A DNA stretch of 39,677 nucleotides, from assembly GCA_015488775.1 (NCBI GenBank), contig WFNF01000071.1:1-39677 (forward strand). The letters are read 5' to 3'. Positions 1-39,677 of the stretch are shown in pieces (the first letter of the stretch is position 1; every line of letters begins with the position of its first letter). A program made the translations under genes and the position numbers. Source of the stretch: Helicobacteraceae bacterium. Its GTDB lineage: Bacteria; Campylobacterota; Campylobacteria; Campylobacterales; Sulfurimonadaceae. The notes beneath the pieces were generated by a model. The model searched no databases, was not told where the DNA came from, and saw only the letters and a list, made by a program, of their open reading frames with translations.

Positions 1-93
1 CCTTACAAAGATGGAACTTAATTTAGAGGATATATAAAATTAACTAAAAAGTAAAAGTACAACTTCTACTTTGTAACAATACTTTTCTATATA

Positions 94-189
94 CTAATTT
101 CCAATATAAGTACCATTTGGAGTTATAGTTGCACTATCGCCACCAACATAACCACCATTTGGAGTTTGAGCATAGCTATCCCAACCACT
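94..189 (-). pseudogene. Remnant of a TPNG-x-Y-x-G repeat protein C-terminus
   Basis: Read on the minus strand, this piece encodes a short glycine-rich tail with two copies of a TPNGxYxG motif (TPNGGYVGG, then TPNGTYIGN) and ends at a TAG at 94–96. A stop codon (TAA, 190–192) lies immediately upstream in the same frame, and no start codon or ribosome-binding site is seen. TPxGxYVGG tails are familiar to me at the ends of small periplasmic proteins of proteobacteria, so this is read as a leftover C-terminus. It could also be chance, since it is only about 31 codons. The rest of positions 1–336 holds no gene I can support: positions 1–60 may carry the last few codons of a plus-strand gene that enters from outside the window, but the frame cannot be decided. 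Confidence 0.35.
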
Positions 190-319
190 TTAGCGGTCAT
201 TTTGATGGAACAAGCATTAAAGTAAGTTTGTAAAATAAGAAACTCTAGGTCATGCATTTGTCTAACATCTAATATATGCCATTAATATTTTTATAATTTA
301 TTTATATCTCCATACTAAA

Positions 320-360
320 CAAAATATAAAAAATTCTAAATCTAAAGCACCTTAGGTTTA
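320..360 (-). terminator. Intrinsic terminator of mfd
   Basis: A 9-bp stem (337–345 paired with 352–360, one G–T wobble, 6-base loop) overlaps the last codons of mfd. Read on the minus strand, it is followed by a T-rich tract (GAATTTTTTATATTTTG). This is the classic form of a Rho-independent terminator. Confidence 0.6.
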
Positions 361-3332
361 GAGTTTCTAAGATAATCAAGAACAGCTTTTATGATGTCGT
401 CATCGTCTTTTGATGCTGATTTAAAACTCTCTTTTGAGCCGTTTATATACTCTACACTTATGTTCATACCATAGTTTGAGATAGTTTTTATATTTTTTTC
501 AAGTCCAAGAAGTTTTATTACTATGAGTTCAAAAAACTGTTTTGTGTAGATATCTAAACTACCAAAACGCTCTATACACTCCTCCTCTATATCGTAAACT
601 TCTACTGCACTTTCACAATGGCTTAATCGTCTGTAAAGCTCTAATCTAAGTCTATCTTCACTTACAACCTCATCACTTATGTAAGCACTGATCATAAGTT
701 TTATGTCAACTTTTGCTTTTTGAGACTCTTTTGTGTTACTTAACTCTTTTATAGAATCCTCTAACATCCTAAGATAAAGGGAGTAGCCTATGTTTTTTAT
801 ATGTCCACTTTGTGAATCTCCTAGTAAGTTTCCACCACCTCTTATCTCTAAGTCATGATGAGCTAAAACAGAACCAGAACCTAGAAATGAGTTGGATTCT
901 AGTGCAACTAAACGTTTTTTAGCCTCATCTGTGATGTTCTCTTTATTTGTAACTAAGAAGTAGGCAAAACCCTCTGTATGACCACGACCAACACGACCAC
1001 GAAGTTGATGAAGATCTGCTATACCAAACCTATCTGCACCATCAACTATCATAGTATTTACATTTGGCATATGTATGCCAGACTCTATAATAGATGTTGC
1101 AAGTAAAACATCATACTCTTTGTTATCAAACCTCATCAACTCTTTTTCTGCTTGTGCAGCTGTAACCTTAGAGTGAAGTTTTAGTATCCTTAAGTTTGGC
1201 AATATATCTAAAAGTTGAGACTCTTTTATATCCATAGCTTTTATAGAGTTAAACACATAAAACACCTGACCACCGCGTCTAAGTTCCCTTAAAATCACCT
1301 CTTTTAAAAGTGAGTCATTATAATCTTTTACAAGTGTTCTAACACCTAAACGCTCACTTGGAGGTGTCATTAAAACAGACATCGTTTTTATAGAGCTTAA
1401 AGCTTGATTTAGTGAGCGTGGGATTGGTGTTGCACTCATAGAAAGAAGATGTGTCGTTTCATAAACCTCTTTTAATTTTTCTTTTTGTTTTACACCAAAT
1501 TTATGTTCTTCATCTATGATTACAAGACCTATGTTTTTATACTCTGCACCAAAAAGAGAATGAGTTCCAATAACTATATCTATACTTCCATCTTTTAAAC
1601 CAGATAAAATACTTTTTTTCTCTTTTGGAGTTATAAACCTATCTAGTTTAGCTATTTTTAAATCTTCAAAACCATCTCTCTCTTTTAAAGATTTAAAATG
1701 TTGAGATGACAAAAGTGTTGTAGGAACAATTAAAGCACCTTGAAAACCACTTTTAACTGTTGAGTAAAGAGCACTCATCGCAACTTCTGTCTTACCAAAA
1801 CCGACATCACCACTTAAAAGTCTATCCATAATAAGCCCAGATGAAAGATTTTTTAATATATCATCAATAGATGTAGCTTGATCATCAGTATAAGTAAATC
1901 CAGCTTTTTCTTGAAACTCTTTCATAAGTTTTTTGTCGTACTTGATTATAGGTGCTTTTATAAGTGCACGGGATGCCGCAGTGTTAACTATGACTGATGC
2001 TATCTCTAGTAAGCGTTTTTTAACCTTCTCTTTTAGTTTAGTAAAGCTACCCTTACCTAGTCTATCTAAAACAGGTAAAGAGCCACTAGATGCTATATAT
2101 CTATCTATATAATCAAGATTTTCAACTGGTAATAAAATTTTATCATCACCAACATACTCAATAACTATAAAATCTTTTACACCACCAAGAATTTTAGCTT
2201 GATCAATCTTTTTAAAAATACCTAAACCATAATCTTCATGAACAACATAATCTCCAGGTTTTAAATCATCTAAAAGTATCTTACTTCTTCTTTTTTTACG
2301 TTTTTTCACACTTTTATTTAGTGAGATAAGCATATGTTTATCTGATATAACATTTACAATCTCACCTGAGTAGATGATTTTGTAAGCTGTAGTATCATAA
2401 ATGCCAACAGCTTTTATTGAAGCATCATTTATAGCAATAATCTCAATATCTTTATTTTTATGTACATCCAAAAGAGTTGTAACACTTGTTGTACTTAAAT
2501 CTTTATAATCATTATTTTCATCAATAATATCTAAAGAGGTGATATTTTCTAGTGCTAGTGCAAATGATGAAAGCTCATACTCATCCTCTATCTGATCAAT
2601 AAAGTTTCTACTCAAAAGTGCTGTCTTAGCATCTAAAAAATTGTAAGAATTATCACCTAAGTACCAAAAGCCCAAAGAGTTTACATCTTTTACAAAAGCA
2701 TCAAAATCTGAGTTTTCAACATCTTTTACTATTTGATCAAACTCATCATCTTTAAATGAGAAAAAAGCAGGTTTAACATCAAAACTATCAAACTCTAAAT
2801 CTTTAGTTCTTTGAGTTTCAACATCAAAAGCTTTTATCTGTTCTATCTCCTCATCAAACAAAGAGATTCTTATAGCATCACTTGCACCATTAACAAATAT
2901 ATCTATAATATCTCCCCTAAAAGAGACCTCTCCTTCAACCTCAACTATATCAACAAAAGAGTAACCCCAAGCTATAAGTTTCTCTTTAAACTCCTGTAGC
3001 TTTATAGTTCCAGCAAACTCTAAGTTTACAATCTCGAGTAAAGACTCTTTTGGAAGTTTATGATACATAGTTTTATATGGGGTGATAACAAGAGGTTTAG
3101 TCTTTGCATTATAGTAAGTATATAAAGCATTTTGAAGAAGTTTAAGCTCATCACCATATGCTCTTAAATCATCCCCTACACTTGCTCTAAAGTCAGGGAA
3201 AACTATGTGTTCTATCTTAAAGTACTTTAAAAGGTCACTAACCTCACTACACTCAACATCATCTTGAAGAACAAGAACTTCAGGCAGTTTTTTATTTAGT
3301 TTTATATATTCAAATATTCTAGCTTGATTCAT
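342..3332 (-). CDS. mfd: Transcription-repair coupling factor Mfd
   Basis: Mfd is a cytoplasmic DNA translocase that removes RNA polymerase stalled at lesions and recruits UvrA. The 996-residue product shows a UvrB-like N-terminal part, an RNA-polymerase-interacting CarD-like domain at about 355–420 (GDYVVHEDYGLGIF), and a superfamily 2 helicase core. The core has Walker A GDVGFGKT at 508–515, DEEH at 607–610, SATPIPR at 633–639 and the RecG/Mfd-type HQLRGRVGRG motif, followed by the TRCF C-terminal domain. It is shorter than E. coli Mfd (about 1,150 residues), as is usual in Campylobacterota. The start is an ATG 38 bases after the upstream kinase gene, with no clear Shine-Dalgarno, which suggests co-transcription. 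Identification is secure. Confidence 0.97.
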   Translation of the reverse strand: MNQARIFEYIKLNKKLPEVLVLQDDVECSEVSDLLKYFKIEHIVFPDFRASVGDDLRAYGDELKLLQNALYTYYNAKTKPLVITPYKTMYHKLPKESLLEIVNLEFAGTIKLQEFKEKLIAWGYSFVDIVEVEGEVSFRGDIIDIFVNGASDAIRISLFDEEIEQIKAFDVETQRTKDLEFDSFDVKPAFFSFKDDEFDQIVKDVENSDFDAFVKDVNSLGFWYLGDNSYNFLDAKTALLSRNFIDQIEDEYELSSFALALENITSLDIIDENNDYKDLSTTSVTTLLDVHKNKDIEIIAINDASIKAVGIYDTTAYKIIYSGEIVNVISDKHMLISLNKSVKKRKKRRSKILLDDLKPGDYVVHEDYGLGIFKKIDQAKILGGVKDFIVIEYVGDDKILLPVENLDYIDRYIASSGSLPVLDRLGKGSFTKLKEKVKKRLLEIASVIVNTAASRALIKAPIIKYDKKLMKEFQEKAGFTYTDDQATSIDDILKNLSSGLIMDRLLSGDVGFGKTEVAMSALYSTVKSGFQGALIVPTTLLSSQHFKSLKERDGFEDLKIAKLDRFITPKEKKSILSGLKDGSIDIVIGTHSLFGAEYKNIGLVIIDEEHKFGVKQKEKLKEVYETTHLLSMSATPIPRSLNQALSSIKTMSVLMTPPSERLGVRTLVKDYNDSLLKEVILRELRRGGQVFYVFNSIKAMDIKESQLLDILPNLRILKLHSKVTAAQAEKELMRFDNKEYDVLLATSIIESGIHMPNVNTMIVDGADRFGIADLHQLRGRVGRGHTEGFAYFLVTNKENITDEAKKRLVALESNSFLGSGSVLAHHDLEIRGGGNLLGDSQSGHIKNIGYSLYLRMLEDSIKELSNTKESQKAKVDIKLMISAYISDEVVSEDRLRLELYRRLSHCESAVEVYDIEEECIERFGSLDIYTKQFFELIVIKLLGLEKNIKTISNYGMNISVEYINGSKESFKSASKDDDDIIKAVLDYLRNSKPKVL

Positions 3333-3370
3333 AATGCCATTGTAGCAAAAAATTATATATATCTATAAAA

Positions 3371-6300
3371 TTATTTACTACTTTGTAAGATATTTAAAAT
3401 ATTGCTAAAATCTCTTAACATACTATCCATCTTTGCTATGTCAAATATCTCTATAGCTTCACCTAAATCTAAACAATACTCTTTTAAAATATCTATTTCA
3501 TACTCATCTGCTATGTTTTTTAAAGCATCATTCATCACTTTAATATCATTAATATTTTTACTCTTTTGTGCCTTAATCAGTAAAGGCATAATGTTTTCTT
3601 CTATTTGAATTAAAATAACTCCTAAATTGAGTTTTGTTTTTTCATTTAAAGTAAACACATTTTCTTTTTTTACACTTTGTTCTATAACTTTGTACTCTAA
3701 AAATTGTTTAAATACTTTTATTAAATCAAATCTAGAAACTGGTTTTCTAAGATAAGCATCAAAGTTTTCACTTTTCACTTTTTCATATTCATCTTGCATA
3801 ACTGAGGCTGTTAACGCAATAATTGGAACTTTACTAAAAGCTTTAATCCTTTTAGAAGCTTCATACCCATCCATGTTGGGCATACGAATATCCATTAAGA
3901 TAAGACTAGGATTTTCTTTTTTATATCTATCTATAGCTTCAAAGCCATCACTTGCACTTAAAACTTCTATATTAGTATCTTTAAAACTCTCAATAATTAA
4001 ATCACAATTATCTTCAATATCATCAACTACTAAAATTTTTGTTTTTAGGAATTCGATATTTTCAACTAAGTCATCAGTATTTACTTGGTTTTCATCTTTA
4101 ATATTTGCAATATCAACATTATAAAGATGTACTATAAACTTAGCTCCATTGTTTGATTCAACACTTATATCCCCACCCATCATTGAGCATAAACGTTTTG
4201 AAATAGCTAAACCTAACCCTGTTCCACCAAACTTACGATTATCTTGACCATCTTGCTGTTCAAACTCCAAAAATATCTTTTTTAATTGATCCTCTTTTAT
4301 ACCTATACCACTATCTTCAACACTTATCTCTAAATCAACTTTAGATAGATGCTCTTTTACCTCTAAAGCTTTAATCTCTAGTTTAATATAACCATTTTGT
4401 GTAAATTTTACAGCATTTCCTATTAAGTTAAAAAGGATTTGTCTTAATCTAGTCTCATCTAGTAAAAGTGTACTTGGAAGATTTTTATCTACATTTACAT
4501 AAAAATCTAAATCTTTATTTTTTACACTTATCATAAAGATAGAGCTTATCTCATTACTTAAATTAACTATATCAGTAGGTTTATTTTCTATTTTTAATTT
4601 TCCAGCTTCAATTTTTGATAAATCCAAAATATCGTTGATAAGTGTAAGTAGTGTATTGCTAGCGTTTTGTATAGTCTTTATATATGCTTTTAAACTTGGC
4701 TTTGTAACTTGTTCATTTAAAAGCTCAGTAAAACCCATAATAGCGTTCATAGGTGTTCTAATCTCATGTGACATATTTGCTAAAAATTCAGATTTTGATC
4801 TATTTGCATTATCTGCAATCTGTTTTGCTTCAAATAAGTTTTTCTCTAAAAGCTTTTGCTCACTTATATCTCTCCATACAACATATATAGCTTCGCCACC
4901 TTGATAATTAATTGTTGTTAAACCAACATCTACCCAAAAATCTTTTCCAAATACATCAGTATGTACCCACTCAAACCTATCACTATCATTTTTTAAACAT
5001 AAATCTGTATGTAATTTAGCTTTTGTAACAGACAGTTCACCATCTGGTTGATACTCGGCAGACCAAACATCAGGAGTTGTACCATATAGTTTTTGTGAAT
5101 TTTCAAGACCTAACATATCTAAGGCTGCCTTATTTGCCATAATAAACTTACCATCTTGTATAATCAAATTTCCATCAGATACTTTTTCAAATAAAACTTT
5201 AAAATTTTCTTTCTCAATATACAAAGATTCTTCTGCAATCTTTTTCTCTTTTATCTCATATGCAAGTTTTCTATTCCAATAAAGAGTGGCAATTATTAAT
5301 GAAAGTAATACAAATGCGATCTCAAATATAAGTGTGTAATCTTGAGAATGTTTTACTTCAACTCTAACCCATCTATTTGTTATATCCACCTTTTCCTCAT
5401 CACTAAGAGAGTCAAAAACTTTATTAACTATATGAAGAAGAGTAGCTTGTGACTTTTGAAATAACATCTTATGATCAAAATCGTACTCAATACTACCAGC
5501 AATATATAAACTATGGGAGTAATACAAACCAACATAATACATAGCGACAGCCATATGACCTAAAAATGCGTCAGCAGTACCATTTTTAACCATATCTAAA
5601 GCTTCAAATATATCTTTTGTTGGGATAACTTTTATATTATATTTTTGAGATATCAAATAATTATAGCTTGTCCAGTATTTTGGAACAGCTATTTTTTTAC
5701 CCTCCATCTCTTGTATTTTACTTATGAAAGAGTGAGAATCTTTAGTAACTAAAACAAAAGGAAAATCAGCATAACTCTTTGATGCTAAACCTAAAGATAT
5801 CTCCTTATCACTACTACCAATACCAGGTATCATATCTATTTGTTTATTTTTAAACTTATCTAAAACATCTGACCAAGATGATGCTTGTACAAATTTAAAT
5901 TTTATGCCTGTTTTTTTTGTAATTAAGTTTAAATACTCGCTAATAAGTCCTGTCATTTTGTTATTTTCAATAATAGCTAAAGGCTTCCAATTAACCTCAC
6001 TATATGTCACAATAGGATGTTTTTTAATCCAAAGTTTTTCTTCCCAATTTAAAAGCTTAGACTTTATATCTAAGTTTGAGCTATCTACATAAACCCATTT
6101 ATCATATATTTTTCTTTTTGTTTTTTTATCTATTTTATCAAGAGCCTTATTTACAATAGAGAGCAATATATCATTACCAAGATAAGTTGCCATATGTAAC
6201 TTGACAAGTCCATTTTTTCTATACGATTTAAAAGGTATTATACTTTTAATCCCATTTTCCTCAAGCTTATATGACAATGCTATTTGTGTATCAAACAATA

Positions 6301-7588
6301 TATCTGCTCTATTTTCTAAAACAGCATCAATAGAATCTGAAAAAGTATCTACTAAAATTATTTTTATATTTGGAAACTCATCTTTGATGGTTTTAATATG
6401 TGAATAGCCTTTAGGAATAGCCAACCTTTTATTATCAAGATCTTTTACTGTAGTCACATTTAAATCATCTCTAATATAAAAATAATCCAATAATTGCAAA
6501 TAATCTTTAGTAAAAGATAAATATTTAGATCTATCTTTTGTGTAATAAATGGCATCAATAAGATCAATATCTTTTGCTTTTAACTTTTCTAAATTATCAT
6601 TCCAAGTACCAACTATTTTATCAAATTTCAAACCCGTAAGCTTTGTTATCTCATCTAAATAATCATTGGCTATGCCTGTATATTTTCCATTACTATCAAC
6701 AAAATCATAAGGTGCCCAATCTTTTTCAACAGCTACCTTTACAATATGTTTTTTTATCCAATCTTTCTCTTTTGTAGTTAAAAAAACCTTATTATCTGTA
6801 TGCTTTTTTGTGTACCATTTAGAAAGTATTGTCATTCTCTCTTCATTAGTAATCATACTTAAACTTTTTTCTATAATGCTGTGTAATATTTTATTTTTTT
6901 TAGTAGTTGCTATAGAAACTTTTGTATCCAAACCATCTATTATATGAACAATTTTTAAATTTAATAAAAGTTGATTTTTCATGATGTAAGATGCAACAGC
7001 AATATTTCCAATATAGGCATCTACATTATGTGATTCTAATGCTTCCAAGGCTTTTACATTTGATGAAGTGTAATAGATATTTATCTCTGGATGATTTTTT
7101 TTAATCCATTCATCAAGGTATGAACCTTTATTAAGAGCTATAGTCTTGCCACTTAAATCTAGTAAATCTTTTATATCATTATTACTACTTTGAACTACTA
7201 TAGCAAGTGGTAAACTTAGGTATGTTTGTGTAAAATCAAGATACTTTTCTCTTTGTTTTGTTTTTACAACACAACTTAAACCATCAAGTTCATTAGCTTT
7301 TACTTTATTTAAAACATCAACCCATACACCTGATACAACATCAAACTGTAATCCACTTTTTTGTGAAATAAGTTTTAAATAATCTGCTGCAATACCAACA
7401 TGTTTTAAGTTTTTATCTTGATACTCATAAGGTGGCCAGTTATAATCTGCACCAAATTTAACTACTTTATGATTTTTAATCCAAGTTTTTTCTTTATCAG
7501 TAAACGATATAGAATCTTGTGAATATAATGGTAAAATAAATATTAAAGATATTAAAAATTTAATGATTATAGATTTTAAGAAATTCAT
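3371..7588 (-). CDS. BvgS-like hybrid sensor histidine kinase with three solute-binding modules
   Basis: This is a membrane hybrid kinase of about 1,405 residues (numbered from the ATG at 7588). In order: signal peptide (about 1–24); three tandem family 3 solute-binding (SBP_bac_3) modules at about 25–260, 270–505 and 517–745, each opening with a WIKxH-type motif; a membrane helix at about 752–770; a PAS domain (795–912); HisKA with SHEIRTPMN (His941); HATPase (N box near Asn1058, DSGIGI near 1092, GGTGLGLAIS near 1121); and a receiver domain with Asp1233 and Lys1282. A helical C-terminal tail follows, with no recognisable phosphotransfer histidine. A TTG 24 bases upstream would add eight residues, but the ATG places the signal peptide at the N-terminus. 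The gene overlaps the HD-GYP regulator gene by 29 bases, so the two probably form one pathway. The ligands are unknown; amino acids or similar small molecules are a family-based guess. Confidence 0.9.
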   Translation of the reverse strand: MNFLKSIIIKFLISLIFILPLYSQDSISFTDKEKTWIKNHKVVKFGADYNWPPYEYQDKNLKHVGIAADYLKLISQKSGLQFDVVSGVWVDVLNKVKANELDGLSCVVKTKQREKYLDFTQTYLSLPLAIVVQSSNNDIKDLLDLSGKTIALNKGSYLDEWIKKNHPEINIYYTSSNVKALEALESHNVDAYIGNIAVASYIMKNQLLLNLKIVHIIDGLDTKVSIATTKKNKILHSIIEKSLSMITNEERMTILSKWYTKKHTDNKVFLTTKEKDWIKKHIVKVAVEKDWAPYDFVDSNGKYTGIANDYLDEITKLTGLKFDKIVGTWNDNLEKLKAKDIDLIDAIYYTKDRSKYLSFTKDYLQLLDYFYIRDDLNVTTVKDLDNKRLAIPKGYSHIKTIKDEFPNIKIILVDTFSDSIDAVLENRADILFDTQIALSYKLEENGIKSIIPFKSYRKNGLVKLHMATYLGNDILLSIVNKALDKIDKKTKRKIYDKWVYVDSSNLDIKSKLLNWEEKLWIKKHPIVTYSEVNWKPLAIIENNKMTGLISEYLNLITKKTGIKFKFVQASSWSDVLDKFKNKQIDMIPGIGSSDKEISLGLASKSYADFPFVLVTKDSHSFISKIQEMEGKKIAVPKYWTSYNYLISQKYNIKVIPTKDIFEALDMVKNGTADAFLGHMAVAMYYVGLYYSHSLYIAGSIEYDFDHKMLFQKSQATLLHIVNKVFDSLSDEEKVDITNRWVRVEVKHSQDYTLIFEIAFVLLSLIIATLYWNRKLAYEIKEKKIAEESLYIEKENFKVLFEKVSDGNLIIQDGKFIMANKAALDMLGLENSQKLYGTTPDVWSAEYQPDGELSVTKAKLHTDLCLKNDSDRFEWVHTDVFGKDFWVDVGLTTINYQGGEAIYVVWRDISEQKLLEKNLFEAKQIADNANRSKSEFLANMSHEIRTPMNAIMGFTELLNEQVTKPSLKAYIKTIQNASNTLLTLINDILDLSKIEAGKLKIENKPTDIVNLSNEISSIFMISVKNKDLDFYVNVDKNLPSTLLLDETRLRQILFNLIGNAVKFTQNGYIKLEIKALEVKEHLSKVDLEISVEDSGIGIKEDQLKKIFLEFEQQDGQDNRKFGGTGLGLAISKRLCSMMGGDISVESNNGAKFIVHLYNVDIANIKDENQVNTDDLVENIEFLKTKILVVDDIEDNCDLIIESFKDTNIEVLSASDGFEAIDRYKKENPSLILMDIRMPNMDGYEASKRIKAFSKVPIIALTASVMQDEYEKVKSENFDAYLRKPVSRFDLIKVFKQFLEYKVIEQSVKKENVFTLNEKTKLNLGVILIQIEENIMPLLIKAQKSKNINDIKVMNDALKNIADEYEIDILKEYCLDLGEAIEIFDIAKMDSMLRDFSNILNILQSSK

Positions 7589-8600
7589 CAAGGTTTTGTT
7601 CAAATAATTCAACTAAATATGGATCAAATTGAATCCCTTTATGATCAATTATATATTTAACCGCATCATCAATACTCCACGCATCTTTATATATTCTTTT
7701 ATGTGTTAAGGCATCAAAAACATCAGCTAAAGCTACTATACGAGCAAAAATATGTATATTTTCACCTTTAATACCTCTTGGATAACCCTTACCATTCCAC
7801 TTTTCATGATGCTCATATGCTATAACATCAGCAGCTTTCATAATCTTTCTTTTTGCAAAACCCAAATATTCATGTGCTTTAGATGTGTGTGTTTTCATGA
7901 TTTTGAACTCATCTTCACTTAATGGTCCATTTTTATTTAAAATATTTTCAGGTATTGCTATCTTACCTATATCATGCATTGGCGCAGCATAGTAAATAAC
8001 CTCAGCATCTGCATCATTTATGGCATTATGTAATGTAGCTAAAAGATATGAAAAATCTGAAACTCTTTTTATATGCTTACCTGTTTCATCAGATATAGAC
8101 TCAACAAGTTCACTTAAGATAAAAATCATCTCTTTTTGACTCTCTTCAAGCTCATTAGTTATACGTTTATGTTCATAATGAATTTTTGTCTCAAGTGTAA
8201 GGTTATGTTCTTTAAGAAGTTTTTGAGATTTATATAGTTTGATATGTGTTTTAACTCTAACAAGAAGTTCATCAGAATTAAATGGTTTAGTAATATAATC
8301 TACCCCACCAATAGAAAAAGCTTCAGATATGGAGTCTATATCTACTTTTGCAGTTAAAAAAACTACAGGAATATCCATAAGTAAAGGGTCTTGTTTAACT
8401 CTTTTACAAACTTCAAAACCATCAATACCAGGCATCATTATATCTAGCAAGATAAGATCAAAAGAGTTATTACCAAGTAATGTTAAAGCTTCTTCACCAC
8501 TTTGAGCATAAGAAAATTCATAATTATCCTCTTTTAGTATACTCATTGCAACTTGAATGTTATCTACAACATCATCTACTATTAATATTTTACTACTCAT
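7560..8600 (-). CDS. Response regulator with HD-GYP domain (predicted c-di-GMP phosphodiesterase)
   Basis: The 346-residue RpfG-type protein has an N-terminal receiver domain (acidic pair DD at 9–10, phospho-acceptor Asp53 in LLLDIMMPGIDG, Lys at KPF near 105) and a C-terminal HD-GYP domain. The HD pair is H209–D210 in HDIGKIAIP, and the signature HHEKWNGKGYP lies at 264–274. HD-GYP enzymes hydrolyse cyclic di-GMP. The intact HD and GYP residues suggest an active enzyme controlled by phosphorylation. The start ATG is preceded by GGAT at a reasonable distance. The 3' end overlaps the start of the three-module hybrid kinase gene, the likely phosphodonor, although pairing is inferred only from gene overlap. 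Confidence 0.93.
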   Translation of the reverse strand: MSSKILIVDDVVDNIQVAMSILKEDNYEFSYAQSGEEALTLLGNNSFDLILLDIMMPGIDGFEVCKRVKQDPLLMDIPVVFLTAKVDIDSISEAFSIGGVDYITKPFNSDELLVRVKTHIKLYKSQKLLKEHNLTLETKIHYEHKRITNELEESQKEMIFILSELVESISDETGKHIKRVSDFSYLLATLHNAINDADAEVIYYAAPMHDIGKIAIPENILNKNGPLSEDEFKIMKTHTSKAHEYLGFAKRKIMKAADVIAYEHHEKWNGKGYPRGIKGENIHIFARIVALADVFDALTHKRIYKDAWSIDDAVKYIIDHKGIQFDPYLVELFEQNLDEFLKIYNH

Positions 8601-8713
8601 GCTTATCCAAAAAAATTATATTTAATAAATAATATCACACTCTTTCTTAAAAGAAGTATATTTTAATTTACTATATTTTTAATTGTTTTTTTTTAAAATC
8701 ATCAAAAAACTGT

Positions 8714-9808
8714 TTATGAGTATGAGATTTGTTTTATAAAATCAGATACCTCTAAATGATTACCTTTAAAAATAATATCCATCTTAGTTTTTTCAATCTG
8801 ATAATCATACATTGGATCATAATACTCAATCAACAATCTTTTTATTAAGATTTTATACCCTTGAGTGTTTGAGTTATCTTGATGCTCTTTAAGTGCATCT
8901 GCTAAAATTATCTTTAGTTCTTGGTAAAGTTTTCCACCTAATCTTTTTTGAATTTTATCAAGGCTATTTTCAATAAGTTGTGACCAGACACTAATACCTT
9001 CATCCTCATACTTTACATTAAAACTATCAAGAGATTGCTCTATATAATCTTTATAAATTATATCTACTCTATCATCTATTGGAGTTTCTAGTAAAATTAG
9101 TTTTCCACTCATAAAGTTATTATACACATCTTTAGGCATAAAAGTTCTACCTATATTTTGACTCTCATGCTCTAATACAAGTGGTTTGCCTTTATGTTTA
9201 TCTTTAAACTTAATCAACTCATATGCAAGATTATTTTCAAAATTTATCTGAGTTGGTTGTATTGAGGCAAATGATCCAAAAGATGAACCCCTATGGTTTG
9301 CTAAGCCCTCAAGGTCTATTGCATTTTCTAACTCATTTAAAAGTATAGTTTTCCCAGAGCCTGTTCTACCACCTACTATAAGTGTATCAAGCTCTTTAGA
9401 TATACTAAGTGATTCATCCATCAAAAAAGTACGAAAAGCCTTGTATCCACCTTTTAAACGTGTTATATCTATGCCTGACTCTTTTAGCCAAGCTTGGCTT
9501 ATACCTGAACGTTGACCACCACGAAAACAGTAAAGATAAGCTTTTGGGTTTTGTTTTAAGTACTTTTTCCAAGCATCAACTCTTAAAAGTTTACCCTCTT
9601 GTTTTATTAACTCTTCTGCTAATTTTACAGCAGCTTCATTGCCCTGTTTTTTGTACATAGTTCCAACAAGTTCACGCTCTTTATCATTTAATATAGGTAG
9701 ATTTGTACTTGTAGAAAATGCACCTTTTTCAAACTCCACCTCTGCTCGTACATCTAAAAGAGGTGTATCATTTAAAACAATAGATCTAAAATCATCACTC
9801 AATTGCAA
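8714..9808 (-). CDS. selU: tRNA 2-selenouridine synthase
   Basis: SelU (MnmH, YbbB) replaces sulfur with selenium at the wobble 2-thiouridine of certain tRNAs, using selenophosphate. The 364-residue product has an N-terminal rhodanese domain with the catalytic Cys94 in YLYCFRGGQRSG and a P-loop at about 146–154 (GGRTGSGKT), followed by the conserved LANHRGSSFG segment. The start is TTG one base after the selD stop codon, with GAGGT inside the end of selD as ribosome-binding site, so translation is probably coupled to selD. The partnership is logical because SelD makes the selenophosphate that SelU consumes. The 113-base gap downstream, before the HD-GYP gene, shows only AT-rich sequence. Confidence 0.95.
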   Translation of the reverse strand: MQLSDDFRSIVLNDTPLLDVRAEVEFEKGAFSTSTNLPILNDKERELVGTMYKKQGNEAAVKLAEELIKQEGKLLRVDAWKKYLKQNPKAYLYCFRGGQRSGISQAWLKESGIDITRLKGGYKAFRTFLMDESLSISKELDTLIVGGRTGSGKTILLNELENAIDLEGLANHRGSSFGSFASIQPTQINFENNLAYELIKFKDKHKGKPLVLEHESQNIGRTFMPKDVYNNFMSGKLILLETPIDDRVDIIYKDYIEQSLDSFNVKYEDEGISVWSQLIENSLDKIQKRLGGKLYQELKIILADALKEHQDNSNTQGYKILIKRLLIEYYDPMYDYQIEKTKMDIIFKGNHLEVSDFIKQISYS

Positions 9809-9809
9809 G

Positions 9810-10841
9810 TTATATTACCTCTATAAGGTGTTTTCCACTAGCCTTAGTTCTTCCAATAGATTCTAACTCTAACCCGTTTTTAGATGTAATCTCTAAAAAC
9901 TTATCAAGCTCTTGTTTTTTAACTATACAAAGCAAACCACCCGATGTTTGAGCATCACATAAAATCTCTTTTTGCTCTTTACTCATAGGAGAAATTTTAT
10001 GACCATAACTCTCAAAGTTACGATTTGTTCCACCAGGAACACAACCCATCTCACGATATTTTTTAACATTTTTTAAAGTAGGAACTTTGTTAAATTCAAT
10101 CTCTGCGCTAATATTGCTACCCTCACAAATCTCACTTAAATGACCAAGAAGACCAAAACCAGTTACATCTGTTATAGCAGTAACACTTTGTAGTTGAGAT
10201 ATCTCTCGACCTATTTTATTTATAGTACACATTGCGTCAATTGCAACATCTATATCCCCATCTTCTATCTTACCTTGTTTTTGTGCAGTTGTTAGTATCC
10301 CTATACCAAGTGCTTTGGTAAGAAAAATTTCACAATCCTCTTGAGCCGTGTCATTACGCTTAATATTTTTATTATCAGCTATACCAGTAACAGCCAAACC
10401 AAAAATAGGCTCAGGTGAATCTATACTATGTCCACCAGCAAGAGGGATTCCCGCTTCTTCACAAACACTACGACCTCCATCTATAACCTCACTAGCAGTT
10501 GTAGAGTCTAGTTTATCTATGGGCCAACCAAAGATAGCAATAGCCATTAAGGGTTTACCACCCATTGCGTAGATATCGCTAATAGCATTTGTAGCTGCTA
10601 TACGACCAAAAGTAAAAGCATCATCAACGATGGGCATAAAAAAATCTGTAGTACTTAAAACAGATGTACCATTACCAAGATCATACGCTGCTGCGTCATC
10701 TTTAGTCTCATTTCCAACTAAAAGTTGAGGAAATGGCATCTTTTCTCTTGAAGTTTGTAAAATAGTATCTAGTAATTTAGGTGAAATTTTACAGCCACAC
10801 CCTGCCCCATGACTATATTGTGTAAGTTTTATCTTTTTCAT
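9810..10841 (-). CDS. selD: Selenide, water dikinase (selenophosphate synthetase)
   Basis: SelD makes selenophosphate from selenide and ATP, the selenium donor for selenocysteine tRNA and for 2-selenouridine. The 343-residue product opens with [13 protein letters not shown], the glycine-rich loop with the catalytic position and the lysine. The catalytic residue is Cys, encoded by TGT, rather than the selenocysteine found in some SelD proteins. The AIRS-type core is visible in [27 protein letters not shown] and [10 protein letters not shown]. The gene leads a two-gene unit with selU and is divergent from the HAD phosphatase gene over a 56-base gap that must hold both promoters. No selA or selB is in the window, so use of selenoproteins cannot be judged here. 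Confidence 0.97.
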
Positions 10842-10897
10842 GATGTATAATGTCCTTAGTAATTTAGCGTGAGTTTAACACAAAAAAGGAAAATAAA

Positions 10898-11374
10898 TTG
10901 AATCAAACACAGATAAAAATCAATAACTACGGCAACTTAAATCTAAAACATATAGTTTTAGACTATAACGGAACAATTGCAAAAGATGGCATTTTAAAAG
11001 AGGATGTAAAAAAGTTACTTCCATCATTAAGTAAAATATATACTCTACATGTCATAACAGCAGATACATTTGGAAGCGTACACAAACAAGTTGATGGATT
11101 TGACATAAATGTTAAAGTATTGACAAGTGAAAACCACACCCTTGAAAAAGCTCAATACATAGATAGTTTAAACTCTGCAAATTGCGCTGCTATAGGAAAT
11201 GGAAACAATGACATAGAGATGTTACAATCTGCAAAATTAGCGATTGCTTTAGTTGGTGATGAGGGTTGTGCAACAAAGACACTTTTACAAAGTGACATAG
11301 TATGTAAAAACATAAAAGATGCCTTAGAGCTTTTTTTAAACACTAAACGCCTAATAGCAACATTAAGAAAATAA
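10898..11374 (+). CDS. HAD-family phosphatase related to soluble P-type ATPase domains
   Basis: This 158-residue protein is a minimal cap-less HAD hydrolase. Motif I is DYNGT at 22–26, with Asn in the place of the second Asp. Motif II is a threonine in VITADT (near 54), a lysine lies near 84, and motif IV is GNGNND at 100–105. The DYNGT form is typical of the small proteins annotated as soluble P-type ATPases, whose substrate is unknown. Loss of the general acid/base Asp suggests P-type-like chemistry (slow dephosphorylation) or weak phosphatase activity. The start is TTG, supported by AAGGA seven bases upstream and by the absence of any in-frame ATG before motif I. It is divergent from selD and ends at a shared bidirectional terminator with acs. 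Confidence 0.85.
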   Translation: MNQTQIKINNYGNLNLKHIVLDYNGTIAKDGILKEDVKKLLPSLSKIYTLHVITADTFGSVHKQVDGFDINVKVLTSENHTLEKAQYIDSLNSANCAAIGNGNNDIEMLQSAKLAIALVGDEGCATKTLLQSDIVCKNIKDALELFLNTKRLIATLRK

Positions 11375-11382
11375 TATTACTG

Positions 11383-11412
11383 ATCAAAGCTACATCTTAA
11401 AGTAGCTTTGAT
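11383..11412. terminator. Bidirectional terminator between the HAD gene and acs
   Basis: A perfect 11-bp inverted repeat (ATCAAAGCTAC at 11383–11393 and GTAGCTTTGAT at 11402–11412, 8-base loop) lies between the converging stop codons. It is T-rich on the minus-strand side, so it probably stops both transcripts. Confidence 0.6.
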
Positions 11413-11428
11413 ATTTAAGATATGAAAC

Positions 11429-13387
11429 TTAAGAGTTTACTTTATCTTCAATAATTTTAACAATAGATGGATCTTCAAGAGTAGAGATATCTTGAGTTAT
11501 CTTTTCACCTTTTGCAATTGAGCGTAAGATCCTTCTCATTATCTTACCTGAACGAGTTTTTGGAAGATTTGGTGCAAATACCATATCATCACAAAGAGCG
11601 ATATTTCCTATCTCTGTTTTAATTACTGCATTTATAGCCTTAACTTCTTCAACTTCATCAGCAACCCCATCATCTTGTTTTAAAACAACATAAGCAAAGA
11701 TACCCTCACCTTTTAGCTCATGAGGCTTACCAACAACTGCAACTTCCGCTACATTTGGATGTTTTTTAATAGCTGCTTCAACCTCTGCCGTTCCCATTCT
11801 ATGACCACTTACATTTATAACATCATCTGTACGACCAGTTATAGTTATATAACCATCTTCATCGTAAACAGCGCCATCACCAGTAAAATAAACAGCCTTA
11901 CCATCTTTTTTTACATCACCAAAGTAAGATTTTTTATAACGCTCTTCATCTCCCCAAACATTTCTAATCTGAGCAGGCCAAGGTTTAGTTATACACATAT
12001 ACCCAGTCTCTCCAACTTCAGCTTTTTCACCAGTTTGTGAATCTAATATCTCAGCCATTATTCCAGGAACAGGAAGTGTTGCACATGCTGGTTTTATTGG
12101 GGTAGCACCTGGAAGTGGTGATACTATATGTCCACCAGTTTCAGTTTGCCAGTAGGTGTCAACAATAGCACACTTAGAGTTACCAACTTGTTCATAGTAC
12201 CATCTCCAAGCAGGTGGATCTATTGGTTCACCAACAGTACCTAAAACTTTAAGTGAAGATAAATCATATTTAGATGGTTCATTTTCACCCAACTTATGTA
12301 AAACTCTTATAGCTGTTGGTGCTGTGTAAAATTGATTTATTTTATACTCTTCAACCATTTTCCAAGGGCGACCAGCATCAGGGTAAGTTGGAACACCCTC
12401 AAACATAACAGTAGTTGCGCCCATAGCAAGTGGACCATAAACTATATATGTATGACCTGTAATCCAACCAACATCAGCAGTACACCAATAAGTGTCATTT
12501 TCCTTAACATCAAAAACCCATTCCATAGTCATTTGCGCCCAAAGTATGTAACCTGCACTATTGTGTTGAACACCCTTTGGTTTGCCAGTTGATCCAGAAG
12601 TGTAAAGTAAAAAAAGTGGGTCTTCTGAGTCCATAACCTCTGCTTCACACTTATCACTTTCATTGTTTATAAGTTCATAATATGAGTAGTCACGATTAGC
12701 AATCCACTCTATATCTTCGCCATTTCTTTCAACAACTAAAACTTTTTTCACAGGTGTTGAACCCTCTAAAGCTTTATCAACAACATTTTTAAGCATATAT
12801 GGCTTATCTTTTCTAAACGCTCCATCAGCAGTTATAACCACTTTTGCATCAGCATCTTCGATTCTATCTTTTAGTGCTTCAGCAGAAAAACCACCAAACA
12901 CTATAGAGTGTATAGCACCAATTCTTGCACAAGCAAGCATTGCGTAAGCTGCTTCAGGTATCATAGGCATATATATAACTACCCTATCACCCTTTTTTAC
13001 ATCAAATTTATTTTTAAGAAGATTTGCAAAACGGTTTACATTTTGAAACAGTTGTAAGTAAGTAATAACTTGTTTATCACCTCTATCACCCTCAAAAATA
13101 ATAGCTGCTTTATTTTTTCTTTTATCTAAGTGTCTATCTATACATTGCTCTGCAACATTAAGTTTACCACCTTCAAACCACTTAACAAAAGGGGTATTTG
13201 ATTCATCAAGTACAGATGTAAAAGGCTCTTTCCATGTTATTTTTTCAGAAGCAAAATGTTCCCAAAAGCCTTCATAGTCTTCAGTAGCCCAATCTTGTAA
13301 ATCATTGTACTCGCACATATTTTTAACTCTAGCATTTTTAGAGAACTCTTTATTTGGTTTAAAAACAGGTTTTTTAATTTCGCTCAT
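11429..13387 (-). CDS. acs: Acetyl-CoA synthetase (AMP-forming)
   Basis: Acs activates acetate to acetyl-CoA through acetyl-AMP in the cytoplasm. The 652-residue length matches the family. Visible motifs are the AMP-binding loop [11 protein letters not shown] (262–272), the TYWQTETGG motif (411–419), TGDGA and [13 protein letters not shown], and the C-terminal [10 protein letters not shown] with the catalytic Lys615, the usual target of inhibitory acetylation. The ATG is preceded by AAGGT. It stands alone between the HAD gene and the heptose operon. A predicted sirtuin lies elsewhere in this window; sirtuins reactivate acetylated Acs in other bacteria, but that link here is speculative. Confidence 0.97.
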
Positions 13388-13503
13388 ATTTTGACCTTAT
13401 TATTATAAAATTTTGAAAGATTGTAGCAAATTGTATTTCAAAAATGCTTTGAAAAAAGATTAAATTTATCATTTAAGCTAAACAAGACAATTTTTATCCT
13501 CTT

Positions 13504-13527
13504 TAGCTTTAAATTATTTAAAAGCTA
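13504..13527 (-). terminator. Possible terminator downstream of the heptose operon
   Basis: A nearly perfect inverted repeat (TAGCTTTAAAT / ATTTAAAAGCTA) lies just beyond the stop codon of the outer-membrane protein gene. There is no strong T tract after it, so termination is plausible rather than clear. Confidence 0.4.
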
Positions 13528-13536
13528 TAAAAAACT

Positions 13537-14130
13537 TTAAAAGCCGAACTTAACACCAAAGTAAACTGCTCTATTATAAAGCGCATCAAAATCTATAAAA
13601 TTTGTATGTTGTGCTTTATAGCTTACACTTAATCTTGCTCTTTCTATAACTTCAATATCAAAATTTGCATTATATGAAAAGTAATTTTTAGCTGACTCAA
13701 AAGATAAAACTTCAGGAGACGCATAACCATTAGCACCTAGATAAAAATTTACTGGTAAATCAAATGGAAGTCTATACTCAACTTCTAATCCAAAAGGCAA
13801 AGCCAAAAAATTACTTTTATTTAATTGTGTAAACACAAGTTTCATACCAAGACCAACTCTTAAATCTTCTAAATTACCAAGAGGTCTCATCATTAAGAAA
13901 AAAACATCACCCATTCCACCATTTTTATCATAACCATTTGAGTGAGAAGGCGAACCATTTGTGTATTCTAAACCCCAAAATGTTGTATCTGGTTCAATCA
14001 CTTGATTAAATTGTCCCATATCCATAGAAACTTTTGCATTTACATCAACATTGTTTATATTTACCTCTGCATAATGTAACGCAAAAGCTGAACTTGCACT
14101 AACCACTAACATAATCATCTTTTTTAACAT
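13537..14130 (-). CDS. Outer-membrane beta-barrel protein (TIGR04219-like)
   Basis: A 197-residue protein with a signal peptide of about 17 residues (hydrophobic stretch ending in SAFA). Short alternating strands follow, and the C-terminus YFGVKFGF ends in Phe, the classic BAM recognition signal. Size and look fit the family of small Campylobacterota barrels named TIGR04219, though this is recognition by eye. The start overlaps the end of hldE by seven bases and has a strong GGGGGAT ribosome-binding site, so it belongs to the heptose operon. Its function is unknown; context hints at envelope or LPS maintenance. Confidence 0.8.
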   Translation of the reverse strand: MLKKMIMLVVSASSAFALHYAEVNINNVDVNAKVSMDMGQFNQVIEPDTTFWGLEYTNGSPSHSNGYDKNGGMGDVFFLMMRPLGNLEDLRVGLGMKLVFTQLNKSNFLALPFGLEVEYRLPFDLPVNFYLGANGYASPEVLSFESAKNYFSYNANFDIEVIERARLSVSYKAQHTNFIDFDALYNRAVYFGVKFGF

Positions 14131-15542
14131 ATATCCCCCTGTATTTTTTTAATTGTATTTGTAGTACTTTTACCATCTACAAAATCTACTAATTTCAATT
14201 CATTAGCAAATGATGTTCCTACAACCTCTTTACCCTCATAATCTCCACCCTTAACTAAAGTGTAAGGCTCTATCATCTTGATCAAATCATATGGTGTATC
14301 TTCATCAAAAGGAACAACATAATCTACAGCTTCAAGTGCAGCTAAAAGATAGGCTCTATCATCTTGAGTATTTATAGGTCGACTATCTCCTTTTAATCTT
14401 TTTACAGACTTATCAGAGTTTAAACCAACTATTAAGATATCCCCAAAACTTTTTGCTTCTTGTAGGTACTTAACATGACCAACGTGCAATATATCAAAAC
14501 ATCCGTTTGTAAAAACAACTTTTTTGCCACTAAACTTAGCATTTTTCACTATAGTATCTATATCATTAAAAGTTTTTATGTGAGCAGATGAGTCACTTTT
14601 ATGTAGAGATGCTTCATACTCTAAAATCTCATCTTGTGTTACTGTTGCACTACCAATTTTACCAACAACAACCCCAGCTGCAAGATTTGCAAAAACAGCA
14701 GATTCACCTATGCTCTTTCCTACACTTAATGCGTAAGCTATGGAAGCTATAACAGTATCACCAGCACCTGTAACATCATAAACCTCTTTTGCAACAGTTG
14801 GAAATCTTTGGACTTCATCTTGTAGTAAAGCTATTCCATCTTCACTTAATGTTATCATTGATATCTCTAAATCACAAGATTTTTTCAATATATGTAAGGC
14901 TTTTGATAAAGACTCTTCATCTTTTATATCTATAGAAGTTGCTTCACAAGCCTCTTTTTTGTTTGGTGTTAAAAGAGTTGCACCTTTATACTTAGAGTAG
15001 TCACTACCCTTAGGATCAACTAAAATACTTTTTGATTTATCTTTTGCAAGTTTGATTATGTTTTGTGTAAGTTTACTTGTCAATACACCTTTACCATAGT
15101 CACTTAAAACTACTAAATCATATAAATCAATTTTATCTTTTATCTGATCAAATAAAGCATCTTCACTTTGAGATAAGATATCCTCTTTAGACTCTTTATC
15201 ATAACGAAGTATTTGTTGATTTGAAGATATAACTCTAGACTTTTTTGATGTTTTTCTACCATGTTGAGTAACTATGAGTTTGTTTTTAATACCAATACTT
15301 TTAAGCATACCCTTAAGTTCAATAGCAGTTTCATCATCACCAATAACGCTAGCAACACCTACATCACTACCTAAACTTACAAGATTGTTTATAACATTTC
15401 CAGCTCCACCTAAAACAGAACTTTCATTTTTTATGTCTACAACTTGAACAGGAGCTTCAGGAGATATTCTATTTGTATCACCCCAAAGATAATGATCTAT
15501 CATAAGATCACCAACTACTAAGATATTTGGCTTTACACTCAC
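14124..15542 (-). CDS. hldE: Bifunctional heptose 7-phosphate kinase / heptose 1-phosphate adenylyltransferase
   Basis: HldE (RfaE) makes ADP-D-glycero-D-manno-heptose for the LPS inner core. The 472-residue protein is a fusion: a PfkB/ribokinase-type kinase at about 1–315, with GGAGN near 45 and the DVTGAGDT motif (catalytic Asp262), and a cytidylyltransferase-fold domain at about 335–472, with TNGCFDILHVGH (HxGH at 353–356). Both catalytic motifs are intact. The start is GTG overlapping the hldD stop codon in the four-base GTGA arrangement, and the 3' end overlaps the outer-membrane protein gene, so the three genes are tightly coupled. The GmhA and GmhB steps are not encoded in this window. 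Confidence 0.96.
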   Translation of the reverse strand: MSVKPNILVVGDLMIDHYLWGDTNRISPEAPVQVVDIKNESSVLGGAGNVINNLVSLGSDVGVASVIGDDETAIELKGMLKSIGIKNKLIVTQHGRKTSKKSRVISSNQQILRYDKESKEDILSQSEDALFDQIKDKIDLYDLVVLSDYGKGVLTSKLTQNIIKLAKDKSKSILVDPKGSDYSKYKGATLLTPNKKEACEATSIDIKDEESLSKALHILKKSCDLEISMITLSEDGIALLQDEVQRFPTVAKEVYDVTGAGDTVIASIAYALSVGKSIGESAVFANLAAGVVVGKIGSATVTQDEILEYEASLHKSDSSAHIKTFNDIDTIVKNAKFSGKKVVFTNGCFDILHVGHVKYLQEAKSFGDILIVGLNSDKSVKRLKGDSRPINTQDDRAYLLAALEAVDYVVPFDEDTPYDLIKMIEPYTLVKGGDYEGKEVVGTSFANELKLVDFVDGKSTTNTIKKIQGDIC

Positions 15543-16549
15543 TTTTTAACCTCAGTTTCATAAACCCTTTTTATCTCACCAACATACTCTTTTATACCAT
15601 CTTCAAACTCATATCTAGGTTCATACCCTAAAACCTCTTTTGTTTGATCAATATCTGCTTGAGTAAAAAACTGGTAACGACCTATAAAAGGGTTTGGTAT
15701 ATACTCACACTTATAAGATGTGCCTATCTCATCTTGCAATATATCTACCATATCTTGAAAAGATCTTGCTTTTCCAGTTCCTACATTAAAAACACCACTA
15801 ACTTTAGATGTCATAGCTTTAACATTAGCTTGAATAACATCTTCTATATACACAAAATCTCTAAGTATTTTATCTGAGTCTTCAAAAAGCTTTGGATTTT
15901 TTCCACTTAAAAGTTGATGACCAAACTGTATAACCATAGAAGCAGTTGAGTTTTTAAAATACTCTCTTTGACCATAAACATTAAAGTATCTTAAACCTAT
16001 AATATTTATATCAACTTTACCTATATAATCATTTATAAGATGATCCATCATAAGTTTTGAAAATCCATAAACATTTTGTGGAGCTTCACAACCAACTTTT
16101 TGAGGTGAAGCAGCATCACCATAAGTTGCACCACTTGAAGCATAAACCATATTTGCATTATGTTTAACTGCCAAATCTAATAAATCTTTAAAAGCATTAA
16201 GATTTGTTTTGATCATAAGATCTTGCTCTAATGCAGTTGTATCTGAAATGGCAGCTTCATGAAAAATATAATCAAAGTCAAAGTTCTCATCAAGATACCT
16301 TAACATCTCTTTATCATTTATATCTCCACTTATAACCTCACCTCTAAATCCTAAAAGATTTTTAAAATGCCCAAAACTTTTTAAATTTCCATTACTAAGA
16401 GTCTCATTTGATCTAAAACTATCTAAAATTACAACTTTAGCATCTGAATGTTTCTCTTGAAAATAAAATGCAAGATTAGAACCTATAAATCCAGCTCCAC
16501 CAGTTATAAGAATAGTTTTATTTTTTAAATCGTTTTCAATATATTTCAT
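15539..16549 (-). CDS. hldD: ADP-L-glycero-D-manno-heptose 6-epimerase
   Basis: HldD (RfaD) epimerises ADP-D,D-heptose to ADP-L,D-heptose, the last step before heptose transfer to lipid A–Kdo. The 336-residue protein is an extended short-chain dehydrogenase with the Rossmann motif GGAGFIG (16–22), the catalytic serine region YASSGATYGD near 136–145, and YGFSK with Tyr161 and Lys165. It is the first gene of the hldD–hldE–barrel operon. The ATG lacks a strong Shine-Dalgarno. The gap to the divergent cytochrome gene (16550–16690) holds promoters for both directions. Confidence 0.95.
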   Translation of the reverse strand: MKYIENDLKNKTILITGGAGFIGSNLAFYFQEKHSDAKVVILDSFRSNETLSNGNLKSFGHFKNLLGFRGEVISGDINDKEMLRYLDENFDFDYIFHEAAISDTTALEQDLMIKTNLNAFKDLLDLAVKHNANMVYASSGATYGDAASPQKVGCEAPQNVYGFSKLMMDHLINDYIGKVDINIIGLRYFNVYGQREYFKNSTASMVIQFGHQLLSGKNPKLFEDSDKILRDFVYIEDVIQANVKAMTSKVSGVFNVGTGKARSFQDMVDILQDEIGTSYKCEYIPNPFIGRYQFFTQADIDQTKEVLGYEPRYEFEDGIKEYVGEIKRVYETEVKK

Positions 16550-16655
16550 ATAATTTTCACTTTAATATTTTGAATTAATTATAACAAAACTAAGTAAATT
16601 TGCTTAATAATTGCAATGAAGAGCGTAAAGTTATAGATTTTTAAGAATAGTAGAA

Positions 16656-16661
16656 TATAAT
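16656..16661 (+). promoter_or_regulatory. Probable -10 element of the cytochrome c gene
   Basis: A perfect TATAAT stands about 30 bases before the cytochrome start codon, in the T/A-rich setting typical of Campylobacterota sigma-70 promoters. No clear -35 box is seen, as is common in this phylum. Confidence 0.5.
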
Positions 16662-16690
16662 ACGATAACTAAACTATATCACGGAGATTA

Positions 16691-16990
16691 ATGATGAAAA
16701 AAATAGCTCTTTCACTACTAGTAGTAAGTGTATCTTTAATGGCAGCAGATGGTGCAGCTTTATATAAAAAATGTGCAGCATGTCATGGTGCAAAAGCAGA
16801 GAAAAAAGCTTTAGGTAAATCTGAAGTTATTCATACTTGGGATTCAGCAAAAATTGAAGAAACTCTTAAAGGGTATAAAGCTGGAACAACTAACAGCCAT
16901 GGTATGGGTGCACTGATGAAAGGTCAAGTAGCTTCTTACTCTGACGCAGATATTGCAGCAGTAGCAACTTATATTTCAGGTCTAAAATAA
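16691..16990 (+). CDS. Small periplasmic class I cytochrome c (c553-like)
   Basis: A 99-residue monoheme cytochrome: signal peptide of about 18 residues ending in LMAA, the heme c motif CAACH at 28–32, and a C-terminal helix with candidate axial Met residues in HGMGALMKGQ. It is probably a soluble periplasmic electron carrier between the cytochrome bc1 complex and oxidases or reductases. There are two adjacent ATG codons; GGAG lies four bases before the first and seven before the second, so the second (16694) may be the true start. It is monocistronic, with its own promoter and a small terminator hairpin. Confidence 0.92.
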   Translation: MMKKIALSLLVVSVSLMAADGAALYKKCAACHGAKAEKKALGKSEVIHTWDSAKIEETLKGYKAGTTNSHGMGALMKGQVASYSDADIAAVATYISGLK

Positions 16991-16995
16991 ACCCT

Positions 16996-17014
16996 AAGTA
17001 GCTTTATGCTACTT
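16996..17014 (+). terminator. Terminator of the cytochrome c gene
   Basis: A 7-bp perfect stem (AAGTAGC / GCTACTT, 5-base loop) begins five bases after the stop codon. The following T tract is weak. Confidence 0.45.
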
Positions 17015-17134
17015 TAAACTCAGTTTTACTATTTCTACCATAAAAAACACCATAACTTTTAACTTTACAAAAAATCAGCTAAATTAACAGTATATTGCAA
17101 TAACTATAAAATATTTACAAAAAGACTACTATAT

Positions 17135-17168
17135 AAAATGTTTGAGTATTAAAAAACTCAAACATTTT
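17135..17168 (-). terminator. Intrinsic terminator of purL
   Basis: A perfect 13-bp inverted repeat (17135–17147 and 17156–17168, 8-base loop) stands a few bases beyond the purL stop codon. The descending arm on the minus strand ends in TTTT. Between this and the cytochrome gene I see no other feature. Confidence 0.7.
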
Positions 17169-17172
17169 CTAC

Positions 17173-19389
17173 CTATATATCTTGTTCAACTATCTTTTTA
17201 AACTCACCAAAATATGTTGTTTGTAAATCTTCTAAAGATGTAGATATATCATTGATATTTAATTTAGAAGATGAAGTTTTACCTATCTTTTCACAAGAAA
17301 GTTCACCTAGCATAGATTCAAAAGCTTTTTCATTTTCAGGTTTAACTTCAATGATTGCTCTACTCATAGATTCTGCAAAGATATCTCTTTCATCTTTAGT
17401 AGATATAGTTACATCACATCCAATTGAGCTAGTTGCGGACATTTTTGCTAGTGCAATAGCTGCTCCACCAGAACTTAAATCTTTAGCACATTCTAAAAGA
17501 GATTTTTTATTTGCTTCTATAACTAAATCCCAAAGTGCAAGTTCAGCCTTATAATCTATCTTTGGTAAGTTACCAGCAACTTTTCCATAAAGTTCTTTCA
17601 TATAAAGTGAAGCACCAAATTCACTTTCACTTTTACCTACAAGATAAAGTGTATTTCCCTCACTTTGAAAGCTAGACATTAAAACTTTATCTTGATCATC
17701 ATTTACACCAACTGTCGCAATTGCAGGTGTTGGAAAAACTGAAATGCCATTTGTTTCATTATAAAGAGAAACATTACCACCAATAACAGGAGTAACAAGC
17801 TCTGAACAAGCCTCTTTTATACCAAGACAACCCTCAGCAAATTGCCACATAACTTCAGGATTTTCAGGATTACCATAATTTAAACAGTCTGTTATAGCAA
17901 GTGGTCTAGCACCACTCATAGCAACATTTCTTCCCGCTTCCATAACAGCAGCAGCAGCTCCACCTCTAGGATCTATATAACAAAATCTTACATTACAATC
18001 ACTAGACATAGCTAAGGCTTTTCCATTTTCTTTTACTCTTATAACAGAAGCGTCTAACATCCCACCTTTTTTTATTGTGTTTGTTTGAACCATAGAGTCA
18101 TACTGATTATATACCCAAGATTTATCTACTACTTCTACACTTTTTAAAAGTTTATCAAAAGCCCCTTGGTTAGAGATTTTGTCAAAATCTGATAATGTTA
18201 CATCTTTTATCTCATCAAGATAAGCTGGTTTTGAAGTTGGTCTATCTAAAATAGGTGCTTCTTCACTAACTGGATCAACTGGAACATCAGCACACTTTTC
18301 GCCATGCCAAAAAAGTTCCATATTTCCTGTTTCAGTTACCTCGCCAACAACAGCCGCCGCGAGGTCATACTTTTCAAAAATATCTATAATAGCTTGTTCA
18401 CTACCTTTTTTAGCACAAAGTAACATACGCTCTTGTGATTCTGAAAGCATAAAGTCATAAGGTGTCATCCCCTCTTCACGTGCTGGCACTTGATCAAGAT
18501 GCATAATCATACCAGAACCAGAGCGTCCAGCCATCTCAAATGCACTAGATGTAAGACCAGCCGCACCCATATCTTGTATACCAACAACATAGTCAGTTTT
18601 AAAAAGTTCCATACAAGCTTCAAGCAAAAGCTTCTCAGTAAAAGGATCACCAACTTGAACAGTTGGACGAAGAGATTTTGATTCCTCAGTAAAAGAATCA
18701 GAACTCATTACAGCTCCACCAAGTCCATCACGACCTGTTTTACTTCCAACATACATTACAGGGTTACCAGTACCCTCTGCTTTTCCATAAAAGATTTCAT
18801 CACTTTTAGCTATACCAAGATTAAATGCATTTACTAAGATATTACCATTGTAAGATTCATCAAAGCTCATCTCACCACCAATAGTTGGAACACCCATACA
18901 GTTACCATAACCACCTATACCATCAACAACACCACGAACTAAAAATCTTTGATGTTTAGAGGTTTTATCATTGTTAGTTATATTACCAAATCTAAGTGCA
19001 TTTAAAGATGCTACAGGACGAGCGCCCATAGTAAAAACATCTCTCATAATTCCACCAACACCAGTTGCAGCACCTTGGTAAGGCTCTATAAAAGATGGAT
19101 GGTTATGTGACTCCATTTTAAAAACAGCAGCCATACCATCACCGATATCTATAACACCAGCATTTTCACCAGGACCTTGTATAACCCAAGGTGCTTTAGT
19201 TGGAAAACCATTTAAATGTTTTTTAGAAGACTTATAAGAACAGTGCTCACTCCACATAGCTGAAAAGATACCAATCTCAACAAAGTTTGGTTCTCTTTTA
19301 AGTATATCTTTAATGTTCGCATATTCAAGATTTGAAAGTTTATGTTGTTTTAAAACTTCCTCAATATTTTCAATTGGTTGATTTTGCAC
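17173..19389 (-). CDS. purL: Phosphoribosylformylglycinamidine synthase, PurL subunit
   Basis: PurL catalyses the ATP-dependent amidation of FGAR to FGAM in purine synthesis, using ammonia from the PurQ glutaminase with PurS as partner. At 738 residues it is the small PurL type, which needs separate PurS and PurQ. Neither is encoded in this window. Motifs include [11 protein letters not shown] with the active-site His49, KMESHNHPS near 91–99, the GDGMAAVF loop, and the duplicated AIRS halves (GGVGGI-type glycine segments; [10 protein letters not shown] in the second half). The start is GTG with AGGA upstream. It is a single-gene unit with a strong terminator. Confidence 0.97.
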
Positions 19390-19542
19390 TGTTAGCTTCC
19401 TATTATGTTACTTTACTTAAAAAGTAGAATTTAAGATGCCATTATAGCTAAAAAAAATTAATTTTTTTGTAAAGTTTTCAAGGTTTTCTAAGCTCAACTG
19501 TAGGACTATAAATATAAACTTATTTATTATTATGGTAAGATT

Positions 19543-19708
19543 AACCCAAATTATGCAATAGAAAACTAAAGAAAGCATCTATCATTATACACAAGGCACA
19601 TTCATAAAATTATTGACCTACCAACAAGATAGGCACAAAGATTTTCTAAACGCCCCTTATGCACAAGCATAGACTCTACTTATTGTTCCCTACTGCATAA
19701 TTTGGGTT
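19543..19708. mobile_element. MITE-like element with 19-bp terminal inverted repeats
   Basis: The element is bounded by AACCCAAATTATGCA and its exact inverse (19543–19557 and 19694–19708). The match extends to 19 bp with one mismatch (to 19561 and from 19690). It is 166 bp long with no complete ORF, so it cannot encode a transposase. The left 70 bases recur at 37732–37801 with 64 identical positions, which shows a dispersed repeat family. No exact target-site duplication is evident; AT-rich TTAA-like sequence flanks both ends. It lies directly upstream of the BamA-like gene. The rest of the 347-base gap (19390–19542) is AT-rich purL promoter DNA without other features. Confidence 0.65.
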
Positions 19709-19736
19709 TAATTAAATTTTACTAAGAGGTGTAACA

Positions 19737-20804
19737 ATGATCAAGATACTATTTGCATTAATGACATATATACTGTTTTTAAATGCATCAAATTTTAAAA
19801 TAATGCCAACCGTAAGTTCAAACCCAACAAGTGGAACTGGACTTGGTGTTATGAGTAGTTTAACATATAACGTAGACAACTCATCTCCATCCCAAGCTAT
19901 ATTTGTAGCTCAATACACAAATACAGATTCTTACAATATATTTGCACTAAACAATATGTTTATAGATAATGACAACTACCATTTTTTAAGTGGTGGTGGA
20001 TATGTTTTCAATAATGCAAGTTTAAACTTACCAATTGAAATTCCATATTACCTTGAAAATGATGCACAGATGGAAGTTAATGTATATATTTTATTTTCAC
20101 AACTTTACTACAAAGTTTATCATCATCTTTATCTTGGTGCTCAGATTTTTTATATTGATCAACAAATAGAAGCTACGAACTTAGAGGGAAAGGTTTTCAC
20201 CACCATATTTGGCATTGAAGACAATAAACGTTTAGGTTTAGGTCCGATTTTAGCTTATGACACAAGAACTAAAAAAGAGAAATTTTATCCAAGAGATGCA
20301 AGTTATATAACTAGTTCGTTCAATTATTTTGCTAAGGTTTTTGGATCAGATATAAGCTTTTATAACACAAATTTAAATGCTAGATTATATAAAAGAGGTT
20401 TTAAATCTGATGATGTTATAGCAACACAGTTTTATACAAAGTATTGTAGTGAAGAAACTCCCGATGGTGCTCTAGCTACTCTAGGAGCAAATAATGTTAT
20501 AAGAGGTTTTCCTCTTGGTCAATATAAAGCTCGTTTTTTAACAGCACTTCAAGCTGAATATAGATACGAAATAAGTGGAACCGATTTTAAACTTACAAGT
20601 TTTGCTGGTGCAGCAAATCTTTCATTAGGTTCACAAGGTACTGGTATAGGAAGTAGAAATTCAAATAATGGTAATTATTTTAGTGGTGGATTTGGAGTAC
20701 ATTATGTTTTACAAAAAGAGGTTGGCATTGATTATAGAGTTGATTTAGCGTATAGTAGTGACAATGAAGCATCAGTTTACGCTACCATTAATCAAGCATT
20801 TTAA
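19737..20804 (+). CDS. BamA/TamA-like outer-membrane barrel protein (surface antigen family)
   Basis: A 355-residue outer-membrane protein with a short signal peptide (about 1–17). It shows features of the bacterial surface antigen (D15/Omp85) barrel: DTR with FYPRDAS near 175–189 and NNVIRGFPLGQY near 252–263, which matches the (V/I)RGF motif of loop 6, and a terminal Phe. It has no POTRA repeats, so it is a barrel-only relative rather than BamA itself. Its role is unknown; transport or membrane repair are guesses. The ATG has AGAGGTG upstream. It is convergent with pit and lies just behind the MITE-like element, which may contribute to its promoter. Confidence 0.8.
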   Translation: MIKILFALMTYILFLNASNFKIMPTVSSNPTSGTGLGVMSSLTYNVDNSSPSQAIFVAQYTNTDSYNIFALNNMFIDNDNYHFLSGGGYVFNNASLNLPIEIPYYLENDAQMEVNVYILFSQLYYKVYHHLYLGAQIFYIDQQIEATNLEGKVFTTIFGIEDNKRLGLGPILAYDTRTKKEKFYPRDASYITSSFNYFAKVFGSDISFYNTNLNARLYKRGFKSDDVIATQFYTKYCSEETPDGALATLGANNVIRGFPLGQYKARFLTALQAEYRYEISGTDFKLTSFAGAANLSLGSQGTGIGSRNSNNGNYFSGGFGVHYVLQKEVGIDYRVDLAYSSDNEASVYATINQAF

Positions 20805-20807
20805 TAA

Positions 20808-20834
20808 AAGAGTACAATTTAAAATCGTACTCTT
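20808..20834. terminator. Convergent terminator between the BamA-like gene and pit
   Basis: An 8-bp perfect stem (AAGAGTAC / GTACTCTT) with an 11-base AT loop lies between the two converging stop codons. There is no strong T tract. Confidence 0.5.
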
Positions 20835-20856
20835 AAGTAAATGAGAGATGCTCTGA

Positions 20857-22344
20857 CTAATAACCAAAGATAGCTTTAAGTACAAAGAAGAATATAGCAG
20901 CCATAATACCAGCAGCTGGTAAGGTAATAACCCATGCCATAGCAATTGGTTTCATAAGTTTCCAGTTTGCATCTTTATTTAAGATACCTATACCAAGTAC
21001 TGCACCAATCAAAATATGAGTAGAACTAACAGGGATACCAAGCTTAGTAGCAGCTAAGATAACTGCTGATGCTGCAAGTTCTGCTGCAAAACCAGTTACT
21101 GGGAATATTTCAGCTAAACGTGAACCAACAGTAGCGATAACCTCTTTACCTATGAACCATAATCCAACAATTAAAGCAACACCAAAAGTAAACATTGCAA
21201 TGGCAGGAACAGGAGCTTTAGAATTCATCTCACCAGTAGATAAGATGTCTAATATAGCTGCAAAAGGTGCTATAGCATTTGCTATATCATTTGCACCATG
21301 AGAGAATGCAAAAGCAGAAGCAGTAAATATTTGTAATATACTAAATACTCTAATAGTAGCTTTTTTAGGAGTATCTTTTTTCATAATTTTTACAATTGCA
21401 AAAGAAAAAGCGTAAGCAAGAGTTGAAAAAGCAACAAGGATTAGAAGTACATCTACCATGCTTAAGTCAAAATGTAACTTTTTTAGACCCTTAAACAACA
21501 ACATACCTGTAATTATTGAAGTTGCAAAAGCAGTTACAATTGGAACATGTTTTCTTATAGCTTTAAATGCATTTGATTTTTTAGTTAGTTTTTGAGTTGA
21601 TTCTAACTCAGTAGTTAAAGATACTTTTTCATCTTCACTTAAACTTGAATCATGAAGCTTCTCTTTAATTTGTGAAACTTTTGCCTTTGCATCTACATAC
21701 TGTAGTTCAATAGTTTCATTATAATCTAATATATACTTTTTAAGGTACCAGTAAATTCCATATGAAAGTAAACCACCAAGTAAAGGAGAAAGTACCCAAG
21801 ATGCTACAATCATTCTTATTTTTGCCCAGTTAACCATATCTAAAGAACTTTGATCACCAATACTTACAACCGCTCCAAGAGCAAGAGAAGCACCAACAAT
21901 ACCACCAACAATAGAGTGAGTAGTTGAAACAGGTAAACCTCTTTTAGAAGCAAAAAGCAACCATGAACCAGCTGCAAGAAGAGCTCCCATCATCACAAAT
22001 ACAAATAACATTGGGTCAAAAGAGTAAGCATCAAGGTTAACGATACCTTTTCTAATTGTCTTTGTAACTTCACCACCAGCTAACATTGCTCCAGAGATTT
22101 CAAAAACTGCTGCAATTATTAAAGCTTGTTTAATAGTTAATGTTTTTGCACCAACACTTGTACCAAATGAGTTAGCAACATCATTTCCACCAATATTGAA
22201 TGCCATAAATAGACCAAAAGCTGAAGCAAGTATAAAATACCCATAAGACCCATCAGCTATATAACTACTACCCCATGCTAAAAAAATAGCGATAGATAAA
22301 ACAAAAACACCAAGTGCGATACGGTTCTCTTTAGTTGAAAACAT
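20857..22344 (-). CDS. pit: Inorganic phosphate transporter, Pit family
   Basis: A 495-residue integral inner-membrane protein of the PHO4/Pit family (low-affinity cation-coupled phosphate uptake). The internal duplication is visible: GGNDVANSFGTSVGAKT near 52–68 and SHGANDIANAIAPFAA near 348–363, and two PVS(T/S)TH segments near 138–143 and 438–443. About ten or more membrane helices are separated by a charged cytoplasmic loop near 205–265. It has AAAGG before the ATG. It is divergent from the porin gene across a region with putative Pho boxes on both sides, suggesting phosphate-starvation control. Pit proteins can also carry sulfate, but the phosphate context favours phosphate. Confidence 0.93.
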   Translation of the reverse strand: MFSTKENRIALGVFVLSIAIFLAWGSSYIADGSYGYFILASAFGLFMAFNIGGNDVANSFGTSVGAKTLTIKQALIIAAVFEISGAMLAGGEVTKTIRKGIVNLDAYSFDPMLFVFVMMGALLAAGSWLLFASKRGLPVSTTHSIVGGIVGASLALGAVVSIGDQSSLDMVNWAKIRMIVASWVLSPLLGGLLSYGIYWYLKKYILDYNETIELQYVDAKAKVSQIKEKLHDSSLSEDEKVSLTTELESTQKLTKKSNAFKAIRKHVPIVTAFATSIITGMLLFKGLKKLHFDLSMVDVLLILVAFSTLAYAFSFAIVKIMKKDTPKKATIRVFSILQIFTASAFAFSHGANDIANAIAPFAAILDILSTGEMNSKAPVPAIAMFTFGVALIVGLWFIGKEVIATVGSRLAEIFPVTGFAAELAASAVILAATKLGIPVSSTHILIGAVLGIGILNKDANWKLMKPIAMAWVITLPAAGIMAAIFFFVLKAIFGY

Positions 22345-22371
22345 TTCAAGCCTTTAAAAATTAATTGTGGA

Positions 22372-22404
22372 ATGATAATCTATAAATGTTACACAAATGT
22401 TACA
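22372..22404 (-). promoter_or_regulatory. Putative Pho box and -10 element of pit
   Basis: On the minus strand, two TGTAAC copies (22399–22404 and 22388–22393) are spaced exactly 11 bp apart. They are followed after 10 bp by TATCAT (22372–22377), a good -10 box. Tandem 11-bp repeats ending about 10 bp before the -10 are the layout of PhoB-type activator sites. The regulator's identity is inferred. Confidence 0.6.
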
Positions 22405-22485
22405 AAGAAAAAAAATCGATCTAACACTAATTATTTTCATATAAAAATTTCTATATATATGTAAGAATAATTTTTTTTATTTCAT

Positions 22486-22529
22486 TGTAACTACTTTGTA
22501 ACCTTTATGTAACCAAATTGTTTTATAAT
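22486..22529 (+). promoter_or_regulatory. Putative Pho box and -10 element of the porin gene
   Basis: Three TGTAAC copies at 22486, 22497 and 22508 have an exact 11-bp period. They are followed after 10 bp by a perfect TATAAT (22524–22529), which mirrors the arrangement on the pit side. Confidence 0.65.
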
Positions 22530-22570
22530 TCGCACATCAAATAGCGATGCTATAATTTTTAAGGATATTG

Positions 22571-23695
22571 ATGAAAAAGTTATTTTTAACATTAGCAAGT
22601 ACAGCTTTAATGCTAACTCCACTTAGTGCACAAGATAGTACAAATGAGATTAAAAAAGTTGCAAAAGCACCAGTAAGCTGGTACTCTAAAGCAGATAAAT
22701 TAAAATTTTCTGGATTAACTTACCTTGGTTTTACCCATACAGAGTTTAAAGATACAGCAGTTGATAGTACAGATGTTTTTGAGATGAGACGTTCATACGT
22801 TCAAGTTAAGGCTTACCTTTTAGATGATCCTAAATCTTACTACCGTGTAACTTTAGATATGGAGCATGCTACAAGTGGTGCAAATGCTGGTGATTATAAT
22901 GTGCGTTTTAAATATGCTTACCTATATTTAAATAACATTTTACCTTTTACAGGAGTTGAGCTTGGTATAGCTCACAGACCTTGGATAGATTATGAAGAGC
23001 ATAACTCATGGTTCTACCGTGATACTCACTGGGTTTTTGTTGAAGCGCCAAACTCTGCAAAACTTTCAAACTCTGCTGATGTAGGATTTAACCTTAAAAC
23101 AAAAACTGAATACTTTACTAGTGAAGTTGGTGTATTTACTGGTGAGGGTTACCATAATGTTGAAGATGGTGCTGGTGTATCTTTAGAGTGGAGAGCAACT
23201 GCTCACCTTTTTGGAAAACATAAAAAAGATGCACAAGCTAAAGAAACTTACTTTGATGCTTCATTTTATGGACAATATAATGTTCAGAATGCAAAATATC
23301 TTGATAAACCAACAGGGCAACAAACTGACCTAATTTGGGCTGGACTACATACAGTTCTTAACTACCCAAGTTTTATGATAGCTGCTCAGTATGTTTACTC
23401 TCAAAACACTTTAGATACTCCAGATATCTACTCTAAAGCTGGAAGTGGTTTTAACACTCACGCAGTTTATAGACTTGGAAAAGATAATGAGTACCGTTTA
23501 ATAGTACGTTTTGATGATTGGAAAGCTGAAAGAAATGGCGCTCACAAAAGAACATACTACGCAGGTGCAGCGTATGAGCAAAATAAAAATGTTCAATGGG
23601 TTGCAAATATTTTAACTTATGATGATTCACAAACAGCTATAGACGCAAAAGCTAATTCAACAGCATTTATGATAACAACTCAAGTTCAATTTTAA
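22571..23695 (+). CDS. Outer-membrane porin, probably phosphate-selective (OprO/OprP-like)
   Basis: A 374-residue porin with a clear signal peptide (about 1–20, ending in LSAQ). Strands such as LKFSGLTYLGFTHTEF, EMRRSYVQVKAYLLDD and YRVTLDMEHATS are typical of the phosphate-selective porin O/P family. The C-terminus TTQVQF ends in Phe. The start is the ATG at 22571, with AAGGAT five bases upstream; a TTG just before it is not needed. The gene shares a divergent regulatory region with pit, so outer-membrane entry and inner-membrane uptake of phosphate are probably co-induced. Substrate choice rests on this context and general resemblance. Confidence 0.8.
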   Translation: MKKLFLTLASTALMLTPLSAQDSTNEIKKVAKAPVSWYSKADKLKFSGLTYLGFTHTEFKDTAVDSTDVFEMRRSYVQVKAYLLDDPKSYYRVTLDMEHATSGANAGDYNVRFKYAYLYLNNILPFTGVELGIAHRPWIDYEEHNSWFYRDTHWVFVEAPNSAKLSNSADVGFNLKTKTEYFTSEVGVFTGEGYHNVEDGAGVSLEWRATAHLFGKHKKDAQAKETYFDASFYGQYNVQNAKYLDKPTGQQTDLIWAGLHTVLNYPSFMIAAQYVYSQNTLDTPDIYSKAGSGFNTHAVYRLGKDNEYRLIVRFDDWKAERNGAHKRTYYAGAAYEQNKNVQWVANILTYDDSQTAIDAKANSTAFMITTQVQF

Positions 23696-23705
23696 AACTT
23701 GTGTT

Positions 23706-25142
23706 TTATGATGAGCAAGACAACTTTTTATTTTTAAAAATATTTGGTGTTGCTTTTGAGTATTTCTCAAAAGCAACATGTTCATCATAAGGGTTTTGAG
23801 CTATGTTTAACAGTTCATTTACTAAAGAAAAATCTCCATCTTGGGCACTATCTATCGCCTCTTGTAAAATATAATTTTTAAGAACATACTTTGGATTTAT
23901 TTTTAACATCCTATTAGCTCTTTGATCAGAACTTATACTGTTTTTATCTAATCTTTCTTTATAATCACGAATCCATAACTTTATACCCTCAGGATTAACA
24001 CAAATATCTTCCAATATTTTTGTATCATCATCAAATCTACTTAATCTCCTAAAAAATAATGTATAATCTACCCCACTATCTTGAAGTGAAGTAAAAAGAG
24101 AGTTGATCAACTTTGTGTCACCCTCCTCCTCTTTTTCAAGTCCAAGCTTTTTTAACATAAGTTCCATAAACTTTGAGGCAAATATAGATGAAAACTTTTC
24201 ATAAGAGTTTTTCATTTTATCAAAATTAACTATAGGAGATAGAGCTATAGCAAGCATAGATAAATTCCACCTAGCAACAGGTGGTTGGTTTGAAAATGAG
24301 TATCTACCCTCAACATCTGTATGGTTACATATATAATTAAACTCATAATCATCTAAAAATGCAAATGGACCATAATCTATGGTTAAGGCTTCTATAGACA
24401 TGTTGTCTGTATTCATAACTCCATGATTAAAACCTACACTTTGCCAAAACGCCATAAGATGAGCTGTTTTTTCAACAAGAGCCTCATACATCAAAAAGTA
24501 TCTATCATCCACATCTTTAAGGTGAGCGTATGACTCCTCTATCACATAATCGGCTAAGGTTTCAAGTTTCTCATACTGATGGCTATAATAAAAATATTCA
24601 AAAGTTCCAAATCTAACCCAAGAACTACTTAAACGCATCACTATAGCACCACTCTCAACACTTTCTCTATAAACATCTGTTGATGAACCTACAAGAGCTA
24701 AAGAGCGTGAACTAGGGATACCTAAAGAGTGCATCAGCTCACTTAAAAGATACTCTCTTATGGATGAGCGTAAAACTGCTCTACCATCTCCATTTCTTGA
24801 GTAAAGTGTCTCCCCTGAACCTTTTGTTTGTAGATTTATCCCATTGTAAGATCCAAAGTTTATAGCTCTGCCATCTCCAAGTCTAGGTACAAAATGCCCA
24901 AACTGATGTCCAGCGTAACACATAGCATATGGTGTTGAACCATCAAAAAGTTTTTCTCCATTTATTAATTTTACAAGCTCATCTTGATCAAACTCTTTTT
25001 CATCTATGTTTAGAAGTTCTAATGCTTTTTGATTGAAGCTAATAAGTTTAGCATCACTAAGTGGTGTTGGGTTTACCTTATGGTAAAAAATATCATTTAA
25101 TTTTAAATATGGTGTAGTTAGTTTTATATCTGTTAATTTCAT
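23706..25142 (-). CDS. selO: Protein adenylyltransferase SelO (YdiU)
   Basis: SelO is a pseudokinase-fold enzyme that transfers AMP from ATP to Ser, Thr or Tyr of proteins, linked to redox stress. The 478-residue protein matches the bacterial length. It shows YAGHQFGHFVPRLGDGRA near 76–93, LQTKGSGxT with Lys107, NGDGRAVLRSS, and the metal-binding NTDNM (Asp246, Asn247) with DYGPF (Asp256). The C-terminus ends in SCSS, with the conserved cysteine (selenocysteine in animals) here an ordinary Cys. Despite its name it does not need selenium. It is convergent with the porin gene, with stop codons only ten bases apart. Confidence 0.95.
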   Translation of the reverse strand: MKLTDIKLTTPYLKLNDIFYHKVNPTPLSDAKLISFNQKALELLNIDEKEFDQDELVKLINGEKLFDGSTPYAMCYAGHQFGHFVPRLGDGRAINFGSYNGINLQTKGSGETLYSRNGDGRAVLRSSIREYLLSELMHSLGIPSSRSLALVGSSTDVYRESVESGAIVMRLSSSWVRFGTFEYFYYSHQYEKLETLADYVIEESYAHLKDVDDRYFLMYEALVEKTAHLMAFWQSVGFNHGVMNTDNMSIEALTIDYGPFAFLDDYEFNYICNHTDVEGRYSFSNQPPVARWNLSMLAIALSPIVNFDKMKNSYEKFSSIFASKFMELMLKKLGLEKEEEGDTKLINSLFTSLQDSGVDYTLFFRRLSRFDDDTKILEDICVNPEGIKLWIRDYKERLDKNSISSDQRANRMLKINPKYVLKNYILQEAIDSAQDGDFSLVNELLNIAQNPYDEHVAFEKYSKATPNIFKNKKLSCSS

Positions 25143-25202
25143 AGAGGGGTTATACTATGAAAAAACAAGAGCAAGATTTTAAAATTTACTTAAATCTTTT
25201 TT

Positions 25203-25997
25203 TTATAATTCTTTTAATTTTTGCTCAAAATGAAAAGCCTCTTCCATATTGTTATGTTTTGTAGCTTTTTTGATTTGATTTGTATATTTTGTTTTTAGAG
25301 TTTCTAAAAAATCAACATCCCCGTACCTATCATATAACTTTTCTAAACTTTGTATATGATACTTATCTAAATTATCATTATTAAAAGATAACTGATCAGA
25401 TGAGATTGATCTCTTGTTGAGTAGTTTTTCATTGCAAAAACAAAATTTTGATTCTTTAAATACCCTAAGCCAAAGATCATAATCCTCACAAACTTTTAAT
25501 GATTCGTCAAACTCACCAAGTCTTAAAAAAAGTGTTTTTTCTATGATTACAGATGATGGAGCTATTAAACAGTAATTTAAAGACTTTTCATATAAACCAT
25601 TTGTTTTATCAAACTTTTTTGGTATATTTATTTTATTATTATCTTTTATCCATACCTCATCAGTAAAACTAGCTTTGCACTCTTTATGTAATTTTAGTTG
25701 ATGTTTTAACTTATCTTTGTGCCAAGTGTCATCAGAGTCTAAAAAAGCTACTAAATTATTTGAGCTTGCATAAACTCCATTATTTCTAGCAGAACTTACA
25801 CCCATGTTTTTTTGTCTTATAACTATAACATCACCATAAAGTTCACTAATCACATCTTTTGTGTTATCTGTAGAACCATCATCAACAACTATAATCTCAT
25901 CTGCTTTATATGTCTGAGCTAAAACAGACTCTATAGCTTCACAAACAAGTTTTGAGCGGTTATAAGTTGGGATAACTACGCTTACTTTAAAAGACAC
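25203..25997 (-). CDS. Family 2 glycosyltransferase
   Basis: A 264-residue GT-A fold enzyme: VSVVIPTYNR at the N-terminus, VVDDGSTD near 37–44, the DxD-type metal site FLDSDD near 85–90, and ED near 170 in CEDYDLWLRV as a candidate catalytic acid. It would transfer a sugar from a nucleotide donor to a surface polysaccharide or protein; donor and acceptor cannot be read from the sequence. The start is GTG three bases after the mqnE stop codon, so it is probably co-transcribed with mqnE, although no pathway link is known. Confidence 0.88.
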   Translation of the reverse strand: MSFKVSVVIPTYNRSKLVCEAIESVLAQTYKADEIIVVDDGSTDNTKDVISELYGDVIVIRQKNMGVSSARNNGVYASSNNLVAFLDSDDTWHKDKLKHQLKLHKECKASFTDEVWIKDNNKINIPKKFDKTNGLYEKSLNYCLIAPSSVIIEKTLFLRLGEFDESLKVCEDYDLWLRVFKESKFCFCNEKLLNKRSISSDQLSFNNDNLDKYHIQSLEKLYDRYGDVDFLETLKTKYTNQIKKATKHNNMEEAFHFEQKLKEL

Positions 25998-26000
25998 GTT

Positions 26001-27062
26001 TTACCAAACTTTTATCTCATTATAAACACTATCTCTCTCAACTGGTATAAATTTAGTATCTTTGATCAGTTCAACAAAATCTTTTAGTGCTATACCATTT
26101 GCACTTTTTGCGCCTGCTGCTGAGTTTATAGTCTCTTTCTCTATAGTTCCATCCAAATCATTTGCACCAAACTCTTGCGCTAAAAGTGCTAAGTTGACAG
26201 TTGAAGTAACCCAGTAAGCTTTTAAGTTTGGAACATTATCTAAAACTATTCTGCTTATAGCGAATGTTTTTAGTATCTCATTTGCAGTTATAAAATTTTC
26301 AACCTTTAGATAATTGTTCTCTTTTTGATAAACTAAAGGGATAAAACAATTAAATCCACCTGTTTCATCTTGTAAACCTCTAATTCTAAACATATGGTCT
26401 ATTCTATGTTCTCTCTTTTCAACATGACCAAAAAGCATAGTTACATTAGACTCCATACCCTTTTGATGCCATAGCTTATGGATATCTAGCCACTGTTGTG
26501 AGTTAACCTTACCCTTACATATAAAGTCACGAACACCCTCATCAAAAATCTCAGCTCCACCACCAGGGATAGAGTCAACACCATACTCAATCATAAGATC
26601 CATAATCTCTTCCCAAGATTTGTTATACTCTTCACTTAAAAAGTGTATCTCTGCTGCTGTTAATGCTTTTATATGTATATGTGGATGTTTTTGCTTTATT
26701 TTTTTAAAAATTTCAAGATACCATTCAAGCCCTGTTTGGGGATTATGAGCTGAAACTATGTGTACCTCTTTTATATCTCTAGTAACTGCGTCATTTACTG
26801 TAGTTAAAATCTCATCATGTGTCATAGTGTATTGAAGTGGGTTTTTTCTACTTGCAGAGTAAGCACAAAACTTACATATATCTTTACAAACATTTGTTGG
26901 GTTTATGTGACGGTTTATATTGAAGTAAGTTTTTCTTTGATGAAGTTTTTCCCTTTTTTTACTTGCCAATTCACCAAGTTCATAAAGATCCATATCATAA
27001 AGACTTAATGCCTCATCAAAACTAAGTCTCTCACCATTTTCTATTTTTTCTACAATATTCAT
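26001..27062 (-). CDS. mqnE: Aminofutalosine synthase MqnE
   Basis: MqnE is the radical SAM enzyme that makes aminodeoxyfutalosine in the futalosine route to menaquinone, the route used by Campylobacterota. Numbered from the ATG at 27062 (353 residues), the 4Fe-4S cysteines sit at about 59, 63 and 66 in CKDICKFC. The MqnE-type segments KALTAAEIHFL and DSIPGGGAEIFDEGVR are clear and separate it from MqnC. A TTG 12 bases upstream is also in frame, but GAGAA sits six to ten bases before the ATG, favouring it. It is divergent from glnD and followed by the GT2 gene. Confidence 0.93.
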   Translation of the reverse strand: MNIVEKIENGERLSFDEALSLYDMDLYELGELASKKREKLHQRKTYFNINRHINPTNVCKDICKFCAYSASRKNPLQYTMTHDEILTTVNDAVTRDIKEVHIVSAHNPQTGLEWYLEIFKKIKQKHPHIHIKALTAAEIHFLSEEYNKSWEEIMDLMIEYGVDSIPGGGAEIFDEGVRDFICKGKVNSQQWLDIHKLWHQKGMESNVTMLFGHVEKREHRIDHMFRIRGLQDETGGFNCFIPLVYQKENNYLKVENFITANEILKTFAISRIVLDNVPNLKAYWVTSTVNLALLAQEFGANDLDGTIEKETINSAAGAKSANGIALKDFVELIKDTKFIPVERDSVYNEIKVW

Positions 27063-27125
27063 ATAAATTCTCAAATTTTTTATGGCATTATAGCAGATGT
27101 AAATCTAATAAGGTAAAATTAGAGT

Positions 27126-29630
27126 ATGAATATAAATAATACTATAGAAGAGATGTTAGAATCAAATGCAAGTGATTTTGAAATATCCAAAATTTTCAAA
27201 AAATATATAAAAGATTACAACAACTCAATACATGAAACATTTGAGCAAAACCAAGGTAAAGATTTTTTAGTTAAACATACAAGAGAGATAGATAAACTTA
27301 TAACACTTATGTTTAAATCGATTCTGCGAAAAATCTTTGGTATATACCTACCAATGAGAGGAAGCATACCTATAACCTTAGTTGCTTTAGGCTCTTATGG
27401 CAGAGAACAGTTATGTGTACATTCAGACATAGACCTTCTTATAGTATATGAAGAGATAGAGGGTTACAATACAAATGCCATAATAGAGCGATTTTTATAT
27501 CTAGCTTGGGATTCTGGCTTTAAACTAGGTCATAGAGTTCATGAGATAAAAGATCTTTTTAAAGCTTCAAATGAAGATATTACCATTAAAACTGCTCTTT
27601 TGGAGATGAGATATATCTTTGGTAGCACCTTTACTTGGCAAAATACAACAAGAGAGATAGAAAAGATACGTCACCATAAACCCTTAGAATACATAGAATC
27701 AAAAATCTCTGAAGCACATACAAGACAAGCTAAAAACCCTTTTTCTATGCAACCTCAAATAAAAGAGGGGGTTGGTGGTCTTAGAGACTCAAATCTGCTT
27801 TATTGGGTTAATTTAATTGCAAATGGCTCAAAACAACTAAAAGATTTAGCTCCAAAGTTTTATAGTGAAGAGAGTTACAAAGAGTACAGATCATCTTTAG
27901 AGTTAATCTTTAGAGTTCGTTCAGCCCTACATATAGTTACATCAAAACAACAAGACAAACTATCTTTAGAGTATATACCTGAGATTTCTGAGCTTCTTGG
28001 TTTTAATGATCATATGAAGTTTGTTACAAAACTTCTTGGTGCAACACAAACTATAAATCTATTTTCAAAAATAAATGTTAAAAGACTACAAAGAGTTTAT
28101 CTTTTTAATAATTCAAATATAAGTAAACTAAAAAAACACAAACTAGAAAAAAACTACTATTTTTGTGACAACACTATATATACATCTTTTAAATCAAAAG
28201 ATATATATTTTGAAGATATCTTAGATATATTTTCAAAACTGCCTGATCAAAAGATAGTGTTTGATGAATCTATCTTATATGTTTTAAATAAAGCAAATTT
28301 CAAATACGAAACACATCAGTTATTTAATGAACTACTTTTAGAGATATTTGCAAAAGAGTTTTCTTACCAATATATAAAACTTTTTTATGAAGCAGATGTT
28401 TTACATACTCTAATACCATCTTTTAAAAAAGTGCAACACCTACCACAATTTGATGGGTATCATAGTTTTTCTGTCGATATGCACAGTGTTGAGTGTTTAA
28501 ATGCATTAGAAAACATACAAAATAGACATATAAAAGATATTTATCTATCTATGTCTGCTAAAGATAAAGTGTTTTTAAAAATAGTTATTTTACTTCATGA
28601 TACAGGTAAAGGAAGACAACAAGATCACTCAGCGGTTGGTGTAAAAATCATAAGCTCTTACCTAAAAATACTAAATTTCTCTGATGAGGAGCAAGAGATT
28701 GGAATGCTACTTGTAAAACATCATACATTGATGAGCAATATAGCTTTTAGAGAAAACATACACTCTGAAAAAACACTTTACAAGTTTATGTCTCAAATAA
28801 AAGATCTTAAAAATCTAAAAATGCTTTATGTTTTAACTTACGCAGATATAAATGGAGTTGGAGAAAATATATATAACTCTTTTAATGAAAGACTACTTCA
28901 AGAACTATATGATTATTCATTAGAGGTTATTGATCAAGAAGATAGAATATCTGATGCTTCAAAAAGATTAAGTATAGAGAAAAAAATACAAAAATCACCA
29001 TCTTTTCAACTTTTAAACAGAACTATGCAGAAAAAAGTTTTATCTATAGAATCTAATCTTTTTTATTTTAAAAATTCAATAGAAGATATTTTTGCTATTT
29101 CACAAAGTGCAAAAAGTGTAAAAGATTATGATTACACTATATCAAATAATGGAACATTAAAAATAGAGATATTTAGAAAAACTCCATTAAACCTTGGTTA
29201 TCTTCTTGGAAAGCTCTCTTATTTGGATGTAGTTTCTATGGAAATATTTACATTATTTGATGATGTAAAGTACTTTAAGATAGAGTTTGTTAATGTTAAC
29301 TTTACAGATACTTATGAAACCTTTGATCACATCATAAAAGACTCTTTCAATATGAACTCAACTATAGAGTTAAAAAAACCAAATATCAAAAACAATGAGC
29401 TAAGCCTAGATTGCGAACATTCAAAAAGTTTTGCTGAACTGAAAGTTTTTACAAGTAATCAAAAGGGTTTACTAGCATATATAGTTTCTCAGTTTGATAA
29501 AAACAATATAAACATCGCTACAGCAAAAATTCATTCAACTAAAAAAAGAGTAAGAGATAATTTTTTAATTGAAAAAGATGCTAATATGTGTGATAACACT
29601 AAAATGATTTTAGATTTACTTAATAATTAA
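27126..29630 (+). CDS. glnD: [Protein-PII] uridylyltransferase/uridylyl-removing enzyme
   Basis: GlnD senses glutamine and adds or removes UMP on PII proteins, controlling nitrogen assimilation. The 834-residue protein has the nucleotidyltransferase motif GSYGREQL (89–96) with SDIDLL (100–105), the GlnE/GlnD signature KEGVGGLRD (213–221), an HD hydrolase domain with HD at 491–492 in LLHDTGKGR, and C-terminal ACT-like regulatory domains (the last one near 765–834, AELKVFTSNQKGLLAYI). All catalytic motifs are intact, so both activities are expected. It is divergent from mqnE over a 63-base gap. No PII gene is in the window. Confidence 0.95.
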   Translation: MNINNTIEEMLESNASDFEISKIFKKYIKDYNNSIHETFEQNQGKDFLVKHTREIDKLITLMFKSILRKIFGIYLPMRGSIPITLVALGSYGREQLCVHSDIDLLIVYEEIEGYNTNAIIERFLYLAWDSGFKLGHRVHEIKDLFKASNEDITIKTALLEMRYIFGSTFTWQNTTREIEKIRHHKPLEYIESKISEAHTRQAKNPFSMQPQIKEGVGGLRDSNLLYWVNLIANGSKQLKDLAPKFYSEESYKEYRSSLELIFRVRSALHIVTSKQQDKLSLEYIPEISELLGFNDHMKFVTKLLGATQTINLFSKINVKRLQRVYLFNNSNISKLKKHKLEKNYYFCDNTIYTSFKSKDIYFEDILDIFSKLPDQKIVFDESILYVLNKANFKYETHQLFNELLLEIFAKEFSYQYIKLFYEADVLHTLIPSFKKVQHLPQFDGYHSFSVDMHSVECLNALENIQNRHIKDIYLSMSAKDKVFLKIVILLHDTGKGRQQDHSAVGVKIISSYLKILNFSDEEQEIGMLLVKHHTLMSNIAFRENIHSEKTLYKFMSQIKDLKNLKMLYVLTYADINGVGENIYNSFNERLLQELYDYSLEVIDQEDRISDASKRLSIEKKIQKSPSFQLLNRTMQKKVLSIESNLFYFKNSIEDIFAISQSAKSVKDYDYTISNNGTLKIEIFRKTPLNLGYLLGKLSYLDVVSMEIFTLFDDVKYFKIEFVNVNFTDTYETFDHIIKDSFNMNSTIELKKPNIKNNELSLDCEHSKSFAELKVFTSNQKGLLAYIVSQFDKNNINIATAKIHSTKKRVRDNFLIEKDANMCDNTKMILDLLNN

Positions 29631-29735
29631 AAACAGTAACATCCAAAAAACAAAATATCTTTTATTTTTTCATATTTACACTATGTTAACAAATATTTTG
29701 ATACTCTTAGGGAAAACTATATATAAAGATTTATT

Positions 29736-31580
29736 ATGAATACAAATAAAAAAATACTTATTATTGTGGCATTGATGTTAATATCTTTAGCTGCTGCAAC
29801 TATCATAAACATTGGACTAAACTTCAGAGATTATGCTCTAAAGAACTCAATAGAAAAATCAAAACTAATAGCAAAAGTTGTTAGAGATGGTTTAACATCC
29901 CATATGGTAAATGGTATTATGGATAAAAGAGCTGATTTTATTAAAAATCTATCTAATGTTAAAGATATAGAAGACCTTTGGATAGTTAGAAGTGACGCAG
30001 TAAGAAAGCAGTATGGTCAAGGGTTTAAAAATGAGGTTTTAAGAGATACTATAGATAAAGAGGTTATAAAAACTGGAAAGATGGTGCAAAAATTTGTTGA
30101 GGAAGCAAATGGTGCTCACTTAAGAGTTACAGTTCCATTTATAGCTTCATCTTACGATACTCCAGATTGTACCTCTTGTCATAATGTAGCAGAGGGAACT
30201 GTTTTAGGCGCTGTTAGTATGGAGTTAGATATATCTTCTGTTAGAGAAGCTGGTGCATACACTATACTTAGAATCTTTCTTCTAAATCTTGTTTTTATTA
30301 TTATTGCTCTTGGGGTTACTAGATATTATATTAAGCCTTATATGGGTCTTTTTGAAGATCTTTTAACTATGATTAAAAAAGCTCACACTGGAGACTTTAC
30401 ACATAAAATAAACTCTAACATCAAAGGGGATGGTGCTTTAGTTGTGGAGCAAATAAATAACCTTTTTCAAAAGATGCAAGAGACATTTGGTGAACTTAAA
30501 AACAATCTTAATACCTTTGTTTCAAGAGCCAATCTTTCTTGTTCAGACCCACTGTATGAAGCAAAGGCAATTATTCATGAACTTGCAGATGTTTATAAAT
30601 TTAAACATACTATAGAGCTTGACCCATCACGTTCTGCTCTTTACAACCGTTTAGTTTATGTTATATCTCATAAGTTTGAGATAGAACACTTTGCACTTTA
30701 TGAGGTTGATAAAGTTACAAATACAAGAGTTTTACTTTACATAAGTGAGGGTGAAAGTTTTTGTGATGAATCAACCATACATGATACAAATAGATGTAGA
30801 ACACAAAGAACAAATTCTGATGTAATATCTACAGATTTTCCAAATCTATGTGAAAACTGTACAAAACAAGATATGAAATATATATGTATAAACTTCAATA
30901 TAAATGAAGATGTATCTTTAAACCTTTCAATCTCTGCAAAAACAGAAGATAAAATAAATGATATAAATCAAAACATAAGTAGCATTAGAAACTATTTTGA
31001 AGCTGCAAAACCTGTAATAGAATCAAGAATCCTTATGGATAAACTAAAAGATTCATCACTAAGAGATGGGATGACAGGACTTTACAATAGACGCTTTTTA
31101 GAAGAATATATAGACTCAACTATGGTTCAAGCAGTAAAGTCTAACATTAGATACTCAGTTTTAATGATAGATATTGATTTTTTCAAGATGGTTAATGACA
31201 CACATGGACATGATGTTGGAGATATAATCATAAAAGGTTTATCTGAAACACTTATATCTAACATAAGAGAGATAGATATGGCTATACGTTATGGTGGTGA
31301 AGAGTTTATAATTTTACTACACAATCCAAGTGTTAAAAAAGCATTAGAGATTGCAGAGAAAATCAGAGCAAGTTTCCAAGCTAGAAGTTTCTCTATAAAT
31401 TCTCATGAAAGTATAAGTAAAACTATAAGTATAGGTGTTGCTCATCTACCAGAGGATGCAGACAGTATATGGAAAGTTATAAAATTTGCAGATACTGCTC
31501 TTTATGTTGCAAAAGATAGTGGTAGAAATAAAGTTATAGAGTTTAAAAAAGAGATGTTTGACTTAGGTGAGTCTTATTAA
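29736..31580 (+). CDS. Diguanylate cyclase with predicted periplasmic heme c sensor
   Basis: A 614-residue membrane protein that should make c-di-GMP. Helix 1 is at about 7–28. A periplasmic domain follows, with the heme c motif CTSCH (145–149), then helix 2 (about 177–196) and a HAMP-like linker. A cytoplasmic GAF-like region contains several cysteines (343, 354, 372, 375, 384), and a GGDEF domain has GGEEF at 520–524. RxxD (511–514) stands five residues before GGEEF and forms an inhibitory I-site. A CxxCH in a periplasmic sensor suggests a redox or gas (NO, CO, O2) signal, as in c-heme PAS-like sensors of Geobacter. The cytoplasmic cysteines may bind metal or a cluster; this is inference. 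Its end overlaps the next gene by 14 bases. Confidence 0.88.
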   Translation: MNTNKKILIIVALMLISLAAATIINIGLNFRDYALKNSIEKSKLIAKVVRDGLTSHMVNGIMDKRADFIKNLSNVKDIEDLWIVRSDAVRKQYGQGFKNEVLRDTIDKEVIKTGKMVQKFVEEANGAHLRVTVPFIASSYDTPDCTSCHNVAEGTVLGAVSMELDISSVREAGAYTILRIFLLNLVFIIIALGVTRYYIKPYMGLFEDLLTMIKKAHTGDFTHKINSNIKGDGALVVEQINNLFQKMQETFGELKNNLNTFVSRANLSCSDPLYEAKAIIHELADVYKFKHTIELDPSRSALYNRLVYVISHKFEIEHFALYEVDKVTNTRVLLYISEGESFCDESTIHDTNRCRTQRTNSDVISTDFPNLCENCTKQDMKYICINFNINEDVSLNLSISAKTEDKINDINQNISSIRNYFEAAKPVIESRILMDKLKDSSLRDGMTGLYNRRFLEEYIDSTMVQAVKSNIRYSVLMIDIDFFKMVNDTHGHDVGDIIIKGLSETLISNIREIDMAIRYGGEEFIILLHNPSVKKALEIAEKIRASFQARSFSINSHESISKTISIGVAHLPEDADSIWKVIKFADTALYVAKDSGRNKVIEFKKEMFDLGESY

Positions 31581-32793
31581 AAATATAGCTATAATTGGTG
31601 GTGGTGCTTCTGGTATATTGGCTGGGATATTTTTAAGTAAAAAAAATTATAAAGTTACTATATTTGAAAACAATGATGCTTTAGGTAAAAAAATCTTAGC
31701 ATCTGGTAATGGCAGATGTAACATAGCATCATCAAATATAGATAAAAACAGTTTTTATACAAATCAAGATTTTGTTGAAGAGATTATAAAAAGTTTTGAT
31801 TTTAAAAAACTAGAGGAGATTTTTAACTCTTTTGGTCTTTTTTTAGATATAAAAGAGGATTTTAAAGTTTACCCAGCATCTAATGAAGCAAAAAGTGTTA
31901 TGAGCGTTTTAAATGCTCAAGTAGATACTTTAGGCATAAATGTACTTTTAGAAACTAAAGTCTTAGATATAAAAAAGCATCAAGACACCTTTACTATAAA
32001 AACATCAAACAAAGAATATAAAAACTTCACTCATACAATCATAGCAACTGGTTCAATCGCTTACCCACAACTAGGTGCAAGTGAAGATGGTTATAATTTT
32101 GCTAAAAGTTTTAAACACACTATAAAACCTTTACATCCAACCTTAGTTGGTTTAGTTACAAAAGAGATTATCCCTAAACAACTTCATGGGGCAAAAACAT
32201 CTGCACAAATTACACTTTATATAGACAATAAAAAAATCAAAAGTTTAAAAGCAGACACACTCTTTACAAAATACGGACTATCTGGTTTTGGAATCTTTGA
32301 TATATCTTACTATGTCACAAAAGCTTTACTTAATAATGAAAAAATAAAATTATCTTTAGATTTAATTCCAAACATAAGTTCTGATCAGATACTAAAACAT
32401 ATACACTCTTTTAAAAAGCAAAACATATCTATACTCACCCTACTTTGTGGATTTTTAAACACAAAAATATCTAAAGACATCTTAAAAACATTAAACATAG
32501 ACTTAGATATAAAAACTTCATCTCTAAATAACAAACAAATAGAAGATATTATAAGACTTCTAAAAAACAAAGAGTACAGTATAATAGATCACAATGGTTA
32601 CAAACATGCAGAAGTTGTCGCTGGTGGTGTTAATGTGGATGAGATAGACAATATTACAATGATGAGCAAAAAAGTTAACAACCTTTTCTTTCTAGGTGAA
32701 GTTTTAGATATAACAGGCAAAAGAGGTGGGTACAACCTACATTTTGCTTTTGCTAGTGCTTATAGGTGTGCTTTGCATCTATCTCATGAATAA
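31567..32793 (+). CDS. FAD-dependent oxidoreductase, HI0933/YhiN (BaiN) family
   Basis: A 408-residue flavoprotein: Rossmann FAD motif GGGASG (11–16) with Glu near 34 and LGKKILASGNGRCN, and a C-terminal FAD segment FLGEVLDITGKRGGYNLHFAFASA near 377–401. Members are widely conserved; the physiological reaction is not settled in most bacteria. The start is GTG inside the end of the diguanylate cyclase gene (14-base overlap), so translation is probably coupled. No ATG lies before the FAD motif, which supports the GTG. A functional link with c-di-GMP signalling is not implied by known biology. Confidence 0.88.
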   Translation: MSLIKNIAIIGGGASGILAGIFLSKKNYKVTIFENNDALGKKILASGNGRCNIASSNIDKNSFYTNQDFVEEIIKSFDFKKLEEIFNSFGLFLDIKEDFKVYPASNEAKSVMSVLNAQVDTLGINVLLETKVLDIKKHQDTFTIKTSNKEYKNFTHTIIATGSIAYPQLGASEDGYNFAKSFKHTIKPLHPTLVGLVTKEIIPKQLHGAKTSAQITLYIDNKKIKSLKADTLFTKYGLSGFGIFDISYYVTKALLNNEKIKLSLDLIPNISSDQILKHIHSFKKQNISILTLLCGFLNTKISKDILKTLNIDLDIKTSSLNNKQIEDIIRLLKNKEYSIIDHNGYKHAEVVAGGVNVDEIDNITMMSKKVNNLFFLGEVLDITGKRGGYNLHFAFASAYRCALHLSHE

Positions 32794-32842
32794 GTAAAAT
32801 TTCAATAATTATAGTAACAAAAAAAAATATAGTGAGCATAAA

Positions 32843-34114
32843 ATGAATAAAAAGCTAAATGTTTTGTTTTTAAGTAATCCCTCAGTTGGTCATACAAATT
32901 TTTTAATCTCCCTAGCTCAAAAGTATATTGATAAAAATCATACAGTAAAATTTATGTTACCAGGGATTACAAATGCTTATGTACAAAAAGCTTTAAACAA
33001 CCCATCTTTGAACATTAACTACACTTTAGATAAACATTCCATAAACTACAAACTTATACCTATATCGTTTAAACAGATAGCATTAGGTTTACTTTTACCT
33101 TTTAAAAGTGGTATATCTGAGCTTATAATGGCTTTTAAAGTTCTAAGTTCAGGTGCTGAGTATTATGCTGAGTATATAGCAAAAGAGATTGAAAAAGAGA
33201 GTTATGATTTAATCATATATGATTATACTTTTATCCCTGCTGTTATACTTAGCAAGAAGCTAAATATTCCAAGAGTTGCTATATATCATAGTGGATTAAC
33301 TTTTTATGAAAAGGATATACCTATATTGGGAAGTGATGCTACTTATGGAGATATAAACAAAGATGAATATACACGTATAAAAGCAACTTTAGATAAACTA
33401 GAATCAAGTATAAAATCTAAATATAAAGATATAAGTCAGATGAATTTTTTTACTCAAGCAAATTCGGATTTTTTAAATATTATAAACTCGGTAAAGGAGT
33501 TTGAATATAAAAGAGGAAACTTACCCTCAAATGTATGTTTTACAGCACCTAGTATCTACTCAAGAAAAGTTCTTGATCAGAAACATAAAACATCAGATAA
33601 AAAGCTAATATATCTCTCGTTTGGAACAGTTTTTACAAAAGAGTATAAATTATTTACTAAAATTATAAAAAGTATTGATACATCAACTTATGATGTTGTA
33701 GTTAGTGCTGGGGATTCTTATGCTAAATTACAAAAAACAAAATTTGCTGATAATGTTAAGATATACCCATTTCTTGATCAGTTAAACATTTTAAACCAAG
33801 CAGATATATTTATAACTCATGGTGGTAAAAATAGTATAAATGAAGCGATGATTACAAAAACACCTCTACTTGTGTTTCCATTTGGAGCAGAACAAGAGTA
33901 TAACGCAAAACTTGTTGAGTACAAAAACATTGGTATAAACTTTAAATACAACAAGCATAACTTAGATATGCACTCAATGGATTCTGCTTTAGAAACTGTG
34001 CTAAATAGTACTCTTATACAAAGTTCACTTAATCATCTACATCAACTTCATAGTAACAAAGATGGAGCAGAACTTACCTACAATAAAATAGATTCTCTTC
34101 TTAAAAAAACCTAA
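32843..34114 (+). CDS. GT1-family (UGT/MGT-like) glycosyltransferase
   Basis: A 423-residue GT-B enzyme of the UDP-glycosyltransferase/MGT type. The N-terminus LFLSNPSVGHTNF includes the catalytic-type His17. YLSFGTVF (257–264) and the donor-binding THGGKNSINEAM (325–336), with PFGAEQEYNA (346–355), are clear. Relatives glycosylate lipids, carotenoids or small hydrophobic molecules. The acceptor cannot be inferred, and no biosynthetic cluster surrounds the gene. It has GTGAG before the ATG and stands 49 bases after the flavoprotein gene on the same strand. Confidence 0.85.
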   Translation: MNKKLNVLFLSNPSVGHTNFLISLAQKYIDKNHTVKFMLPGITNAYVQKALNNPSLNINYTLDKHSINYKLIPISFKQIALGLLLPFKSGISELIMAFKVLSSGAEYYAEYIAKEIEKESYDLIIYDYTFIPAVILSKKLNIPRVAIYHSGLTFYEKDIPILGSDATYGDINKDEYTRIKATLDKLESSIKSKYKDISQMNFFTQANSDFLNIINSVKEFEYKRGNLPSNVCFTAPSIYSRKVLDQKHKTSDKKLIYLSFGTVFTKEYKLFTKIIKSIDTSTYDVVVSAGDSYAKLQKTKFADNVKIYPFLDQLNILNQADIFITHGGKNSINEAMITKTPLLVFPFGAEQEYNAKLVEYKNIGINFKYNKHNLDMHSMDSALETVLNSTLIQSSLNHLHQLHSNKDGAELTYNKIDSLLKKT

Positions 34115-34158
34115 ATTTTAAAAACTATCTAAGTAGAACATTGCTTTTTAATAAAGAC

Positions 34159-34180
34159 TATATTAGAATATTCTAATATA
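34159..34180. promoter_or_regulatory. 22-bp perfect palindrome, probable ArsR-family operator
   Basis: The half-site is TATATTAGAAT followed by its exact inverse, with no spacer, ending 18 bases before the regulator's start codon. ArsR/SmtB repressors bind AT-rich palindromes of this type in their own promoters, so autoregulation of the operon is likely. Confidence 0.7.
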
Positions 34181-34198
34181 CTTATAAAAGGTTAAACA

Positions 34199-34546
34199 AT
34201 GGATAGTTTAAACTCATGTTGTAGGGTTGAGATAGACAATAGTTTAATATCTAACGCTCAAAATCTTCTTAAAAATGAGGAGATACTTTTAGATGAAAAA
34301 TCTAAAATATTTCTACTTCTTGGAAATAGTGTTAGATTAAAGATAGTCAAACTTTTTTTGCACTTTGAAAAGATGTGTGTTTGTGATCTTAGTGATGTTT
34401 TAAAAATGAAGCAATCCCCTATTTCTCAACATCTTCGTAAATTAAAAGATGGTGCTATTTTAGATAGTAAAAGAGATGGAATGACAGTTTTTTACTCACT
34501 TAGAGGTGAGATGAAAGAGTCTATAAGTAAGATTATTGAAGGATAA
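34199..34546 (+). CDS. ArsR/SmtB-family metal-responsive repressor
   Basis: A 115-residue winged-helix regulator. The recognition helix region is MKQSPISQHLRKLKDGAIL (70–88). Metal-ligand candidates are the Cys pair at 7–8 and Cys60/Cys62 in MCVCDLSDVL, which corresponds to the CVC box of thiolate-metal-sensing ArsR/CadC proteins. Soft metals such as Hg(II), Cd(II), As(III) or Cu(I) are plausible inducers, and the downstream MerT–MerP fusion favours mercury. AAAGG precedes the ATG. It is the first gene of a three-gene operon controlled by the 22-bp palindrome. Confidence 0.9.
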   Translation: MDSLNSCCRVEIDNSLISNAQNLLKNEEILLDEKSKIFLLLGNSVRLKIVKLFLHFEKMCVCDLSDVLKMKQSPISQHLRKLKDGAILDSKRDGMTVFYSLRGEMKESISKIIEG

Positions 34547-34549
34547 CTC

Positions 34550-35287
34550 ATGATAGATAAAAAAATATTGACAAGTTTAGTAAGTGCTTTTGGTGCGTCT
34601 TTATGTTGTATCACACCTGTTGTAGCAGTTTTAGCTGGTTCAACTGGTATGGCATCAACTTTCTCTTGGATAGAACCAGCAAGAGATTATTTGGTAGTTT
34701 TAACTATATTGATTTTGATTTATGCTTGGTGGGATAAACTAAAACCAAAAAAAGATGATATTGAGTGTGCTTGTGATCCAGATGAAAATGGTAAAATCTC
34801 TTTTTGGCATACTAAAACATTTTTAGCCATAGTTACAATTTTTTCTGCTTTAATGTTAAGTTTTCCATATTGGGGAGATTCTCTTATAAAAAGTGACAAA
34901 CCTAAAGTTGTTTATGTAGATAAATCTCAATTAAAAAAGATAAGCATAAATATTGAGGGTATGACTTGTAAGGCTTGTGAAGCAACAGTTGAAAAAGTAG
35001 CTAATGATGTAGATGGTGTAACTTACATCAAAGCTTCAGTAGATAATAAAAATGCAGTTGTTGAGTTTGATCAAAGTAAAACAGATTCTAAAAGTATTAT
35101 GAAAGCTATTGGAACTACTGGTTATAAACCTGTAAGCTATGTTGATAAAGATGGAAGTCATAAGGTTGAGGGTATAAAACTTGATAAACATAAAGATATG
35201 AAAAAGCAAACTAGCTCAAAATGTGGTGGTGGCAAGTGTGGTGCAGGTAGATGTGGCGCTGGAAAATGTGGAACTAAAAAGGAGTAA
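34550..35287 (+). CDS. MerT–MerP-type metal transport fusion protein with Cys-Gly-rich tail
   Basis: A 245-residue inner-membrane protein. Residues 1–110 are MerT-like: three membrane helices (about 9–29, 45–61, 87–106), the vicinal Cys19–Cys20 in LCCITP within helix 1, and Cys73/Cys75 in the loop. Residues 130–198 are a MerP/HMA domain with GMTCKAC (Cys140, Cys143). The tail at 222–241 has Cys225, 230, 235 and 240, exactly five residues apart, in a (K/R)CG-x-G repeat. MerT–MerP fusions import Hg(II) for cytoplasmic handling, usually by MerA, which is absent here. The tail resembles KCG motifs of copper-binding bufferin/HvfA peptides, though no MNIO modifying enzyme is in view. The ATG follows the regulator's stop by three bases and has AAGGAT. 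Confidence 0.85.
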   Translation: MIDKKILTSLVSAFGASLCCITPVVAVLAGSTGMASTFSWIEPARDYLVVLTILILIYAWWDKLKPKKDDIECACDPDENGKISFWHTKTFLAIVTIFSALMLSFPYWGDSLIKSDKPKVVYVDKSQLKKISINIEGMTCKACEATVEKVANDVDGVTYIKASVDNKNAVVEFDQSKTDSKSIMKAIGTTGYKPVSYVDKDGSHKVEGIKLDKHKDMKKQTSSKCGGGKCGAGRCGAGKCGTKKE

Positions 35288-35290
35288 GAT

Positions 35291-35785
35291 ATGCAGTTTT
35301 TTACAAAAAAAGAGGAGCAAACAAGCTCTTGTGATACAAATAGTGGATGTTGTACACCAGCACCTAAAGGTAAAATGGAGTGTCCACAGTGTAAGCAAAA
35401 AGCAAAAGCTGTTTTAGCTAAAACTCTTGATTCGCTTCTTAAAGATGAAACAAAGTCTTCTCTTGAGAGTTTTGATGGTTTTTACTATTGTAAAACACCA
35501 ACCTGCTCTACTGTTTACTTTAGAGATAAAACTATACTTACTCAAGATGATTTAAGTGTAGTTGTTGGACTAAAAGATAAGGCATCACCAGCTACTCTTT
35601 GTTACTGTTTTGATTACTCTAAAGAGAAGATTTATAAAGATATAAAAGAGAAAGGTACAACTACTGTTCTTGAAGATATAAAAACAAAAATGAAAACTCA
35701 AGGTTGTTCATGTGAAACTCTAAATCCAAGTGGTGGATGTTGCCTTGGTGATGTAGCTAAGGCTATAAAAGAGATATCAGCCTAA
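35291..35785 (+). CDS. CopZ-like Fe-S/zinc metallochaperone
   Basis: A cysteine-rich 164-residue cytoplasmic protein resembling the N-terminal domain of Archaeoglobus CopZ, which carries one zinc and a [2Fe-2S] cluster. A zinc-ribbon-like half has Cys31, Cys34 (CPQC), Cys67 and Cys72. A second half, similar to BFD-type cluster domains, has Cys104 and Cys106 (LCYCF) and Cys139, 141, 150 and 151 (GCSC...GGCC). It lacks the HMA domain of CopZ itself, but the upstream protein supplies one. It would accept or reduce imported metal (Hg or Cu); this is inference. A strong AAGGAG at the end of the upstream gene couples the two. The stop codon forms the loop of a terminator hairpin. Confidence 0.8.
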   Translation: MQFFTKKEEQTSSCDTNSGCCTPAPKGKMECPQCKQKAKAVLAKTLDSLLKDETKSSLESFDGFYYCKTPTCSTVYFRDKTILTQDDLSVVVGLKDKASPATLCYCFDYSKEKIYKDIKEKGTTTVLEDIKTKMKTQGCSCETLNPSGGCCLGDVAKAIKEISA

Positions 35786-35793
35786 GGCTGATA
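35775..35793. terminator. Convergent terminator after the metal operon
   Basis: A perfect 8-bp stem TATCAGCC / GGCTGATA closes on a three-base loop that is the TAA stop codon of the metallochaperone gene. T-rich DNA follows on both strands, and the histone-like gene ends just beyond it. Confidence 0.65.
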
Positions 35794-35796
35794 AAA

Positions 35797-36027
35797 CTAC
35801 TTTTTAACTGTTTTTTTTGTTACAGGCTTAGCAGATTTTTTAATGATTTTTTTAGCTAACTTTTTAGCTGACTTAGGTTTAGTTAGTTTTTTCTTTGTTA
35901 ATGTTTTAACAATTTTTTTAACTAACTTCTTTTTTGTTTTCTTAGCTACAGTTTTTTTAGAAACTGCTTTTTTAACACTCTTTTTAGCAACTTTTTTTAC
36001 TGCTTTTTTCTTTAATACTTTAGCCAT
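35797..36027 (-). CDS. Lysine-rich histone H1-like DNA-binding protein
   Basis: A 76-residue protein with 36 lysines, no acidic and no aromatic residues, built from repeats of the form (A/T/S)VxKK and KKxxKK with Ala, Val and Thr. This composition is that of bacterial histone H1-like proteins (the HctB or AlgP-tail type) that bind and compact DNA. A strong AAAAGGAGT before the ATG supports real expression. It would act on the nucleoid, but no specific role can be read. The low-complexity coding DNA gives a hydrophobic reading on the opposite strand, which is an artefact. Confidence 0.82.
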   Translation of the reverse strand: MAKVLKKKAVKKVAKKSVKKAVSKKTVAKKTKKKLVKKIVKTLTKKKLTKPKSAKKLAKKIIKKSAKPVTKKTVKK

Positions 36028-36048
36028 ATAGACTCCTTTTGATATATA

Positions 36049-36063
36049 TGTTAATAATTAACA
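36049..36063. promoter_or_regulatory. 15-bp palindrome upstream of the histone-like gene
   Basis: TGTTAATAATTAACA is a perfect palindrome around a central base, 21 bases before the start codon. Its position near the expected promoter suggests an operator, but AT-rich chance palindromes are possible. The surrounding gap 36064–36138 shows nothing further. Confidence 0.35.
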
Positions 36064-36138
36064 ATACATAATTATACAATCATTTTTATCAGAGTGTTGT
36101 AACCAAATCATAACCATAATAAGTAAAAGTTTAAAATT

Positions 36139-36327
36139 TTAATCTAAATGTTTTTTTATCTCTTGAAGCTTATTATTTAAAATATCCCATAATATTTTTG
36201 CTGCCTCTTTTTCATCTGGTTCTGGAACATCCCAATCAACAATTTTTAGGTTTGTTGTAAAAAGAAGTTCTAACTCTTTTTCAATCTCACTTTTACGATT
36301 TTGTAAATCTTTTTGTGTTGCATCCAT
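36139..36327 (-). CDS. Small uncharacterised protein
   Basis: A 62-residue, charged, probably mostly helical cytoplasmic protein (Glu- and Lys-rich N-terminal helix, then a VDWDVPEPDEKEAAKILWDIL segment with three tryptophans or prolines that suggests a folded core). No family is recognised. It is judged real because AAAGG stands seven bases before the ATG, because it follows the next small gene by ten bases on the same strand, and because its amino acid use is protein-like. The function is unknown. Confidence 0.65.
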   Translation of the reverse strand: MDATQKDLQNRKSEIEKELELLFTTNLKIVDWDVPEPDEKEAAKILWDILNNKLQEIKKHLD

Positions 36328-36337
36328 CTTTTAGCCT

Positions 36338-36547
36338 TTAGTTTAAACCAAGTTCAGAGAAAAGTGTTTCAAAAAAAATACTCTCTTTAACTAACTCATT
36401 TTTTAATGATCCCATAGCCTTATCTTCAACATACCACTCTTCAATCAACTTTATACTTGAACTCTTTTGAGACTCATCTAGCTCCTTAGTATTACCAATA
36501 GCATCTTTGATTTTTTCTAAATGTTCTTTATGTTTATGTGCGCTCAT
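36338..36547 (-). CDS. Small uncharacterised helical protein
   Basis: A 69-residue charged protein predicted to be two or three helices, with a His- and Lys-rich N-terminus (AHKHKEHLEKIK). AAGGAT is well placed before the ATG. It forms a two-gene unit with the 62-residue protein downstream. Its length and charge recall small DUF4404-like proteins, but the resemblance is too weak to name it. There is no signal peptide or membrane segment. Confidence 0.65.
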   Translation of the reverse strand: MSAHKHKEHLEKIKDAIGNTKELDESQKSSSIKLIEEWYVEDKAMGSLKNELVKESIFFETLFSELGLN

Positions 36548-36675
36548 TATTATATCCTTTCTTGTATTTTATCAAAAAAATTGTTTACTTACACTAAAGG
36601 GCACCTCTAAATTAAAATTCATTTTTATGATATGTATAATACGCTTTTGATATAATTGTCACTCAAAGGATAAAA

Positions 36676-37614
36676 ATGAAAAAGATTATTTTACTAAGCA
36701 TTCTACTTTTTACTGCATGTCAACAAGATTATAATCCAAATGAGCAACTAGCTTTAGACACTACAAAGAAAGAACAAAATTCTAAAAATAGCACCGATTT
36801 AAACTCTACAAACAAATCTGCATCCTTTAGCGAAGTACTTACAATTTTAAATAGCAAATGTTTGGGTTGTCATGGAACTAGTGGAGATTTTACTTTAGGT
36901 GATAATTATGAACATCTTAGCCAAAGTGAACAGTATAATAATGTTGTAAATCTTGTTGATACAAGCGATGTTGAATCATCTCGTTTACTACAAAAAATGA
37001 CAAAGACTATATCTCATGGTGGTGGTGAAGTTATAGCAAAAAATAGTAATGATTATAATCTAATATATGCTTGGATAAAAGATGGAGCTATAGAAGTATA
37101 TACAAGTACATCAGATAAAAATACAAGCAATAGTGTTGTTTTACCTGGCTATACCAAACCATCATCACAACTTAACTCTTTTAGTGTAAAACATAAAGAT
37201 GGAGCTGGGATTATTCAAGGAAAGGCTTGTATAACCTGTCATAATGACTGGGAAGGTGAAGATATAGTAGCTTTTGGTGGCACACTATTTTCATATATAC
37301 ATACACCAAATGGTAAATATTATAAAGATTTAAGTGGATACACAGTTGAACTTATCAAATCTGATGGTTCAATCATCTCTGTTATAACTAGAGTTCGAAG
37401 TTCAAGTAAAGGTCAAAACGATTTTTATGCCAAAACAAGTAAAGCTTCGTTAAAAGATAGCGATAAATTTATGATAAAAATAAAAGATAAAAACAAAAAA
37501 GTGATCAACACTTCAAAAACACTTCACAAAGCTTCAACACAAAGAGATTGTAACAGATGTCATAGTGAAAATGGGACTAATGGAGCACCTGGTCGTATTT
37601 TAGGTGCATCATAA
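36676..37614 (+). CDS. Triheme cytochrome c lipoprotein
   Basis: A 312-residue lipoprotein with signal peptide and lipobox ending LLFTAC (Cys15), then a Ser/Thr/Asn-rich linker (about 25–50). Three heme c motifs follow: CLGCH (62–66), CITCH (185–189) and CNRCH (292–296). The first module (about 50–136) looks like a monoheme domain of the type fused to PSD1/planctomycete-like cytochromes. The later part has a strand-rich segment (about 200–280) between hemes two and three. It is anchored to a membrane on the periplasmic side or outside, and is probably an electron-transfer protein with unknown partners. AAAGGAT precedes the ATG. I do not recognise a named family. Confidence 0.85.
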   Translation: MKKIILLSILLFTACQQDYNPNEQLALDTTKKEQNSKNSTDLNSTNKSASFSEVLTILNSKCLGCHGTSGDFTLGDNYEHLSQSEQYNNVVNLVDTSDVESSRLLQKMTKTISHGGGEVIAKNSNDYNLIYAWIKDGAIEVYTSTSDKNTSNSVVLPGYTKPSSQLNSFSVKHKDGAGIIQGKACITCHNDWEGEDIVAFGGTLFSYIHTPNGKYYKDLSGYTVELIKSDGSIISVITRVRSSSKGQNDFYAKTSKASLKDSDKFMIKIKDKNKKVINTSKTLHKASTQRDCNRCHSENGTNGAPGRILGAS

Positions 37615-37643
37615 GCTAATAATTTAAATCTTCTAACTCATCT

Positions 37644-37671
37644 GCCCTTTGAGAAGTTAACTCCAAAAGGC
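37644..37671 (+). terminator. Weak hairpin after the triheme lipoprotein gene
   Basis: GCCCTTT and AAAAGGC form an imperfect 7-bp stem with a 14-base loop, 30 bases after the stop codon. No T tract follows, so termination is uncertain. Confidence 0.25.
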
Positions 37672-37731
37672 AAGATGCTCTATTGACTTTATGTTAAACT
37701 AAAATCAAATATATCAAAATACTACTCCTTA

Positions 37732-37801
37732 AACTCAAATTATGAAATAGAAAACTAAAGGATGCATCTATCATTGCACACAAGGCACATTCATAAAATT
37801 A
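37732..37801. repeat. Partial copy of the MITE-like repeat
   Basis: These 70 bases match 19543–19612 at 64 positions without gaps. The copy begins at the left terminal inverted repeat (AACTCAAATTATGAAATAG) and stops at ATAAAATTA, so the right half and right terminal repeat are missing. It lies in the 294-base gap between the lipoprotein and sirtuin genes, which otherwise holds a weak hairpin, AT-rich DNA and an FNR-like site. Confidence 0.7.
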
Positions 37802-37843
37802 AACTTTACACTTTATCACAAATAATAAAAAAAATAATAAAAC

Positions 37844-37857
37844 TTGATATATATCAC
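37844..37857 (+). promoter_or_regulatory. CRP/FNR-family-like binding site upstream of the sirtuin gene
   Basis: TTGATATATATCAC matches the FNR consensus TTGAT-N4-ATCAA at nine of ten defined positions, about 52 bases before the start codon. The AT-rich background weakens the significance. Confidence 0.4.
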
Positions 37858-37908
37858 ACCTAAAAACAATAAAACTATGTTAAGATTATAAAAAATTAGG
37901 AAACCTTG

Positions 37909-38751
37909 ATGATTGACAATGAACTTTTAGAAGAGATTAAAAAATCTATTGATGATGCTGATGCTATTTTAATTACCGCTGGTGCTGGTATGGGTGTGGA
38001 TAGTGGTTTACCAGATTTTAGAGGGACAAGTGGATTTTGGAAGTCTTATCCTGTTGTTGAAAAACTTGGATTAAGTTTTGAAGATATGGCTAACCCTCAA
38101 TGGTTTGAAAAAGACCCAGCTTTAGCTTGGGCATTTTATGGGCATAGATTTAATCTATATAGAGATACAACTCCACATTGTGGATTTAAACTTCTAAAAG
38201 ATTTAGTTGAATCTAAAAATGACAACTATTTTATCTTAACATCAAATGTTGATGGACAGTTTCAAAAAGCTGGTTTTGATGAAGATAAAATTGCTGAGGT
38301 TCATGGTTCTATACTACATTGGCAATGTAGCAATGTTGAGTGTGAAAGCGAGATATTTGAAGCTGAAGATAAAGATATAGATGTAGATATTGATCAGTTC
38401 AAAGCCTTAGAGATACCACATTGTAAAGAGTGTCAAAGTGTTTTAAGACCAAATATATTGATGTTTGGTGATAATACTTTTCTTGAAGATAGAGTTGAAG
38501 ATCAAGAGGATAGCTTTCATGTTTGGCTTGCTAAACTACAATTTACTAATCAAAAACTTGTAGTTATTGAGCTTGGTGCTGGTACAACCATACCAACTAT
38601 TAGACATAAAAGTGAGCATGTGGTTGAAACACTAGATAACGCTAAACTTATAAGAATAAATCCAAGAGAGTCACAAGTAGATAAAAGTTATGGTTTTAGT
38701 GTCCCTTTAGGTTCACTTGAAGCACTTGAAACTATTTTAAAGCCATGCTAG
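37909..38751 (+). CDS. Sir2-family NAD-dependent protein deacylase
   Basis: A 280-residue sirtuin: NAD-binding GAGMGVDSGLPDFRG (25–39), TSNVDGQF (111–118, matching the usual TQNxD motif), catalytic His132 in VHGS, and four zinc cysteines at about 140, 145, 172 and 175. It would remove acetyl or other acyl groups from lysines with NAD use. The motif variants (GAGMG, TSNVD) place it in a divergent bacterial subgroup rather than the CobB type. The start is the ATG at 37909, with TTAGG upstream; the TTG just before is less likely. Its end overlaps the CCA-adding enzyme gene by seven bases. Confidence 0.9.
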   Translation: MIDNELLEEIKKSIDDADAILITAGAGMGVDSGLPDFRGTSGFWKSYPVVEKLGLSFEDMANPQWFEKDPALAWAFYGHRFNLYRDTTPHCGFKLLKDLVESKNDNYFILTSNVDGQFQKAGFDEDKIAEVHGSILHWQCSNVECESEIFEAEDKDIDVDIDQFKALEIPHCKECQSVLRPNILMFGDNTFLEDRVEDQEDSFHVWLAKLQFTNQKLVVIELGAGTTIPTIRHKSEHVVETLDNAKLIRINPRESQVDKSYGFSVPLGSLEALETILKPC

Positions 38752-39677
38752 GAAAAAAGATTTATCTTGTTGGTGGCGCTGTTCGTGATACTATCTTAGG
38801 ATTTGAAGTCAAAGATAAAGATTATGTTGCAGTCGGCTATAAAGATGAAGATTTTAAACATCTAAAAAAAGTTGGTAAAGATTTTTCTGTTTTTTTAAGA
38901 GAAGATGGAAGCGAACTAGCATTAGCAAGACAAGAAAAAAAAATAGCTAAAGGCTACAATGGTTTTGAGATGAACACTAATGGTGTTACTTTAGAGGATG
39001 ATTTATCAAGAAGAGATTTAACTATAAACTCCATAGCTTTTGATCAAGAAGTTAAAGGGTATATTGACCCTTTTAATGGTTTAGATGATATAAAAAGAAA
39101 AACTTTAAGACATATATCTCCTGCTTTTACAGAAGACCCTTTGCGTGTTTTAAGAGTTGCTAGATTTAGAGCAACCTTTGGTATATCATGGAAAATACAC
39201 CATAGTACAAAAGTTCTTGTATATCAAATGAGAGATGAGTTAAAGTCACTTCAAAAAGATAGAGTTTATAAAGAGATAGAGAAAGTTTTAAAGTTAAAAG
39301 AGAGTCATATATTTTTTGAAACAATGTTTGAACTTGGTGTTTTAGATATTGTATTTCCAAATATCTACTCCCTTACAACACTTAAAGAGGGTTCAATCTA
39401 CCATCTTGAGGGCTCAGTGTTTATCCATACAATGCAGATGTTAAAACTATCACAAAACAGTTCACCACTTATAAAACTTAGTATTTTGTTTCATGATATA
39501 GCAAAACCACACTGTTATAGAGTGTATGGAAACTCAGCAGGACATGAAAAAGTTGAGTTGGTTGAGAGTAGAATAGATTTTGAGATACCAACAAAACTAA
39601 AAAAAGCTATGCTGTTTTTGATTAAGTATCATATAAAAATATCACTTATAAATGAGATGTCAGCAAAAAAACTCGCA
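38745..39677 (+). CDS. cca: CCA tRNA nucleotidyltransferase (5' part, cut by the window edge)
   Basis: The open frame runs 311 codons to the window end without a stop. The class II nucleotidyltransferase motifs are LVGGAVRD (8–15), the metal-binding DKD (Asp24, Asp26), RRDLTINSIAFD (89–100) and EDPLRVLRVARF (130–141). An HD domain begins near HD 250–251 in FHDIAKPH. The enzyme adds or repairs the CCA end of tRNAs; some relatives with an HD domain also have phosphatase and phosphodiesterase activity. In some bacteria two such proteins share C- and A-addition, so a partial role is possible. The start ATG overlaps the sirtuin stop region, so translation is probably coupled. Confidence 0.92.
   Translation, partial: MLGKKIYLVGGAVRDTILGFEVKDKDYVAVGYKDEDFKHLKKVGKDFSVFLREDGSELALARQEKKIAKGYNGFEMNTNGVTLEDDLSRRDLTINSIAFDQEVKGYIDPFNGLDDIKRKTLRHISPAFTEDPLRVLRVARFRATFGISWKIHHSTKVLVYQMRDELKSLQKDRVYKEIEKVLKLKESHIFFETMFELGVLDIVFPNIYSLTTLKEGSIYHLEGSVFIHTMQMLKLSQNSSPLIKLSILFHDIAKPHCYRVYGNSAGHEKVELVESRIDFEIPTKLKKAMLFLIKYHIKISLINEMSAKKLA

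Follow-up and report, generated by a model that had tools for sequence, protein, structure and literature searches.

Mercury resistance operons that combine an ArsR-family regulator with MerT/MerP-type transport have been described from Bacteroidetes, Actinobacteria and archaea (PMC3466566). Among Epsilonproteobacteria, the mercuric reductase MerA was not found in that survey and was recorded in one genome in PMC8261052. The latter paper also raises the question of the fate of mercury in organisms bearing MerB without MerA, a case parallel to that of importers lacking MerA, and discusses ferredoxin-linked, MerA-independent reduction of Hg(II). Cells that import Hg(II) but lack MerA are expected to become more sensitive to it, as indicated by the title of a 1979 hypersensitivity study cited in PMC4570782. 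Mercury transport genes with no adjoining merA have been reported for the merT2-merP2 cluster of plasmid pMR68 (PMC3737084).

The locus analysed here lies in a 39,677-nucleotide stretch of DNA, henceforth referred to as the window, which is contig 71 of a 2.7 Mb genome assembled in 170 contigs and rated 95.4% complete. It contains a three-gene unit in the order arsR, merTP and copZ-N, all on the + strand, separated by 3-nt gaps and with all reading frames intact. A preliminary description of this DNA had recognised three tightly coupled genes behind a perfect palindrome, which was borne out. The features of the locus are as follows.

34159..34180, no strand assigned: presumed ArsR operator, a perfect 22-bp palindrome, TATATTAGAATATTCTAATATA, with 11-nt arms and zero spacer
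34199..34546, + strand: arsR, an ArsR/SmtB repressor of 115 aa (HTH_5 and HTH_metalloreg family matches)
34550..35287, + strand: merTP, MerT fused to a MerP-like HMA domain, 245 aa (MerT and HMA family matches)
34946..35128, + strand: MerP-like HMA domain of MerTP, residues 133-193, with GMTCKAC (family match)
35213..35284, + strand: C-terminal cysteine tail of MerTP, SKCGGGKCGAGRCGAGKCG (alignment)
35291..35785, + strand: copZ-N, a 164-aa protein of the CopZ N-terminal [2Fe-2S]/Zn family (zf_CopZ and weak Fer2_BFD matches; NF047645)
35375..35554, + strand: zf_CopZ domain of copZ-N with C31, C34, C67 and C72 (family match, conserved cysteines)
35597..35761, + strand: BFD-like [2Fe-2S] part of copZ-N with C104, C106, C139, C141, C150 and C151 (weak Pfam match below cut-off; cysteines conserved)
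35775..35793, no strand assigned: short inverted repeat across the end of copZ, a possible terminator (weak; matches the consensus only on the minus strand)

Family scans agreed with the gene identities first proposed, namely a thiol-metal ArsR sensor, a MerT/HMA fusion and a CopZ-like Fe-S/Zn protein. ArsR contains the HTH_5 domain, the N-terminal cysteine and the CxC motif of an ArsR/SmtB repressor with a CadC-like site; its conserved C7 and C60xC62 correspond to the CadC-like sensor cysteines, and the protein resembles CadC-type proteins. MerTP belongs to the NCBIfam family MerTP_fusion (NF033556), scoring 239.5 bits against a curated cut-off of 180 and retaining the CC, CxC and GMTCxxC cysteines. 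The MerT part has a CC pair at positions 19-20, a C73xC75 loop and three predicted membrane helices; the predicted helices and HMA fold come from an AlphaFold model of low confidence (pLDDT 57.5, shallow alignment). The cysteine tail was present in the Campylobacterota proteins aligned and missing from the Bacteroidota ones. Assignment of this tail as a bufferin/HvfA-like MNIO substrate was rejected, as PF05114 was found in only 3 of 11 MerTP-bearing genomes and the MNIO of the same genome has a separate small peptide gene. An HvfABC-like unit was observed on another contig of this genome (C22 (L144), 2217-3946, minus strand), in which an MNIO enzyme (PF05114) is accompanied by a third gene and by a small, lipoprotein-like peptide rich in cysteine; the unit has KCG motifs resembling those of the MerTP tail.

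CopZ-N was assigned to CopZ_Nterm_CC (NF047645) with 117 bits at a cut-off of 100 and conserved cluster and zinc cysteines. The protein also aligned to the solved Archaeoglobus CopZ domain (PDB 2HU9; E=1.5e-15) with its cysteines aligned, and no family match to an HMA domain was obtained within its 164 residues. Its AlphaFold model reached a pLDDT of 40 on a shallow alignment. A single zf_CopZ match was present in the genome. The CopZ tree built on the question of whether CopZ proteins of mer loci form one clade was poorly resolved, with long branches, one starred branch and a p-AU of 0.04.

The palindrome ends 18 bases before the arsR start, and 0.04 matches with three or fewer mismatches would be expected by chance in the window. 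Each of the nine Campylobacterota relatives having arsR has a closely similar operator upstream of that gene. Within this genome, the 18-mer operator consensus is matched exactly by the operon's own site alone, and imperfect matches to the palindrome at other genomic positions did not exceed a reversed-pattern control. A one-mismatch palindrome on contig C147 was discarded as a second operator, since it sits within a coding frame. A promoter-consensus search upstream of arsR returned no match. Adjoining the operon end on the minus strand (35797-36027) is a gene for a 76-aa lysine/alanine-rich, histone H1-like protein with no Pfam match.

MerA was found neither in the operon nor, above the family cut-off of 454 bits, in the 95.4%-complete genome, which upholds the earlier statement that it is absent. 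The best match to the MerA profile was partial (113.6 bits) and fell in an oxidase-like ORF adjoining respiratory-complex genes. As a mer operon, the locus thus has the MerT/MerP-type importer and lacks the mercuric reductase. A merA gene elsewhere under the same palindrome, which had been named as grounds for reading the locus as an ordinary split operon, was not found: there was neither a second exact operator match nor a MerA above cut-off. The absence of a P-type ATPase, also stated in the preliminary description, is true of the operon only, as one heavy-metal P-type ATPase above cut-off is encoded on another contig (C115). No P1B-type ATPase lies beside the operon, which lacks the composition of a CopA-CopZ copper export operon. 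A further contig of this genome (C83 (L145), 1-2842) bears a divergent arsR and a two-gene unit encoding a 330-aa MerT-rhodanese fusion and a protein of 437 aa that contains two methyltransferase domains, and a similar MerT-rhodanese/methyltransferase pair occurs in Arcobacter NORP14 (L093).

Ten close Campylobacterota loci (L082-L091) were obtained by scanning a species-genome collection, and two further genomes were added. The arsR gene is present in nine of the ten loci and has been lost from L084. In L083, L084, L087 and L089, merTP is followed by a 546-549-aa protein identified as MerA (511-535 bits; cut-off 454), with an N-terminal HMA domain, the motif GGTCVNVGC[VI]PSK and a C-terminal CC. 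A copZ gene lies behind merA in L083, L087 and L089, its frame being truncated in L089. In both added genomes the order arsR-merTP-merA was assigned by homology, and one operon is cut by a contig end. One of the two genomes consists of a single contig, and there copZ is found farther downstream, behind dehydrogenase-like and transposase-like genes. In total, merA was located in an arsR-merTP-type operon at six Campylobacterota loci. Since these relatives carry MerA within the same operon, the window locus is a mer operon minus MerA.

Direct contact of merTP and copZ, without merA, was observed in four genomes (the window's, L085, L088 and L090), none of which contains a MerA above cut-off; of the latter three, two have completeness ratings of 94% and 99%. 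The L082 and L091 loci end after merTP, and MerA above cut-off is likewise absent from those genomes. The L086 genome displays a split arrangement, in which a lone MerA without the N-terminal HMA domain lies on another contig (L102:1477-2892) beside a dehydrogenase-like gene and without an ArsR operator. The ArsR-MerTP-CopZ order, a search for which had been suggested as a check on the locus, occurs in the four genomes with merTP abutting copZ. L083 and L085 share 84-90% identity around the junction, where merA is the sole difference. At least three changes of MerA state were counted on the MerTP tree among eight scorable operons, indicating that merA was gained or lost repeatedly. Because CopZ coexists with MerA in these relatives, it is not simply a replacement for MerA; CopZ is a normal mer partner and no unique MerA substitute. 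Elsewhere in Campylobacterota, CopZ-N also adjoins P-type ATPase or RND-type genes.

Relatives of CopZ-N were additionally read at 19 plasmid loci, and outside Campylobacterota the absence of MerA refers to the stretches read rather than to whole genomes. A MerR-family gene lies upstream of copZ on the same strand at 13 of the 19 loci, directly before copZ at nine of these and with importer genes between at four. Mercury-type MerR occurs immediately 5' of copZ in Bacillota and Stenotrophomonas, and four of the MerR proteins tested scored above the mercury MerR cut-off. The order MerR-MerF-CopZ was found in two cyanobacteria, where the stretch read contains no MerA, and MerR-MerT-MerP-CopZ in two Methylomonas plasmids, for one of which MerT and MerP were read from unannotated ORFs. 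Two Deinococcus plasmids contain MerR-CopZ-MerB, and no merA is annotated in the parts of them that were read. In the planctomycete plasmid CP036351.1 (L095:5992-7227), CopZ, MerT and HMA are joined in one 411-aa polypeptide; the record QDV81057.1, annotated as merA, is misnamed and is this CopZ-MerT-HMA protein. Two of the 19 plasmid loci have ArsR-P-type ATPase-CopZ instead of a mer-type layout. Taken with the P-type ATPase and RND neighbours, the MerR neighbours indicate that CopZ-N is a soft-metal protein whose association with mercury-type regulators is strong but not exclusive. On a Halorussus vallis plasmid (L198:2498-4323), an archaeal CopZ-N gene adjoins a gene annotated as dihydrolipoyl dehydrogenase; the two may form a CopZ-flavoprotein pair and lie near merA and merB. 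In Bacteroidota (plasmids and one Flavobacteriaceae contig), merTP is followed by a GDCCVxC (seleno)protein at nine of nine loci (L092, L096, L097, L098 and L183-L187), usually behind arsR and without a MerA in the sequence read around them, which makes this a second arrangement of MerTP lacking MerA; the third gene of L187 has no family name in its record and aligns with the other GDCCVxC genes.

The window operon could be the relic of a normal mer operon that lost merA, in which the remaining genes serve no function independent of MerA and are decaying. The exact merA difference between L083 and L085 and the repeated switching of MerA state on the MerTP tree favour this explanation, as does damage to MerTP at three loci: an in-frame stop in L088, a frameshift in L091, and a GMTCAAS site with a short deletion in L090. 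L088 and L090 are visibly without MerA and L091 is truncated, but in metagenome or single-cell assemblies such lesions may be errors. The TGA in L088 falls at a leucine rather than a cysteine position, and its reading as selenocysteine was rejected. Against decay, the window genes are intact with every conserved cysteine kept, merTP and copZ have stayed together in four genomes, and importer-CopZ sets recur in other phyla. The dN/dS between L083 (MerA-bearing) and L085 (MerA-lacking) is also low, at ~0.10 for MerTP and ~0.09 for CopZ, values that span the whole divergence of the pair and cannot be assigned to the time since merA loss. A decaying relic is considered rather unlikely.

A merA located on a plasmid missed by the assembly, or in the portion of the genome that the assembly lacks, would make this a split mer system, for which the lone HMA-less MerA of the L086 genome, without operator, is a precedent and the 170-contig, incomplete assembly leaves room. 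MerA above cut-off is nevertheless lacking from all four genomes in which merTP abuts copZ, including the two rated nearly complete, and a split system appears very doubtful. Acquisition or handling of copper or another soft metal, with MerTP moving Cu and CopZ-N acting as a copper chaperone, would account for the naming of CopZ-N after copper proteins, for a GMTCxxC domain that binds Cu(I) too and for the P-type ATPase and RND neighbours of CopZ-N elsewhere. It fits poorly with MerA in the same operon of relatives, the mercury-type MerR directly 5' of copZ, the CadC-like cysteines of ArsR and the lack of an adjacent copper ATPase, and is regarded as improbable.

The explanation preferred here, at slightly better than even odds, is that the locus is an ArsR-controlled mer-type operon without merA, in which MerTP imports a thiophilic metal and CopZ-N is the cytosolic acceptor. 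ArsR would occupy the palindrome until its CadC-like cysteine site is filled by a thiophilic metal, most probably Hg(II), whereupon the metal-bound repressor would leave the operator. MerTP would then capture the metal at the GMTCxxC domain and pass it to the CC pair of TM1, the CxC loop and the cytoplasm, the inward direction being the presumed one. CopZ-N would hold the metal or pass it on by means of its cysteine-rich [2Fe-2S]/Zn fold. Hand-off of imported metal to CopZ, as put forward in the preliminary description, is the best-supported mechanism from sequence comparison, in which we infer the transfer, the metal's identity and its final fate. It gains comparative support from the planctomycete CopZ-MerT-HMA fusion and from independent importer-CopZ operons without neighbouring MerA. 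The redox conversion also envisaged is conjectural too. Reduction of Hg(II) by the [2Fe-2S] centre of CopZ-N is possible, given the ferredoxin-linked reaction discussed in PMC8261052. Where MerA is absent, CopZ is the one remaining operon product with the potential to act as a cytosolic sink. Against the acceptor reading, the expected sensitisation by import without MerA counts, CopZ stands beside MerA in relatives so that it is not necessarily a separate sink, and CopZ-N is also found beside copper-type ATPases and RND efflux genes.

A cell that imports mercury and has no MerA should be poisoned; importer operons kept without MerA thus require an alternative sink, for which CopZ-N is a concrete candidate given the Deinococcus MerR-CopZ-MerB plasmids. 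The recurring sets of importer and Fe-S protein in other phyla suggest MerA-independent mercury handling. A broader proposal can be advanced only tentatively: importer plus stand-alone CopZ-N may be a MerA-independent mercury pathway assembled several times (Campylobacterota, Methylomonas, cyanobacteria and a planctomycete), in which Hg(II) reaches CopZ-N and is either stored there or reduced by the [2Fe-2S] centre. If true, mercury handling in marine Campylobacterota, for which records of MerA are scarce, would gain a further route.

Each gene family is already known and named. No paper on CopZ-N in mercury regulons was found in the literature searched, as judged by titles and term counts. 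Likewise, no description of the ArsR-MerTP-CopZ combination, of its kinship with MerA-bearing Campylobacterota operons or of the importer-CopZ pairing was found in a partial coverage consisting mostly of titles, and an earlier description is possible. The CopZ of Archaeoglobus fulgidus carries an HMA domain of its own. CopZ-N shares with that protein (PDB 2HU9) the N-terminal [2Fe-2S]/Zn domain family and differs in being the N-terminal domain alone, with the HMA domain placed in MerTP. With the ArsR-type mer operons (PMC3466566) the window operon has in common the regulator family, the MerT/MerP-type transport and, in its relatives, MerA; it differs in its lack of MerA, in CopZ-N as third gene and in an importer that fuses MerT to HMA and bears a cysteine tail. 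The pMR68 cluster differs in that merA is located elsewhere on the same plasmid, and CopZ is not mentioned in the available part of that report (PMC3737084). The Methylomonas sets likewise pair a mercury importer with CopZ-N and have no MerA in the ~49 kb read around them, but use a MerR regulator and separate MerT and MerP, and their CopZ is 27-29% identical. The Bacteroidota operons share the ArsR-MerTP order with a small protein rich in cysteine encoded next, and the sequence read around them contains no MerA; in contrast to the window operon, their third gene is GDCCVxC (NF041374) rather than CopZ-N, and their MerTP is 39-44% identical and has no cysteine tail.
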